Source: Clostridiales bacterium (lineage in GTDB: Bacteria > Bacillota > Clostridia > Peptostreptococcales > Anaerovoracaceae). Taken from it: a stretch of DNA of 49,508 bases. Positions 1 to 49,508 of the stretch are shown here, in pieces (the stretch's first letter is position 1; each line of letters opens with the position of its first letter). The notes under the pieces were generated by a model. It was not told where the DNA came from and did no database searches. It saw only the letters and a program-made list of their open reading frames with translations. The translations under genes and the position numbers were made by a program. The stretch covers positions 1 through 49,508 of the forward strand of contig JALEQY010000105.1 of the NCBI GenBank assembly GCA_022763735.1, given 5' to 3'.

Positions 1-1
1 T

Positions 2-379
2 GCTGAAACCGGTGCAGATTTCTTCAATAGAGATGCAGGTAATGTTGACAACAGCTACTGCGTGGTTCTGATAGGTGCCAACAACGCTCCCATCGAGCTT
101 GACGACTGCAGCCTGTGCGGATTCGAGAACTGCGGCAGAACAATCGAAGCCGGTGCCAACTGTGCTTTTAACATCGTCGATCTGGGCATTGCCATCGGAT
201 CAGCTGTTTCGCTTGCTGCAGACAACAGGATAGACAACCGCGTGCTTTTTTCAGCAGGCAAGGCGGCACTTCGCATGAATCTTTTCTCAGATAATGTATC
301 TGTCATCTTCGGTATTCCGCTTGCTGCAACATCCAAGAGCATTTTCTTTGACAGAGATCCTGCCAATGTAATGGTCTAA
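2..379 (+). CDS. DUF2148 ferredoxin-domain protein, 5'-truncated
   Basis: The reading frame is open from base 2, so the gene starts before the window and only its C-terminal ~125 residues are present. The fragment has the paired-cysteine stretch DCSLCGFENCG and a glycine/alanine-rich tail (LGIAIGSAVSLAA) ending in FFDRDPANVMV, which I recognise as the DUF2148 'ferredoxin domain-containing protein' family of anaerobes. Its biochemical role is unknown; the cysteines suggest metal or cluster binding (inference). An internal GTG at 62 is not the true start because the upstream codons continue the family-like sequence. It is followed by a hairpin. Confidence 0.75.
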   Translation, partial: AETGADFFNRDAGNVDNSYCVVLIGANNAPIELDDCSLCGFENCGRTIEAGANCAFNIVDLGIAIGSAVSLAADNRIDNRVLFSAGKAALRMNLFSDNVSVIFGIPLAATSKSIFFDRDPANVMV

Positions 380-385
380 AACCAA

Positions 386-418
386 ACATGGAGCTGTTCG
401 ATATGAACCGCTCCATGT
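386..418. terminator. Hairpin between convergent genes
   Basis: Nine-base arms ACATGGAGC and GCTCCATGT enclose a 15-nt loop. On the plus strand the stem is followed shortly by a T7 run. It sits between the end of the DUF2148 gene and the end of the minus-strand lipoprotein gene, so it probably serves as a bidirectional terminator. Confidence 0.6.
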
Positions 419-438
419 ATTAAAAACAGTTTTTTTAA

Positions 439-840
439 TCAGTATTCTTTGTTTACAAGCTCTGTTCCGTCATTATTCAGATAAATGACTCTGATGGTTA
501 TTCCATCGATGCCTGATTCTTCTTCAAGGGAATCCGCCATGCTTCTGAAAGTTGATTCAGAGCTGTCAATTGTTTTCTCCAGCTGCTCCGAAACTGATTC
601 TATCATACTGCTGTCGAGAGTATTGTCATAAGTGTAGGTATATATTATCGTATTATCCTCTACAGCTACTTCAAGGCCTTCGGTTGAAGAACTCATTGAT
701 TCAAGAGTCGTTCTGGCTTCTTCATCATTGCTGATATATTCTTCGAGGGTGGCAGGCTGGCTGCCGCATCCCGAAAGCATGGTAATTATTGCCAGCATCA
801 AGGAAATAATTATCCCTGAATACAATCTGTTATTTCTCAT
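439..840 (-). CDS. Small lipoprotein, DUF4854-like
   Basis: A 133-residue secreted lipoprotein. Translation from 840 gives a lysine-poor N-region, a hydrophobic core (IIISLMLAIITM) and the lipobox LSGC, followed by an acidic mature domain with SNDEEARTTLESM. An in-frame ATG at 864 would add eight residues before the signal peptide. The ATG at 840 is preferred because GGGAG lies seven bases upstream and the signal peptide then begins properly. The mature part resembles DUF4854 proteins of Clostridia; function unknown. It is the last gene of the apparent plsC-thioesterase-lipoprotein transcription unit and starts right after the stop of the thioesterase. Confidence 0.7.
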   Translation of the reverse strand: MRNNRLYSGIIISLMLAIITMLSGCGSQPATLEEYISNDEEARTTLESMSSSTEGLEVAVEDNTIIYTYTYDNTLDSSMIESVSEQLEKTIDSSESTFRSMADSLEEESGIDGITIRVIYLNNDGTELVNKEY

Positions 841-864
841 ATCAAATCTCCCGGCAATCACCAT

Positions 865-1314
865 TTATCTTTTGATGCTGTTTCTTTTCTCAAGAGCTTC
901 CTGATAGAGTCTCTTCTCATCTTCTGTTTCAGGCTCATACACCTTGCCTATCTGCTGTGGTCTGCCGTTTTTACCCATGCATACCATCGTGAAGCATGCA
1001 GATAGTGCTTTTTCCGGACCTCCGTTTGATTCCAGATCCTCTGCTTCCACGTCAACCAGAATCTCCATTGATGTTCTGCCTACATATACGATATATGCAG
1101 TGCATGTTACAAGTGCTCCTACGAAAATAGGCAGATGAAACTGCAGCTCATCGACTCTTGCTGTCACACAGTTTCCCTTGCTGTATTTCATCGCAATTGC
1201 TCCTGCTGCTGTATCCATGAATTTCATGATTTCACCACCATGAACATTTCCTGCCACGTTAGCCTGATGCGGCAGCATTACCTGACTCATTACAATCTTA
1301 TTTCTTACATCCAT
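865..1314 (-). CDS. Acyl-CoA thioesterase, hotdog fold (YciA/BACH type)
   Basis: A 149-residue single hotdog-domain protein predicted to hydrolyse acyl-CoA thioesters in the cytoplasm. The N-terminal half has the family pattern PHQANVAGNVHGGEIMKFMDTAAGAIA, with HGGEIMKFMD forming the central helix of the fold, and later the CVTARVDELQFHLPI strand region. The length fits the YciA/acyl-CoA hydrolase group. A GGAGG site lies upstream of the ATG. It is between plsC and the small lipoprotein on the same strand, so a role in acyl-chain or CoA homeostasis is plausible. Substrate range cannot be read from the sequence. Confidence 0.85.
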   Translation of the reverse strand: MDVRNKIVMSQVMLPHQANVAGNVHGGEIMKFMDTAAGAIAMKYSKGNCVTARVDELQFHLPIFVGALVTCTAYIVYVGRTSMEILVDVEAEDLESNGGPEKALSACFTMVCMGKNGRPQQIGKVYEPETEDEKRLYQEALEKRNSIKR

Positions 1315-1349
1315 TTGTTTATTGCCTCCTTTTTATATTCTCTGTAGTT

Positions 1350-2090
1350 CTATTCTATAGCACCCAGTTCTCTCAGCCCTCCGATAATTATCTGTTCAAC
1401 TTTTTCGGTAAGTTCCTTTTCTTCTTTACGGCTGATGCCTTTAGTCTCTATCGGTTCGTGAACCATGATGTCTATCTGTGCACCCTTGAGATAGCCTTCT
1501 TCTTCGAACATCCTGTAGCTTCCATTGAGAGAAACAGGTACAATAGGAACACCCGGTTTGGTTGCAAGTTTAAGGGCACCCTTCTTGAACTCACCGGGCA
1601 TAGGGCCTTTGCTCCTTGTTCCTTCCGGGAAAATTACAAGTGAGAATCCCTGTTCAATATATTCTATTCCCTGATTGATTGCTTTCAGTGAAGCTCTAGG
1701 ATCATTTCTCTCTATAAAAACACTTCTTATTCTTCTGATCCATTCACCGTACAAAGGTATTTTCGCCAGATCATCTTTGGCTACAAACGCGAACTGGAAT
1801 TTAGTGAAGGCTGCACAGTATGCGAATATATCAGCATAGCCCTGATGATTTCCAACCAGTACAACAGGACCTTTGTCCGGCAGATTTTCAGCTCCATGAA
1901 TATTCACTTTGCTGCCGAACATGTCCATTACAATGCCTCCCCATTTTGAAGTGGCTTCAAGAATATATTTTCTCTCAAGCTCAGTATCATCTGCAGCTCT
2001 GGCATCTTCAATCACTTTCTTGTATGGTTTGAGATATTTCAGACAATGCATCAGCTTATATGCACCCGGAATATTAGCAAATATTTTCAT
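1350..2090 (-). CDS. plsC: 1-acyl-sn-glycerol-3-phosphate acyltransferase
   Basis: A 246-residue PlsC-family acyltransferase that would form phosphatidic acid from lysophosphatidic acid at the membrane. The HX4D catalytic motif is visible as NHQGYAD and the second family block as FPEGTRSKG, followed by the PIVPVSLNGS strand. An upstream in-frame codon at 2111 exists, but AAAGGAGG lies five bases before the ATG at 2090, so I chose 2090. It leads an apparent three-gene minus-strand unit with the thioesterase and lipoprotein, and diverges from the PAP2 phosphatase, which may act on the same lipid class. Confidence 0.88.
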   Translation of the reverse strand: MKIFANIPGAYKLMHCLKYLKPYKKVIEDARAADDTELERKYILEATSKWGGIVMDMFGSKVNIHGAENLPDKGPVVLVGNHQGYADIFAYCAAFTKFQFAFVAKDDLAKIPLYGEWIRRIRSVFIERNDPRASLKAINQGIEYIEQGFSLVIFPEGTRSKGPMPGEFKKGALKLATKPGVPIVPVSLNGSYRMFEEEGYLKGAQIDIMVHEPIETKGISRKEEKELTEKVEQIIIGGLRELGAIE

Positions 2091-2159
2091 TTGTTTTCCT
2101 CCTTTAACCATATGATGAACATCCGGTTACTGCAATCTACTCCATGTTCATTACTCAAC

Positions 2160-2168
2160 ATTATACCA
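2160..2168 (-). promoter_or_regulatory. Extended -10 promoter candidate for plsC
   Basis: Read on the minus strand this is TGGTATAAT, an extended -10 element (TGn plus TATAAT) about 70 bases upstream of the plsC start. No convincing -35 hexamer is at the normal distance, which is tolerable for extended -10 promoters. Confidence 0.4.
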
Positions 2169-2238
2169 TAATGGATGTAAAATTAGTGCATAATCTTCGT
2201 AAATGCTTTATAATTGTACTGTATTTATCTTTTGAAGG

Positions 2239-2904
2239 GTGTTGGAATTAATGAAATACAAAACGAACAGCGATGTAAAATTAAAATTATCTGCAGTAAT
2301 TGCCGCAGCTGCGGTTTTTGTGGCTGTAACGGCTGCTGTTGTTACATCAAAGGCCTGGATGTTTGATGATCCTGTAAGATTTTTTATATATGATCTTAGA
2401 TCTGACTGGTTTACTCCGGCAGTAAAGGTAATCACATATATGGGCAACTGGCAGAGTATTACTCTGCTCTGCATCATACTTCTTTGCTTCAGACAGTCAC
2501 GTATTACGTACGGACTGCCGGTTTCTGCCGGAGCTGTTTCTGTAACGATACTGAACAAGATAATAAAATCTGTTGTCGAAAGACCCCGTCCTGATGATAT
2601 TATTCATCTTGTCAATGCCGGAGGCTTCTCTTTTCCCAGCGGCCACTCGATAACAAGTATGTTTGTATTCGGCATGCTGATTTATCTGGTCCGTACCAAC
2701 ATGCAGAACCGTCATACTGCCAATGCTATGACCGTTGTTATGGCAGTCCCGATGATATGCATCGGTCTCTCACGTATTTATCTTGGTGTCCACTATCCCA
2801 CTGATGTTCTGGCAGGCTGGTGCCTTGGAATTATAATGATTGTAATAATTTATATGATGTTCCGCGGCACATCATTTTCCCCTGCAATAAAAAACAGACA
2901 GTAA
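2239..2904 (+). CDS. PAP2-family membrane phosphatase
   Basis: A multi-pass membrane phosphatase of the PAP2 superfamily (phosphatidate, undecaprenyl-PP or similar lipid phosphates). The three signature blocks are present: KIIKSVVERPRP, the PSGH block in SFPSGHSITS, and SRIYLGVHYPTDVLAG with the catalytic histidine. Five to six hydrophobic segments are visible. The start is uncertain: GTG at 2239 gives 221 residues, while ATG at 2251 gives 217 and has a GGA five bases upstream. It is convergent with trpS and separated from it by a hairpin. The substrate cannot be told from the sequence. Confidence 0.85.
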   Translation: MLELMKYKTNSDVKLKLSAVIAAAAVFVAVTAAVVTSKAWMFDDPVRFFIYDLRSDWFTPAVKVITYMGNWQSITLLCIILLCFRQSRITYGLPVSAGAVSVTILNKIIKSVVERPRPDDIIHLVNAGGFSFPSGHSITSMFVFGMLIYLVRTNMQNRHTANAMTVVMAVPMICIGLSRIYLGVHYPTDVLAGWCLGIIMIVIIYMMFRGTSFSPAIKNRQ

Positions 2905-2907
2905 TCA

Positions 2908-2936
2908 AAACCGGCTGGACGTGGTGCAGCCGGTTT
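2908..2936. terminator. Terminator between PAP2 gene and trpS
   Basis: Ten-base arms AAACCGGCTG and CAGCCGGTTT enclose a nine-base loop. On the minus strand the stem is followed by a short T run. It lies between two converging genes and would end the gyrB-gyrA-trpS transcript. Confidence 0.65.
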
Positions 2937-2978
2937 ATAAAAATTATTTATTCTATATTATACAGCCATAATTAATGA

Positions 2979-3962
2979 TTAATACCCGAGTCCGAAGTTG
3001 TCCTTGACTCTCTTCATTGTCTTTTCGGCGATGGTGTTGGCTTTTTCTGCACCATCCTTCAGAACTCTGATGAGTTCTTCACTTTCTCTTATCTCATCAA
3101 AATTCTTCTTTATCGGTGCCAGAGCTTCCTGAGTGATTCCAACAAGATCCTTCTTGAAGTCGCCATAGCCGCATCCTGCATATTCAGCAACGATATCTTC
3201 TATGCTTCTGCCGGAAAATGCACTGTAGATACTGAGCAGATTACTTACTCCTGGCTTGTTTTCAATATCAAATCTGATTTCTCCGTCTGAGTCTGTTGTC
3301 GCTCTCATAATCGACTTCTTTATTTTATTATCAGCATCGAGAAGAGATATTCTGCTGTGCTCATTTTCTGCACTCTTACTCATCTTTGAAGTAGGATCAT
3401 CAAGAGCCATTATGCGGGCTCCTGATTTCATAAACCTTCCGTCAGGTACAACAAATGTGTTCTTTTTTACAGTATTATTGACTCTGATAGCAATATCTCT
3501 GCAGAGTTCTATATGCTGCTTCTGGTCATTACCTACAGGCACTATATCAGTATCATAAAGCAGAATATCGGCAGCCATCAGTATAGGATATGTGAAAAGC
3601 CCTGCAGGTGCTGATTCTCTGCCTTTGCTCTTATCCTTGAACTGAGTCATTCTGGAAAGCTCTCCCGTATATGAATTGCAGGTGAGAATCCATGAAAGCT
3701 CTGCATGTCCGCTTACATCAGACTGCACGAATATGATCGACTTCTTCGGATCAATCCCTACTGCCATGTAAAGTGCTGCCACGTCCAGAATATGCTTTCG
3801 CAGTTCCTTCGGGTCCTGAGGAACTGTGATGGAATGCATATCAACGATACAGTATATGCATTCATTCTCGTCCTGCAGCTCAACAAACTGGCGCAAAGCA
3901 CCTAAATAATTACCGATGTGAATATTTCCTGTAGGCTGTACGCCCGAAAAAACACGTTTCAT
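2979..3962 (-). CDS. trpS: Tryptophan--tRNA ligase
   Basis: A 327-residue class I aminoacyl-tRNA synthetase charging tRNA-Trp. The HIGH-type motif is GNIHIGNYLGAL near the N-terminus and the KMSKS motif is in DPTSKMSKSAEN. The length matches bacterial TrpRS. The gene starts 18 bases after gyrA and no promoter or T-box leader fits in that gap, so it is probably read through from gyrB-gyrA. This placement differs from the usual tryptophan-responsive location of trpS. Confidence 0.95.
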   Translation of the reverse strand: MKRVFSGVQPTGNIHIGNYLGALRQFVELQDENECIYCIVDMHSITVPQDPKELRKHILDVAALYMAVGIDPKKSIIFVQSDVSGHAELSWILTCNSYTGELSRMTQFKDKSKGRESAPAGLFTYPILMAADILLYDTDIVPVGNDQKQHIELCRDIAIRVNNTVKKNTFVVPDGRFMKSGARIMALDDPTSKMSKSAENEHSRISLLDADNKIKKSIMRATTDSDGEIRFDIENKPGVSNLLSIYSAFSGRSIEDIVAEYAGCGYGDFKKDLVGITQEALAPIKKNFDEIRESEELIRVLKDGAEKANTIAEKTMKRVKDNFGLGY

Positions 3963-3980
3963 ATTTCTTTCCTCTTTTTA

Positions 3981-6524
3981 TTATTTATTATTTTTCTGTT
4001 CAAGATCTAATACTGTCTGCTCTTCCTGCTGTTCTTTTTCTTTCTGTTTTCTGGCTTTCTGAGCTAATGCCAGTTTGGCATCTTCGGCATGCTCTTCCTC
4101 TCTGATAACCTTGGCCATTGAAATAATATCTGAATCATCGTCAGTACGCATTATCTTGACGCCCTGGGTAGCTCTGCCGAGCTTTGAAACTTCATCTGCT
4201 CTTATTCTTATGATAGTACCTTCTGAATTTATGAGAAGTATTTCATCATTATCATCGACAACTGTTGCACCGACAAGTCTTCCTGTTTTCCTGAACTTGG
4301 CTTTATCATAAGTCAGCAGTCCCTTGCCGCCTCTTGCCTGAATCTTGTATTCCTCAACCGGTGTCCTCTTGCCATAGCCTTTAGCTGTAACTACCAGCAG
4401 CTCTTCACCCGGCTGAACAAGCTCCATGGATACTACTTCATCATCGTCTTCCAGCTTGATGGCTCTCACACCGCCTGCAATTCTGCCCATAGGACGCACA
4501 TCGTCTTCTGAGAAGGAAATGCATTTGCCGTTCTTCGTTATGATGATTACATTGTCGCTGCCGCTGGTCTGTTTGATACCTACCAGCTCATCTCCGTCTT
4601 TGAGATTTATAGCTATAAGACCTGTTTTCCTGTTGGTATCAAACTGTGAAATGGCAGTTTTCTTGATGATACCGTTTTTTGTCACAGCTATGAGATATTT
4701 ATCATCTCTGAAATCCTTGAAAGGTATAACTGTCGTGATTCTTTCACGCTGCATCAGATTCAGGAAATTGATGGCAGGAGTTCCTTTGGCGGTCCTTGTT
4801 GCTTCTGGAATCTCATAAGCCTTAATTTTATGAGCTTTACCAGTGTTGGTAAAGAACATCAGGTTATCATGAGTAGATGTCATTATCAGATCTGTCACGA
4901 AATCATTTTCCCTGGTTGTAAGACCTGTGATGCCTTTGCCTCCCCTTCTCTGAGTTTTATAGGTATCTGCAGGTATCCTCTTGAGATATCCCAGATGTGT
5001 CAGAGTGATTGCCACCTGCTTCTCTTCGATCAGGTCCTCATCATCCATTTCATCCATTGCCGCACTTATCTTTGTTCTTCTTTCATCACCGTATTTTTCT
5101 TTGATTTCAAGAAGCTCATCCTTGATAACTCCCATCAGCATTTTTTCATCTGACAGAAGCTGTTTGAAATAAGCGATTTTCTTGCAGAGCTCTTCATATT
5201 CGTTTTCGATTTTCTCTCTTTCCAGACCCTGAAGCCTTGCCAGTCTCATATCGAGAATAGCCTGAGCCTGTATCTCCGAAAGTCCGAAGCGTTCCATCAG
5301 TTTTTCTCTTGCATCATTATAGCTTGATCTGATGATTTTAATGATTTCGTCTATATTGTCGAGAGCTATCCTCAATCCTTCGAGAATATGGGCTCTTGCT
5401 TCAGCCTTCTTAAGATCGAACTGAGTTCTTCTGGTTACTACTTCCTTCTGATGCTTCAGATATTCTTCAAGAATTTCGTAAAGATTCAGAAGTCTCGGCT
5501 GTCCGTCTACCAGCGCGATCATAATCATGCTGTAGTTTTCCTGCAGCTGTGTATGCTTATAAAGTCTGTTGAGAGTAATTCTCGGATTGGCATCACGTTT
5601 CAGCTCTATAACGATACGCATGCCGTTTCTGTTGGATTCATCCCTTATTGCAGAGATTCCTTCAATCCTCTTGTCCCTGACCAGTTCGCCGATTTTTTCA
5701 AGAAGTCTTGCCTTATTGACCTGAAAAGGTATCTCCGTCACTATTATCTGTGAACGTCCTCTGTCAGTTTCTTCAATATTGGCTACGGCTCTCACCAGAA
5801 CCTTGCCCTGACCTGTTCTGTATGCTTCACGTGCCCCTTTTTTACCGAGAATCTGTGCACCTGTAGGAAAGTCAGGTCCTTTGACGATATCTATGAGATC
5901 ATCTACGGTGCAGTCCTCGTCATCTATCATCCTGACAGTCGCATCGATAACCTCGCCGAGATTGTGAGGAGGTATTGATGTGGCCATACCTACGGCAATA
6001 CCATTGCTGCCGTTTACGAGAAGATTTGGAAAACGTGCTGGAAGCACAACAGGTTCCTTTTCCTCCTCGTCGAAGTTTGGCATGAAATCAACTGTATCTT
6101 TGTCAATATCACGGATCATCTCCAGCGAGAACGGAGACATTCTGGCTTCCGTATAACGCATTGCCGCAGCACCGTCTCCATCGACGGAGCCGAAATTTCC
6201 ATGTCCGTCAACCAGCAGATACCTTGTGGAGAAGTCCTGAGCCAGTCTCACCATAGCATCATAGATGGAGCTGTCACCGTGAGGGTGATATTTACCCATT
6301 ACTTCACCGACGATACGCGCCGATTTCTTGAACGGTTTGTCAGGAGTCACTCCCAGTCCGCTCATGCCATAGAGTATTCTTCTGTGTACAGGTTTAAGAC
6401 CATCTCTTACATCCGGCAGTGCTCTTCCAACGATTACGCTCATAGCATAGTCGATGTATGAGTTCTTCATCTCGTCATGAATCTCATGCTGGATCATTTT
6501 CTGGTCTTCTATTAAATTCGGCAT
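3981..6524 (-). CDS. gyrA: DNA gyrase subunit A
   Basis: An 847-residue breakage-reunion subunit of DNA gyrase. The active-site tyrosine is Tyr124 in [11 protein letters not shown]. The GyrA box QRRGGKG, which marks gyrase rather than topoisomerase IV, appears as [11 protein letters not shown] at the start of the C-terminal beta-propeller. The C-terminus is long and charged ([15 protein letters not shown]). The quinolone-resistance region reads [10 protein letters not shown], so Ser85 and Asp89, equivalent to E. coli Ser83 and Asp87, are of the sensitive type. It lies 28 bases downstream of gyrB and upstream of trpS, in a likely operon. Confidence 0.97.
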
Positions 6525-6552
6525 ATATTATAACTCCTTTGTTGTTATTAGC

Positions 6553-8536
<1,984 letters not shown>

Positions 8537-8698
8537 CGTTGTGACTTTTTTGGACTGAAATCATCTTTTTTCTGTAAAACGCTCTGAAATCGCCGTTTTT
8601 TCACCCCTGGAAGCTTATTTTGACACTTTTATCTTTTATTAAAAAATTTAATTTTTATATTATTTCATCAGACTGATTATTGACTTTTTATATTTATT

Positions 8699-9790
8699 CT
8701 ATATTTCTATTTCTACATTCCCTGATGAAATTTTAAATACTTTGCCCTCAGGCAGAGATCTTGCCACTTTTCCAGAAAGATCCGCAGTTGTAATAAACAT
8801 CTGATTTTCTCCAAGTGAGTTTATCAGATAGGTCTGCCGTTCATTGTCAAGTTCAGAAAGTACATCATCAAGAAGAAGAACCGGTTTTTCTCCTGTTTCT
8901 TCTTCAATAAGCCTTATTTCAGACAGCTTGAGTGATAAAGCTGCTGTCCTCTGCTGTCCCTGTGATCCGAATTTCCTCAAGTCAGCCCCGTTACCTGATA
9001 TTTTCAGATCGTCTTTATGCGGTCCCCTCCCTGTTGTCCTGTTTCTTATATCATCATTTCTCTCCGATACAAGAAGATCATAATAATCCTTCTCTGTATT
9101 CCCTGTAAAATCAATGTTAGGCTCATACTTCAGCTCAAGTTTCTCCTTGCCGCCTGAAATTCCCTCATGTATTCTGCTGCTTATTGTATTTATTTTATCT
9201 ATAAATTCTTTTCGCTTCAGTATAACTTTACTTCCATATTTTGCAAGTTCAAAATCCCAGATATCAAGTACTGATGGTTCTATATCTGTTTCTTTCAGGT
9301 ATGTATTTCTCTGACGGAGTACTTTTTTGTAATTGCTCAGGTCGCTGTAATATCCGGGTTTTATCTGGCATAACTCTCTGTCAATGAATTTTCTTCTTTT
9401 TTCGGGTTCATCTTTTACGATCTTAAGGTCTTCCGGTGAGAATATAATAATATACATTCTGTCGAGAAGCTGAGATGTTCTGCATACTTTCATTCCGTCC
9501 AGCCTGATTGCTTTTTTCCCGTCCTTGGTTATTACTATTTCTGTTGTCTGTTCTTCATCGTCAATCACTGAAACAGTGCGTATTTTACAGAAATCTTCTC
9601 CAAAACGTATCATCTCTCTGTCTCTGGTGGTTTTGAATGATCTTGCCATTGCATTCAAATAGATACCCTCCAGCAGATTTGTTTTCCCCTGAGCGTTGTT
9701 TCCCAGGAAAATATTCACATGCCTGCTGAAGGATACCTTGAGTTCCCTGTAATTTCTGAAATCTTTTAATTCTATTTCTCTGATATACAT
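8699..9790 (-). CDS. recF: DNA replication and repair protein RecF
   Basis: A 363-residue SMC-like ATPase that helps RecA load at single-strand gaps. Walker A is GNNAQGKTN near residue 30, the ABC signature region is FGSQGQQRTAALSLKL, and Walker B is VLLLDDVLSELD near the C-terminus. The gene starts only 20 bases after dnaN. The short S4-domain gene (yaaA/rlbA) that sits between dnaN and recF in many Bacilli and Clostridia is absent. Confidence 0.95.
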   Translation of the reverse strand: MYIREIELKDFRNYRELKVSFSRHVNIFLGNNAQGKTNLLEGIYLNAMARSFKTTRDREMIRFGEDFCKIRTVSVIDDEEQTTEIVITKDGKKAIRLDGMKVCRTSQLLDRMYIIIFSPEDLKIVKDEPEKRRKFIDRELCQIKPGYYSDLSNYKKVLRQRNTYLKETDIEPSVLDIWDFELAKYGSKVILKRKEFIDKINTISSRIHEGISGGKEKLELKYEPNIDFTGNTEKDYYDLLVSERNDDIRNRTTGRGPHKDDLKISGNGADLRKFGSQGQQRTAALSLKLSEIRLIEEETGEKPVLLLDDVLSELDNERQTYLINSLGENQMFITTADLSGKVARSLPEGKVFKISSGNVEIEI

Positions 9791-9810
9791 ATAACCGCTT
9801 AACTATTATC

Positions 9811-10926
9811 TTACATTGATGGAATTCTTACCGGAAGAATAAGATATTCATATCTGTCGCCTTCCACAGGTCTTACCACACATGGTGATGTACCTGTCTT
9901 GAAGCTCATAGCTATCTCATCATCTTCAATAACTTTGAGAACATCTATTACAAATTTTGAGTTAAAGCCTATTTCAAGGTCTTCTCCTGTCTTTTCCATA
10001 ATTATCTCTTCCCTGACATTACCTTCCTCCGATCTGGATGTTATTGTAAGAAGATTATTTCTGATACTCATTTTGATAAGATTGTTCTTTCCTTCTTTAG
10101 CAAGAAGAGAGGCTCTTTCTATACTTTCAAGAAGTATATCTCTGCCTATTACAACCTTTATGCTGCTGTCAGATGGGATTATGTCTCTGTATCTTATAAA
10201 TTCACCTTCCATAAGTCTCAGCACTATTTCCGTATTTCCTACAATGAAAGATGCTTTTTTACTTCCCAGACATATTCTGATATCTTCTTCTTCGTCGTCA
10301 TCCGAAACGATTTTGCTTATTTCATTCATTATCTTTGCCGATATGATAAAGCTGTTTTCTTCATTGCTTTGCATGTTTTCACTGGCAAGTGCCAGTCTGA
10401 ATCCATCGAGAGCTACCATGGATACTTTATCTCTGCTTATTTCAGTCAGAATACCTACAAGTATGCCTTTTGCCTCATCTATACTTGCAGCAAATGATGT
10501 CTTTTTCACCATTTCTCTGAATATTTCACTGTCAAATGTCAGAGTATTTGTTATATCTTCGTTATCTTTGATGTTCGGGAATTCATCTACAGGAAGACTT
10601 ATTACAGTGAATTCTGATGAATTTGTTTTTATCAGTATACTGCTGTCTTCTGTTTTTTCTATTATTATTTCTTCATTAGGAAGTTTTCGTATAATATCAC
10701 CGAAAAGTTTTGATACAACTACTGCAGAGCCTGGTTCATGAACTTCTGCGTTTATTTTTTTCTGAATACTTATATCCAGATCTGAAGCTGTCATTGTCAG
10801 TGTTCCATCTGAATCAGCTTCTATGAGTATGCCTTTGAGTACAGGCAGAGTTGTTCTTGTAGAAACTGCTTTGGAGACTGTGTTAAGAGCTTTTGATAAT
10901 TTCTGTTGATTGCAAGTAAATTTCAT
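9811..10926 (-). CDS. dnaN: DNA polymerase III beta sliding clamp
   Basis: A 371-residue sliding clamp. It begins MKFTCNQQKLSKALNTVSKAVSTRTTLPVLKGI, the typical first clamp domain, has MTASDLDISI after it, and ends in EYLILPVRIPS, the conserved C-terminal hydrophobic-cleft strand. The length is usual for the family. It follows dnaA across a 177-base gap that holds the origin unwinding element. The coding sequence is strongly isoleucine/serine-rich but otherwise normal. Confidence 0.96.
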   Translation of the reverse strand: MKFTCNQQKLSKALNTVSKAVSTRTTLPVLKGILIEADSDGTLTMTASDLDISIQKKINAEVHEPGSAVVVSKLFGDIIRKLPNEEIIIEKTEDSSILIKTNSSEFTVISLPVDEFPNIKDNEDITNTLTFDSEIFREMVKKTSFAASIDEAKGILVGILTEISRDKVSMVALDGFRLALASENMQSNEENSFIISAKIMNEISKIVSDDDEEEDIRICLGSKKASFIVGNTEIVLRLMEGEFIRYRDIIPSDSSIKVVIGRDILLESIERASLLAKEGKNNLIKMSIRNNLLTITSRSEEGNVREEIIMEKTGEDLEIGFNSKFVIDVLKVIEDDEIAMSFKTGTSPCVVRPVEGDRYEYLILPVRIPSM

Positions 10927-10976
10927 ATATGTCCTCCCGAATAAAAAAAACGATTATTATTATTATTTAATATATT

Positions 10977-11016
10977 TAGTAGTAGTAGTAGTAGGCCCTG
11001 TGGATATTGTGGATAA
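10977..11016 (+). other. oriC basal unwinding element (DnaA-trios, GC block, two DnaA boxes)
   Basis: Six consecutive TAG triplets (10977-10994) are followed by GCCC within 10995-10998 and then two abutting 9-mers TGTGGATAT (10999-11007) and TGTGGATAA (11008-11016). Read 3' to 5' away from the boxes the triplets are GAT, the DnaA-trio pattern [G/A]A[T/A] described for B. subtilis oriC. Order, spacing and position in the dnaA-dnaN gap all match the known basal unwinding system, so this is most likely where the duplex is first opened. AT-rich sequence continues to the left (10941-10976). Confidence 0.85.
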
Positions 11017-11061
11017 CTCGTGAAATGGTTGAAATCACTGTTTTTTTTCTCCACAAAAACA

Positions 11062-11103
11062 TGTTGATAATGTGTTTTTTTTGTCCACATCCACTGGGGA
11101 TAA
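11062..11103. other. Additional DnaA-box-like sites, dnaA-dnaN gap
   Basis: TGTTGATAA at 11062-11070 (one change from the consensus on the other strand) and TGGGGATAA at 11095-11103, directly next to the dnaA stop, are weaker DnaA-box-like 9-mers. Between them are two T-rich runs. They extend the box array beyond the core unwinding element. Confidence 0.5.
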
Positions 11104-12495
11104 CTATTCTATATTATTTTTAAGTGATCTTATTTCTTCTGCAAACTCAGAATCCTTTTTTATTTCTTCTGCTATTTTCGCGCAGGCATGTTTTACTGTT
11201 GAATGATCTCGTCCTCCGAAGGATTTTCCTATTTTAGGGAGTGATTCGTCGGTCATTTCCCTGCAGAGATACATTGCTATCTGTCTTGGATATGCAAATT
11301 CTCTTTTTCTTTTGGATGATTCAATATCTGCTATCTTTATATTATATTTTTTACATACAGCTTTCTTGATTGTTTCACATGTTATGTTGAAATCACCTGT
11401 AGAGAATATATCGTTAAGGCTTGTTCTTGCAAATTTTACATTTATTTTCTGTTTAAACAGTGTTGAATAGCTGATTATTCTGGTAAGAGCACTTTCAAGC
11501 TCTCTTATATTGAATTTTACTTTGCCAGCTATAAGGTCAATAACCTCGAGCATATCATCATCGATGGTAACTCCTTCCAGTTCTGCTTTATTTCTCAGTA
11601 TTGCAACTCTTGTTTCGAAATCAGGCGGTTTGATGTCAGCAACTATGTTCCACTGGAACCTTGACCTGAGTCGTTCATCCAGATCTGTCAGTTTGCTTGG
11701 ATGGCGGTCGCTTGATATTACAATCTGCTTCTCCAGTTCATAAAGTGTATTGAAAGTATGGAAAAATTCAACCTGTGTTGCATCCTTTCCTTCTATGAAC
11801 TGTATATCGTCAATTAAAAGTACATCGATATTCCTGTACTTGTTTTTAAAGGCATTCATTTTGTTATTATGGTTTTTCTTGTCCTGTATTGCCTTGATGA
11901 GCTCTGATGCGAACATTTCAGATGATACGTAGAGAACTTTTTTTGACGGATCATTTTCAAGTATGTAGTGTCCTATTGCATGCATCAGATGTGTTTTGCC
12001 CAACCCTGATCCTCCGTATATAAAGTAAGGATTGTAGGCTGCAGCTGGTGATTCAGCAACTGCCAGTGCTACTGCATGAGCATATTTGTTGTTTTCTCCG
12101 ACAATAAAATTGTCGAAGTTGTATCTGGGGTTAAGGAAGTACTCTTCCCTGAATTCATCTTCGTTTTCTGCTTCTATTATCTGAGTTTTTTTCTGTGATG
12201 TTTTGTCGCTGCTGAAAAATTCGCCGAGTTCTTCTTCAGTCATAAGTTTGACTACGACTTTGTATTTTTTTCCATATACGGCTTCTATAGATTGTTCGAA
12301 TATTGGAATATATCGTGTATTTAACAGGTTTATATGAAAATCATCTGAAGATGCTGCGTAAAAAACTTCTGCTTCTTCATCGATATCCAGAGGTGTAAGC
12401 GGAAGAAACCATGTCCTGTAGCTGACTTCTGTAACATTTTTACTTATTTCTGATAATACGTCCTGCCATTTTCTTTCGTCGATTTTTTTTCTCAT
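11104..12495 (-). CDS. dnaA: Chromosomal replication initiator DnaA
   Basis: A 463-residue AAA+ initiator. Walker A is GGSGLGKTH (about residues 161-168), Walker B is VLLIDDIQFI, and the C-terminal domain IV has the signature GRDHSTVKHAC that reads DnaA boxes. An upstream in-frame ATG at 12510 overlaps the GAGGAG ribosome site that serves the ATG at 12495, so 12495 is preferred. The gene lies between two DnaA-box clusters and its promoter contains a DnaA box, implying autoregulation. Confidence 0.97.
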   Translation of the reverse strand: MRKKIDERKWQDVLSEISKNVTEVSYRTWFLPLTPLDIDEEAEVFYAASSDDFHINLLNTRYIPIFEQSIEAVYGKKYKVVVKLMTEEELGEFFSSDKTSQKKTQIIEAENEDEFREEYFLNPRYNFDNFIVGENNKYAHAVALAVAESPAAAYNPYFIYGGSGLGKTHLMHAIGHYILENDPSKKVLYVSSEMFASELIKAIQDKKNHNNKMNAFKNKYRNIDVLLIDDIQFIEGKDATQVEFFHTFNTLYELEKQIVISSDRHPSKLTDLDERLRSRFQWNIVADIKPPDFETRVAILRNKAELEGVTIDDDMLEVIDLIAGKVKFNIRELESALTRIISYSTLFKQKINVKFARTSLNDIFSTGDFNITCETIKKAVCKKYNIKIADIESSKRKREFAYPRQIAMYLCREMTDESLPKIGKSFGGRDHSTVKHACAKIAEEIKKDSEFAEEIRSLKNNIE

Positions 12496-12524
12496 GGTTT
12501 CTCCTCTCATTTTATGATGGATAT

Positions 12525-12554
12525 ATCATATCAAAAAAAGTTATCCACAGGCAA
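12525..12554 (-). promoter_or_regulatory. dnaA promoter with DnaA box in the spacer
   Basis: On the minus strand TTGCCT, an 18-base spacer and TATGAT lie upstream of dnaA. The perfect DnaA box TTATCCACA (12541-12549, plus strand) occupies the spacer next to the -35, an arrangement that would let DnaA repress its own gene. The hexamers are imperfect, so the promoter is less sure than the box. Confidence 0.5.
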
Positions 12555-12657
12555 TAGGTAATAAATTTTTGTTGAAAAAATTAAATTTTCGATAGTTATC
12601 CACTATCTGTGGATAAAATTGTGCACAATTTACACAGGCATAACAATATGTTGATAA
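12541..12657. other. oriC upstream DnaA-box cluster (rpmH-dnaA gap)
   Basis: DnaA boxes are at 12541-12549 (TTATCCACA), 12596-12604 (TTATCCACT) and 12608-12616 (TGTGGATAA, opposite strand), with a weaker TGTTGATAA at 12649-12657. The second and third form a tight inverted pair separated by three bases. AT-rich sequence (12555-12595) lies between the first box and the pair. Together with the dnaA-dnaN gap this makes a bipartite origin of the Bacillus type. The remaining ~100 bases up to rpmH hold its promoter and leader. Confidence 0.8.
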
Positions 12658-12705
12658 CTTCTGTTTCAACTATGATGGTTTTGCCATTTATGGTAATAAA
12701 ATCAA

Positions 12706-12734
12706 TTGACATAGCTGTTTCTGGGCGGTATAAT
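12706..12734 (+). promoter_or_regulatory. rpmH promoter
   Basis: TTGACA (12706-12711), a 17-base spacer and TATAAT (12729-12734) are both perfect consensus hexamers at ideal spacing. It points rightwards into rpmH and probably supplies rpmH-rnpA and downstream genes. Such strength fits a ribosomal protein gene. Confidence 0.88.
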
Positions 12735-12810
12735 AGACGAGCATGTATGCATGAATTGAAATTCAGATTTATGCTTTTTAGTTTAGGAAAAAAGGAGGAA
12801 TCGAGTCGTT

Positions 12811-12945
12811 ATGAAAATGACATATCAGCCAAAAAAGAGACAGAGAAAAAAAGTACATGGCTTCAGAAAAAGAATGAGTACTAAGAACGGTAGAAATGTT
12901 TTAAAGAGAAGAAGACAAAGAGGAAGAAAAGTTTTATCAGCATAG
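12811..12945 (+). CDS. rpmH: 50S ribosomal protein L34
   Basis: A 44-residue, extremely basic protein starting [18 protein letters not shown] and containing the L34 pattern [30 protein letters not shown] stands upstream of the ATG. The size and the place between dnaA and rnpA are diagnostic. Its leader carries the strong promoter at 12706-12734. Confidence 0.97.
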
Positions 12946-12967
12946 AGACCGCAAGCGTGGTCTTTTT
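12946..12967 (+). terminator. Attenuating hairpin between rpmH and rnpA
   Basis: A seven-pair stem (AGACCGC against GTGGTCT with one G-U pair) with a four-base loop, followed by TTTTT. It comes directly after the rpmH stop. It probably ends most rpmH transcripts and lets a fraction through to rnpA, giving far more L34 than RnpA (inference). Confidence 0.6.
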
Positions 12968-12993
12968 GTTATGCTGTATAAAATGGTAATTTT

Positions 12994-13350
12994 ATGCTAA
13001 AAAAGGATATACTGAGAAATAAAGATGATTTTGCCGCTATTTATAAAAGGGGCAGATCCATCGGTGAAAGATATATAGTCCTTTTTTACAGGAAAAACAA
13101 TCTTTCATACAACAGAACAGCGTTTTTAGCAAGCAAAAAAGTGGGAAACAGCGTTGTGAGAAATCGTGCCAGACGTCTTATGAGAGAAAGCTATCGTTTT
13201 GTCCGCGATGATATGAGAACAGGATATGATCTTATTTTCATAGCCAGGAACACGATTAAAGGCAGGAAATTTTGTGATGTCCAGAAATCACTGAACAATG
13301 CTGTGAGAAAGGCGAAACTATATAACGGAGCAAGAGGTGATGATAAGTGA
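12994..13350 (+). CDS. rnpA: Ribonuclease P protein component
   Basis: A 118-residue basic protein that assists the catalytic RNA of RNase P. The RNR signature is [15 protein letters not shown], preceded by the [15 protein letters not shown] strand. It is positioned between rpmH and yidD as in most bacteria. Its last four bases overlap the GTG start of yidD, so the two are likely translationally coupled. Confidence 0.95.
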
Positions 13351-13556
13351 AGCATATACTGATTATGATCATCAGGTTCTATCAGAAATTCATATCTCCT
13401 CTTTTTCCTCCGACATGTAGATTTTATCCTACCTGCTCGACTTATTTTATTCAGGCATTGGAAAAATACGGTTTTTTTAAAGGAAGCTATCTCGGTATCA
13501 GGAGATTGCTCAGATGTCATCCGTTTAATCCGGGTGGATACGATCCTTTAAAATAG
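13347..13556 (+). CDS. yidD: Membrane protein insertion efficiency factor YidD
   Basis: A 69-residue protein with the YidD core [20 protein letters not shown], a basic [17 protein letters not shown] tail and the three conserved cysteines. It is thought to aid membrane insertion with YidC. The start is GTG, overlapping the rnpA stop as GTGA, and an AGAGGTGAT ribosome site lies within rnpA. It is followed 14 bases later by yidC. Confidence 0.93.
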
Positions 13557-13570
13557 GAGGAAATTAATTA

Positions 13571-14284
13571 ATGTACACAATACTGGGAATAATAGCGAAA
13601 CCTATGGGATGGCTGATGCGCCTTCTTTATGGAGTTGTAGGTCATTATGGTATTGCTATTATAATTTTTACTGTAGTTGTAAAGCTCTGCCTGTATCCTC
13701 TGTACATAAAGCAGACAAAATCTACTGTTAAAATGGCAGAGGTTCAGCCTAAGATGCAGGCTTTGCAGAGAAAGTATGCCAATGATAAGGAAACCTTGAA
13801 TATCAAGATGGCTGAATTATACAAGGAAGAAAAATTCAACCCTATGGGCGGATGTCTTCCTATGCTGATTCAGATGCCTATCATCATGGGTCTTTTCGCT
13901 TTGCTGAGAAACCCTATGAAATATATAACTGGTGATATGATTTTCGCTTTCCATGAATCATTTCTGTGGATCAAAGACCTCAGTCAGCCGGATCCATGGA
14001 TACTTCCTATCATCGCAGGTGTTGCAACTTTTATCTCGTTCACTATGAACCAGCTGCTCAGCGGCAAGGATAATGCGAACAATCAGATGGGCGGAATGAT
14101 GAAGATGATGCAGTTCATCTTCCCGATCATGATTCTCTGGATGGCAAGATCGTTCCCTTCCGGACTTGCTCTTTACTGGGCTGTGAGCCAGATTATTCAG
14201 ATTTTCTTTAACATTCATATGGCAACTCTGAGAAAGAAATTAAGAAACGATAAAGGCGGAAATAAAAAGAAGGGTAAAAAATAA
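13571..14284 (+). CDS. yidC: Membrane protein insertase YidC
   Basis: A 237-residue YidC/Oxa1-type insertase of the short Gram-positive kind, without the large E. coli periplasmic domain. The hydrophobic segments are separated by the charged coiled-coil loop VQPKMQALQRKYANDKETLN. The C-terminus is a basic tail KGGNKKKGKK expected to touch ribosomes. In the first core segment the residue equivalent to the conserved groove arginine is Lys38 (FTVVVKLCLYPL), a conservative change. No cysteine lipobox is seen at the N-terminus, unlike SpoIIIJ of Bacillus. Its stop overlaps the jag start by one base. Confidence 0.94.
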   Translation: MYTILGIIAKPMGWLMRLLYGVVGHYGIAIIIFTVVVKLCLYPLYIKQTKSTVKMAEVQPKMQALQRKYANDKETLNIKMAELYKEEKFNPMGGCLPMLIQMPIIMGLFALLRNPMKYITGDMIFAFHESFLWIKDLSQPDPWILPIIAGVATFISFTMNQLLSGKDNANNQMGGMMKMMQFIFPIMILWMARSFPSGLALYWAVSQIIQIFFNIHMATLRKKLRNDKGGNKKKGKK

Positions 14285-15102
14285 TGGACTATTCAGAAAA
14301 ATGGGGTGTTGATGTCGAGGAGGCAGTAAAGCTTGCTCTCATTGATTTAAAAGTATCCCGAGATGAAGTGGAGGTCATTGTATTAGAAGAACCTTCGAAA
14401 GGTTTTTTTGGAATAGGCTCTAAACTTGCTAAAGTAAGAGTGGAAAAGAAAAAACCGGAAATCAAGGAAGAAGTAATTGATGAGGTTGTAAAACCGGAAC
14501 CTCAGAAAACAGCTGCTGTCAAACCTCAGGCAAAAGAACGCAGAAACGATAAGAAAAAATCCAGAGACAGGAAAGACAGGAAGGTCAAAGAAGAAAAAAC
14601 TGTTCCTGAAACAAATATAAATATTGAAGTAGTTAACAAAGATGAACTTAAGGATATCGAGGAGCATGAAGCTGTAACTTTCCTTAAGGAAATTACTGAG
14701 AAAATGGGTCTTTCACTTAATCTCAAGGCTAAAGCCGGAGATGGTATCGTGTATGTGGAAATGGATGGCAAGGATTCAGGTACTGTTATCGGTAAAAGAG
14801 GACAGACTCTTGATGCTATTCAGTATCTCACCAGTCTTGTAGTAAACAAGGACAGTGAAAAATACATTAAGGTTGTTGTTGATGCTGAGAATTACAGAGC
14901 TAAGAGACAGAAAACTCTCGAACAGCTGGCCAACAGACTTGCTGCAAAAGTTATTAAAACCAGGAAGCATGTAAGGCTTGAACCTATGAATCCATACGAG
15001 AGAAAAGTTATTCATGCCACACTGCAGCAGAACCCTCACATTACAACCAGAAGTGAAGGAGATGAACCTTACAGAAGAGTTGTGATTGAGCTGAAAAAAT
15101 AA
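14284..15102 (+). CDS. jag: RNA-binding protein Jag/KhpB-like
   Basis: A 272-residue protein with three modules. The N-terminal Jag_N domain is WGVDVEEAVKLALIDL with EEPSKGFFGIGSKLAKV. A lysine-rich linker follows, then a KH domain with GTVIGKRGQTLDAIQYL, and finally an R3H domain (ERKVIHATLQ and EPYRRVVIEL). The family binds RNA and affects cell division and elongation in Gram-positives. The gene begins at the last base of yidC, so translation is coupled. A terminator follows. Confidence 0.93.
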   Translation: MDYSEKWGVDVEEAVKLALIDLKVSRDEVEVIVLEEPSKGFFGIGSKLAKVRVEKKKPEIKEEVIDEVVKPEPQKTAAVKPQAKERRNDKKKSRDRKDRKVKEEKTVPETNINIEVVNKDELKDIEEHEAVTFLKEITEKMGLSLNLKAKAGDGIVYVEMDGKDSGTVIGKRGQTLDAIQYLTSLVVNKDSEKYIKVVVDAENYRAKRQKTLEQLANRLAAKVIKTRKHVRLEPMNPYERKVIHATLQQNPHITTRSEGDEPYRRVVIELKK

Positions 15103-15118
15103 TTCGGATTTTAATCAG

Positions 15119-15152
15119 AGCAATGCCTGAAGTCTATCGGGCATTGCTTTAT
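15119..15152 (+). terminator. Terminator after jag
   Basis: Arms AGCAATGCC and GGCATTGCT enclose a 12-base loop and are followed by TTTATTC. It separates the rpmH-jag group from mnmE. An open frame into mnmE begins inside this hairpin, which argues that the true mnmE start is further downstream. Confidence 0.7.
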
Positions 15153-15176
15153 TCAATTTACAGGAGAATCAATTAT

Positions 15177-16547
15177 ATGGATGATACTATTGCTGCTGTA
15201 GCTACTGCCTATGGTGAAGGTGGTATAGGAATAATAAGAATAAGCGGAGAAAAATCTCTTGATATACTTGAGGAAATTTTCGAATTTCATGGTATAGAAG
15301 AAATAGTGAACAGAAGGATGACTTATGGTAAAATTGTTGACAGAGATAATGGTCAAACTATAGATGAAGTCCTTGCTGTTTATATGAAAGGTCCTGCAAC
15401 ATATACTGCTGAAGATGTTGTTGAGATAAACTGTCATGGTAGTACTGTATCTTTAAGAAAGACTCTTTCTCTTGTTCTGAGAAAGGGTGCGCGTCTTGCT
15501 GAACCGGGTGAGTTTACCAAGAGGGCTTTTCTTAATGGAAGAATAGATCTGTCACAGGCGGAGGCAGTTATTGATGTTGTAAAGGCTAAAACAGACAAAA
15601 GCTTTGATGTTGCTTTATCACAGCTTGAAGGTGGACTTTCATCGTATATACGCGATATACGACAGAATCTCCTTGATCTCCTGGTTGATATTACAGTAAA
15701 TATAGATTATCCTGATGAGGATATTGAAGAAATAACATATGATAAACTGGAAATAAATATAAAGCAAATAGGCGATATGATTGAAAAACTGCTATCTACA
15801 GCCTCTTCAGGACGTATGATAAGAGAGGGAATAAGAGTAGCGATAGCAGGTAAACCTAACGTAGGAAAGTCTTCACTGATGAATGGCCTTCTCAGAGAAA
15901 CGCGTGCAATAGTGACAGAAATTCCAGGCACCACCAGAGATACTATTGAAGAAGCTTTGAGTATAAGAAATATACCTGTTTATCTGATTGATACAGCAGG
16001 TATCAGAGAAACATCAGACAAGGTGGAGAAGCTTGGAATTGAGAAGTCAAAAGAAGCATTCAACAATGCCGATTTTATAATTTTTATTATGGACGGCAGT
16101 GAAGAAATTTCTTCTGAAGATGAAGAGATCATTGAGTATCTTAAAGAAAGAAAATGCCTTGTGCTTATAAACAAGAAAGATCTTGAACAGAAGATTGATA
16201 GTGTTCAGATAAGAAATATGCTTCCGAATTCGCAGATAATAAAAACATCTCTCATTAACGGTGATGGTATAGAAGAAATAGAAAATGCCGTAGAAGAACT
16301 TGTATATGGTGGTGAAATAACTCAGAGTGAAAGCATGATGGTAAATAATGTACGCCATATAAATCTTCTGACTGACAGCTTCAATTCACTTGAAGATGCG
16401 CTGCAGATGGCTGTAAACAGAGAGGCTCTTGATTTTATTGAAATTGATGTGAAAAATGCATACGAACTAACCGGAGAAATTATCGGTGAAAGTGTGAATG
16501 ATGATATAATAAATGAAGTATTTGCCAGATTCTGTCTTGGCAAATAA
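15177..16547 (+). CDS. mnmE: tRNA modification GTPase MnmE
   Basis: A 456-residue GTPase that, with MnmG, adds the (carboxymethyl)aminomethyl group to U34 of certain tRNAs. The N-terminal THF-binding domain starts [20 protein letters not shown]1 is [10 protein letters not shown]3 is DTAGIRET and G4 is NKKD. The C-terminus ends FCLGK with the conserved cysteine. The ATG at 15177 has AGGAG eleven bases upstream and gives the usual family length; the extra upstream frame lies in the jag terminator. mnmG follows directly. Confidence 0.95.
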
Positions 16548-16578
16548 ATTAATTAAACCGAAGGCGGTAATTTTTACA

Positions 16579-18465
16579 ATGGAAAAATTCTTAATGGGAA
16601 ATTACGACATTATTGTTGTCGGTGCCGGGCATGCCGGATGTGAAGCAGGTCTTGCTTCTGCCAGAATGGGCAAAAAGACTCTGCTTCTGTCAATAAATCT
16701 TGAAGCAGTTGCAATGATGGCGTGCAATCCTTCGATAGGAGGTACTGGCAAAGGACATCTTGTCAGAGAAATAGATGCACTCGGTGGTGAGATGGGAATA
16801 AATATTGATAAAACATTTATTCAGAGCAGAATGCTTAATACTGCCAAAGGTCCTGCTGTGCACTCTCTCAGAGCTCAGGCTGATAAAAACCAGTATCATA
16901 TTGAAATGAAAAAAACTCTTGAAGCTGAAAAGAATCTTGATCTGAAGCAGGGTGAAGTAACAGATCTTATTATAGAAGATGGAAAAGCCTGCGGAGTGGT
17001 TCTCAAAACTGGTTCATGCTACAGAGCTTCTGCAGTTATCCTTGCTACAGGAACCTTTCTGGCAGGAAAAATATTTATAGGTGAAAGTGCTTATGACAGC
17101 GGGCCTAATGGTCTGGCACCTTCAATGGAGCTTGCTGCGAAGCTGAGAGAGTATGGACTCCCTATGAGAAGATTCAAAACCGGAACACCTGCTCGTGCAC
17201 TTGCTCCGAGTTTCGATTATGATAAAATGACACCTCAGGATGGTGACGAGAAAATCGTTCCTTTTTCATTTATGAATGATGATCTTCAGAAAGATCAGGT
17301 TAAATGCTGGCTTACATATACCAATGAAAGAACTCATAAAGTAATACGGGATAACTTTCACAGATCTGCACTTTTTGGCGGCCAGATAGAGGGCGTAGGA
17401 CCAAGATACTGTCCTTCTATAGAAGACAAGGTAAACAGGTTTGCTGATAAGGAAAGACATCAGCTGTTTATTGAACCTGAGGGTCTGTATACTGATGAAA
17501 TGTATATACAAGGTATGTCATCAAGTCTTCCCGAAGATGTTCAGGTGGAATTTTACAGAACTATTGCAGGTCTTGAAAATGTAGAGATAGTACGCCCGGC
17601 GTATGCTATTGAATATGACTGTATAGATCCTCTTGATCTTAAGACAAGCCTTGAGAACAGGCATATAGAAAATCTGTTCTGTGCAGGTCAGTTCAACGGC
17701 AGTTCCGGTTATGAAGAGGCTGCAGCACAGGGTCTGATGGCAGGAATTAATGCTGTATGCAAAATAAATGGCCAAAAAAGTTTTGTTCTCGACAGAAGTG
17801 AGGCTTATATTGGCGTTCTCATCGACGATCTCGTGACTAAAGGTACTAATGAACCTTACAGAATAATGACCAGCAGAGCGGAATATAGGCTGGTTCTGAG
17901 GCAGGACAACGCAGATTTGCGTCTGACGGAGCGTGGATATGAGATTGGATTAGTAAAAAAAGACAGATATGATAGATATTTACAGAAAAAACGAGCTGTC
18001 GAGACAGAAACCGAAAGACTGAAAAATAAAATAGTCAGACCTGAATATGTTAACAATTTTCTTACCAAAAAAGGAAGCACACCGCTCAAGAGTGCTGTAT
18101 CTATGATTGAACTGCTCAAGCGTCCTGAAATAACTTATGATGATTCTGCTGAAATAGATGATGATAGACCTGCATTATCACAGCATCAGAAAACTATGCT
18201 GGAGGTTCAGATAAAGTATGAGGGATATATAAGCAAGCAGATGCAGCAGATAGAGAAATTTAAAAAACTGGAAAACAGGAAGCTTTCGCAGAATTTTGAT
18301 TATAATGAAGTAGAGGGATTGAGAATTGAAGCAAGACAGAAGTTAAATCAGTTCAGACCTGTATCTGTAGGTCAGGCTTCAAGAATATCCGGAGTTTCTC
18401 CTGCAGACATAAATGTACTTCTTATACATCTGGAAAAACTGAGAAGGAAGAAAAAGGAAATATAA
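16579..18465 (+). CDS. mnmG: tRNA uridine-5-carboxymethylaminomethyl modification enzyme MnmG
   Basis: A 628-residue FAD enzyme and partner of MnmE. The dinucleotide-binding motif is [12 protein letters not shown] near the N-terminus, followed by [24 protein letters not shown], and the C-terminal region has [11 protein letters not shown] and [11 protein letters not shown]. An in-frame ATG at 16513 would overlap the end of mnmE; ATG at 16579 with AAGGCGG upstream gives the normal length. Only a one-base gap separates it from rsmG, so mnmE-mnmG-rsmG form an operon. Confidence 0.95.
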
Positions 18466-18466
18466 T

Positions 18467-19177
18467 ATGAAAAATGTGGAAAGCATATGCAGCAGATTAC
18501 ATATAAATTATGATGATGGCAAATCCCGGAAATTTGAAGGATATATGGAATCTGTTCTTGAAAAAAATAAACATATAAATCTTACCGCTATAACTGATAG
18601 AGATGAATTTATAAGAAAGCATTATGTGGATTCTCTGCTTTGCGCTTCTTCAGCTGAATTCAGAAATGCAAATTCAGTTATAGATGTAGGTACAGGTGGA
18701 GGATTTCCCGGGATACCTCTCGCGATTGCTTTTCCTGAAAAAGAGTTTGTTCTTATTGATTCTCTTAATAAACGAATAAGAATAATAAATGAGTTGTGTG
18801 AGAATTATGGTATTGATAATGTGACTGCACTTCATGGCAGGGCAGAGGAACTGGGTCGTAACTCTAATTTCAGAGAATCATTTGATATATGTGTTTCCAG
18901 AGCTGTAGCGAATATGAGCACACTGTCCGAATATTGCCTGCCGTTTGTAAAAATAGGCGGTACATTTATAGCTTATAAAGGTCCTGAATGCAGTGAAGAA
19001 CTGAATAATGCTTCAAATGCCATCAGAATGCTGGGCGGTGAAGTCATGCGGATCGAGAATCCGCAGTTTGACGAACTACCATTTGAGCATACACTTATAT
19101 ATATTAATAAAGCTGAATCTACCCGGTCGAAATATCCGAGAAAAGCCGGAACTCCGTCAAAAGAGCCTATTAAATAA
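18467..19177 (+). CDS. rsmG: 16S rRNA (guanine527-N7)-methyltransferase
   Basis: A 236-residue SAM-dependent methyltransferase that modifies G527 of 16S rRNA. The SAM site is VIDVGTGGGFPGIPLAIAFP (motif I) and the N-terminal helix region contains NKHINLTAITDRDEFIRKHYVDSL, characteristic of RsmG/GidB. The order mnmE-mnmG-rsmG-noc is the common Firmicute order. The stop codon lies within the loop of the following terminator. Confidence 0.94.
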   Translation: MKNVESICSRLHINYDDGKSRKFEGYMESVLEKNKHINLTAITDRDEFIRKHYVDSLLCASSAEFRNANSVIDVGTGGGFPGIPLAIAFPEKEFVLIDSLNKRIRIINELCENYGIDNVTALHGRAEELGRNSNFRESFDICVSRAVANMSTLSEYCLPFVKIGGTFIAYKGPECSEELNNASNAIRMLGGEVMRIENPQFDELPFEHTLIYINKAESTRSKYPRKAGTPSKEPIK

Positions 19178-19195
19178 CGAATATAGGCTCTTTTT
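19162..19195 (+). terminator. Terminator overlapping the end of rsmG
   Basis: Arms AGAGCCTAT and ATAGGCTCT are followed by TTTTT. The left arm lies inside the last codons of rsmG and the stop codon lies in the loop, so ribosomes finishing rsmG could influence folding. Confidence 0.75.
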
Positions 19196-19264
19196 GTATG
19201 TCAGAAGTTCTTTTTTATAAATGTACAGGCTGTTATTATGTATTCAGGAAGGAGGAATGGATTT

Positions 19265-20047
19265 ATGTTTATGAGGAAAACGACTGAGATACCTATCAGT
19301 ATGATAAAGGCAAATAATCAGCAGCCAAGGAGTATTTTTGCTGAAGAACAGCTTCTGGAACTCAGAGATTCCATAAAAGAATTCGGTATTCTCCAGCCTC
19401 TGATTCTCAGGAAAGAATCAGCCGGAGATTATATGGTGATTGCAGGTGAACGAAGACTGCGTGCAGCAGCAATGGCAGGACTTGATAAAGTGCCTGCAAT
19501 AATAAGAGATGCTTCTGAGGAAGAAGCCGGTATGATTGCACTTGTTGAAAACATACAGAGAGAGAATCTGGGATACATAGAAGAAGCTAAAGCATATAAA
19601 TGTCTTATGGAAAAATATGGCTTCAGTCAACTTGAATTATCAGCGAGACTCGGTAAAAATCAGTCAACTATTTCAAATAAAATCAGAATACTGAACCTTC
19701 CTGAAGATATTCAGGAGATGCTTGTCAATAATAAACTGACTGAACGTCATGCCAGAGCGCTTCTGAAAATTGATGATGATTCTATAAGGAAAGTAATACT
19801 TAATAAAATTGTAAAAAATAATTTTAATGTGAAGCAGACTGAAAAGCTTGTGGATGAATATATGGTTCATAAAGAGGAGAAAGAAAGAGAGAGTAATAAA
19901 GTGAGACATATCAGCTATAAGCTGTATCTTAATACTTTAAGAAAAACATTTAACGACATGGCACTGAAAGAAAAAGGTGCAACTTTTGAGCAGGAGGATC
20001 GAGGTGATAACCTCAGGGTGATAATTACCATTCCTATCTGTCAGTAA
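19265..20047 (+). CDS. noc: Noc-like ParB-family protein
   Basis: A 260-residue ParB-family CTPase-fold protein. The ParB N-domain contains NNQQPRSIF, GILQPLILRK and the CTP-binding GERRLRAAA, followed by the ENIQREN box and a helix-turn-helix (SQLELSARLGKNQSTISNKIRIL). By position (after rsmG, before parA-parB) it corresponds to Noc, the nucleoid-occlusion paralogue. However, it starts MFMRKTTEIPI and lacks the N-terminal amphipathic membrane-targeting helix of Bacillus Noc, so membrane tethering is doubtful. ATG at 19265 is chosen for the AGGAGG upstream. It may instead be a second partition ParB. Confidence 0.82.
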   Translation: MFMRKTTEIPISMIKANNQQPRSIFAEEQLLELRDSIKEFGILQPLILRKESAGDYMVIAGERRLRAAAMAGLDKVPAIIRDASEEEAGMIALVENIQRENLGYIEEAKAYKCLMEKYGFSQLELSARLGKNQSTISNKIRILNLPEDIQEMLVNNKLTERHARALLKIDDDSIRKVILNKIVKNNFNVKQTEKLVDEYMVHKEEKERESNKVRHISYKLYLNTLRKTFNDMALKEKGATFEQEDRGDNLRVIITIPICQ

Positions 20048-20072
20048 CATATAATCCTAAATAACTTCTTTC

Positions 20073-20115
20073 AAAACTATCAGATGTTCCACGTGGAACA
20101 TCTGATAGTTTTTTG
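20073..20115 (+). terminator. noc terminator formed by a parS-centred perfect palindrome
   Basis: Bases 20073-20112 form a perfect 40-bp palindrome (20-bp arms, no loop) whose centre is the parS site, followed by further T residues. As RNA it gives a long stem closed by a small forced loop and then a T run, so it would act as the noc terminator while the DNA serves as the centromere site. Confidence 0.7.
20085..20100. promoter_or_regulatory. parS partition site 1
   Basis: TGTTCCACGTGGAACA is a perfect 16-bp palindrome with the CACGTG core and matches the Bacillus-type parS consensus. It stands just upstream of parA and would nucleate ParB sliding clamps close to oriC. Confidence 0.92.
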
Positions 20116-20193
20116 CAAAATAAGTGGTAAAAAAACAATAATTGATATATAATATGATAATAACACAAGAAAGTAATTAAAGGAGGCAACGAA

Positions 20194-20967
20194 TTGGGTA
20201 AGGCGATAGCTATTTTTAATCAGAAAGGTGGAGTAGGTAAAACTACTACTAATATAAATCTTGCTGCCTGTCTTGCAATGAAAGGCAAAAAAATACTTAT
20301 TCTCGATATTGATCCACAAGGTAATACAACGAGCGGAGTAGGGATATCTAAAAAAGGACTGGAAGTAACAACACATGAGATCCTGATTGAAGATAACTAT
20401 AATCCAGAAGATGCTATACTGTCAACAGGAGTGGAGAATCTTGACATAATTCCGGCAAGTGTTCAACTGGCCGGTGCAGAAGTGGAACTTATCGAACTTG
20501 CAGGCAGAGAAAAAAGACTTAAAAGGGCGATTGATATACTGAAGCCGAAATATGATTACATATTTATTGACTGTCCGCCATCACTTGGAATACTGACAAT
20601 AAATTCACTTACTGCAGTTGATTCAGTTCTTATACCGATACAGTGCGAGTTTTATGCACTTGAGGGAGTAAGTCAGCTGATGAGCACTATAGATATAGTT
20701 CAGAGAAATATGAATCCTGATCTTGAAATACAGGGTGTAATATTAAGCATGTTTGATGGCAGAACAAATCTATCAATGCAGGTTGTAGAAGAAGTAAAAA
20801 AATATTTTAAAGAAAAAGTGTATACTACAGTTATTCCGAGGAATGTAAGACTTGCAGAAGCACCAAGCCATGGAATGCCTGTTATCCAGTATGATCCAAG
20901 ATCATCCGGCGCTATTGCGTATATGGAGTTTGCTGAGGAATTCCTTAGTGATGAGGAGGAAAGATAA
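20194..20967 (+). CDS. parA: Chromosome partition ATPase ParA (Soj)
   Basis: A 257-residue deviant-Walker ATPase. The P-loop is FNQKGGVGKTTTNINLAA with the signature lysine, and ILDIDPQGN and IFIDCPPSLGIL are the A' and B motifs. The start is TTG at 20194, which places AAAGGAGG at good spacing. No upstream ATG suits. It abuts parB directly (no gap), making a parA-parB operon flanked by two parS sites. Besides segregation, Soj proteins regulate DnaA in Bacillus. Confidence 0.94.
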   Translation: MGKAIAIFNQKGGVGKTTTNINLAACLAMKGKKILILDIDPQGNTTSGVGISKKGLEVTTHEILIEDNYNPEDAILSTGVENLDIIPASVQLAGAEVELIELAGREKRLKRAIDILKPKYDYIFIDCPPSLGILTINSLTAVDSVLIPIQCEFYALEGVSQLMSTIDIVQRNMNPDLEIQGVILSMFDGRTNLSMQVVEEVKKYFKEKVYTTVIPRNVRLAEAPSHGMPVIQYDPRSSGAIAYMEFAEEFLSDEEER

Positions 20968-21909
20968 ATGGCAGCATCTAAGAAAACCAGAGGGCTCGGC
21001 AAGGGACTTGATGCGCTGTTCGGTGATGCTGAGGTGACACTGCAGTCCAGGGCAGAAAAAAACAGTAAAAATGAAGATGAAAAAACTGAAGATCCTAAGC
21101 AGAAAGTAGATAAAAATGAGAGGACCGGCGGAGGAATAGATTACATTGATATAAATGATATAAAACCGAATTCCAATCAGCCGAGAAAGACATTTGATGA
21201 AGATAAGCTCAATGAACTTGCAGCATCGATAGAAGAACATGGACTGATACAGCCGCTGGTACTGAGAAAAGCAGAAAAGGGATATGAGATAGTTGCGGGT
21301 GAAAGACGATGGCGTGCAGCAAGAAAAATCGGAATCAGAGAAATCCCGTGCATTGTCAGGGAACTTACTGATGAAGAGAATATGCTTCTCGCTATAATCG
21401 AGAATATGCAGCGTGAGGATCTGAATCCAATTGAAGAGGCAGAAGGTATCAGACAGATGATAGAAACTTATGGGCTGACACAGGAAGAAGTATCAAAAAG
21501 TGTAGGCAAGAGTCGTCCATATATAGCAAACAGCCTGAGACTTCTGCGTCTTACGGAAACAGTAAGAAAATATATTGAAGATGGAAGTCTTTCTACAGGG
21601 CACGCGAAAGCAATTGCTGCTGTCAGTGATGAAAAAAAACAGATAGAACTGGCAGAAGTGGCCATCAGAGATGGTCTGTCAGTCAGGCAGCTTGAGAAAC
21701 TGGCACAGCAGGATAAAAGCGGAGTTAAAACCAGGAGCAGAGTAAAACAGAAAACTGCTGATGTGAAACGTGTGGAAGAAGATCTGAAAAATGCTTTGGG
21801 TACAAAAGTGACTCTTAATCAGAAAGGGAAAAAAGGAAAGATAGAAATTGAATTCTACAGCAAGGATGAGCTTGAGAGACTGATAGAATTACTGAAAAAA
21901 CTGGGATAA
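20968..21909 (+). CDS. parB: Chromosome partition protein ParB (Spo0J)
   Basis: A 313-residue ParB. The N-terminus KKTRGLGKGLDALFGD is the ParA-interacting peptide. The NTP-binding box is GERRWRAARK, the ENMQREDLNPIEEAEG box follows, and the helix-turn-helix is TQEEVSKSVGKSRPYIANSLRLL. A basic linker leads to the C-terminal dimerisation domain (KGKIEIEFYSKDELERLIELL). It is translationally linked to parA, with GAGGAGG inside the parA end. Confidence 0.95.
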   Translation: MAASKKTRGLGKGLDALFGDAEVTLQSRAEKNSKNEDEKTEDPKQKVDKNERTGGGIDYIDINDIKPNSNQPRKTFDEDKLNELAASIEEHGLIQPLVLRKAEKGYEIVAGERRWRAARKIGIREIPCIVRELTDEENMLLAIIENMQREDLNPIEEAEGIRQMIETYGLTQEEVSKSVGKSRPYIANSLRLLRLTETVRKYIEDGSLSTGHAKAIAAVSDEKKQIELAEVAIRDGLSVRQLEKLAQQDKSGVKTRSRVKQKTADVKRVEEDLKNALGTKVTLNQKGKKGKIEIEFYSKDELERLIELLKKLG

Positions 21910-21918
21910 AAATACTGC

Positions 21919-21956
21919 CGGATATCCGTCAGCTGAAAATTCAGATCAGATATCCG
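21919..21956 (+). repeat. Inverted repeat after parB
   Basis: Arms CGGATATC (21919-21926) and GATATCCG (21949-21956), with an inner CTGAAAATTCAG dyad (21933-21944). There is no T run, so it is a poor intrinsic terminator; it lies immediately before the second parS. Confidence 0.5.
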
Positions 21957-21958
21957 TA

Positions 21959-21974
21959 TGTTCCATGTGGAACA
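21959..21974. promoter_or_regulatory. parS partition site 2 (one core change)
   Basis: TGTTCCATGTGGAACA differs from the perfect parS at 20085 only by T for C in the central CACGTG. It follows parB by about 50 bases, so the two sites bracket parA-parB. Binding affinity may be reduced by the core change. Confidence 0.7.
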
Positions 21975-21998
21975 GGTATTTGAAATGGTGAAATATCA

Positions 21999-22532
21999 AT
22001 GAATGCAGAAAAATTAAATGAAGTTCTGAAAGAAGTTATAGAGGAGGCACGGAATCTGAAGATACCCGTGCCTTTTACAATTTCTGAGCAGATTAAAGTA
22101 AATCCAAGACCGAAGAAAAGGTTCGGCTGCTGTAGAAAGCAGGGAGAGAAATTCATAATAGAAATCAGTGAATTCATACTGAAATGTGATGATGAGAAAA
22201 TACGCGGTGTAATAGCACATGAGGTTCTTCATACATGTGAGGGCTGTTATGAGCATGGCATGCAATGGAAAGAGTATGCTTCGCAGATGAACGCGGCATA
22301 TGGATATAATATAAAGCGCACGTCATCATTTGAAGAAATGGGAGTAGAAAGTGAAATACTGGACGGCAGCAATAAGATAAAATATATTATCAAGTGCGAA
22401 AAATGCGGAAGAGAGTATCCCAGACAACGATATACATGTGTTATGCAGAAAATCAAAGCTTACAGATGCAGTTGCGGCGGAAGACTGTATGTAATAAAGA
22501 TACATAATGAAAATAAGGAGTGTAAAGAATAA
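21999..22532 (+). CDS. SprT-like zinc metalloprotease-family protein
   Basis: A 177-residue protein with an SprT-like domain: the zinc/catalytic motif is IAHEVLHTCEGC with a third histidine in YEHGMQWKEYA. It is followed by a C-terminal zinc ribbon (CEKCGREYP ... CSCGGRLYV). Relatives include Spartan-type DNA-protein crosslink proteases, but bacterial members are poorly studied, so crosslink repair is only an inference. It reads in the same direction as parB, after parS 2. Confidence 0.8.
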   Translation: MNAEKLNEVLKEVIEEARNLKIPVPFTISEQIKVNPRPKKRFGCCRKQGEKFIIEISEFILKCDDEKIRGVIAHEVLHTCEGCYEHGMQWKEYASQMNAAYGYNIKRTSSFEEMGVESEILDGSNKIKYIIKCEKCGREYPRQRYTCVMQKIKAYRCSCGGRLYVIKIHNENKECKE

Positions 22533-22651
22533 TAAATATACAAATTAAAGTATTATCTCGTTAAAGCGTGACCACGTCAGAGTGTTGGCAATTTTCAAAA
22601 AATAGTGGTAAATTTCAATGGTTTCTTGTATAATTAAGAATACAAATCGTG

Positions 22652-22697
22652 TTGACAGTATATGTTATAAGTATGCATAAATTATGTATATTTATGC
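22652..22697 (+). promoter_or_regulatory. hut promoter candidate with inverted repeat
   Basis: TTGACA at 22652-22657 is a perfect -35; the best -10 (CATAAA, about 18 bases on) is weak, as expected for an activated or tightly controlled promoter. GCATAAA (22675-22681) and TTTATGC (22691-22697) form an inverted repeat over the -10/start region, a plausible operator. A further dyad TTGTAT/ATACAA (22626-22645) lies upstream. The 206-base gap before hutH holds nothing else I can identify. Confidence 0.4.
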
Positions 22698-22738
22698 TAA
22701 TTAAGTGAAATATCACTTTGTTGTAAAGGAGAAATGCC

Positions 22739-24265
22739 ATGGCTATTATGATCAATGGAAGAGACCTTACTGTAGAGCAGGTTATAAGAGTCTGCAGAGA
22801 AAACGAAAAGGTGGAGATCACAGAAGACGCTCAGAGAGCAGTGCAGAAAGCCAGAGATTATGTTGATAAGAAGCTGGAGGAGGGTGCAATAATTTACGGA
22901 CTGACAACAGGCTTCGGGAAATTCTCTGACACCTTCATTTCTGACGATGAAACAGCAGATCTGCAGAGAAATCTTATTATAAGTCATACATGTGCTATGG
23001 GAAATCCATTGCCGAAGCATGTGGTAAGAGCCATCATGCTGCTCAGATGCAATGCACTTTCCAGAGGAAACTCGGGAATAAGACCGGGAACACTAAATAC
23101 ACTCCTTGATATGCTGAATAAAGGAGTTCATCCGCAGATTCCGGAAAAAGGCTCACTTGGTGCGAGCGGTGATCTGGCACCTCTGTCTCATATGGTCCTG
23201 ACGATGATCGGAGAAGGTGAAGCAGAATACCAGGGAACAGTAATGCCGGCAAAGGAAGCAATGGCAGAAGCAGGAATTCCTACTGTTGAACTTGCAGCCA
23301 AGGAAGGTCTGGCGCTGATCAACGGAACCCAGGTAATGACAGCTATCGGCATCAACGCATTATATGATACGATGAATCTGGCCAAGACAGCTGATATCGC
23401 TGCAGCAATGACAGCGGAAGCTCTTAATGGAATCAGAAAAGCATATGACTCTAAGGTGCATGAAGTCAGAGGCCATCAGGGTCAGATAGATGCCGCAGCA
23501 AATCTCAGAACTCTGCTTGAAGGCAGCGACAATGCCCATATGACGAATCCGAAAAAAGTGCAGGATCCTTATTCACTTAGATGTGTTCCACAGGTGCATG
23601 GAGCATCGAGAGATGCGATTAAATATGTATATGAAGCAGTCAGCAGAGAGATAAATGCAGTAACTGACAATCCTCTGATTTTCCCGGATGAGGATGAAGT
23701 GATTTCAGGAGGAAATTTCCATGGGCAGCCTATGGCGCTGGCTTTTGATTTTCTAAAAACAGCGGCCGCAGAATATGCCGATATATCTGAGAGAAGAAGT
23801 GAAAGACTGATCAATCCGCAGCTTTCAGAAGGGCTTGAGCCGTTCCTGACAAAACACGGCGGGGTATGTTCAGGCTTTATGATCGCTCAGTACGCGGCAG
23901 CATCTATGGTATCCGAGAATAAGATATACGCTCATCCTGCATGTGTCGACTCCATTCCGTCTTCGGGAAACCAGGAGGATCATGTAAGTATGGGAACCAC
24001 TGCAGCCAGAACTGCAGCAATGATAGTGGACAATGCACAGAAGGTTCTGGGAATTGAACTTTTCGCAGCATCACAGGCAATATGGCTCAGAGGTGAAAAA
24101 GGACTTGCTCCTGCAACCCAGGCGGTATACGATTTCATCAGGGGATCCGTTGAGCCGGTAGATGAAGATGTCATCATGCATTTTGAACTGAAGAAATTTG
24201 ATGAAATGATAAAATCAAATAAAATCGTTGAAGTTGTGGAAAAGGCTGTCGGACAGCTGAGATAA
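22739..24265 (+). CDS. hutH: Histidine ammonia-lyase
   Basis: A 508-residue lyase converting histidine to trans-urocanate and ammonia. The self-forming MIO cofactor comes from Ala142-Ser143-Gly144 in LGASGDLAPLSHM. The conserved TTGFGKF and GNFHGQPMALAFD stretches are present. AAAGGAG precedes the ATG. It is the first gene of hutH-hutU-hutI-fchA-ftcD. Confidence 0.97.
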   Translation: MAIMINGRDLTVEQVIRVCRENEKVEITEDAQRAVQKARDYVDKKLEEGAIIYGLTTGFGKFSDTFISDDETADLQRNLIISHTCAMGNPLPKHVVRAIMLLRCNALSRGNSGIRPGTLNTLLDMLNKGVHPQIPEKGSLGASGDLAPLSHMVLTMIGEGEAEYQGTVMPAKEAMAEAGIPTVELAAKEGLALINGTQVMTAIGINALYDTMNLAKTADIAAAMTAEALNGIRKAYDSKVHEVRGHQGQIDAAANLRTLLEGSDNAHMTNPKKVQDPYSLRCVPQVHGASRDAIKYVYEAVSREINAVTDNPLIFPDEDEVISGGNFHGQPMALAFDFLKTAAAEYADISERRSERLINPQLSEGLEPFLTKHGGVCSGFMIAQYAAASMVSENKIYAHPACVDSIPSSGNQEDHVSMGTTAARTAAMIVDNAQKVLGIELFAASQAIWLRGEKGLAPATQAVYDFIRGSVEPVDEDVIMHFELKKFDEMIKSNKIVEVVEKAVGQLR

Positions 24266-24277
24266 GGAGGAAAAGTC

Positions 24278-26302
24278 ATGCTGGACAACAAAGCAATATC
24301 AGATGCAATGACCATCAAACTGGATAATCAGCTTCCTGAATATCCGGGATTCGTTGAAGGAGTCAGAAGAGCTCCGGACAGAGGATTCAGACTTACGAAG
24401 GAACAGACTAGGATCGCGCTCAAAAATGCGCTGAGATATGTTCCGCAGGAGCTGCACGAAACTCTGGCACCTGAATTTATGGAAGAGCTCAGAAACTACG
24501 GCAGAGTATATGCATACAGATACAGACCTGAAGGCAGAATCTACGGCAGACCTATAGATGAATACAAAGGAAAATGCATAGAAGGCAAAGCATTTCAGGT
24601 AATGATCGACAACAATCTGGATTTTGAAATCGCACTTTATCCATACGAGCTTGTTACATATGGAGAAACAGGACAGCCGTGCCAGAACTGGCTGCAGTAC
24701 AGACTCATCAAGAAGTATCTTGAAGAGCTTACCCAGGATCAGACGCTGGTAATTGAATCAGGTCATCCGCTGGGACTTTTCCCGTCGAAACCTGAAGCAC
24801 CGAGAGTTGTTATAACAAATTCACTGATGGTAGGTATGTTCGACAATCTTGATGACTGGGAGATAGCAGAGGAGATGGGTGTCGCCAACTACGGACAGAT
24901 GACAGCAGGTGGCTGGATGTATATAGGACCTCAGGGAATTGTTCACGGAACATTCAACACCATACTGAATGCAGGAAGGAAATATCTGGGAGTACCTGAG
25001 CAGGGAGATCTGACAGGATACACCTTCGTGTCATCAGGCCTGGGAGGTATGAGCGGTGCACAGCCTAAAGCCGCTAACATAGCAAATGCAGTAGGTATAT
25101 TTGCCGAAGTAGATAAATCAAGAATAGAAACAAGACACAATCAGGGATGGGTGGATATTATCTGTACAGACCTGGATGAAGTTTTCAGAATTGCAAATGA
25201 GAAGCTGGAAGCAAAGGAAAGCATTTCAATTGCCTACTGGGGAAATATCGTAGATCTGCTGGAAGCAGCGGTAGAGAAGAACTTTCATATTGATCTGCTT
25301 TCTGACCAGACATCATGCCACAATGTATACAACGGCGGCTACTGTCCAGTAGGGCTCACTTTCCAGGAAAGAACAGAAATGCTTCACAGTGACAGGGAAA
25401 AATTCAAAGAAATGGTAGACAAATCACTGCGAAGACATTATGAAGCAATTAAAACCCTTACCGGAGGAGGAACATATTTCTTCGATTACGGCAACTCCTT
25501 CATGAAAGCTATGTACGATGCAGGTGTCAGGGAAATATCGAAGAATGGCTACGATGAAAAGGACGGATTCATCTGGCCTTCATACGTAGAGGATATCATG
25601 GGACCTATGCTGTTCGACTACGGATACGGACCGTTCAGATGGGTATGTCTGTCAGGAAAGCCTGAAGATCTTGACGCTACAGACCAGGCTGCGATGGACT
25701 GCATCGATCCGAACAGAAGGTTCCAGGACAGGGACAACTGGATATGGATCAGAGATGCCAAGAAAAACAAGCTGGTAGTAGGTACCCAGGCAAGAATTCT
25801 GTATCAGGACGCAGAAGGCAGAACAAGAATTGCACTCAAGTTCAACGAACTGGTGAGAGAAGGCAAGATCGGTCCTGTAATGCTGGGAAGAGATCACCAT
25901 GATGTAAGCGGAACAGATTCACCGTTCAGAGAAACAGCCAATATCAAGGACGGCAGTAACGTTATGGCCGACATGGCAGTACAGTGCTTCGCAGGAAACG
26001 CTGCAAGAGGCATGAGCCTGTGCGCTTTGCATAACGGCGGCGGCGTCGGAATAGGCAAAGCCATCAATGGCGGCTTCGGCCTCGTGCTGGACGGAAGCGA
26101 GAGAATCGACAATATCATCAGATCAGCAATGATGTGGGATGTAATGGGCGGCGTTGCCAGAAGAAACTGGGCACGAAACGAAAACGCTCTCGAAACATCT
26201 GTGGCATACAATAAGAATTATGCAGGGAAAGGACATATAACGATTCCATTCGTTGCAGACGATGCACTGGTAGACGATGTAGTATCAAAGTATGTAAAAT
26301 AA
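24278..26302 (+). CDS. hutU: Urocanate hydratase, long form
   Basis: A 674-residue NAD-dependent enzyme converting urocanate to 4-imidazolone-5-propionate. Conserved blocks include QNWLQYRLIKKYLEEL, AGGWMYIGPQGIVHG, the glycine-rich LGGMSGAQPKAANIA, and DQTSCHNVYNGGYCPVG carrying a catalytic cysteine. It is about 115 residues longer than the classical ~557-residue HutU and begins with a region like that of the ~676-residue animal urocanase, with which it probably groups. AGGAGG stands 12 bases after the hutH stop. Confidence 0.95.
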   Translation: MLDNKAISDAMTIKLDNQLPEYPGFVEGVRRAPDRGFRLTKEQTRIALKNALRYVPQELHETLAPEFMEELRNYGRVYAYRYRPEGRIYGRPIDEYKGKCIEGKAFQVMIDNNLDFEIALYPYELVTYGETGQPCQNWLQYRLIKKYLEELTQDQTLVIESGHPLGLFPSKPEAPRVVITNSLMVGMFDNLDDWEIAEEMGVANYGQMTAGGWMYIGPQGIVHGTFNTILNAGRKYLGVPEQGDLTGYTFVSSGLGGMSGAQPKAANIANAVGIFAEVDKSRIETRHNQGWVDIICTDLDEVFRIANEKLEAKESISIAYWGNIVDLLEAAVEKNFHIDLLSDQTSCHNVYNGGYCPVGLTFQERTEMLHSDREKFKEMVDKSLRRHYEAIKTLTGGGTYFFDYGNSFMKAMYDAGVREISKNGYDEKDGFIWPSYVEDIMGPMLFDYGYGPFRWVCLSGKPEDLDATDQAAMDCIDPNRRFQDRDNWIWIRDAKKNKLVVGTQARILYQDAEGRTRIALKFNELVREGKIGPVMLGRDHHDVSGTDSPFRETANIKDGSNVMADMAVQCFAGNAARGMSLCALHNGGGVGIGKAINGGFGLVLDGSERIDNIIRSAMMWDVMGGVARRNWARNENALETSVAYNKNYAGKGHITIPFVADDALVDDVVSKYVK

Positions 26303-26316
26303 ACAAGGGGAAACGC

Positions 26317-27546
26317 ATGAGATTATTAATAAAAAATATTGGCTGGCTGCAGACACCTGCAGGCAGCTACAGCCATAAGGGCAGCAAGCAGGGAAAGAAC
26401 CTCAAGCTGAAAGATGCTGCCATCGCTGTAGAAGACGGGATCATCAGAGAAATCACAGAAGACGGCAAACTCCCGGAAGGTGAGTTTGATCAGGAAATCG
26501 ACGCAGAGGGAAAACTGGCCACGCCGGGTTTTGTTGACGGACATACCCATCTGGTTTTCGGAGGCTACAGGCAGAACGAGATCCCGATGAAGCTTGCCGG
26601 AGCAGGATATCTTGACATCCTGAGAGCCGGAGGCGGAATACTGGACACAGTGAGAAAAACAAGAGAAGCGAGCTTCGAAGAACTTTATGCCAAGAGTGAA
26701 GGATTCCTTGATGAAATGCTTAATATGGGTATCACCACATGCGAAGCCAAGAGCGGATACGGACTTGACATGGAGAATGAGCTCAAAATGCTGGAAGTGA
26801 TAAAGGCACTGGGAGAAAAGCATCCGATGGATGTGGTACCGACCTTCATGGGAGCCCATGCGATACCGCCTGAGTACGAAGGCAGAGGCGACGAATACAT
26901 AGAAATGCTTTGCAGTGAAGTTATTCCGGAAGTCCGAAAAAGAGGACTTGCCGAGTTCTGCGATGTGTTCTGCGAGGATTCGGTATTTAACGCGGAGCAG
27001 AGCAGGAAGTATATGGAAAAGGCACGTGAATATGGATTTGAACTTAAGATACATGCCGACGAGATTGAGGACATAGGGGGTTCAAGACTGGCGGGCGAGC
27101 TGGAGGCTGTATCGGCCGAGCATCTTATAGCGGCGGGCGAATCCGGAATGGATTCCATGGCATCCGGCGGAACAACGGCGATGCTGCTTCCGGCAACATC
27201 GTTCTATCTCGGCAAGACATACGCACCGGCAAGAACCATGATAGACAAAGGAATACCTGTAGCTATCGCCAGCGATTTCAATCCCGGCTCATGTCCGTCA
27301 CTGAATCTGCAGCTGGCGGTAAACCTGGGATATCTCAGATACAAAATGACACCGGAGGAAATCCTGACTGCAGTGACAATTAATCCTGCATGTGCAATAA
27401 ACAGAGGAGATCTGGTGGGAACAATTGAAGAAGGCAAGCAGGCGGATATCGTTATCTGGGATGCGCCTGATTTCGAAATGCTGTGCTACAGATTCGGTTC
27501 GAATCTCGCTGACAAAATAATCAAAAAAGGAGAATTGATCAAATGA
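26317..27546 (+). CDS. hutI: Imidazolonepropionase
   Basis: A 409-residue metal-dependent amidohydrolase opening imidazolone propionate to N-formimino-L-glutamate. The metal site HTH appears in VDGHTHLVFGGYRQNE. Further family marks are KSGYGLDMENELKML, HADEIEDIGG and ASDFNPGSCPSLNL. AGGGG is upstream of the ATG, and the last four bases overlap the start of the next gene (ATGA), so the two are translationally coupled. Confidence 0.96.
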   Translation: MRLLIKNIGWLQTPAGSYSHKGSKQGKNLKLKDAAIAVEDGIIREITEDGKLPEGEFDQEIDAEGKLATPGFVDGHTHLVFGGYRQNEIPMKLAGAGYLDILRAGGGILDTVRKTREASFEELYAKSEGFLDEMLNMGITTCEAKSGYGLDMENELKMLEVIKALGEKHPMDVVPTFMGAHAIPPEYEGRGDEYIEMLCSEVIPEVRKRGLAEFCDVFCEDSVFNAEQSRKYMEKAREYGFELKIHADEIEDIGGSRLAGELEAVSAEHLIAAGESGMDSMASGGTTAMLLPATSFYLGKTYAPARTMIDKGIPVAIASDFNPGSCPSLNLQLAVNLGYLRYKMTPEEILTAVTINPACAINRGDLVGTIEEGKQADIVIWDAPDFEMLCYRFGSNLADKIIKKGELIK

Positions 27547-28169
27547 AGCTTATTGACCTGAGAATGAATGAGTATCTTGACATATTACTGTCAGATGCAC
27601 CGGCCCCCGGCGGCGGCAGTGTCAGCGCCCTTGCGGGAGCGCAGGCTGCAGCGCTGATGGGAATGGTCTGCGGACTTACCATCGGCAAGGAGAAATATGC
27701 TGATTATCAGGATGTATGTATAGAAGCTAAGGATAAGGCAGAAGATCTTTATACGAAATTCGCGGAAGCTATTGATAAAGATACAGAGGCATATAATCTG
27801 GTTGCGGCAGCTTTTAAAATGCCGAAAGAAACGGATGAAGAAAAGGCTGCAAGAAAGCAGGCCATCGCAGATGGAACACTGGAAGCAACAAAGGTTCCTT
27901 TCAGTGTAATGCAGATGGCAGCGGCTGGTCTAGAAATTGCTGAATCGATGGTTGGCAGATCGAATCCGAATGCTGCCAGCGATATCGGTGTGGCTGTGCT
28001 CAATCTCATGACATGCATGAAGGGTGCCTGGCTCAATGTGAAGATCAACCTGCCGGGAGTTAAGGATGAGGAACTTGCGGCGAAGTATAGTGCAGAGGGC
28101 ATGGCTATGCTGGAAAAGGGCGAAGAGACTGCGAAGAAGCTTTATGCGGAAATAGAAGGAAGCCTGTAG
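27543..28169 (+). CDS. fchA: Formiminotetrahydrofolate cyclodeaminase
   Basis: A 208-residue FTCD_C/cyclodeaminase-family protein converting 5-formimino-THF to 5,10-methenyl-THF and ammonia. The signature LSDAPAPGGGSVSALAGAQA is at the N-terminus. It corresponds to the C-terminal half of the animal bifunctional FTCD, here a separate gene. The start overlaps hutI. The neighbouring ftcD supplies its substrate, so the pair saves the one-carbon unit as methenyl-THF. Confidence 0.92.
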   Translation: MKLIDLRMNEYLDILLSDAPAPGGGSVSALAGAQAAALMGMVCGLTIGKEKYADYQDVCIEAKDKAEDLYTKFAEAIDKDTEAYNLVAAAFKMPKETDEEKAARKQAIADGTLEATKVPFSVMQMAAAGLEIAESMVGRSNPNAASDIGVAVLNLMTCMKGAWLNVKINLPGVKDEELAAKYSAEGMAMLEKGEETAKKLYAEIEGSL

Positions 28170-28245
28170 GACAGGTCCGAACGCACAGAACAAAGCTGGT
28201 GCCGGACGGCACTGTACACTTTATATAAAAACGGAGGAAAGACGA

Positions 28246-29142
28246 ATGGCGAAAATAATCGAAAGCGTACCTAATATCAGTGAAGGCAGAAATACAGAAA
28301 TAATTGAAGCATGTGTGGATCAGATAAGAAACACTCCTGGCTGTACCCTGCTGAATTATTCATCGGATCCGAGCCACAACAGAACTGTTATCACTTATAT
28401 GGGAAGCGTTGAAGGCTGCGAGGAAGCCAGCGTCAAGCTGGCGAAGAAAGCTGTGGAGCTTATCGACCTGACCAAGCATGAAGGGGAACATCCGAGAATG
28501 GGCTGCGTTGACGTAATGCCGTTTATCCCTATCAAGGAAGCTACAATGGACGAATGTGTCGAGCTTTCACAGAGAGTAGGAAAGAGGATCGCTGAGGAAG
28601 CTGATCTGCCGGTGTTCCTTTATGAAAAATCCGCTACGGCACCTCACAGACAGAATCTGGCAAAAGTGAGAAAAGGGCAGTTTGAGGGTATGGCTGAGAA
28701 GGTCAAGGACCCTGACTGGATTCCGGATTTCGGAGGACAGAGAATTCACCCTACAGGAGGAGCTGTGTGTGTAGGAGCAAGACCTCCTCTCATCGCATAC
28801 AATATCAATCTGGGAACCGATAATCTGGAGATAGCAACAAAGATAGGCAAAATCATCAGAGAATCTTCCGGCGGTCTTAAATGCGTCAAAGCTATGGGTG
28901 TTATGCTCGAAGACAGAAACATCGCCCAGGTATCAATCAACATGACCGACTTCACAGTGACACCTCTCCACAGAGTGACAGAGCTGGTAAGAAATGAAGC
29001 TGCCAGATATGGAGTACCTGTTATCGGAACGGAGCTCATAGGACTGGCTCCGATGCAGGCTCTGTTTGATGCAGCCGAGTATTATCTGCAGATTGAGGAC
29101 TTCGATCCTGCTGTTCAGGTTATAGAGAATCATCTGCTGTAG
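28246..29142 (+). CDS. ftcD: Glutamate formimidoyltransferase
   Basis: A 298-residue transferase moving the formimino group from N-formiminoglutamate to THF and releasing glutamate. It begins AKIIESVPNISEGRN and contains HEGEHPRMGCVDVMPFIP and the RPPLIAYNINLGT block typical of the FTCD N-domain. It matches the N-terminal half of animal FTCD. GGAGG precedes the ATG. It lies 76 bases after fchA in the same transcript and completes histidine degradation to glutamate. Confidence 0.95.
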   Translation: MAKIIESVPNISEGRNTEIIEACVDQIRNTPGCTLLNYSSDPSHNRTVITYMGSVEGCEEASVKLAKKAVELIDLTKHEGEHPRMGCVDVMPFIPIKEATMDECVELSQRVGKRIAEEADLPVFLYEKSATAPHRQNLAKVRKGQFEGMAEKVKDPDWIPDFGGQRIHPTGGAVCVGARPPLIAYNINLGTDNLEIATKIGKIIRESSGGLKCVKAMGVMLEDRNIAQVSINMTDFTVTPLHRVTELVRNEAARYGVPVIGTELIGLAPMQALFDAAEYYLQIEDFDPAVQVIENHLL

Positions 29143-29157
29143 TTTGCAAGTTAAAGA

Positions 29158-29187
29158 AGTGCCGGGAGTCTGTATGCTTCCGGCACT
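29158..29187 (+). terminator. Hairpin after ftcD
   Basis: Arms AGTGCCGG and CCGGCACT enclose a 14-base loop. There is no proper T run, so read-through into the GntR gene is likely; it may reduce rather than end transcription. Confidence 0.45.
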
Positions 29188-29211
29188 GTATTATGTATCA
29201 GGAGATCAGAA

Positions 29212-29883
29212 GTGAATGAGAAAATAATGACAGGAGAAGCCTCTCTGGCTGAGGAAGTGACGGAAGTTCTGAGAGACAGGATAATAAACGGCGAATATAA
29301 AATGGGAGAAAAGCTTACAGAAAACAAGATTGCTACAGATCTCAAGGTAAGCAGGACGCCTGTACGTGATGCTTTCAGGCAGCTTGTCAAGGAACAGCTG
29401 GTGGAGTATGTTCCCAATAAAGGATGTTTTGCCAGAGGATTCAGCCGCAAGGATATGTCGGACATATATGCTGTGCGCAGCGAGGTGGAGAAACTTGCCG
29501 TCACCTGGGCCATAGAAAACGCTGACAGCGATAAAATTAATGCACTGCGTGAACATCTGGAACTGATGAGTTTTTATACAGAAAATAATATGTATGAGAA
29601 GCTGCTTGCTGCCAACGAAGTATTTCACAATATGATCTATCAGATGTCAGGAAGCAGATTTATAGTTCAGGTGCTTAAATCATATCAGGATTATGTGCAT
29701 ACAGCCAGGAAGAACACTCTGAAAAAAGAGAAAAATCTGCCGGACATATATAAGGAGCATGCGCAGATATATGAAGCTATCGCCGCCCGGGATGTGCAAA
29801 GGGCACGGGATGCGGTCGCCGGACATCTTGAAGCTTCCCGAAAAAGAGCAGAGGAACGCTGGATGGAAAATAAAAAGAAATAA
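29212..29883 (+). CDS. GntR-family (FadR/FCD) transcription regulator
   Basis: A 223-residue regulator with an N-terminal winged HTH (LRDRIINGEYKMGEKLTENKIATDLKVSRTPVRDAFRQL) and a C-terminal all-helical FCD ligand domain (MSDIYAVRSEVEKLAVTWA ... NEVFHNMIYQMSGSRF ... HAQIYEAIAARDVQRARDA) whose histidines usually bind a metal and carboxylate ligand. The start is GTG with AGGAG seven bases upstream; an internal ATG five codons later is less well placed. It follows the hut genes and is likely to control them or the oxidoreductase operon at 31171, whose promoter has GntR-like operators. Confidence 0.9.
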   Translation: MNEKIMTGEASLAEEVTEVLRDRIINGEYKMGEKLTENKIATDLKVSRTPVRDAFRQLVKEQLVEYVPNKGCFARGFSRKDMSDIYAVRSEVEKLAVTWAIENADSDKINALREHLELMSFYTENNMYEKLLAANEVFHNMIYQMSGSRFIVQVLKSYQDYVHTARKNTLKKEKNLPDIYKEHAQIYEAIAARDVQRARDAVAGHLEASRKRAEERWMENKKK

Positions 29884-29899
29884 ATGAAGAAACAGACAG

Positions 29900-29943
29900 C
29901 CGTTCTGCCGGGGTGAGGTAACCCCGGACAGATCGGTTTTTTT
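29900..29943 (+). terminator. Terminator after the GntR gene
   Basis: A GC-rich stem (CCGGGGT with ACCCCGG, extended by TCTG/CAGA and CCG/CGG with small bulges) followed by seven T residues. It ends the hut-gntR transcription unit. Confidence 0.85.
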
Positions 29944-29955
29944 ATGGATACTAAC

Positions 29956-29984
29956 TTGACATATGGATAATATAAGGATATAAT
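29956..29984 (+). promoter_or_regulatory. Consensus promoter for the XRE-Uma2 gene
   Basis: TTGACA (29956-29961), 17 bases, TATAAT (29979-29984): both hexamers perfect. The start codon of the next gene is 64 bases downstream. A promoter this good in front of a nuclease-like gene suggests that the encoded HTH may repress it. Confidence 0.85.
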
Positions 29985-30047
29985 CTTAATATATTTAGGA
30001 TATACAGTAATTTGACAAACCTGTATCATTGGGAAAGGAGCAGAGGA

Positions 30048-30890
30048 ATGAATATTGAAGAGATGAAGGCAAGAAAACGTGAGCTTGGGTACACATATGC
30101 CATGATAGCAGAAAAATCAGGAGTTCCGGTTGGAACTGTTCAGAAGGTTTTCGGCGGATTTACGAAAGCTCCGCGGTACGAAACACTGCAGGCTATAGAG
30201 AAGGCACTTATACTTCCTGATATTAGCGATATGTATTATTCAACCTGTGACAGGGGTTCAGAGTCACAGGAATTTAAGGTGAAAGAGAACGCAGCTGATT
30301 ATTTTGCAGATAATGGTAATTATTCAATAGAAGATTATGAGAAGTTTCCTGAGGATTTCAGGGTGGAGATGATTGACGGATTTATATATGATATGTCAGG
30401 AGCAACGATTATTCATCAGATTATCTCGAGTGAGCTGCATGGCAGACTGTACAATTATATCCGCAGCAGAGGAGGAAAGTGCATAACAGGGCAGGCAGGG
30501 ACAGATTTCAAGCTCAGTAAATCAGACAACAGAACAGTTGTCCAGCCTGACGTGTACGTGATCTGCGATCACAGCATACTGACGCGCAAGAGAGCAGAAG
30601 GCGCACCGACTCTGGCAATAGAGGTTCTTTCTCCTTCAACAAGAAAAAAGGATATGACCGTTAAGCTTAACAAATATCAGGAAACCGGAGTAAAAGAATA
30701 CTGGCTTGTCGATTATGACAAAGAGAGAATACTGGTATATAAATTTGAAGATGATGAACAGCTGTTTACTATTTATGGAATAAGGGATAACGTTCCTGTG
30801 GGAATATTTGATGGTGATCTGAAGATAGATTTCGCAGAAATAGATGATTATATCAGGTCCATAGATTTCGCAGAAGATCAGGATGACTGA
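30048..30890 (+). CDS. HTH (XRE-like)-Uma2 endonuclease-family fusion
   Basis: A 280-residue protein. The first ~60 residues form a helix-turn-helix (MIAEKSGVPVGTVQKVFGG). The C-terminal ~190 residues form a Uma2/DUF820 restriction-endonuclease-like domain with YEKFPEDFRVEMIDG, the PD motif in VVQPDVYVICD, the LAIEVLSPSTRKKDM box and KEYWLVDYD. These acidic residues and lysines fit a PD-(D/E)XK site. ATG at 30048 follows AAAGGAG; an upstream GTG-type frame from 30012 is unlikely. Members are common in Clostridia, but cellular function is unknown. It is a single-gene unit with its own promoter and terminator. Confidence 0.82.
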   Translation: MNIEEMKARKRELGYTYAMIAEKSGVPVGTVQKVFGGFTKAPRYETLQAIEKALILPDISDMYYSTCDRGSESQEFKVKENAADYFADNGNYSIEDYEKFPEDFRVEMIDGFIYDMSGATIIHQIISSELHGRLYNYIRSRGGKCITGQAGTDFKLSKSDNRTVVQPDVYVICDHSILTRKRAEGAPTLAIEVLSPSTRKKDMTVKLNKYQETGVKEYWLVDYDKERILVYKFEDDEQLFTIYGIRDNVPVGIFDGDLKIDFAEIDDYIRSIDFAEDQDD

Positions 30891-30912
30891 CCGGCAGATA
30901 TGAGAATGGCAG

Positions 30913-30950
30913 AAACACCGCACTGCATATGGAGCAGGGCGGTGTTTTAT
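30913..30950 (+). terminator. Terminator after the XRE-Uma2 gene
   Basis: Outer arms AAACACCGC and GCGGTGTTT and an inner CTGC/GCAG stem, followed by TTATT. It isolates the XRE-Uma2 gene from the oxidoreductase operon. Confidence 0.8.
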
Positions 30951-31014
30951 TATGGTTTATAAGAGAAGAATATAAAATAAAGCTTTTAGAGTATTGGCAT
31001 CTTAATAGAATAAA

Positions 31015-31026
31015 ATTGTATACAAT
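31015..31026. promoter_or_regulatory. GntR-type operator 1
   Basis: ATTGTATACAAT is a perfect 12-bp palindrome of the kind bound by FadR/FCD GntR regulators (TTGTATACAA). It lies about 155 bases before the oxidoreductase alpha gene. A second copy with one change is at 31091-31102. Confidence 0.6.
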
Positions 31027-31059
31027 AATACAAAGTGCCTGTTTTGAACAGATAAAATG

Positions 31060-31071
31060 TTGAAATTTCAA
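31060..31071. repeat. Perfect palindrome between the two operators
   Basis: TTGAAATTTCAA is a perfect 12-bp dyad midway between the two GntR-like operators. It could be a site for a second regulator. Nothing identifies the protein. Confidence 0.4.
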
Positions 31072-31081
31072 TGTAGTATGC

Positions 31082-31110
31082 TTGAAGGCAATAGTATACA
31101 ATGTTACTAT
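31082..31110 (+). promoter_or_regulatory. Oxidoreductase operon promoter with operator 2 in its spacer
   Basis: TTGAAG (31082-31087), 17 bases and TACTAT (31105-31110) form a moderate promoter. ATAGTATACAAT (31091-31102), one base different from operator 1, fills the spacer, a classical repression position. The 76-base distance between the operators is near seven helical turns. Confidence 0.5.
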
Positions 31111-31170
31111 GAAGTTGAAAAGAAAGTATTTAGCGTGAGGCAGGACTTAAAAAAGAGAGGTTAGAAAAGC

Positions 31171-32412
31171 ATGGATAAGCGAACTTCAGAGTCAGCTAAA
31201 TCACTAAAGAAAAACCCGCCTAAGCCGGCGAAAAAAGAAGAGGTGCTTCAGGGAAATGAAGCTTGTGCCAAAGGAGCGCTTTATGCGGGATGCAGATTTT
31301 TCGCAGGATATCCGATCACGCCATCGACGGAAATCATAGAAATGATGTCATCGGAAATGCAGAAATGCGGCGGTGCCTTCATACAGATGGAGGATGAGAT
31401 CGGATCGGCGTGTGCCATAATAGGTGCACGATGGGGCGGTAAGAAAGCTATGACAGCAACATCGGGACCTGGTTATACACTGATGCAGGAAGCAATTGGT
31501 TTCGCAGCCGTAACCGAAACACCTATAGTGATAGTAAATGTGCAGAGAGGCGGCCCGTCGACAGGTCAGCCGACCATGTCGTCACAGCAGGATATATATC
31601 AGGCGAGATATGGAAGCCATGGTGACTATGAGATTATAGTACTGAGTCCGTCATCAGTACAGGAAATGTACGATTTCACTGTGAGAGCATTCGAACTGTC
31701 TGAACAGTTCAGAACACCGGTAATACTGCTGGCCGATGAAGTAATCGGTCACATGCGTGAAAAGGTAGTACTGGAGGATGGTTCCAGAAACATTAAAAGT
31801 GTTAAGCAGAAATACGTTGTATCACCGCAGGCGGACTTTTTCCAGGGTGAAAACACACTGGTGGAAGGACAGCTGCACGACAGCATGGGAAGACGTATAG
31901 GACATGTCCCTTCAAAAAGTGGTGAATTCGTCAATAATATAAATAAAAAAATCCGGGACCATGTGGATGTGATCGCAGATATCAGAACGTACTTCATGGA
32001 TGATGCAGATGTAGCCATCGTAGCATACGGGTCAGTAGTAAGACCTGCAATAAATGCTGTTAAACTGGCAAGAAAGGTAGAGGATGACAGGCTCAGACCG
32101 AAGCTCAGGATTTTCAGGGATATTTTCAGAAAAGGAGTTCAGGAGACAATCAATACTGATTACAGTCATCTCAAAGTGGGACTGGTGAAAATCAATACCG
32201 TGTGGCCTTTCCCTGAAGAACTTCTCAGGGAAGCGACCAGAGATGTTCATACTGTCATTGTTCCTGAGATGAATGTCGGCAAGTACAGCAGAGAAGTGGA
32301 ACGTGTACTCAAAGACAAGACAGTTATTCCGATGTCAAAATGCGGCGGAGATATACATACTCCTCAGGAGATACTTGATGAGATCCTCAGGGAGGTGGGC
32401 GTAGATGAATAA
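31171..32412 (+). CDS. 2-oxoacid:ferredoxin oxidoreductase, alpha subunit
   Basis: A 413-residue alpha subunit of a four-subunit 2-oxoacid:acceptor oxidoreductase, KorA/VorB type. It has QGNEACAKGALYAGCRFFAGYPITPSTEI, MTATSGPGYTLMQEAIGFA and NVQRGGPSTGQPTMSSQQD, all conserved in the pyrimidine-binding and domain II regions. An unusual Lys/Pro-rich extension (residues 2-25) precedes the fold. The family oxidises 2-oxoglutarate or branched 2-oxoacids to acyl-CoA with reduction of ferredoxin; the substrate is not decided by sequence. It overlaps the beta gene by eight bases. Confidence 0.9.
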   Translation: MDKRTSESAKSLKKNPPKPAKKEEVLQGNEACAKGALYAGCRFFAGYPITPSTEIIEMMSSEMQKCGGAFIQMEDEIGSACAIIGARWGGKKAMTATSGPGYTLMQEAIGFAAVTETPIVIVNVQRGGPSTGQPTMSSQQDIYQARYGSHGDYEIIVLSPSSVQEMYDFTVRAFELSEQFRTPVILLADEVIGHMREKVVLEDGSRNIKSVKQKYVVSPQADFFQGENTLVEGQLHDSMGRRIGHVPSKSGEFVNNINKKIRDHVDVIADIRTYFMDDADVAIVAYGSVVRPAINAVKLARKVEDDRLRPKLRIFRDIFRKGVQETINTDYSHLKVGLVKINTVWPFPEELLREATRDVHTVIVPEMNVGKYSREVERVLKDKTVIPMSKCGGDIHTPQEILDEILREVGVDE

Positions 32413-33217
32413 GCTTTATGAGAAATATATCAAGACGGATTCGCTTCCTACATTGTTCTGTCCGGGCTGCGGCAACGGCATTATTCAGTTTGCAGCAATC
32501 AACGCTATTGATAAGCTTGGGATTAAAGATGATATTGCCTGTGTCAGCGGCATCGGATGTTCATCGTGGATACCATGCTACTATAAACTGGACGTTATGC
32601 ACACCATGCACGGCAGGGCACTGGCATTCGCAGAAGGACTGAAACTGGCAAGGCCTGACAAGAAGATTCTGGTATTCACAGGCGATGGGGACTGTCTGGC
32701 AATAGGTGGGAATCACCTGATGCACGCTGCAGCAAGAAACATAGATCTGACAGTAGTGATGGCCAACAATTATATATATGGGATGACAGGCGGACAGAAA
32801 TCTCCATCCACACCAAAAGGATCCGTTACCAAGACATCCCCTTTCGGGAGTATCGATGAGCCGATAGATGGATGCAGACTTGTGATGGCACTGGGTGCAA
32901 GCTATGTGGCAAGGTGGACGACAGCCCATCCAGTGCAGCTGGCCGGATCAATAGCAGAGGGAATAGAGCACAGAGGATTTTCTTTTATAGAAGTACAGAC
33001 ACAGTGTCCTGTCCAGGCAGGTAAAGGAGTGTATGGTGAGAAGGACCCGGCAGCCATCATGCAGAAGTACAAAGAAAGAACATATCTTTACAGAGAAGGC
33101 AGCGAGCCGGTGGAGGGCAAAATCCCGGTAGGGGTGTTCAGACACGATAAAAATGCTCTGGAATATATTGAAAGAGTAGAGGCAAAACTGAAAGAACAGG
33201 GAATAGAAAGAGGGTAG
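32405..33217 (+). CDS. 2-oxoacid:ferredoxin oxidoreductase, beta (TPP) subunit
   Basis: A 270-residue thiamine-pyrophosphate-binding subunit. The N-terminal CPGCGNGI binds the proximal cluster or TPP region, and the TPP/Mg motif is GDGDCLAIGGNHLMHAAARN with ANNYIYGMTGGQKSPS after it. The C-terminus (VQTQCPVQAGKG) resembles KorB. It overlaps the alpha gene, which indicates coupled synthesis. Confidence 0.92.
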   Translation: MNKLYEKYIKTDSLPTLFCPGCGNGIIQFAAINAIDKLGIKDDIACVSGIGCSSWIPCYYKLDVMHTMHGRALAFAEGLKLARPDKKILVFTGDGDCLAIGGNHLMHAAARNIDLTVVMANNYIYGMTGGQKSPSTPKGSVTKTSPFGSIDEPIDGCRLVMALGASYVARWTTAHPVQLAGSIAEGIEHRGFSFIEVQTQCPVQAGKGVYGEKDPAAIMQKYKERTYLYREGSEPVEGKIPVGVFRHDKNALEYIERVEAKLKEQGIERG

Positions 33218-33221
33218 AAGC

Positions 33222-33431
33222 ATGGCAGATATTACGATTGATAAGGCTTGCTGCAAAGGCTGTAATATATGCCTGACGGTTTGCCCGAAAAAAATTTTTA
33301 TCAGGTCAAAGAAGCGTAGCAGATATGGCTCGGCAATGCCGGATGTAAGCAATACAGAAGAATGTCTGGTATGCCGGCTGTGTGAAAGACTGTGCCCTGA
33401 TGGTGCCATAAATGTGGAAGGAGAGAAATAG
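33222..33431 (+). CDS. 2-oxoacid:ferredoxin oxidoreductase, delta (ferredoxin) subunit
   Basis: A 69-residue 2[4Fe-4S] ferredoxin with motifs CCKGCNICLTVCPKK and CLVCRLCERLCPDG. It relays electrons from the TPP subunit to free ferredoxin. It sits between the beta and gamma genes in the operon. Confidence 0.92.
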   Translation: MADITIDKACCKGCNICLTVCPKKIFIRSKKRSRYGSAMPDVSNTEECLVCRLCERLCPDGAINVEGEK

Positions 33432-33432
33432 G

Positions 33433-34020
33433 ATGAGAATCAATGTGAGGTTTGCAGGAGCCGGCGGCCAGGGAGTCATCCTAGCATCAGTGCTTCTGGC
33501 GGAAGGATATGGGCTTGGAGAAAACTACAATATTTCACAGACTCAGAGTTACGGACCTGAAGCCCGGGGAGGAGCATGCAAGGCTGAAGTGGTCATATCA
33601 GATGATGATATAGATTATATGAAAGTTGATACGGCAGATGTGTTCATCGCACTTAATCAGGAGGGATTCGACAGGTACAGGGACACTGTAAAAAAGAACG
33701 CTGTCGTACTTGTCAACAGTACACTGGTGGAGACTGATGATCCGGGATATTACAAAATAGCAGCGACAGAAATTGCCGAGGAAATGGGAAAACCCTTTGC
33801 TGTTAATATGGTAATGCTGGGTGCACTTACAAAGGTGCTGCCGAAGCTGCATTATGGTACTATAGAGGAGGAAATCAGGAAAAAATTCTCTGCCAGTATT
33901 GCAGGTATTAATCTTGAAGCTTTTAGCAAAGGATACAATACAATGGAACAGCAGTTAAAGAATGAGAAAAACAAAAAAGTTGAAAAAAGCTGGCATAAGA
34001 CAGCAAAAAAATTAAATTGA
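33433..34020 (+). CDS. 2-oxoacid:ferredoxin oxidoreductase, gamma subunit
   Basis: A 195-residue gamma subunit beginning MRINVRFAGAGGQGVILASV, followed by the family stretch QTQSYGPEARGGACKAEVVIS. ATG at 33433 comes two bases after the ferredoxin stop, with AAGGAGAG upstream; a longer frame from 33412 would overlap the ferredoxin gene. It completes a four-subunit complex. The C-terminal 30 residues are lysine-rich and variable. Confidence 0.92.
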   Translation: MRINVRFAGAGGQGVILASVLLAEGYGLGENYNISQTQSYGPEARGGACKAEVVISDDDIDYMKVDTADVFIALNQEGFDRYRDTVKKNAVVLVNSTLVETDDPGYYKIAATEIAEEMGKPFAVNMVMLGALTKVLPKLHYGTIEEEIRKKFSASIAGINLEAFSKGYNTMEQQLKNEKNKKVEKSWHKTAKKLN

Positions 34021-34044
34021 GCAAATTAGTACCGGTTTGACCCC

Positions 34045-34082
34045 TTGATTAATCCCCATATCATTATATAATTGATATGGGG
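34045..34082 (+). promoter_or_regulatory. sulP promoter within a large dyad
   Basis: TTGATT (34045-34050), 16 bases and TATAAT (34067-34072). The -10 lies inside a 29-bp inverted repeat with perfect ten-base arms CCCCATATCA (34054-34063) and TGATATGGGG (34073-34082) around TTATATAAT. A repressor bound here would block RNA polymerase. No terminator was found between the oxidoreductase gamma gene and this promoter. Confidence 0.65.
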
Positions 34083-34116
34083 AGAATTATTTCTGCAGAT
34101 TTACACGGGAGGATAT

Positions 34117-35763
34117 ATGAATCTGGTAAAAGAATATGTAAGTGATATAAAAAATGAATTCAAGGGCTATAATGGTAAACGCTTCGGCAGAGATCTTATG
34201 GCGGGTATTACCGTTGCGGCGGTGGCACTTCCTCTGGCACTGGCATTCGGTGTCAGCTCAGGAGCAACGGCTGCTGCCGGACTTGTTACAGCAATCATAG
34301 GTGGAATAATAATCAGCATTTTTTCGGGGGCATCTTTTCAGATATCAGGTCCTACAGGGGCAATGACAGCGATACTTGTCACTCTGGCTTCAAAATACGG
34401 GATGCAGGGTATACTGATCTCATGCTTTCTGGCGGGTATAATCCTGATACTGGCGGGAGTGCTGAAACTGGGACGCATAATATATTACATCCCATCATCG
34501 GTAATCACAGGATTCACTTCCGGAATCGCCATTATTATAGCTCTAGGACAGCTGGACAACTTCTTCGGGGTAACATCCGAAGGTGATCTGGCTATAATGA
34601 AAGTTGCTTCGTATTTCACTCAAGGGTTTGATCCTAACTTCGCAGCTATGGGTATAGGTCTGGCAGTGATACTGATAATGATAATCTGGCCTAAGAAGCT
34701 GAATGAGAAGCTTCCGTCATCTCTGGCGGCACTGATAATAGTACTTATCGCGAATCATTTCATGCAGATGGACGTGGCGGTGGTCGGAGAGATACCGAAG
34801 TCGCTGTTCCTTGATGACAGACTTGCCATCGGCAGCCTTGATATAAACCAGTTCTGGGATCTGTTTGTTCCGGCATTTTCCATCGCGGCACTGGGTATGA
34901 TTGAGAGTCTGCTGTGCGGAGCTTCAGCCGGCAAAATGAAAAAAGAAGAGCTGAATGCGGACAGAGAGCTTATAGCACAGGGCATAGGCAATATAATTAT
35001 TCCGATTTTCGGAGGAGTTCCTGCAACGGCAGCCATCGCCAGAACAAGCGTTGCCATCAAGGCAGGCTGTGAGACAAGACTTACAGGAATAATACATGCA
35101 GCCATACTGCTGCTTTCAATGTTCGTGCTGGCACCGGTAATGTCCGCAATACCGCTTTCGGCACTGGCAGGCATACTTATCGTGACAGCGTGGAGAATGA
35201 ATGACTGGGCAAATATCAGGTTTATTTTCGGACATAAATTCAAATCCGGAATTGTGAAATTCCTCATAACAATGGGTGCAACTGTAGTGCTGGATCTGAC
35301 GCAGGCGATTGTAATCGGAGTAGGAGCATCAATCATTCTAATTCTGTTCAAGCTGACTGATATCGACATTACAGTAAGCGATATCGAGAAGGACAGACTT
35401 GAAGAAATCGGCATTAATCTTCCGAAGGTATCAGGCAAGGTAAGAGTAGCATATCTGACAGGTGCGATTTTCTTCGCAGTTGTCGATAAACTTGTCAAGA
35501 AACTTTCTGAACAGGAAGGTGTGACAGAAGGACTTATCCTTTCGATGAGAGGTGTGCCTGTTATAGATCTTTCAGGTATTCAGGCGCTGATCGAGCTTGT
35601 TGAAGAGCTGGAGAGCCATGGTACAGAAGTGTATCTGACAAGCGTTCAGCCTAAGGTGCTTGAAGAAATGCGTAAAGGTGGACTTGTTGATATGATCGGA
35701 GAAGAATATATTTTCCAGAGTGCAGAGCAGGCAATCGTTATCGCGCAGCAGGAACATATGTAA
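34117..35763 (+). CDS. SulP-family anion transporter
   Basis: A 548-residue SLC26/SulP transporter with about 10-14 hydrophobic segments (residues ~20-420), containing FGVSSGATAAAGLVTAIIGG and the SGPTGAMTAILVTLASKYG block. A C-terminal STAS domain (GLILSMRGVPVIDLSGIQALIELVEEL) follows. The family carries sulfate, bicarbonate or dicarboxylates; the substrate is unknown here. ATG at 34117 is preceded by GGGAGG; an earlier in-frame start at 34072 would fall in the promoter. It is a single-gene unit with a strong terminator. Confidence 0.9.
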   Translation: MNLVKEYVSDIKNEFKGYNGKRFGRDLMAGITVAAVALPLALAFGVSSGATAAAGLVTAIIGGIIISIFSGASFQISGPTGAMTAILVTLASKYGMQGILISCFLAGIILILAGVLKLGRIIYYIPSSVITGFTSGIAIIIALGQLDNFFGVTSEGDLAIMKVASYFTQGFDPNFAAMGIGLAVILIMIIWPKKLNEKLPSSLAALIIVLIANHFMQMDVAVVGEIPKSLFLDDRLAIGSLDINQFWDLFVPAFSIAALGMIESLLCGASAGKMKKEELNADRELIAQGIGNIIIPIFGGVPATAAIARTSVAIKAGCETRLTGIIHAAILLLSMFVLAPVMSAIPLSALAGILIVTAWRMNDWANIRFIFGHKFKSGIVKFLITMGATVVLDLTQAIVIGVGASIILILFKLTDIDITVSDIEKDRLEEIGINLPKVSGKVRVAYLTGAIFFAVVDKLVKKLSEQEGVTEGLILSMRGVPVIDLSGIQALIELVEELESHGTEVYLTSVQPKVLEEMRKGGLVDMIGEEYIFQSAEQAIVIAQQEHM

Positions 35764-35773
35764 ATACAGTATT

Positions 35774-35814
35774 AAAAAAGCAGGAACCGGCAAATACCGG
35801 TTCCTGCTTTTTTT
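35774..35814. terminator. Bidirectional terminator after sulP
   Basis: A 17-bp stem (AAAAAAGCAGGAACCGG and its complement) with a six-base loop, ending in T7. The A-rich 5' arm makes it equally good for the convergent DUF4430 gene. Confidence 0.93.
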
Positions 35815-35820
35815 GGATGA

Positions 35821-36297
35821 TCAGTCATCCATATCGTTCCAGTTTTCAAATGACCATTCGATATCATCACCATTTCTGACCATGTGTTTGTCTGCTGTTT
35901 CCATGATGGTTTTATCATTCACTTCATAGACCCAGCCTGCAGTGTCAGTTGCTTCGACACCACCGATAGAAATCACATACGGTGCACTGCTGGTATCATC
36001 CATACGGATTTCCACATTGTTGTCTTCCGCATATCTGTTGAGGACATCCAGTACAGTGCTGCCGTCGGCAGCAACAACTCTGGCATCATCCACGTCAGCA
36101 GCTTTGGAACTGTCAGGATAATCGATATCGATAGTTACCGTGATTTCACCGTCGGCAGCAGATGAAGAGTTGTCTGCAGTATCAGAATTCTGTGTCGGTG
36201 CTGTAGTACCGGCATTGTCGCTGCCGGTGCTGCTTCCGCATGCAGCCATGGAAAAAATCATGATAAAAGTCAGAACAAATACCGATAATTTTTTCAT
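35821..36297 (-). CDS. DUF4430-domain lipoprotein
   Basis: A 158-residue lipoprotein. The signal peptide is MKKLSVFVLTFIMIFSMAAC with lipobox MAAC. A Ser/Thr/Asp-rich linker (residues 21-48) leads to a beta-rich DUF4430 domain (VTIDIDYPDSS ... GSTVLDVLNRYAEDNNVEI ... AGWVYEVND ... DDIEWSFENW), related to the C-domain of transcobalamin. GGAGGG precedes the ATG. It is surface-anchored; the ligand is unknown and no cobalamin genes are near. Confidence 0.85.
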   Translation of the reverse strand: MKKLSVFVLTFIMIFSMAACGSSTGSDNAGTTAPTQNSDTADNSSSAADGEITVTIDIDYPDSSKAADVDDARVVAADGSTVLDVLNRYAEDNNVEIRMDDTSSAPYVISIGGVEATDTAGWVYEVNDKTIMETADKHMVRNGDDIEWSFENWNDMDD

Positions 36298-36391
36298 TTA
36301 TTTCCCTCCCTTTAATTTTTACAGGGCATGCAGAGCGCATATGTCCTGTTTTGCAGGAATCTTTACTGAAAGAAGTTCCCTGTATAAGAAA

Positions 36392-37531
36392 TCAATAGAC
36401 ATAAACTTTCGGCAGTCTCTGACCGAAAGCACATACTATTTCATAATTTATTGTGCCCGTTGCTTCAGCAATATCATCTGCCAAAATTTCACAGATTCCG
36501 TCACTTCCCATAATCGTAACTTCATCGCCTAACTTGACATAAGGTACATGGGTAACGTCAATCATACACTGATCCATACATATATTGCCGGCTATAGGAG
36601 CATAAACTCCGTTTACAATGACCTTGCCTTTTGATGAATAAGGTCTCGGGAAACCGTCAGCATAGCCGATAGGGATAGTAGCTATGAGGCTGTCTTTTGT
36701 CGCAGTATATTTGCGGCCGTAGCTGACTGAAGTTCCTGCAGGAACCTTTTTGAGCTGAACGATATTGGCTTTTACAGACATAGCAGGTCTGATGGAAAGC
36801 TGATTTTTGTCCACTTCGTCTGACGGATAGCATCCGTAGAGGATTATTCCTGGACGCACCATGTCATAGTGTGCTGATGCGATTTCCATAACAGCGGCAC
36901 TGTTGGACAGTGTTCTGTGAGGAATATCAACACCGGCATCTTTAAGTCTTTTGTAGAATACGGAATATCTCTGTTCTTGCACAGCTGAATATGTTTTATC
37001 AGCTGAATCTGCAGTGGAGAAGTGGGAGAACAGACCATTAATCTGGAAGTTAGGCAGAGTCTGAATCATTTTCACATCATCAATGGATGCCGGGTCTTCA
37101 GGGTTGTAGCCTATTCGGCCCATTCCGGTGTCGGCTGCAATATAGCCTTTGATAACTATACCTGCTTTCTGTGCCGCCTTTGAGATTGCTTCGGCGTTCT
37201 TGTAGTCGCATACTACCGGAGAAAGCCGGTGCTCTACAATAACGTCAACGTATGGTTCCGGAGTGAGTCCGAGAACCAGGATTTCTTCGAGAAGGAAGCC
37301 GGCTTCTCTCAGTCTGACAGCTTCAGAAAGTGTTGCCACGCCGAATGAATCGATACCATTGGCACGCAGTACAGTAGCCATTTTGACTGCACCGTGTCCG
37401 TATCCGTCAGCCTTGATGATTCCTGTGATTTTTTTGCCGGGACCGACTTTTTCTTTGATGTTCTTAATATTGTAGTCAAGATTTGTGATGTTGATTTCAG
37501 CCCAGGCAGCTCTGATAGCTTCTTTGTACAT
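36392..37531 (-). CDS. alr: Alanine racemase
   Basis: A 379-residue PLP enzyme making D-alanine for peptidoglycan. The PLP lysine is Lys40 in GIIKADGYGHG and the second catalytic base is Tyr271 in TSVSYGRKY. Length and fold blocks (FSTADS, RPGIILYGCYP) are typical. It lies 50 bases downstream of purA on the same strand, so it may be co-transcribed. Confidence 0.95.
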   Translation of the reverse strand: MYKEAIRAAWAEINITNLDYNIKNIKEKVGPGKKITGIIKADGYGHGAVKMATVLRANGIDSFGVATLSEAVRLREAGFLLEEILVLGLTPEPYVDVIVEHRLSPVVCDYKNAEAISKAAQKAGIVIKGYIAADTGMGRIGYNPEDPASIDDVKMIQTLPNFQINGLFSHFSTADSADKTYSAVQEQRYSVFYKRLKDAGVDIPHRTLSNSAAVMEIASAHYDMVRPGIILYGCYPSDEVDKNQLSIRPAMSVKANIVQLKKVPAGTSVSYGRKYTATKDSLIATIPIGYADGFPRPYSSKGKVIVNGVYAPIAGNICMDQCMIDVTHVPYVKLGDEVTIMGSDGICEILADDIAEATGTINYEIVCAFGQRLPKVYVY

Positions 37532-37581
37532 TTTTATACACCTCCGGGAAAATAATTATATTAATCGAGACTGAAGTACAG

Positions 37582-38874
37582 TTAGAGCTTTGGAGTTCTC
37601 TTTATGATATCTTCTCTGCCAGGTCCGTTGGATACGTACGTGATAGGGAAGCCGATCATTTTCTCGATTTCGTCAACATAGTTCTGAGCTTCAGCAGGAA
37701 GATCTTCGAAGTTTCTGATGCCCGTGATATCGCATTTCCAGCCCGGAAGCTTTTTCAGCACAGGTTTTGCTTTCTCAAGCTTTGCAGTTGACGGGAAGCG
37801 TGTTGTCACTTCGCCGTCGATTTCGTATCCAACACATACAGGGATTTCATCCAGGTATCCCAGCGTATCCAGCACTGTGAAAGCAACTTCAGTTGTTCCC
37901 TGAGTCATGCATCCGTATTTAGTGGCTACTGCGTCGAACCAGCCGACTCTTCTCGGTCTTCCGGTTGTAGCACCGTATTCTCCGCCGTCGCCGCCGCGTT
38001 TTCGCAGTTCTTCTGCTTCAGTTTCGTCGAGTATTTCGCTGACAAAAGCACCACCGCCTACAGCACTTGAGTAAGCTTTGACAACTGTCAGTATCTCTTT
38101 GATTTCATATGGCGGCACTCCTGCACCGATAGCACCGTATGCAGCAAGCGTTGATGATGAGGTTACCATCGGGTAAATGCCGTGGTCTGTGTCTTTGAGG
38201 GCACCCAGCTGACCTTCGAGCAGAATATTCTTGCCGGCTTTGATGGCTTCATCAAGGAAAAGTGCAACGTCACATACGTACGGTTCCACCATATCTCTGT
38301 ATTCCATCAGAGTTTTCATGATATCCTCAGGATCCAGCTCAGGTTTGTTGTAAAGGTGTTTCAGCAGAACGTTTTTCTGAGTGATGACACGTTCCACCTT
38401 TTCACGGAGAAGTGCTTCATCCATGAAAAGCTCCTGAACCTGGAATCCGATCTTGGCATATTTATCTGAGTAAAAAGGAGCGATGCCTGATTTTGTCGAA
38501 CCGAAAGCTTTGCCGGCCAGACGTTCCTCTTCGTATTCGTCAAAAAGAATATGGTAAGGCATCAGAATCTGGGCACGGTCCGATACGAGGATCTTCGGCT
38601 TCGGCACACCCTTGCTTACGATATCATTGATTTCATTGAACATGTAAGGGATGTTGAGGGCAACTCCGTTTCCGAGGATGCTGGTGGTGTGATCATAGAA
38701 AACACCTGACGGCAGCATGTGGAGAGCGAATTTGCCGTAATTGTTCTTGATGGTGTGGCCTGCATTGCTTCCGCCCTGGAATCTGATGATGATGTCAGCT
38801 TCCTGAGAAAGCATATCAGTGATTTTACCTTTTCCTTCGTCGCCCCAGTTGGCGCCTACGATTGCTTTGATCAT
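37582..38874 (-). CDS. purA: Adenylosuccinate synthetase
   Basis: A 430-residue GTP-dependent enzyme forming adenylosuccinate from IMP and aspartate. The P-loop and catalytic Asp/Lys are in GANWGDEGKGKITDML; GGSNAGHTI and the TGRPRRVGWFDAV block follow. It is on the same strand after purB, so the two AMP-branch enzymes are adjacent. Confidence 0.96.
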   Translation of the reverse strand: MIKAIVGANWGDEGKGKITDMLSQEADIIIRFQGGSNAGHTIKNNYGKFALHMLPSGVFYDHTTSILGNGVALNIPYMFNEINDIVSKGVPKPKILVSDRAQILMPYHILFDEYEEERLAGKAFGSTKSGIAPFYSDKYAKIGFQVQELFMDEALLREKVERVITQKNVLLKHLYNKPELDPEDIMKTLMEYRDMVEPYVCDVALFLDEAIKAGKNILLEGQLGALKDTDHGIYPMVTSSSTLAAYGAIGAGVPPYEIKEILTVVKAYSSAVGGGAFVSEILDETEAEELRKRGGDGGEYGATTGRPRRVGWFDAVATKYGCMTQGTTEVAFTVLDTLGYLDEIPVCVGYEIDGEVTTRFPSTAKLEKAKPVLKKLPGWKCDITGIRNFEDLPAEAQNYVDEIEKMIGFPITYVSNGPGREDIIKRTPKL

Positions 38875-38964
38875 TTGAATCTCCTTTATATTTTAAAAGT
38901 TATAATTGCGTTACCTTCCCGGTCTGTTTCCCGGTGCTGCAGCGGCTATATTCTATGCAGTCTG

Positions 38965-40401
38965 TCAGACAGTAACTTCTCCGTGCATACCGAGGGCATC
39001 TCTGTTAGCTTCGATGATCGGCTTCACAACTGTATTGAGGAAGTCTTCTGTCTGGCTTTCGGCACAGCCTGTGAAGTTCTCAGGCTTCATAAGTGCCAGC
39101 AGCTGTTCCTTTGTCATATTGAAATCAGGGTCGGCAGCAATGCGGTCAAGAAGGTCATTATCGGCGCCTTCTTCTTTGACGCGTTTTCCGGCAGCCATGG
39201 AGTGCTGTCTGATTTTCTCGTGAAGCACCTGTCTGTCGCCGCCAGCCTTGACAGCGTCCATCATGATGTTTTCTGTAGCCATGAAAGGCAGCTCGGACAT
39301 AAGTCTTGCTTCGATGACCTTAGGATATACAACAAGGCCTGAGGTTATGTTCATGTAAAGCTCCAGAACGCCGTCTATCGCCAGGAAGCTTTCTGAAACG
39401 CTGAGTCTCTTGTTGGCAGAGTCGTCCAGAGTTCTTTCGAACCACTGGGTCGAAGCTGTGATAGCCGGATTGAGAGAACCTGCGATAACGAAATTGGAAA
39501 GAGCTGCGATACGCTCTGAACGCATAGGATTTCTCTTGTATGCCATAGCTGATGAACCGATCTGATTTTTCTCAAATGGTTCTTCGATTTCCTTAAGGTG
39601 CTGCAGAAGCCTGATGTCATTGCTGAATTTATGTGCACTCTGGGCTATTCCTGCCAGCACATTCAGTACTCTTGAGTCGATTTTTCTTGAATAGGTCTGA
39701 CCGGATACAGGGTAGCATCCGTCGAAGCCCATTTTTTCTGCGATGAGTCCGTCGATTTTCTTTACTTTTTCCAGATCTCCGTCAAAGAGTTCAAGAAAGC
39801 TTGCCTGAGTTCCTGTAGTTCCCTTCGAACCGAGAAGCTTCATGTTATCCAGCACATGATCAAGATCATCAAGATCAAGAACCAGATCATGGAGCCACAG
39901 TGTTGCTCTCTTGCCGACAGTTGTAGGCTGAGCTGGCTGGAAATGTGTAAAGCCCAGTGCGGGCATCGCTTTGTATTTTTCTGCGAAATCAGCAAGATTT
40001 GCTATTACATTGATGAGTTTTTTTCTGACAAGTTTAAGGGCTTCTGTCATGATGATAAGGTCTGTATTGTCTCCTACATAGCATGATGTGGCTCCCAGAT
40101 GGATGATTCCCTTGGCGTTAGGACACTGCAGCCCGTAAGCATAGACATGGGACATTACATCGTGGCGCACTATCTTCTCACGTTCCTTTGCATCATCATA
40201 ATTGATATCATCTGCCGCAGCCTTGAGCTCGGCAATCTGTTCATCTGTGATAGGAAGACCAAGCTCTTTTTCGGATTCAGCGAGAGCTATCCAGAGCTTT
40301 CTCCATGTCCTGAATTTCATTTCAGGCGAGAAAAGGTATTTCATTTCTTTGCTCGGATATCTTTCGGATAATGAGCTTGTGTAGTTCTGTGTGTTGTTCA
40401 T
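38965..40401 (-). CDS. purB: Adenylosuccinate lyase
   Basis: A 478-residue fumarase/aspartase-superfamily lyase acting on adenylosuccinate and SAICAR. The signature GSSAMAYKRNPMRSERI is present (most members have SSAMPYKRNP), together with ALGFTHFQPAQPTTVGKRA. ATG at 40401 has AAGGAG eight bases upstream; a GTG three codons earlier overlaps that site. It is followed by purA after 90 bases in which I see no terminator. Confidence 0.95.
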   Translation of the reverse strand: MNNTQNYTSSLSERYPSKEMKYLFSPEMKFRTWRKLWIALAESEKELGLPITDEQIAELKAAADDINYDDAKEREKIVRHDVMSHVYAYGLQCPNAKGIIHLGATSCYVGDNTDLIIMTEALKLVRKKLINVIANLADFAEKYKAMPALGFTHFQPAQPTTVGKRATLWLHDLVLDLDDLDHVLDNMKLLGSKGTTGTQASFLELFDGDLEKVKKIDGLIAEKMGFDGCYPVSGQTYSRKIDSRVLNVLAGIAQSAHKFSNDIRLLQHLKEIEEPFEKNQIGSSAMAYKRNPMRSERIAALSNFVIAGSLNPAITASTQWFERTLDDSANKRLSVSESFLAIDGVLELYMNITSGLVVYPKVIEARLMSELPFMATENIMMDAVKAGGDRQVLHEKIRQHSMAAGKRVKEEGADNDLLDRIAADPDFNMTKEQLLALMKPENFTGCAESQTEDFLNTVVKPIIEANRDALGMHGEVTV

Positions 40402-40449
40402 GGTCTTCACTCCTTATTTATGAATAATTGTTTCTGCACATACACATTA

Positions 40450-40479
40450 ATTATATCATAATAAGTTGTGATAATACAA
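40450..40479 (-). promoter_or_regulatory. purB promoter
   Basis: On the minus strand TTGTAT, 18 bases and TATAAT with TGA directly before it (extended -10). It lies about 50 bases upstream of purB and probably serves purB-purA and perhaps alr. No purine riboswitch-like structure was recognised in the leader. Confidence 0.65.
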
Positions 40480-40526
40480 GGTTTTAGAGGGGTTTTGCAC
40501 TGCCAGAGGCACAGGCTGATGACGGA

Positions 40527-41396
40527 TCAGGACTTCTGATCTCTGCCTGAGAAAAGATATGTGATCAGTGCGGCGGCAATAACAAGAACGCAGCCGATGA
40601 GAGATGACCAGTCGGGAACTTCTCCCAGAAAGAAAAAGCCGAGAATAATCGAGAAAATAATACCAGAGTAATTGTAAATGCTGATTTCTGCAGCAGTAGC
40701 CATTCTGTATGAATAGGTGAGGGTAATCTGACCGAAACCGCCGAAAATACCGATAAGAAGCAGCAGGAAAAGTTCGTGAGGGTCCGGCACCACGAAATTA
40801 TGAAGCATAAAAGGAATGGTGGCTATAACGCAGAATGTGGAAAAATGCATGATGATTGTCATGCCGTCCACTTTGTTTTTGAAATACGCCAGAAGCGTAT
40901 ACGAAACACTTGTGAAAACAGCACACAGAAATGCCATGAACAGAGGGAACATATTGGAGTTGAAGGCGGGGTTGCCGACAAGGGCAGCACCTGCGAAAGC
41001 TATAAGAAGGGCAGGAATCTGAACTTTTCTGATTTTCTCCTTGAGAAATATAGCCGCCCATAGAGTTATGAGGAAAGGTGACAGCTTCATCAGTGTGGTA
41101 ACGTCTCCCTGATGGGCATGGGCAGATGCGTAGAACATTGTGATAAACCCCATAAAACCGAAAATCGAGCGCACAAAAAGCAGCGGCTGGTGTTTCCTGG
41201 TTCCGAACAGCGAGCCGCCGGTTCTGAGTATGACTGCCAGACTCATGAAAAGGCACACGATATTTCTGAAAAAAATCTGCTCCATCAGAGGTATTGTGCT
41301 GCCTGACATATTGATAGCAATCTGCATAGCAGAAAAAAGGAACGCAGAGCTGGTCATCAACACTGCGCCTTTCTGTCTTTCGTTCAGTGTTGTCAT
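40527..41396 (-). CDS. EamA/DMT-superfamily transporter
   Basis: A 289-residue membrane protein with ten predicted helices in two repeated EamA halves (MTSSAFLFSAMQIAINMSG ... FGQITLTYSYRMATAAEISIYNYSGIIFSIILGFFFLGE). The family exports metabolites such as amino acids or S-adenosylmethionine, or is of unknown function. An upstream GTG at 41438 has no ribosome site, so ATG at 41396 is preferred, although its own site is weak. The C-terminus is a short charged tail. Confidence 0.85.
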   Translation of the reverse strand: MTTLNERQKGAVLMTSSAFLFSAMQIAINMSGSTIPLMEQIFFRNIVCLFMSLAVILRTGGSLFGTRKHQPLLFVRSIFGFMGFITMFYASAHAHQGDVTTLMKLSPFLITLWAAIFLKEKIRKVQIPALLIAFAGAALVGNPAFNSNMFPLFMAFLCAVFTSVSYTLLAYFKNKVDGMTIIMHFSTFCVIATIPFMLHNFVVPDPHELFLLLLIGIFGGFGQITLTYSYRMATAAEISIYNYSGIIFSIILGFFFLGEVPDWSSLIGCVLVIAAALITYLFSGRDQKS

Positions 41397-41453
41397 TTCT
41401 GTTACCGGGTAGTATCTGTCAGGTCCGCACAGAGACACCGACAGTTGGTATGC

Positions 41454-41744
41454 TTATGCTAATTTTTCAAACTGGTCTGATTCTGATACGAGAGAGTGCT
41501 TGACTCTATCGGCTTCTTCGGCAGCTTTGGCATCGTTCCAGTGATCCATGGTGCCTACGAGGTAGCCGGTGATTCTTCTGATACGTTCAAAAGGAACGTG
41601 TGAGAATGTATAGTCAAGATCAGCATAGTCGCCGTCAATTCTGATATCAAGCTTATCCAGTTTGCGGTTATATTTATTTTCCAGATAGTCAACGTAAGCC
41701 TGAGCTTCCTTAGGATCTGCATTTCCTGTAATTATTACTGACAT
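41454..41744 (-). CDS. Small NrdD-related protein
   Basis: A 96-residue protein. AGGAGG stands seven bases before ATG at 41744; the longer frame to 41816 has no such site. The segment RIRRITGYLVGTMDHWNDAKAAEEADRVKHS resembles small proteins annotated in Clostridia as 'anaerobic ribonucleoside-triphosphate reductase', related to the NrdD C-terminal region. It lacks the NrdD catalytic barrel and the zinc cysteines, so it cannot be a reductase by itself. No nrdD or nrdG is nearby. Role unknown; perhaps a regulator or a relic. Confidence 0.65.
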   Translation of the reverse strand: MSVIITGNADPKEAQAYVDYLENKYNRKLDKLDIRIDGDYADLDYTFSHVPFERIRRITGYLVGTMDHWNDAKAAEEADRVKHSLVSESDQFEKLA

Positions 41745-41821
41745 GGTGGTTCCTCCTATTATTAACAGCATCTGGTGATGATTATACACCAGTGCACTAT
41801 ATTTTGTATAGAGCAAGTCAG

Positions 41822-41843
41822 CAAAAATACATCAAAAATACAT
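41822..41843. repeat. Tandem 11-bp repeat
   Basis: CAAAAATACAT occurs twice in direct succession, about one helical turn each. It lies in the 238-base gap between the small NrdD-related gene and the tRNA, where otherwise only the tRNA promoter is evident. Confidence 0.6.
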
Positions 41844-41894
41844 AATGGACTAAAAAGGTGTTATATATTTTTCGTATTTGTTTAATGTGGATAC

Positions 41895-41924
41895 TTGAAA
41901 AGTTCACTGCATATATGTTATTAT
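41895..41924 (+). promoter_or_regulatory. tRNA-Arg promoter
   Basis: TTGAAA (41895-41900), 18 bases and TATTAT (41919-41924), with TG before the -10. It is about 60 bases upstream of the mature tRNA. Confidence 0.6.
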
Positions 41925-41982
41925 ATATAAAACATTCGGACCGGGAGATATTAATCTCAGAACATAAGCTGGTCAGATATGT

Positions 41983-42057
41983 GCCTCTATAGTTAAATGG
42001 ATATAACAAGCCCCTCCTAAGGGTTAGTTGCTGGTTCGATTCCGGCTAGGGGTGCCA
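41983..42057 (+). tRNA. tRNA-Arg (anticodon CCT)
   Basis: A 75-base cloverleaf. The acceptor arms are GCCTCTA and TAGGGGT (two G-U pairs), the D stem GTTA/TAAC, the anticodon stem AGCCC/GGGTT with loop CTCCTAA (anticodon CCT at 42016-42018), and the T arm GCTGG-TTCGATT-CCGGC. The discriminator G and CCA are encoded. It reads AGG codons and is a single-gene unit with its own terminator. Confidence 0.93.
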
Positions 42058-42068
42058 TTAAAATCCGC

Positions 42069-42105
42069 AGCCCGCTGAAATTCTGTATTTCAGCGGGCTT
42101 TTTCC
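42069..42105 (+). terminator. Terminator after tRNA-Arg
   Basis: A 13-bp perfect stem (AGCCCGCTGAAAT and its complement) with loop TCTGT, followed by TTTTTCC. Confidence 0.93.
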
Positions 42106-42109
42106 GTTA

Positions 42110-42161
42110 TTGCACTTTGAAATAATAGTGATATAATATAGATTAACTCTGTTTTAACAGA
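42110..42161 (+). promoter_or_regulatory. Promoter and possible operator of the HTH gene at 42177
   Basis: TTGCAC (42110-42115), 16 bases and TATAAT (42132-42137) with TGA in front. Just downstream TCTGTT and AACAGA (42148-42161) form a short inverted repeat near the transcription start, consistent with autoregulation by the encoded HTH protein. Confidence 0.6.
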
Positions 42162-42176
42162 ATAAAGGAGTGAACG

Positions 42177-43658
42177 ATGACAGAAAAAAACAGGTTCAGC
42201 AGACTGCTGGACAGTCTTATGGCGGATGCAGAGCTTAAGAACTGTGTTCTGGCAAATGAGCTTCAGTATGATGTATCATACATAAGCAAGTGGATAAGCG
42301 GACGCATGATTCCGTCTGAGAAATCTGCTGACAAGATTTTAGAAGGAATAAGCAGAACGTTAGTTGAATCATGCAGTGAGACAGGGAAACAGAAATTACT
42401 GAATGATTACCAGGTCGTCAGTGAAGCAGATCTGCAGATGGCAATATATGATAATCTGGAAGCGGAATACATTTATGTGAGAGATCTCAAAAAAAACACC
42501 GGCAGCGATGTGGCTCAGAAAACATACTTTTTCCCTGAACTGGATCTTGCACGGTACGTGGCAAAGATGCACCATCCCGTTCTGCGCAGGGTAAAATCTC
42601 TTGACGTGGTTGCAGTGATGGATCTTATGGCAATAGATAAGGAACAGAGACTCTGGTTTACAAAGATCAGAAATGAATACCTGCCGGAAGAGGGCGGATA
42701 TCCCAACGTTCATTATCGTATGCTGATAAATATCTGTGAAGATAAATGGGATTATATAAATGATACACTTTTTCTTGTCAATCTGCTGACAGATAATACT
42801 GCTATCGATTTCAGTCTGTATGGAGCAGAACAGGATCCCGGCAGAATGATATTTTCGGTAAAAGACGAATTCTTTATAACAGGCATGCTTATCAACAGCA
42901 AGAAATGTATATCTGTTTCAGTCAGTGAGGAAACAGAAAACTGCAGCGTAATATACAATAATGTCAGAAACCTGTGTACAAATGACAAATTACTGTTCCA
43001 GAGAATCATGATGATAGATATGCTTATGAGACATGATTATATTCATGCTATTATTTCCCCGAATCTGAGATGGGGAATAGGGCACATTACAGAACAGTTC
43101 ATGCCGGAGGATGTTTTTGAAGAAGTACTGACTGAGCTGGAAAGTGCAGGAACTCTGACGGTGAATCCTGATGATCTGAGGACTATACAGCATATGAATT
43201 ATAAAGCGATGCAGGAATCCGACATAAGGCTGCTTATACAGGAGGAGGCCGTTTCCAATTTTGTTGTACATAATGAAATCGATTATTATAACAGGAAGGT
43301 TCATCTGAATTCTGCCCAGATGGAACGTTGCATGGAGCATATGATCGAGCTGTGCCGAAGCTCGAACAATCTGGAGATCAGGATGATCTACGGCAATCTG
43401 GGAACAGAATGCCATTTTGCAGATAATGAATGTGTTTTTATCGGTGACACAATGTCATACATGAGAATGAAAAATGTCGGCAGTGAGAACAATGTCGTAA
43501 TGGTCAGCAGTCTGAATGTGCATAAGATACTGCAGCGCACATTTGAACTGTTGTGGGATTATGGAGATGGAGCCGTAGTATCGGATAAATCCGCCATAGT
43601 TGATTATCTGAACCATATGGTGGATGGAATACATCTTGTTTCACATATGAATAAATAA
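42177..43658 (+). CDS. HTH protein with a large unrecognised C-terminal domain
   Basis: A 493-residue protein. The first ~55 residues look like a XRE-type helix-turn-helix (LANELQYDVSYISKWISGRMIPSEKSADKI). The remaining ~430 residues match no domain I recognise. They contain no transmembrane segment, are mixed alpha/beta and acidic, and include ARYVAKMHHPVLRRVKSLD and HNEIDYYNRKVHLNSAQMERCMEHM. I infer a cytoplasmic one-component regulator with a sensor domain. AAAGGAG precedes the ATG. The acyl-adenylating gene follows after a terminator and is the obvious candidate target. Confidence 0.6.
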   Translation: MTEKNRFSRLLDSLMADAELKNCVLANELQYDVSYISKWISGRMIPSEKSADKILEGISRTLVESCSETGKQKLLNDYQVVSEADLQMAIYDNLEAEYIYVRDLKKNTGSDVAQKTYFFPELDLARYVAKMHHPVLRRVKSLDVVAVMDLMAIDKEQRLWFTKIRNEYLPEEGGYPNVHYRMLINICEDKWDYINDTLFLVNLLTDNTAIDFSLYGAEQDPGRMIFSVKDEFFITGMLINSKKCISVSVSEETENCSVIYNNVRNLCTNDKLLFQRIMMIDMLMRHDYIHAIISPNLRWGIGHITEQFMPEDVFEEVLTELESAGTLTVNPDDLRTIQHMNYKAMQESDIRLLIQEEAVSNFVVHNEIDYYNRKVHLNSAQMERCMEHMIELCRSSNNLEIRMIYGNLGTECHFADNECVFIGDTMSYMRMKNVGSENNVVMVSSLNVHKILQRTFELLWDYGDGAVVSDKSAIVDYLNHMVDGIHLVSHMNK

Positions 43659-43667
43659 GAATGAACA

Positions 43668-43706
43668 GCAAAGTGATTCCACGTGAATCACTTTGCTTCA
43701 TTTTTT
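43668..43706 (+). terminator. Terminator after the HTH gene
   Basis: Twelve-base arms GCAAAGTGATTC and GAATCACTTTGC around loop CACGT, then CATTTTTT. The next gene therefore needs its own promoter. Confidence 0.9.
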
Positions 43707-43805
43707 GTCAGTATGATTCCTGTGCATTCAATATTCGCATATGATATAGTAGGTTCTGTAATTTCAGCACATATTTATTTGGAATATATCAAGGGGAGGC
43801 AATTT

Positions 43806-45632
43806 ATGAATGAAAACTTTACAGGCAGGCCGAGTATAGACCGCCCATGGATGAAATATTATCCTGAAGCGATGAGGAATATGGAAATTCCTGAGTGCAC
43901 ATTGAGAGAATATCTCGAAGCCAACTGCAGAGGATGGGATCTGACCGCAGTTCACTATTACGGTACAGACATTTCCTGGAATACCCTGTTTGAAAATGTG
44001 GATGCAGTTGCGCGTTCACTTAAAGCGCTGGGCATCAGGGAGAACGATCAGATCCCGGTATTCCTGCGTTCGGTGCCTGAATTTATATATCTGCTGCTTG
44101 CTGCAGAGAAAATAGGTGCATCACTTCTCTGTCGCGACAATACACTTATGGAGAATGTTGAGGCTGTTGCAAAGTCAGGAGCCAGAGTTATAATTGCGCA
44201 TGATTTCCTAAGACAGCATGAGCTTGAAGCCTACCTTGCAGGCAGCAGTGTCGAGAAAGTGGTGCTGCTTGATCCATGCCATTCGGGCAATTATGAGAAG
44301 ATGCCTCCGCATGTGTTCTCTCATTTTGTGAAATGTTCACTTTCGCTTGATTCAGGTGATCATGAAGACATGCCGGAATACATCAGAAAGTCACTCGACA
44401 GTCATTATGGACGTTCCCCTGCTAGAGGACCGGCAACAATGACCTGGGATGAATTCCTGGCAGCAGGAAATCAGCATTTCGGTCAGGTAGCTGCTTCGCC
44501 GAATATCAATCGTCCGCTCCTGCGAGCATATACGAGCGGTTCTACAGGACCTTCCAAGCAGGTAATCCATTCAGCTCATACTATGATCGGTGTGATTCAT
44601 CAGATGAATTTCTATGCAAGCTCAGATGATTTCCGTACCACATGGCTGCTTACAATACTGCCTCCTGCACTGATAGCGGTAGTGGTATCAATGATTCTGA
44701 TGCCGCTGTCATCCAACAGAATACTTATTCTGGATCCATTCTGCGAACCTGAAGATGTAGACCTGGAGATGATGCGATATCGTCCTAATGCATGGCCGAT
44801 AATACCGATGTTTATTGATACAGTAATGAAAAACGGACGTCTGCCGGATGATTATGATATGTCTCATCTGCTGGCATCCGGCGTAGGCTGTGAATCATAC
44901 AACAATAAACAGATCAGGAACGCTCAGAAGTTCCTGAACAGCTATAACTGCGATGTGACATTCACTGTGGGCTACGGATGCAGTGAAGCCGGATCAAATG
45001 TCACTATTCCTGTAATTTCACGTATGTTTTCAGACGGTAACGTGGGAATTCCTCTGCCGAAGACAGTTATCAGCATATTCAGACCGGGGACAGAAGAAGA
45101 ACTGACATATAATCAGCAGGGAGAAATCTGCATCAGCGGACCTGGGCTTATGCTGGGATATGATACACCGGAAGCGACAGCAAAGGCATTGTGGAGACAT
45201 AAGGACGGAAGAATATGGCTGCATACAGGTGATATCGGATATATGGCAGAAGACGGAAACCTGCATACCCTGACACGAGGTAAAGCTCCGAGATTCGGAG
45301 GAGGAGACCTGGCGACACTGCCGATGGAGAACCTTGTCGCAGATGCCAATATTGAGGGTATTGACGATGAGTTCTTCGTTGTGGTTCCCGATGAAGAACA
45401 TCCAGGATATTTCCTGCCGTACATGTATGTGATGCTTGAAGACGGATATGAAGTGGCAGATGTGGAGATGAAGATAAGAAAATGCCTCAGACCTCACATG
45501 CAGCCTGTTGAGATAATACAGCTCAAAGAAAGACCGTTTTTCCACTTTAAGACCAACAGGTTAGGACTGCAGAAAGATATCGTTTCAAAGAGGCAGGCAG
45601 CCAAGGGAACAGAAGAAGAAAAATACGCGTGA
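43806..45632 (+). CDS. AMP-binding (acyl-CoA synthetase-like) enzyme
   Basis: A 608-residue ANL-superfamily adenylating enzyme. The P-loop is YTSGSTGPSKQV (about 242-253; the usual form is TSGTTGxPKG). The A5-like VGYGCSEAGSN (about 388-398), WLHTGDIGYM (471-480) and LTRGK follow. The C-terminal lysine motif normally PKTxxGK reads FHFKTNRLGLQK, so the domain-alternation lysine is not in a standard context. An in-frame ATG at 43683 lies in the preceding terminator region; ATG at 43806 has GGGGAGG upstream. The acid substrate is unknown. The promoter is not clear. Confidence 0.8.
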   Translation: MNENFTGRPSIDRPWMKYYPEAMRNMEIPECTLREYLEANCRGWDLTAVHYYGTDISWNTLFENVDAVARSLKALGIRENDQIPVFLRSVPEFIYLLLAAEKIGASLLCRDNTLMENVEAVAKSGARVIIAHDFLRQHELEAYLAGSSVEKVVLLDPCHSGNYEKMPPHVFSHFVKCSLSLDSGDHEDMPEYIRKSLDSHYGRSPARGPATMTWDEFLAAGNQHFGQVAASPNINRPLLRAYTSGSTGPSKQVIHSAHTMIGVIHQMNFYASSDDFRTTWLLTILPPALIAVVVSMILMPLSSNRILILDPFCEPEDVDLEMMRYRPNAWPIIPMFIDTVMKNGRLPDDYDMSHLLASGVGCESYNNKQIRNAQKFLNSYNCDVTFTVGYGCSEAGSNVTIPVISRMFSDGNVGIPLPKTVISIFRPGTEEELTYNQQGEICISGPGLMLGYDTPEATAKALWRHKDGRIWLHTGDIGYMAEDGNLHTLTRGKAPRFGGGDLATLPMENLVADANIEGIDDEFFVVVPDEEHPGYFLPYMYVMLEDGYEVADVEMKIRKCLRPHMQPVEIIQLKERPFFHFKTNRLGLQKDIVSKRQAAKGTEEEKYA

Positions 45633-45646
45633 TTCATATATGGGTC
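45631..45646. promoter_or_regulatory. Putative activator site U1 upstream of the sigma-54 promoter
   Basis: GATTCATATATGGGTC matches 13 of 16 bases of the motif at 48381-48396 in front of the sigma-54 activator gene. It lies about 175 bases upstream of the -12 element at 45819, a usual distance for enhancer sites. It overlaps the stop codon of the adenylating enzyme, so its selection is uncertain. Confidence 0.45.
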
Positions 45647-45705
45647 AGACAGTGTTTAAAAAGCGATTTTATTAAGAAAAGGGAGAATATAATAACAGGA
45701 GAAAT

Positions 45706-45744
45706 TGACTGTTGTTAAGGATTCAAACAATATAATAACAGTCA
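45706..45744. repeat. Inverted repeat upstream of the sigma-54 promoter
   Basis: TGACTGTTGTTA (45706-45717) and TAATAACAGTCA (45733-45744) are inverted copies matching at 11 of 12 bases, with 27 bases centre to centre. A further half copy AATAACAG is at 45691-45698. It lies about 75-115 bases upstream of the -12 element and could be an enhancer site or an RNA hairpin. Confidence 0.5.
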
Positions 45745-45745
45745 G

Positions 45746-45788
45746 AACCCAGTAATTTCAATATGTATTGAGATTACTGGGTTTTTTT
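45746..45788 (+). terminator. Terminator upstream of the sigma-54 promoter
   Basis: AACCCAGTAAT and ATTACTGGGTT with an inner TCAATA/TATTGA stem (one mismatch), followed by TTTTTTT. It ends transcription from the adenylating gene and insulates the 77-residue gene. Confidence 0.92.
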
Positions 45789-45804
45789 ATGTTATTTAGG
45801 CAAG

Positions 45805-45822
45805 TTGGCATGGAATATGCTT
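45805..45822 (+). promoter_or_regulatory. Sigma-54 (-24/-12) promoter
   Basis: TTGGCATGGAATATGCTT fits the TTGGCACG-N4-TTGCT consensus, with GG at 45807-45808 and GC at 45819-45820, exactly the 12-base phasing required. It is the only such element I noticed in the window. It lies 54 bases upstream of the 77-residue gene. The adjacent gene at 46192-48270 encodes a sigma-54 activator. Confidence 0.75.
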
Positions 45823-45875
45823 ATATATTAAAGCGAAAAGAAAAAAGTGTTTATGAAATAAATGGAGGTACGATT

Positions 45876-46109
45876 ATGTCAAATTCAGAATTACTTAAGG
45901 CATTCAACAGAGCTTATTCACTGGGAAATACAATTCCGCAGGGACAGGACAGAGCTGTACTCGAAAAACTGACAAGACAGTTCGCAGAAACTAATAAAAT
46001 CAGCTATACCGAAGATGAACTGGAGGAAGTTATCGATTTCGCCATGAAGAATCTTCCTATGAATGAAAGAGCTAATCATACTTTCCCTGAAGGCAAAATG
46101 ATGAGATAA
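45876..46109 (+). CDS. Unrecognised 77-residue protein
   Basis: Begins MSNSELLKAFNRAYSLGNTI and ends NHTFPEGKMMR. GGAGG is eight bases before ATG at 45876; a longer frame from 45768 runs through the terminator and promoter and is rejected. It is soluble, helical by appearance, charged, and has no cysteine or signal peptide. I recognise no family. It is the only gene between a sigma-54 promoter and a hairpin, so it is expressed alone and presumably under the neighbouring activator. Confidence 0.7.
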   Translation: MSNSELLKAFNRAYSLGNTIPQGQDRAVLEKLTRQFAETNKISYTEDELEEVIDFAMKNLPMNERANHTFPEGKMMR

Positions 46110-46140
46110 CTTTATCCTTACTAAACGTTACTATATATCT

Positions 46141-46173
46141 GAACCCGGAGCATCAGACAATGCTGCCGGGTTC
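46141..46173. terminator. Hairpin between convergent genes
   Basis: GAACCCGG and CCGGGTTC outer arms with an inner AGCAT/ATGCT stem. T runs are poor on both sides, but it stands between the convergent 77-residue gene and the sigma-54 activator. Confidence 0.6.
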
Positions 46174-46191
46174 TGTGCGTTTGAAGGACTG

Positions 46192-48270
46192 TTACAGTCC
46201 GTATTTTGTTTTCTTGCGGGCCAGGGTTGCCTGGGGAAGGTCCAGAAGCTGTGCAGCTTTTCGGGTTGTACCTTCTTTCTGCAGAGCATAGGCGATGAGT
46301 TTCTTTTCCTGCTGTTCCATTACAGATCTGAAACTGAGGGACTCGTTCCTGCGGAATTCATTTTTGATGTTGAGGATAGTTTTATCATAAGTATCCGCAT
46401 TAAGAAGCTTATCTACCATATCTTCATCAATTATTGAATCCCGGCAGCTGATTATAAGCCGCTGGACAATGTTTTCAAGTTCTCTGACGTTGCCTGGCCA
46501 GTGATACTCACACATGAGTTCAAGCGCTGCCGGTGAAATCTCACGTGAAATTCCGTATTTCTTATTATAATTGTTCAGGAAAAACTGAGAAAGGCATATA
46601 ATGTCCTCTTTTCGCTCTCTGAGGGGTGGTACGGTGATCATGCATATGTTCAGCCTGTAATAGAGGTCTTCTCTGAATCTGCCGGATTCGACAAGCTCCT
46701 GCAAAGGGACATTGTTAGCGCAGATGACTCTCACATCAACGGTTTTCTGCTGTGTGCCGCCTACTCTGTAATAACGGTTCTCCTGAAGGACACGAAGCAG
46801 CTTGGACTGCATGCTCAGCGAGAGAGTTCCTATTTCGTCCAGGAATAGGGTCCCCTGATTGGCGAGCTCGAAGTATCCCTGTTTTCCCTGATTCTGCGCA
46901 CCTGTGAAGGCACCTTTCTCATATCCGAAAAACTCTGATTCCGCGAGGTTTTCCTGTATCGTTGCACAATTTATTTTAATACACGGTTTGGACTGTCGCG
47001 GAGAATTGTGGTGTATAATCTCAAGCACCTTTTCTTTACCTACACCGGTTTCCCCTTGTATGACGACATTGCAGTCATATCTGGCGATGTTGAGAGTCTC
47101 TTCGATCATTTCACGTGTCACAGGACTCTGAAAGACAAAATCGTTGATTTTCTCGGCAGTGTCCAGAGTTCTGGACTTAAGCTTGTTGGCATGGGTATGG
47201 TGTTCTTTTTTTATGCCGCGATAAATTTCATCCAGCTTGTCAAGTTTTGAAGCCAGTTTTTTCAGCAGCGACATGGTGAATTCCTGGTTCCCTTTCATAT
47301 ACTGGTCAAAATAGTTTGTCTTGACAGTTTTGCCCATGGTTTCGGCTACAAAAACTCCCTGGGAGTATTTACTTCTGATCGACGAGAAAAAAAGATTGCC
47401 GTTGTCTTTTACCAGCAGTACCGCCAGAGTTTCAGCTCCCCGGATATCCTCACTGACTATTACCAGGTCCTGATGGCTGTTATCGCTGGATTTGCGGCAG
47501 AGATAGTCATATGAGTCCATCGGGGCTGTATCGTCTACCAGATAGACATTGTGTATGTCAGGTGCCATAAGTTCTGCTATGACGTCGGCACTGATGTCAG
47601 GAAAAAGTGTTTCATCGATTATGACATTTATCTGTACATCGTCACCCATAACTTTTTTTATTGCTTCAGTGTAAATAAGGGGTGTGAAAAGGTCTCTGCT
47701 TAGAATTGTGACTTTGCGGGGTCTGATTTCTCCTGCCAGTTTATAGGTTTTGTAAAAGTTTCCGGCTTCGTCTATGGCTATCATGGTGTAGTTGAGTCTG
47801 ACGTCTGATTCCACACTGAAAAGGTGATCCGGCCTGAAGCAGATGCCGTAGCCTGAGGCGGTAAACTGACAGTTTTCGTAATCTATATCAGTGATGGCAT
47901 CTATATGAAGGGGCACTGCCATAAGAGCTGTGACACAGTATACCTTGTCCCCGGGTTTGTGGGGGCATTCTTTCCTGGCGTTTGCACCGATGGCTTCTAT
48001 GGTGCCCATCATGATGCCGCCGCTGCCGGTGTATGGATTGTGCAGCTTGCCTCGTTTGTCTATGATATCAAGTATTCTTGCTCTGACTTTGCTGTCATCG
48101 TAGCCGCAGCTTGTGCAGATCTGCTGGAAACTGTCCCATTCGACATGTATTCTGTCGATGGATATACGTATTTCATCAGGTGTGATTTTTCTGCTGTTGT
48201 CCAGTTTCCATGCTGTGACAGGTACAGTATTCTCAGGCTCTATAACGCGGTTTATCCCAAAATTGTTCAT
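46192..48270 (-). CDS. Sigma-54-dependent activator with a Kdd-like sensor domain
   Basis: A 692-residue regulator. Residues ~1-350 resemble L-erythro-3,5-diaminohexanoate dehydrogenase (Kdd, lysine fermentation): NRVIEPENTVPVTAWKLDN, RGKLHNPYTGSGGIMMG and PGDKVYCVTALMAVPL, and later GNLFFSSIRSKYSQGVFVAETMGK. The nucleotide-binding GxGGxxG of the enzyme is replaced by ILSRDLFTPLI (~189-199), so catalysis is unlikely. Residues ~378-610 are the AAA+ domain: GETGVGKE (406-413), GAFTGA (453-458) that contacts sigma-54, LFLDE and WPGNVREL. A Fis-type HTH ends the protein (RKAAQLLDLPQATLARK). I infer it senses a lysine-fermentation intermediate. GGAGG precedes the ATG. Confidence 0.85.
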   Translation of the reverse strand: MNNFGINRVIEPENTVPVTAWKLDNSRKITPDEIRISIDRIHVEWDSFQQICTSCGYDDSKVRARILDIIDKRGKLHNPYTGSGGIMMGTIEAIGANARKECPHKPGDKVYCVTALMAVPLHIDAITDIDYENCQFTASGYGICFRPDHLFSVESDVRLNYTMIAIDEAGNFYKTYKLAGEIRPRKVTILSRDLFTPLIYTEAIKKVMGDDVQINVIIDETLFPDISADVIAELMAPDIHNVYLVDDTAPMDSYDYLCRKSSDNSHQDLVIVSEDIRGAETLAVLLVKDNGNLFFSSIRSKYSQGVFVAETMGKTVKTNYFDQYMKGNQEFTMSLLKKLASKLDKLDEIYRGIKKEHHTHANKLKSRTLDTAEKINDFVFQSPVTREMIEETLNIARYDCNVVIQGETGVGKEKVLEIIHHNSPRQSKPCIKINCATIQENLAESEFFGYEKGAFTGAQNQGKQGYFELANQGTLFLDEIGTLSLSMQSKLLRVLQENRYYRVGGTQQKTVDVRVICANNVPLQELVESGRFREDLYYRLNICMITVPPLRERKEDIICLSQFFLNNYNKKYGISREISPAALELMCEYHWPGNVRELENIVQRLIISCRDSIIDEDMVDKLLNADTYDKTILNIKNEFRRNESLSFRSVMEQQEKKLIAYALQKEGTTRKAAQLLDLPQATLARKKTKYGL

Positions 48271-48277
48271 TAATGAA
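48266..48277. promoter_or_regulatory. Palindrome at the activator start codon (motif copy)
   Basis: TTCATTAATGAA is a perfect 12-bp palindrome that covers the start codon of the activator. The same core TTCATTWATGA occurs twice upstream of its promoter. Confidence 0.5.
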
Positions 48278-48312
48278 TTCCTCCGGAAAGAAAATAGTAT
48301 CTCTGTACTTCA

Positions 48313-48341
48313 AGTTTAAATCGTAACGGTATGGATGTCAA
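48313..48341 (-). promoter_or_regulatory. Promoter of the sigma-54 activator gene
   Basis: On the minus strand TTGACA (48336-48341), 17 bases and TAAACT (48313-48318). Two copies of the dyad motif stand just upstream of the -35, at about -51 and -82 from the expected start. Confidence 0.65.
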
Positions 48342-48349
48342 AGACTTTT

Positions 48350-48396
48350 GATTCATTTATGAGAAATATGAGTATTTTGTGATTCATTAATGAGTC
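48350..48396. repeat. Two copies of GATTCATTWATGAG, 31 bp apart
   Basis: GATTCATTTATGAG (48350-48363) and GATTCATTAATGAG (48381-48394) share 13 of 14 bases and begin 31 bp apart, almost exactly three helical turns. This places both on the same face of the DNA, upstream of the activator promoter. They are likely binding sites for the activator or another regulator. Confidence 0.65.
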
Positions 48397-48405
48397 TGAA
48401 CTGCA

Positions 48406-48438
48406 TGAAAAAACCGCTGCAGCAAATGCTGCAGCGGC
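48406..48438 (-). terminator. Terminator of the Ig-like protein gene
   Basis: Ten-base perfect arms CCGCTGCAGC and GCTGCAGCGG with loop AAAT; on the minus strand it is followed by six T residues. Confidence 0.93.
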
Positions 48439-48467
48439 TGACTATGTGCATGTTACAGATGCTGTTC

Positions 48468-49508
48468 TTATTTGACAGTCACCTTGACTTTGTAGTATTT
48501 ACCGTTCTGTGCATAAACATATACATAGCATGTTCCTGCCTTCTTGCCTGTGATAACACCCTTTGATGTTACAGTAGCAATCTGGGTATTTGAGGATTCG
48601 AATGCCAGACTTCTGTGTACCTTGGCTTTCTTTCCCTTAGGAAGAACTGTTGTAGCTTTAAGAGTGTAGGTCTTTCCTTTTGTTACGGATACTGATGTCT
48701 TGGCCGGCTTGACGGATGATGCGTTAGCATATGTCTTGCTGCCGCCTGTTACAACATGCAGAGTCTTCGCCTTGGAAAGTATCACTTTCTTGCCGTTAAC
48801 GTTCTTGTAAGCGAGTACAATGTATTTATAATATGTACCCTTTGACAGGCTCTTATGGGTGTATGTCACCTTGGAGCTGCCCTTGACAGTAGCAAGTTTC
48901 TTGAACTTGTACTTGGTTCCGCATTTGTTGCCGTATACGATGTAGCCGTCAGCTGTGGAAACACTGTTCCACTTGAGTGTTATGGAAGTGTTCTTGACGC
49001 TGCTTGTTCTCGCACTGAGTCTGGCGAATACAGCACCGGATATGTTTCCTTCCGCCTTGGCAATGTCCTTGGCAACAGTTGCTTCTGAAGGAGGTGTGGT
49101 AACTGTAACTGTGAGCTTGACAGTTTCGTTGGAAGCTGTAGTGATTGTCACAGTAGTTTTGCCTGCCTTCCTGCCTGTGATGGTTACTGATTTCTTGCTG
49201 CTGCTTAATGAAGCAGATGAATAAGTTGTATCTGCAGTTTTGCATCCTGTGATAACATCTGCAGAATACTTGGATGTGAGACTGACAGTAGCCTTGTCGC
49301 CTGCATATACAGATACAGATGTCTTGGTAAGTGATGCTTCAGCATCCAGCTTAGGAATCACCAGAGTCTTGCTGTCTGTGTAAGTTACACCGTTTTCATC
49401 AGTATATGATGCAGTATATATCTCTTTACCTTCTGTTGTGTAAGTTGCCTCCTCAATTACATGAGTGATATCGTCTGCCGGTATTGATACAGGCTTGATG
49501 TAGTCGCA
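48468..49508 (-). CDS. Ig-like/fibronectin-type surface protein, 5'-truncated
   Basis: The frame is open to the window edge, so only the C-terminal 346 residues are seen; a GTG at 49361 is internal. They comprise an Ig-like BIG2 domain (SVSVYAGDKATVSLTSKYS ... ITGRKAGKTTVTIT), a fibronectin-III-like domain (ITLKWNSVSTADGYIVYGN ... GTYYKYIVLAYKN) and a terminal BIG2 domain (IATVTSKGVITGKKAGTCYVYV). It is rich in Lys, Thr and Ser and has no LPxTG motif at the end. It probably belongs to a large secreted or wall-associated protein; function unknown. Confidence 0.8.
   Translation of the reverse strand, partial: CDYIKPVSIPADDITHVIEEATYTTEGKEIYTASYTDENGVTYTDSKTLVIPKLDAEASLTKTSVSVYAGDKATVSLTSKYSADVITGCKTADTTYSSASLSSSKKSVTITGRKAGKTTVTITTASNETVKLTVTVTTPPSEATVAKDIAKAEGNISGAVFARLSARTSSVKNTSITLKWNSVSTADGYIVYGNKCGTKYKFKKLATVKGSSKVTYTHKSLSKGTYYKYIVLAYKNVNGKKVILSKAKTLHVVTGGSKTYANASSVKPAKTSVSVTKGKTYTLKATTVLPKGKKAKVHRSLAFESSNTQIATVTSKGVITGKKAGTCYVYVYAQNGKYYKVKVTVK

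Follow-up and report, generated by a model that had tools for sequence, protein, structure and literature searches.

A sigma-54 activator with a sensor domain derived from a lysine-fermentation dehydrogenase: fold, relatives and predicted targets

Architecture and fold of the activator

The stretch of DNA that was analyzed (the window; 49,508 nucleotides, contig C14 of a 2.17 Mb draft genome) carries a gene for a 692-residue protein with the following parts.

46192..48270, minus strand: sigma-54 activator with a sensor derived from 3,5-diaminohexanoate dehydrogenase (Kdd), 692 aa
47221..48270, minus strand: Kdd-like sensor domain, residues 1–350 (NF052381, PDB 7dl3, AlphaFold2 with structural alignment)
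47674..47706, minus strand: former dinucleotide-binding loop, residues 189–199, ILSRDLFTPLI, with 0 of 3 glycines left
46636..47133, minus strand: AAA+ sigma-54 interaction domain, residues 380–545 (PF00158, E = 4.4e-65)
46897..46914, minus strand: GAFTGA loop, residues 453–458
46195..46335, minus strand: Fis-type helix-turn-helix (HTH), residues 646–692 (PF18024, E = 8.8e-6, below cut-off)

The protein is a one-component sigma-54 activator. Residues 1–352 model as the fold of L-erythro-3,5-diaminohexanoate dehydrogenase (PDB 7dl0, 7dl1, 7dl3 and 7dl7), to which the sensor is homologous over its full length; the AlphaFold2 model aligns with the Kdd structures. The initial annotation had claimed such full-length likeness for the first 350 or so residues, and NF052381 (the NCBIfam Kdd model), PDB 7dl3 and the aligned AlphaFold2 model agree in upholding it. 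It had also read the glycine motif as replaced by ILSRDLFTPLI and the remainder as an AAA+ sigma-54 activator with GAFTGA; both readings hold, the AAA+ domain matching PF00158 (Sigma54_activat) at 218.9 bits against a cut-off of 20.2. The sensor differs from Kdd in scoring under the enzyme cut-off (130 bits to NF052381, against 200), in lacking the nucleotide glycines, in carrying Glu168 in place of Val178 and in being fused to AAA+ and HTH domains. The HTH scores 25.8 bits to PF18024, below the cut-off of 27, and lies where a Fis-type HTH is expected. The best NCBIfam match of the whole protein is PrdR (E = 1.7e-99), which covers residues 370–690 only and, at 333.8 bits, does not reach the 795-bit full-length cut-off of NF041552. 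A PAS sensor like that of KamR was rejected, as a Pfam scan found no PAS match at E ≤ 1 and the N-terminal part models as Kdd. A sigma-54 gene is present in the genome (PF04552, on contig C17).

Relatives of the fusion and changes in its sensor

Matches at E ≤ 1e-15 were found in 139 of 247 genomes of the same family (genomes with Kdd only counted in), in 31/391 of a class sample and in 81/398 of a phylum sample (own genome counted in). Outside the family, only G265, G340 and G738 carry long fused frames among the matches listed; the others are Kdd-like in length. In named genomes, 155 stretches were confirmed by scanning, and the best 80 of these were taken as loci; the genomes with matches include Emergencia, Clostridium aminobutyricum, Anaerovorax, Acidaminobacter, Sinanaerobacter and Aminicella lysinilytica. 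At least four fusion activators (L065, L071, L073, L088) occur in C. aminobutyricum DSM 2634, one of them beside CoA-transferase- and thiolase-like genes. The fetched loci yielded a set of 109 distinct fusions and 52 Kdds; L063 and L098, two activators truncated at contig ends that the first tree had labelled Kdd, were later excluded.

A single branch separates activators from Kdds with support of 100/100. The activators split into two groups: K, whose members mostly adjoin kdd and are transcribed divergently from kal, and B, which has longer branches and holds the window copy and the copy on contig C101. L083_6805 and L093_2258 were counted as group B throughout; in the careful trees L083_6805 groups with K, whereas L093_2258 had been thinned out of these and pairs with L083_6805 in the first tree. 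Their loci (L083 6805–11046, L093 2258–6423) each have two tandem fusion activators before a kamA-like gene with one exact sigma-54 promoter.

Five fusions from other places branch before the K/B split, in the order L158, L180 with L181, L134 and L133, the positions of the last two being less sure. Their loops read, in the same order, GAGGKIG, GAWGKMA/GAYGKMG, GASSKIG and GANGKVG, so that three keep all three glycines and two keep two. All three glycines of the G-x2-G-x2-G loop are present in 52/52 Kdds. Among the 109 fusions, the second is kept in one and the third in two, both are absent from 107, and nine, the window copy included, have lost all three; the window has Leu, Phe and Pro at these positions. 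Since the early-branching fusions retain most or all of the loop glycines, disarming most likely postdates the fusion and belongs to the branch that leads to K and B. For the same reason it is not the disarming that makes the fusion a regulator, a point on which the initial reading needs correcting.

Four of the five early fusions (L133 in L177, L158 in L179, L180, L181) adjoin a second Kdd-like gene, which branches apart from ordinary Kdd. By eye, L177 and L179 also have kce- and kal-like genes beside the loop-keeping fusion, with TRAP-type transporter genes in L177. The neighborhoods of L177, L179, L180 and L181 possibly encode a pathway for a different diamino acid.

R8, E33, G74, K75, N78, P79, G89, G107, G140 and G291 are invariant in all 109 fusions and all 52 Kdds. 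Dividing the domain ourselves into a Rossmann half (residues 183–320) and a catalytic half, we found that, of the positions invariant in Kdd, those conserved in at least 90% of the fusions number 22 of 87 (catalytic half) and 4 of 42 (Rossmann half); the window copy keeps 37/87 and 11/42, respectively. With so few of these positions surviving in the fusions, the pocket has changed a good deal. Furthermore, the fusions have conserved residues of their own that are rare in Kdd: W21 and G278 (109/109 each), H77 (108/109), and E44 and E168 (106/109 each), the last being Val in 52/52 Kdds. W21 and E168 are present in L158, L180 and L181 as well. The sensor seems to have been under selection for a new function and not in decay. 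Synonymous sites were saturated (−1 was returned for several pairs), and dN/dS of the sensor was left unused.

Predicted promoters, operators and target gene

The flanks of the activator gene contain the following features.

45630..45647, no strand: predicted upstream activator site TGATTCATATATGGGTCA, the only exact palindrome match in the genome
45746..45783, plus strand: hairpin and T-run that separate the activator site from the promoter and likely terminate the upstream AMP-ligase gene (by eye)
45805..45821, plus strand: predicted sigma-54 promoter TTGGCATGGAATATGCT, one mismatch to TTGGCAYN5TTGCW; same element in L052 and L053
45876..46109, plus strand: predicted target gene, encoding a helical protein of 77 aa (undescribed family), with a GGAGG ribosome site in front
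46141..46173, no strand: hairpin between the convergent 77-aa and activator genes (by eye)
48349..48366, no strand: another predicted activator site, TGATTCATTTATGAGAAA, weaker (two mismatches) and 31 bp from the 48380–48397 site
48380..48397, no strand: predicted activator site TGATTCATTAATGAGTCT, one mismatch, roughly 110 bp ahead of the activator gene

The promoter at 45805–45821 ends 54 bp before the ATG of the 77-aa ORF. Its one mismatch is ATGC at −12, which recurs in 10 of 12 small-gene promoters (window, L052, L053, L055, L057, L069, L105, L115, L116, L122); the other two, in L071 and L072, have TTGC. Across the whole genome, sites with at most one mismatch number 43, against 17 for the reversed pattern, and the window promoter, itself one mismatch away, therefore rests on its conservation in relatives. 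The excess is larger near activators. Within 3 kb of them (window left out; counted per activator, so that the L083 and L093 sites enter twice), there were 100 exact matches, 85 of them before a gene, and none to the reversed pattern. One-mismatch sites numbered 45 versus 4 in the control, and two-mismatch sites, at 53 versus 37, weigh little because they barely exceed it. A site with at most one mismatch lies within 1.5 kb of 85 of the 106 scanned activators (K, 53/64; B, 32/42; reversed pattern, 1/64 and 1/42). K-group sites precede kal and kdd, as well as kamA in L083 and L093. Those of the B group mainly precede divergent NhaC/ArcD-like or EamA transporters (representatives assigned with Pfam, the others by clustering) and also the small gene, which is mostly convergent with the activator. 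A LysO-type exporter guessed by eye beside some B-group genes was dropped, as NCBIfam gave no support (best E = 0.061).

By eye, the small-gene promoters share a palindrome, TGAYYCAT-NN-ATGRRTCA. Some of the promoters used for the counts had already served to derive it, the 45630–45647 site among them; the sites at 48349–48366 and 48380–48397 and that at 8836 in L052 had not, and so give independent support. Genome-wide, only 45630–45647 and 48380–48397 match the palindrome with one mismatch or none, and the reversed control gives no match; three further sites have two mismatches (G000 C19:5159, C38:5377, C48:556). The 41 B-group loci have 6 sites at ≤ 1 mismatch (0–1 in 20 shuffles of the half-sites) and 18 at ≤ 2 (0–12 shuffled), and the 107 other loci have 0 and 3; many B-group loci, that of the C101 copy (L016) included, have no site at ≤ 2 mismatches. 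L052 repeats the window layout, with one site before the activator and another, with a sigma-54 promoter, before the small gene; L053 has a predicted site and a sigma-54 promoter before its small gene. K-group flanks carry GAACC-N6-GGTTC (26/67 upstream, 35/67 downstream), whereas no dyad in single-base shuffles exceeded 2. K and B operators both fit TGANNC-N6-GNNTCA, a shared frame that is as expected for paralogues diverged in DNA specificity.

The likely target of the window copy, judged from these elements, is the 77-aa protein gene, together with the promoter region of the activator itself. L052 has the ORF at 88% identity. Searched with a profile, 157 loci showed the family in the window and at 15 others, each with a B-group activator; its absence from K-group loci is weaker evidence because many of these are only about 4 kb long. 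In a family sample, 14 of 119 genomes (own counted in) match at E ≤ 0.001 and nine at E < 1e-9, the matches in G086 and G106 lying a few kb from known fusions. L055 (11132–11638), L057 (11135–11641) and L064 (18019–18801) encode a longer protein with two or three tandem copies. Neither the window ORF (taken as a 113-aa version from a longer start) nor three relatives matched a Pfam or NCBIfam model above cut-off; the relatives gave weak SurA_N_3 matches below it. The AlphaFold2 model of the 77-aa protein contains helices only, and its pLDDT of 67.8 makes it too weak for a fold search. It belongs to an undescribed small-protein family that is likely under sigma-54 control.

In the window (42177–45632), an HTH protein and an AMP-binding ligase adjoin the 77-aa gene; L052 has a response-regulator-like gene there instead, so this neighbor is not conserved. 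The ligase stop codon coincides with the first three bases of the predicted activator site at 45630–45647.

Two further Kdd-activator fusions are encoded in the genome, on C101 (50% identical to the window copy) and C109 (39%). The single true Kdd (242 bits, above the NF052381 cut-off) is on C109, in a lysine cluster with kdd, kamA, kamB, kamC, kamD, kamE and kal above NCBIfam cut-offs and with CoA-transferase genes. The C109 fusion lies between kdd and kal, with sigma-54 promoter matches before kal (exact) and kdd (one mismatch). That on C101 is divergent to an NhaC-family transporter gene (PF03553), preceded by a sigma-54 site with two mismatches (one in its counterpart in L130). The window activator has no adjoining lysine genes. 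The proposed link to lysine genes holds for the family, whose members adjoin kdd, kal or kamA with sigma-54 promoters before those genes, and not by position for the window copy. The lysine-gene regulator in this genome is probably the C109 paralogue rather than the window copy.

Proposed mechanism, ligand and related regulators

We favor, with a probability of roughly 0.6, a reading in which the window protein is a Kdd-sensor activator that would act as a lysine-metabolite receptor, bind the palindrome and activate the 77-aa gene through sigma-54. A Kdd that has lost its dinucleotide loop would serve as a small-molecule receptor, and a metabolite in the Kdd-derived cleft would alter the packing of the sensor on the AAA+ ring. 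That metabolite would most likely be a diamino or keto-amino acid of lysine fermentation, for example beta-lysine, 3,5-diaminohexanoate or 3-keto-5-aminohexanoate. The activator would sit on TGAYYC-N6-GRRTCA, at 45630–45647 for its target and at 48349–48397 near its own start, and would remodel sigma-54 polymerase at 45805–45821 so that the 77-aa gene is transcribed. The C109 paralogue would act in the same way on the lysine cluster, and the C101 paralogue probably on the NhaC-family transporter. The initial idea of an enzyme co-opted as a sensor stands insofar as a Kdd became the N-terminal domain of a sigma-54 activator and the dinucleotide motif was lost. Computation supports the architecture, the fold, the lost glycines, the promoter sequence, the uniqueness of the sites and the conserved arrangement; ligand binding, the direction of its effect, control of the target and the identity of the ligand are steps that we infer.

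The likeliest ligand of the fusion family is a lysine-fermentation metabolite, since the K group lies inside lysine clusters and a true Kdd above cut-off is present in 30 of the 33 genomes that carry B-group activators (from 33 loci, completeness unstated); in the other three genomes no Kdd exceeded the cut-off. For the window copy itself the chances of such a ligand are about even. This copy could, by the same mechanism, have drifted to another amine or amino acid and control a function outside lysine fermentation. The 30 Kdd-bearing genomes weigh against such drift, as do L083, L093, L073 and L081, B-group or nearby loci that adjoin kamA-, CoA-transferase- or thiolase-like genes (by clustering and eye). 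We consider it a real possibility, though still doubtful, as the predicted target is an uncharacterised protein, no lysine gene adjoins, B branches are longer than those of K, and other B members adjoin NhaC/ArcD-like and EamA transporters of uncertain cargo.

The sensor might instead report redox or energy state through a rebuilt nucleotide site that recognizes NAD(H), an adenine nucleotide or a cofactor-like ligand. D219, at the end of strand 213–219 (the second Rossmann strand), is Asp in 106 of the 109 fusions and mainly Gly, His or Ser in Kdd, and an acidic residue at that strand end is typical of NAD-specific folds. The two or three loop glycines kept in the five early-branching fusions would also favor such a site, though these fusions lack D219. 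The position of E310 is Glu or Asp in 108/109 fusions (Glu in the window and in 67/67 K-group rows; 30 Glu, 11 Asp and 1 Gly in 42 B-group rows). In Kdd, Glu310 is reported in a review to hydrogen-bond the NADPH amide, and the variant E310G to have an altered substrate scope (PMC9902596); because of the amide contact, retention of E310 does not show that the substrate pocket survives, and we dropped it as proof of this. The kept E310 and gained D219 may leave room for a nucleotide in a rebuilt cofactor site. Nucleotide sensing is nonetheless unlikely, given a loop without its second and third glycines in 107/109 fusions and with Leu, Phe and Pro in the window. Least probable by far is that the N-terminal domain is a structural or oligomerization relic and that expression level sets activity; the many Kdd-invariant positions lost and the predicted activator sites before the activator's own gene would fit this, but the fusion-specific residues and the 77% identity between the window and L052 sensor domains speak against it.

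The relatives may display a stepwise conversion of enzyme to sensor, an idea that we put forward tentatively, at somewhat less than even odds. Early loop-keepers may sense substrate and cofactor together (or even convert the substrate), and later loop-losers, with a remodelled cofactor site, may have diversified into paralogues with the operators TGAACC-N6-GGTTCA and TGAYYC-N6-GRRTCA and with targets that include the new small helical family, sometimes in tandem. The conversion is traceable and testable because loop-keeping and loop-losing members both exist.

Activators of amino-acid fermentation in Clostridia (PrdR, OrdR and LeuR; PMC6615313) belong to the same AAA+ class as the window protein, and OrdR is predicted to control an ornithine operon ending in nhaC (PMC6615313). 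That survey covers 490 Clostridiales activators with many sensor domains (PAS, GAF, PrpR_N, ACT, CBS, V4R, the Fe-only hydrogenase C-terminal domain and others); those given in its main text include no Kdd, and the word lysine does not occur there. As the hydrogenase domain is on its list, a borrowed enzyme part is not without precedent (PMC6615313). Here a whole pathway enzyme would have been borrowed as receptor, compared with the PAS-, GAF- and ACT-type sensors described for sigma-54 activators of Clostridia (PMC6615313). KamR of Bacillus thuringiensis is a sigma-54 activator of kamA (lysine 2,3-aminomutase) that senses through a PAS domain (PMC4428206), whereas the window sensor is Kdd-derived. 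In Thermoanaerobacter, a lysine riboswitch is followed by an operon for lysine catabolism in which a regulator gene named pspF3, a sigma-54-activator name, precedes kal and kce (PMC5584792). In contrast, an Rfam scan of the window, L016 and L017 gave only one tRNA match and no riboswitch, and a lysine riboswitch as control of these genes was rejected. No Kdd-sensor activator was described in the literature searched, which included PMC4428206, PMC3162934, PMC9902596, PMC3149608, PMC5584792, PMC6615313 and PMC12316311, and prior notice is possible. The fusions propose how lysine fermenters turn the pathway on, with operator sequences predicted for two paralogue groups and an undescribed small-protein family pointed out. 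Elsewhere in the window (22739–29142), a run of genes resembles by eye a histidine-degradation cluster (hutH, hutU, hutI and others).
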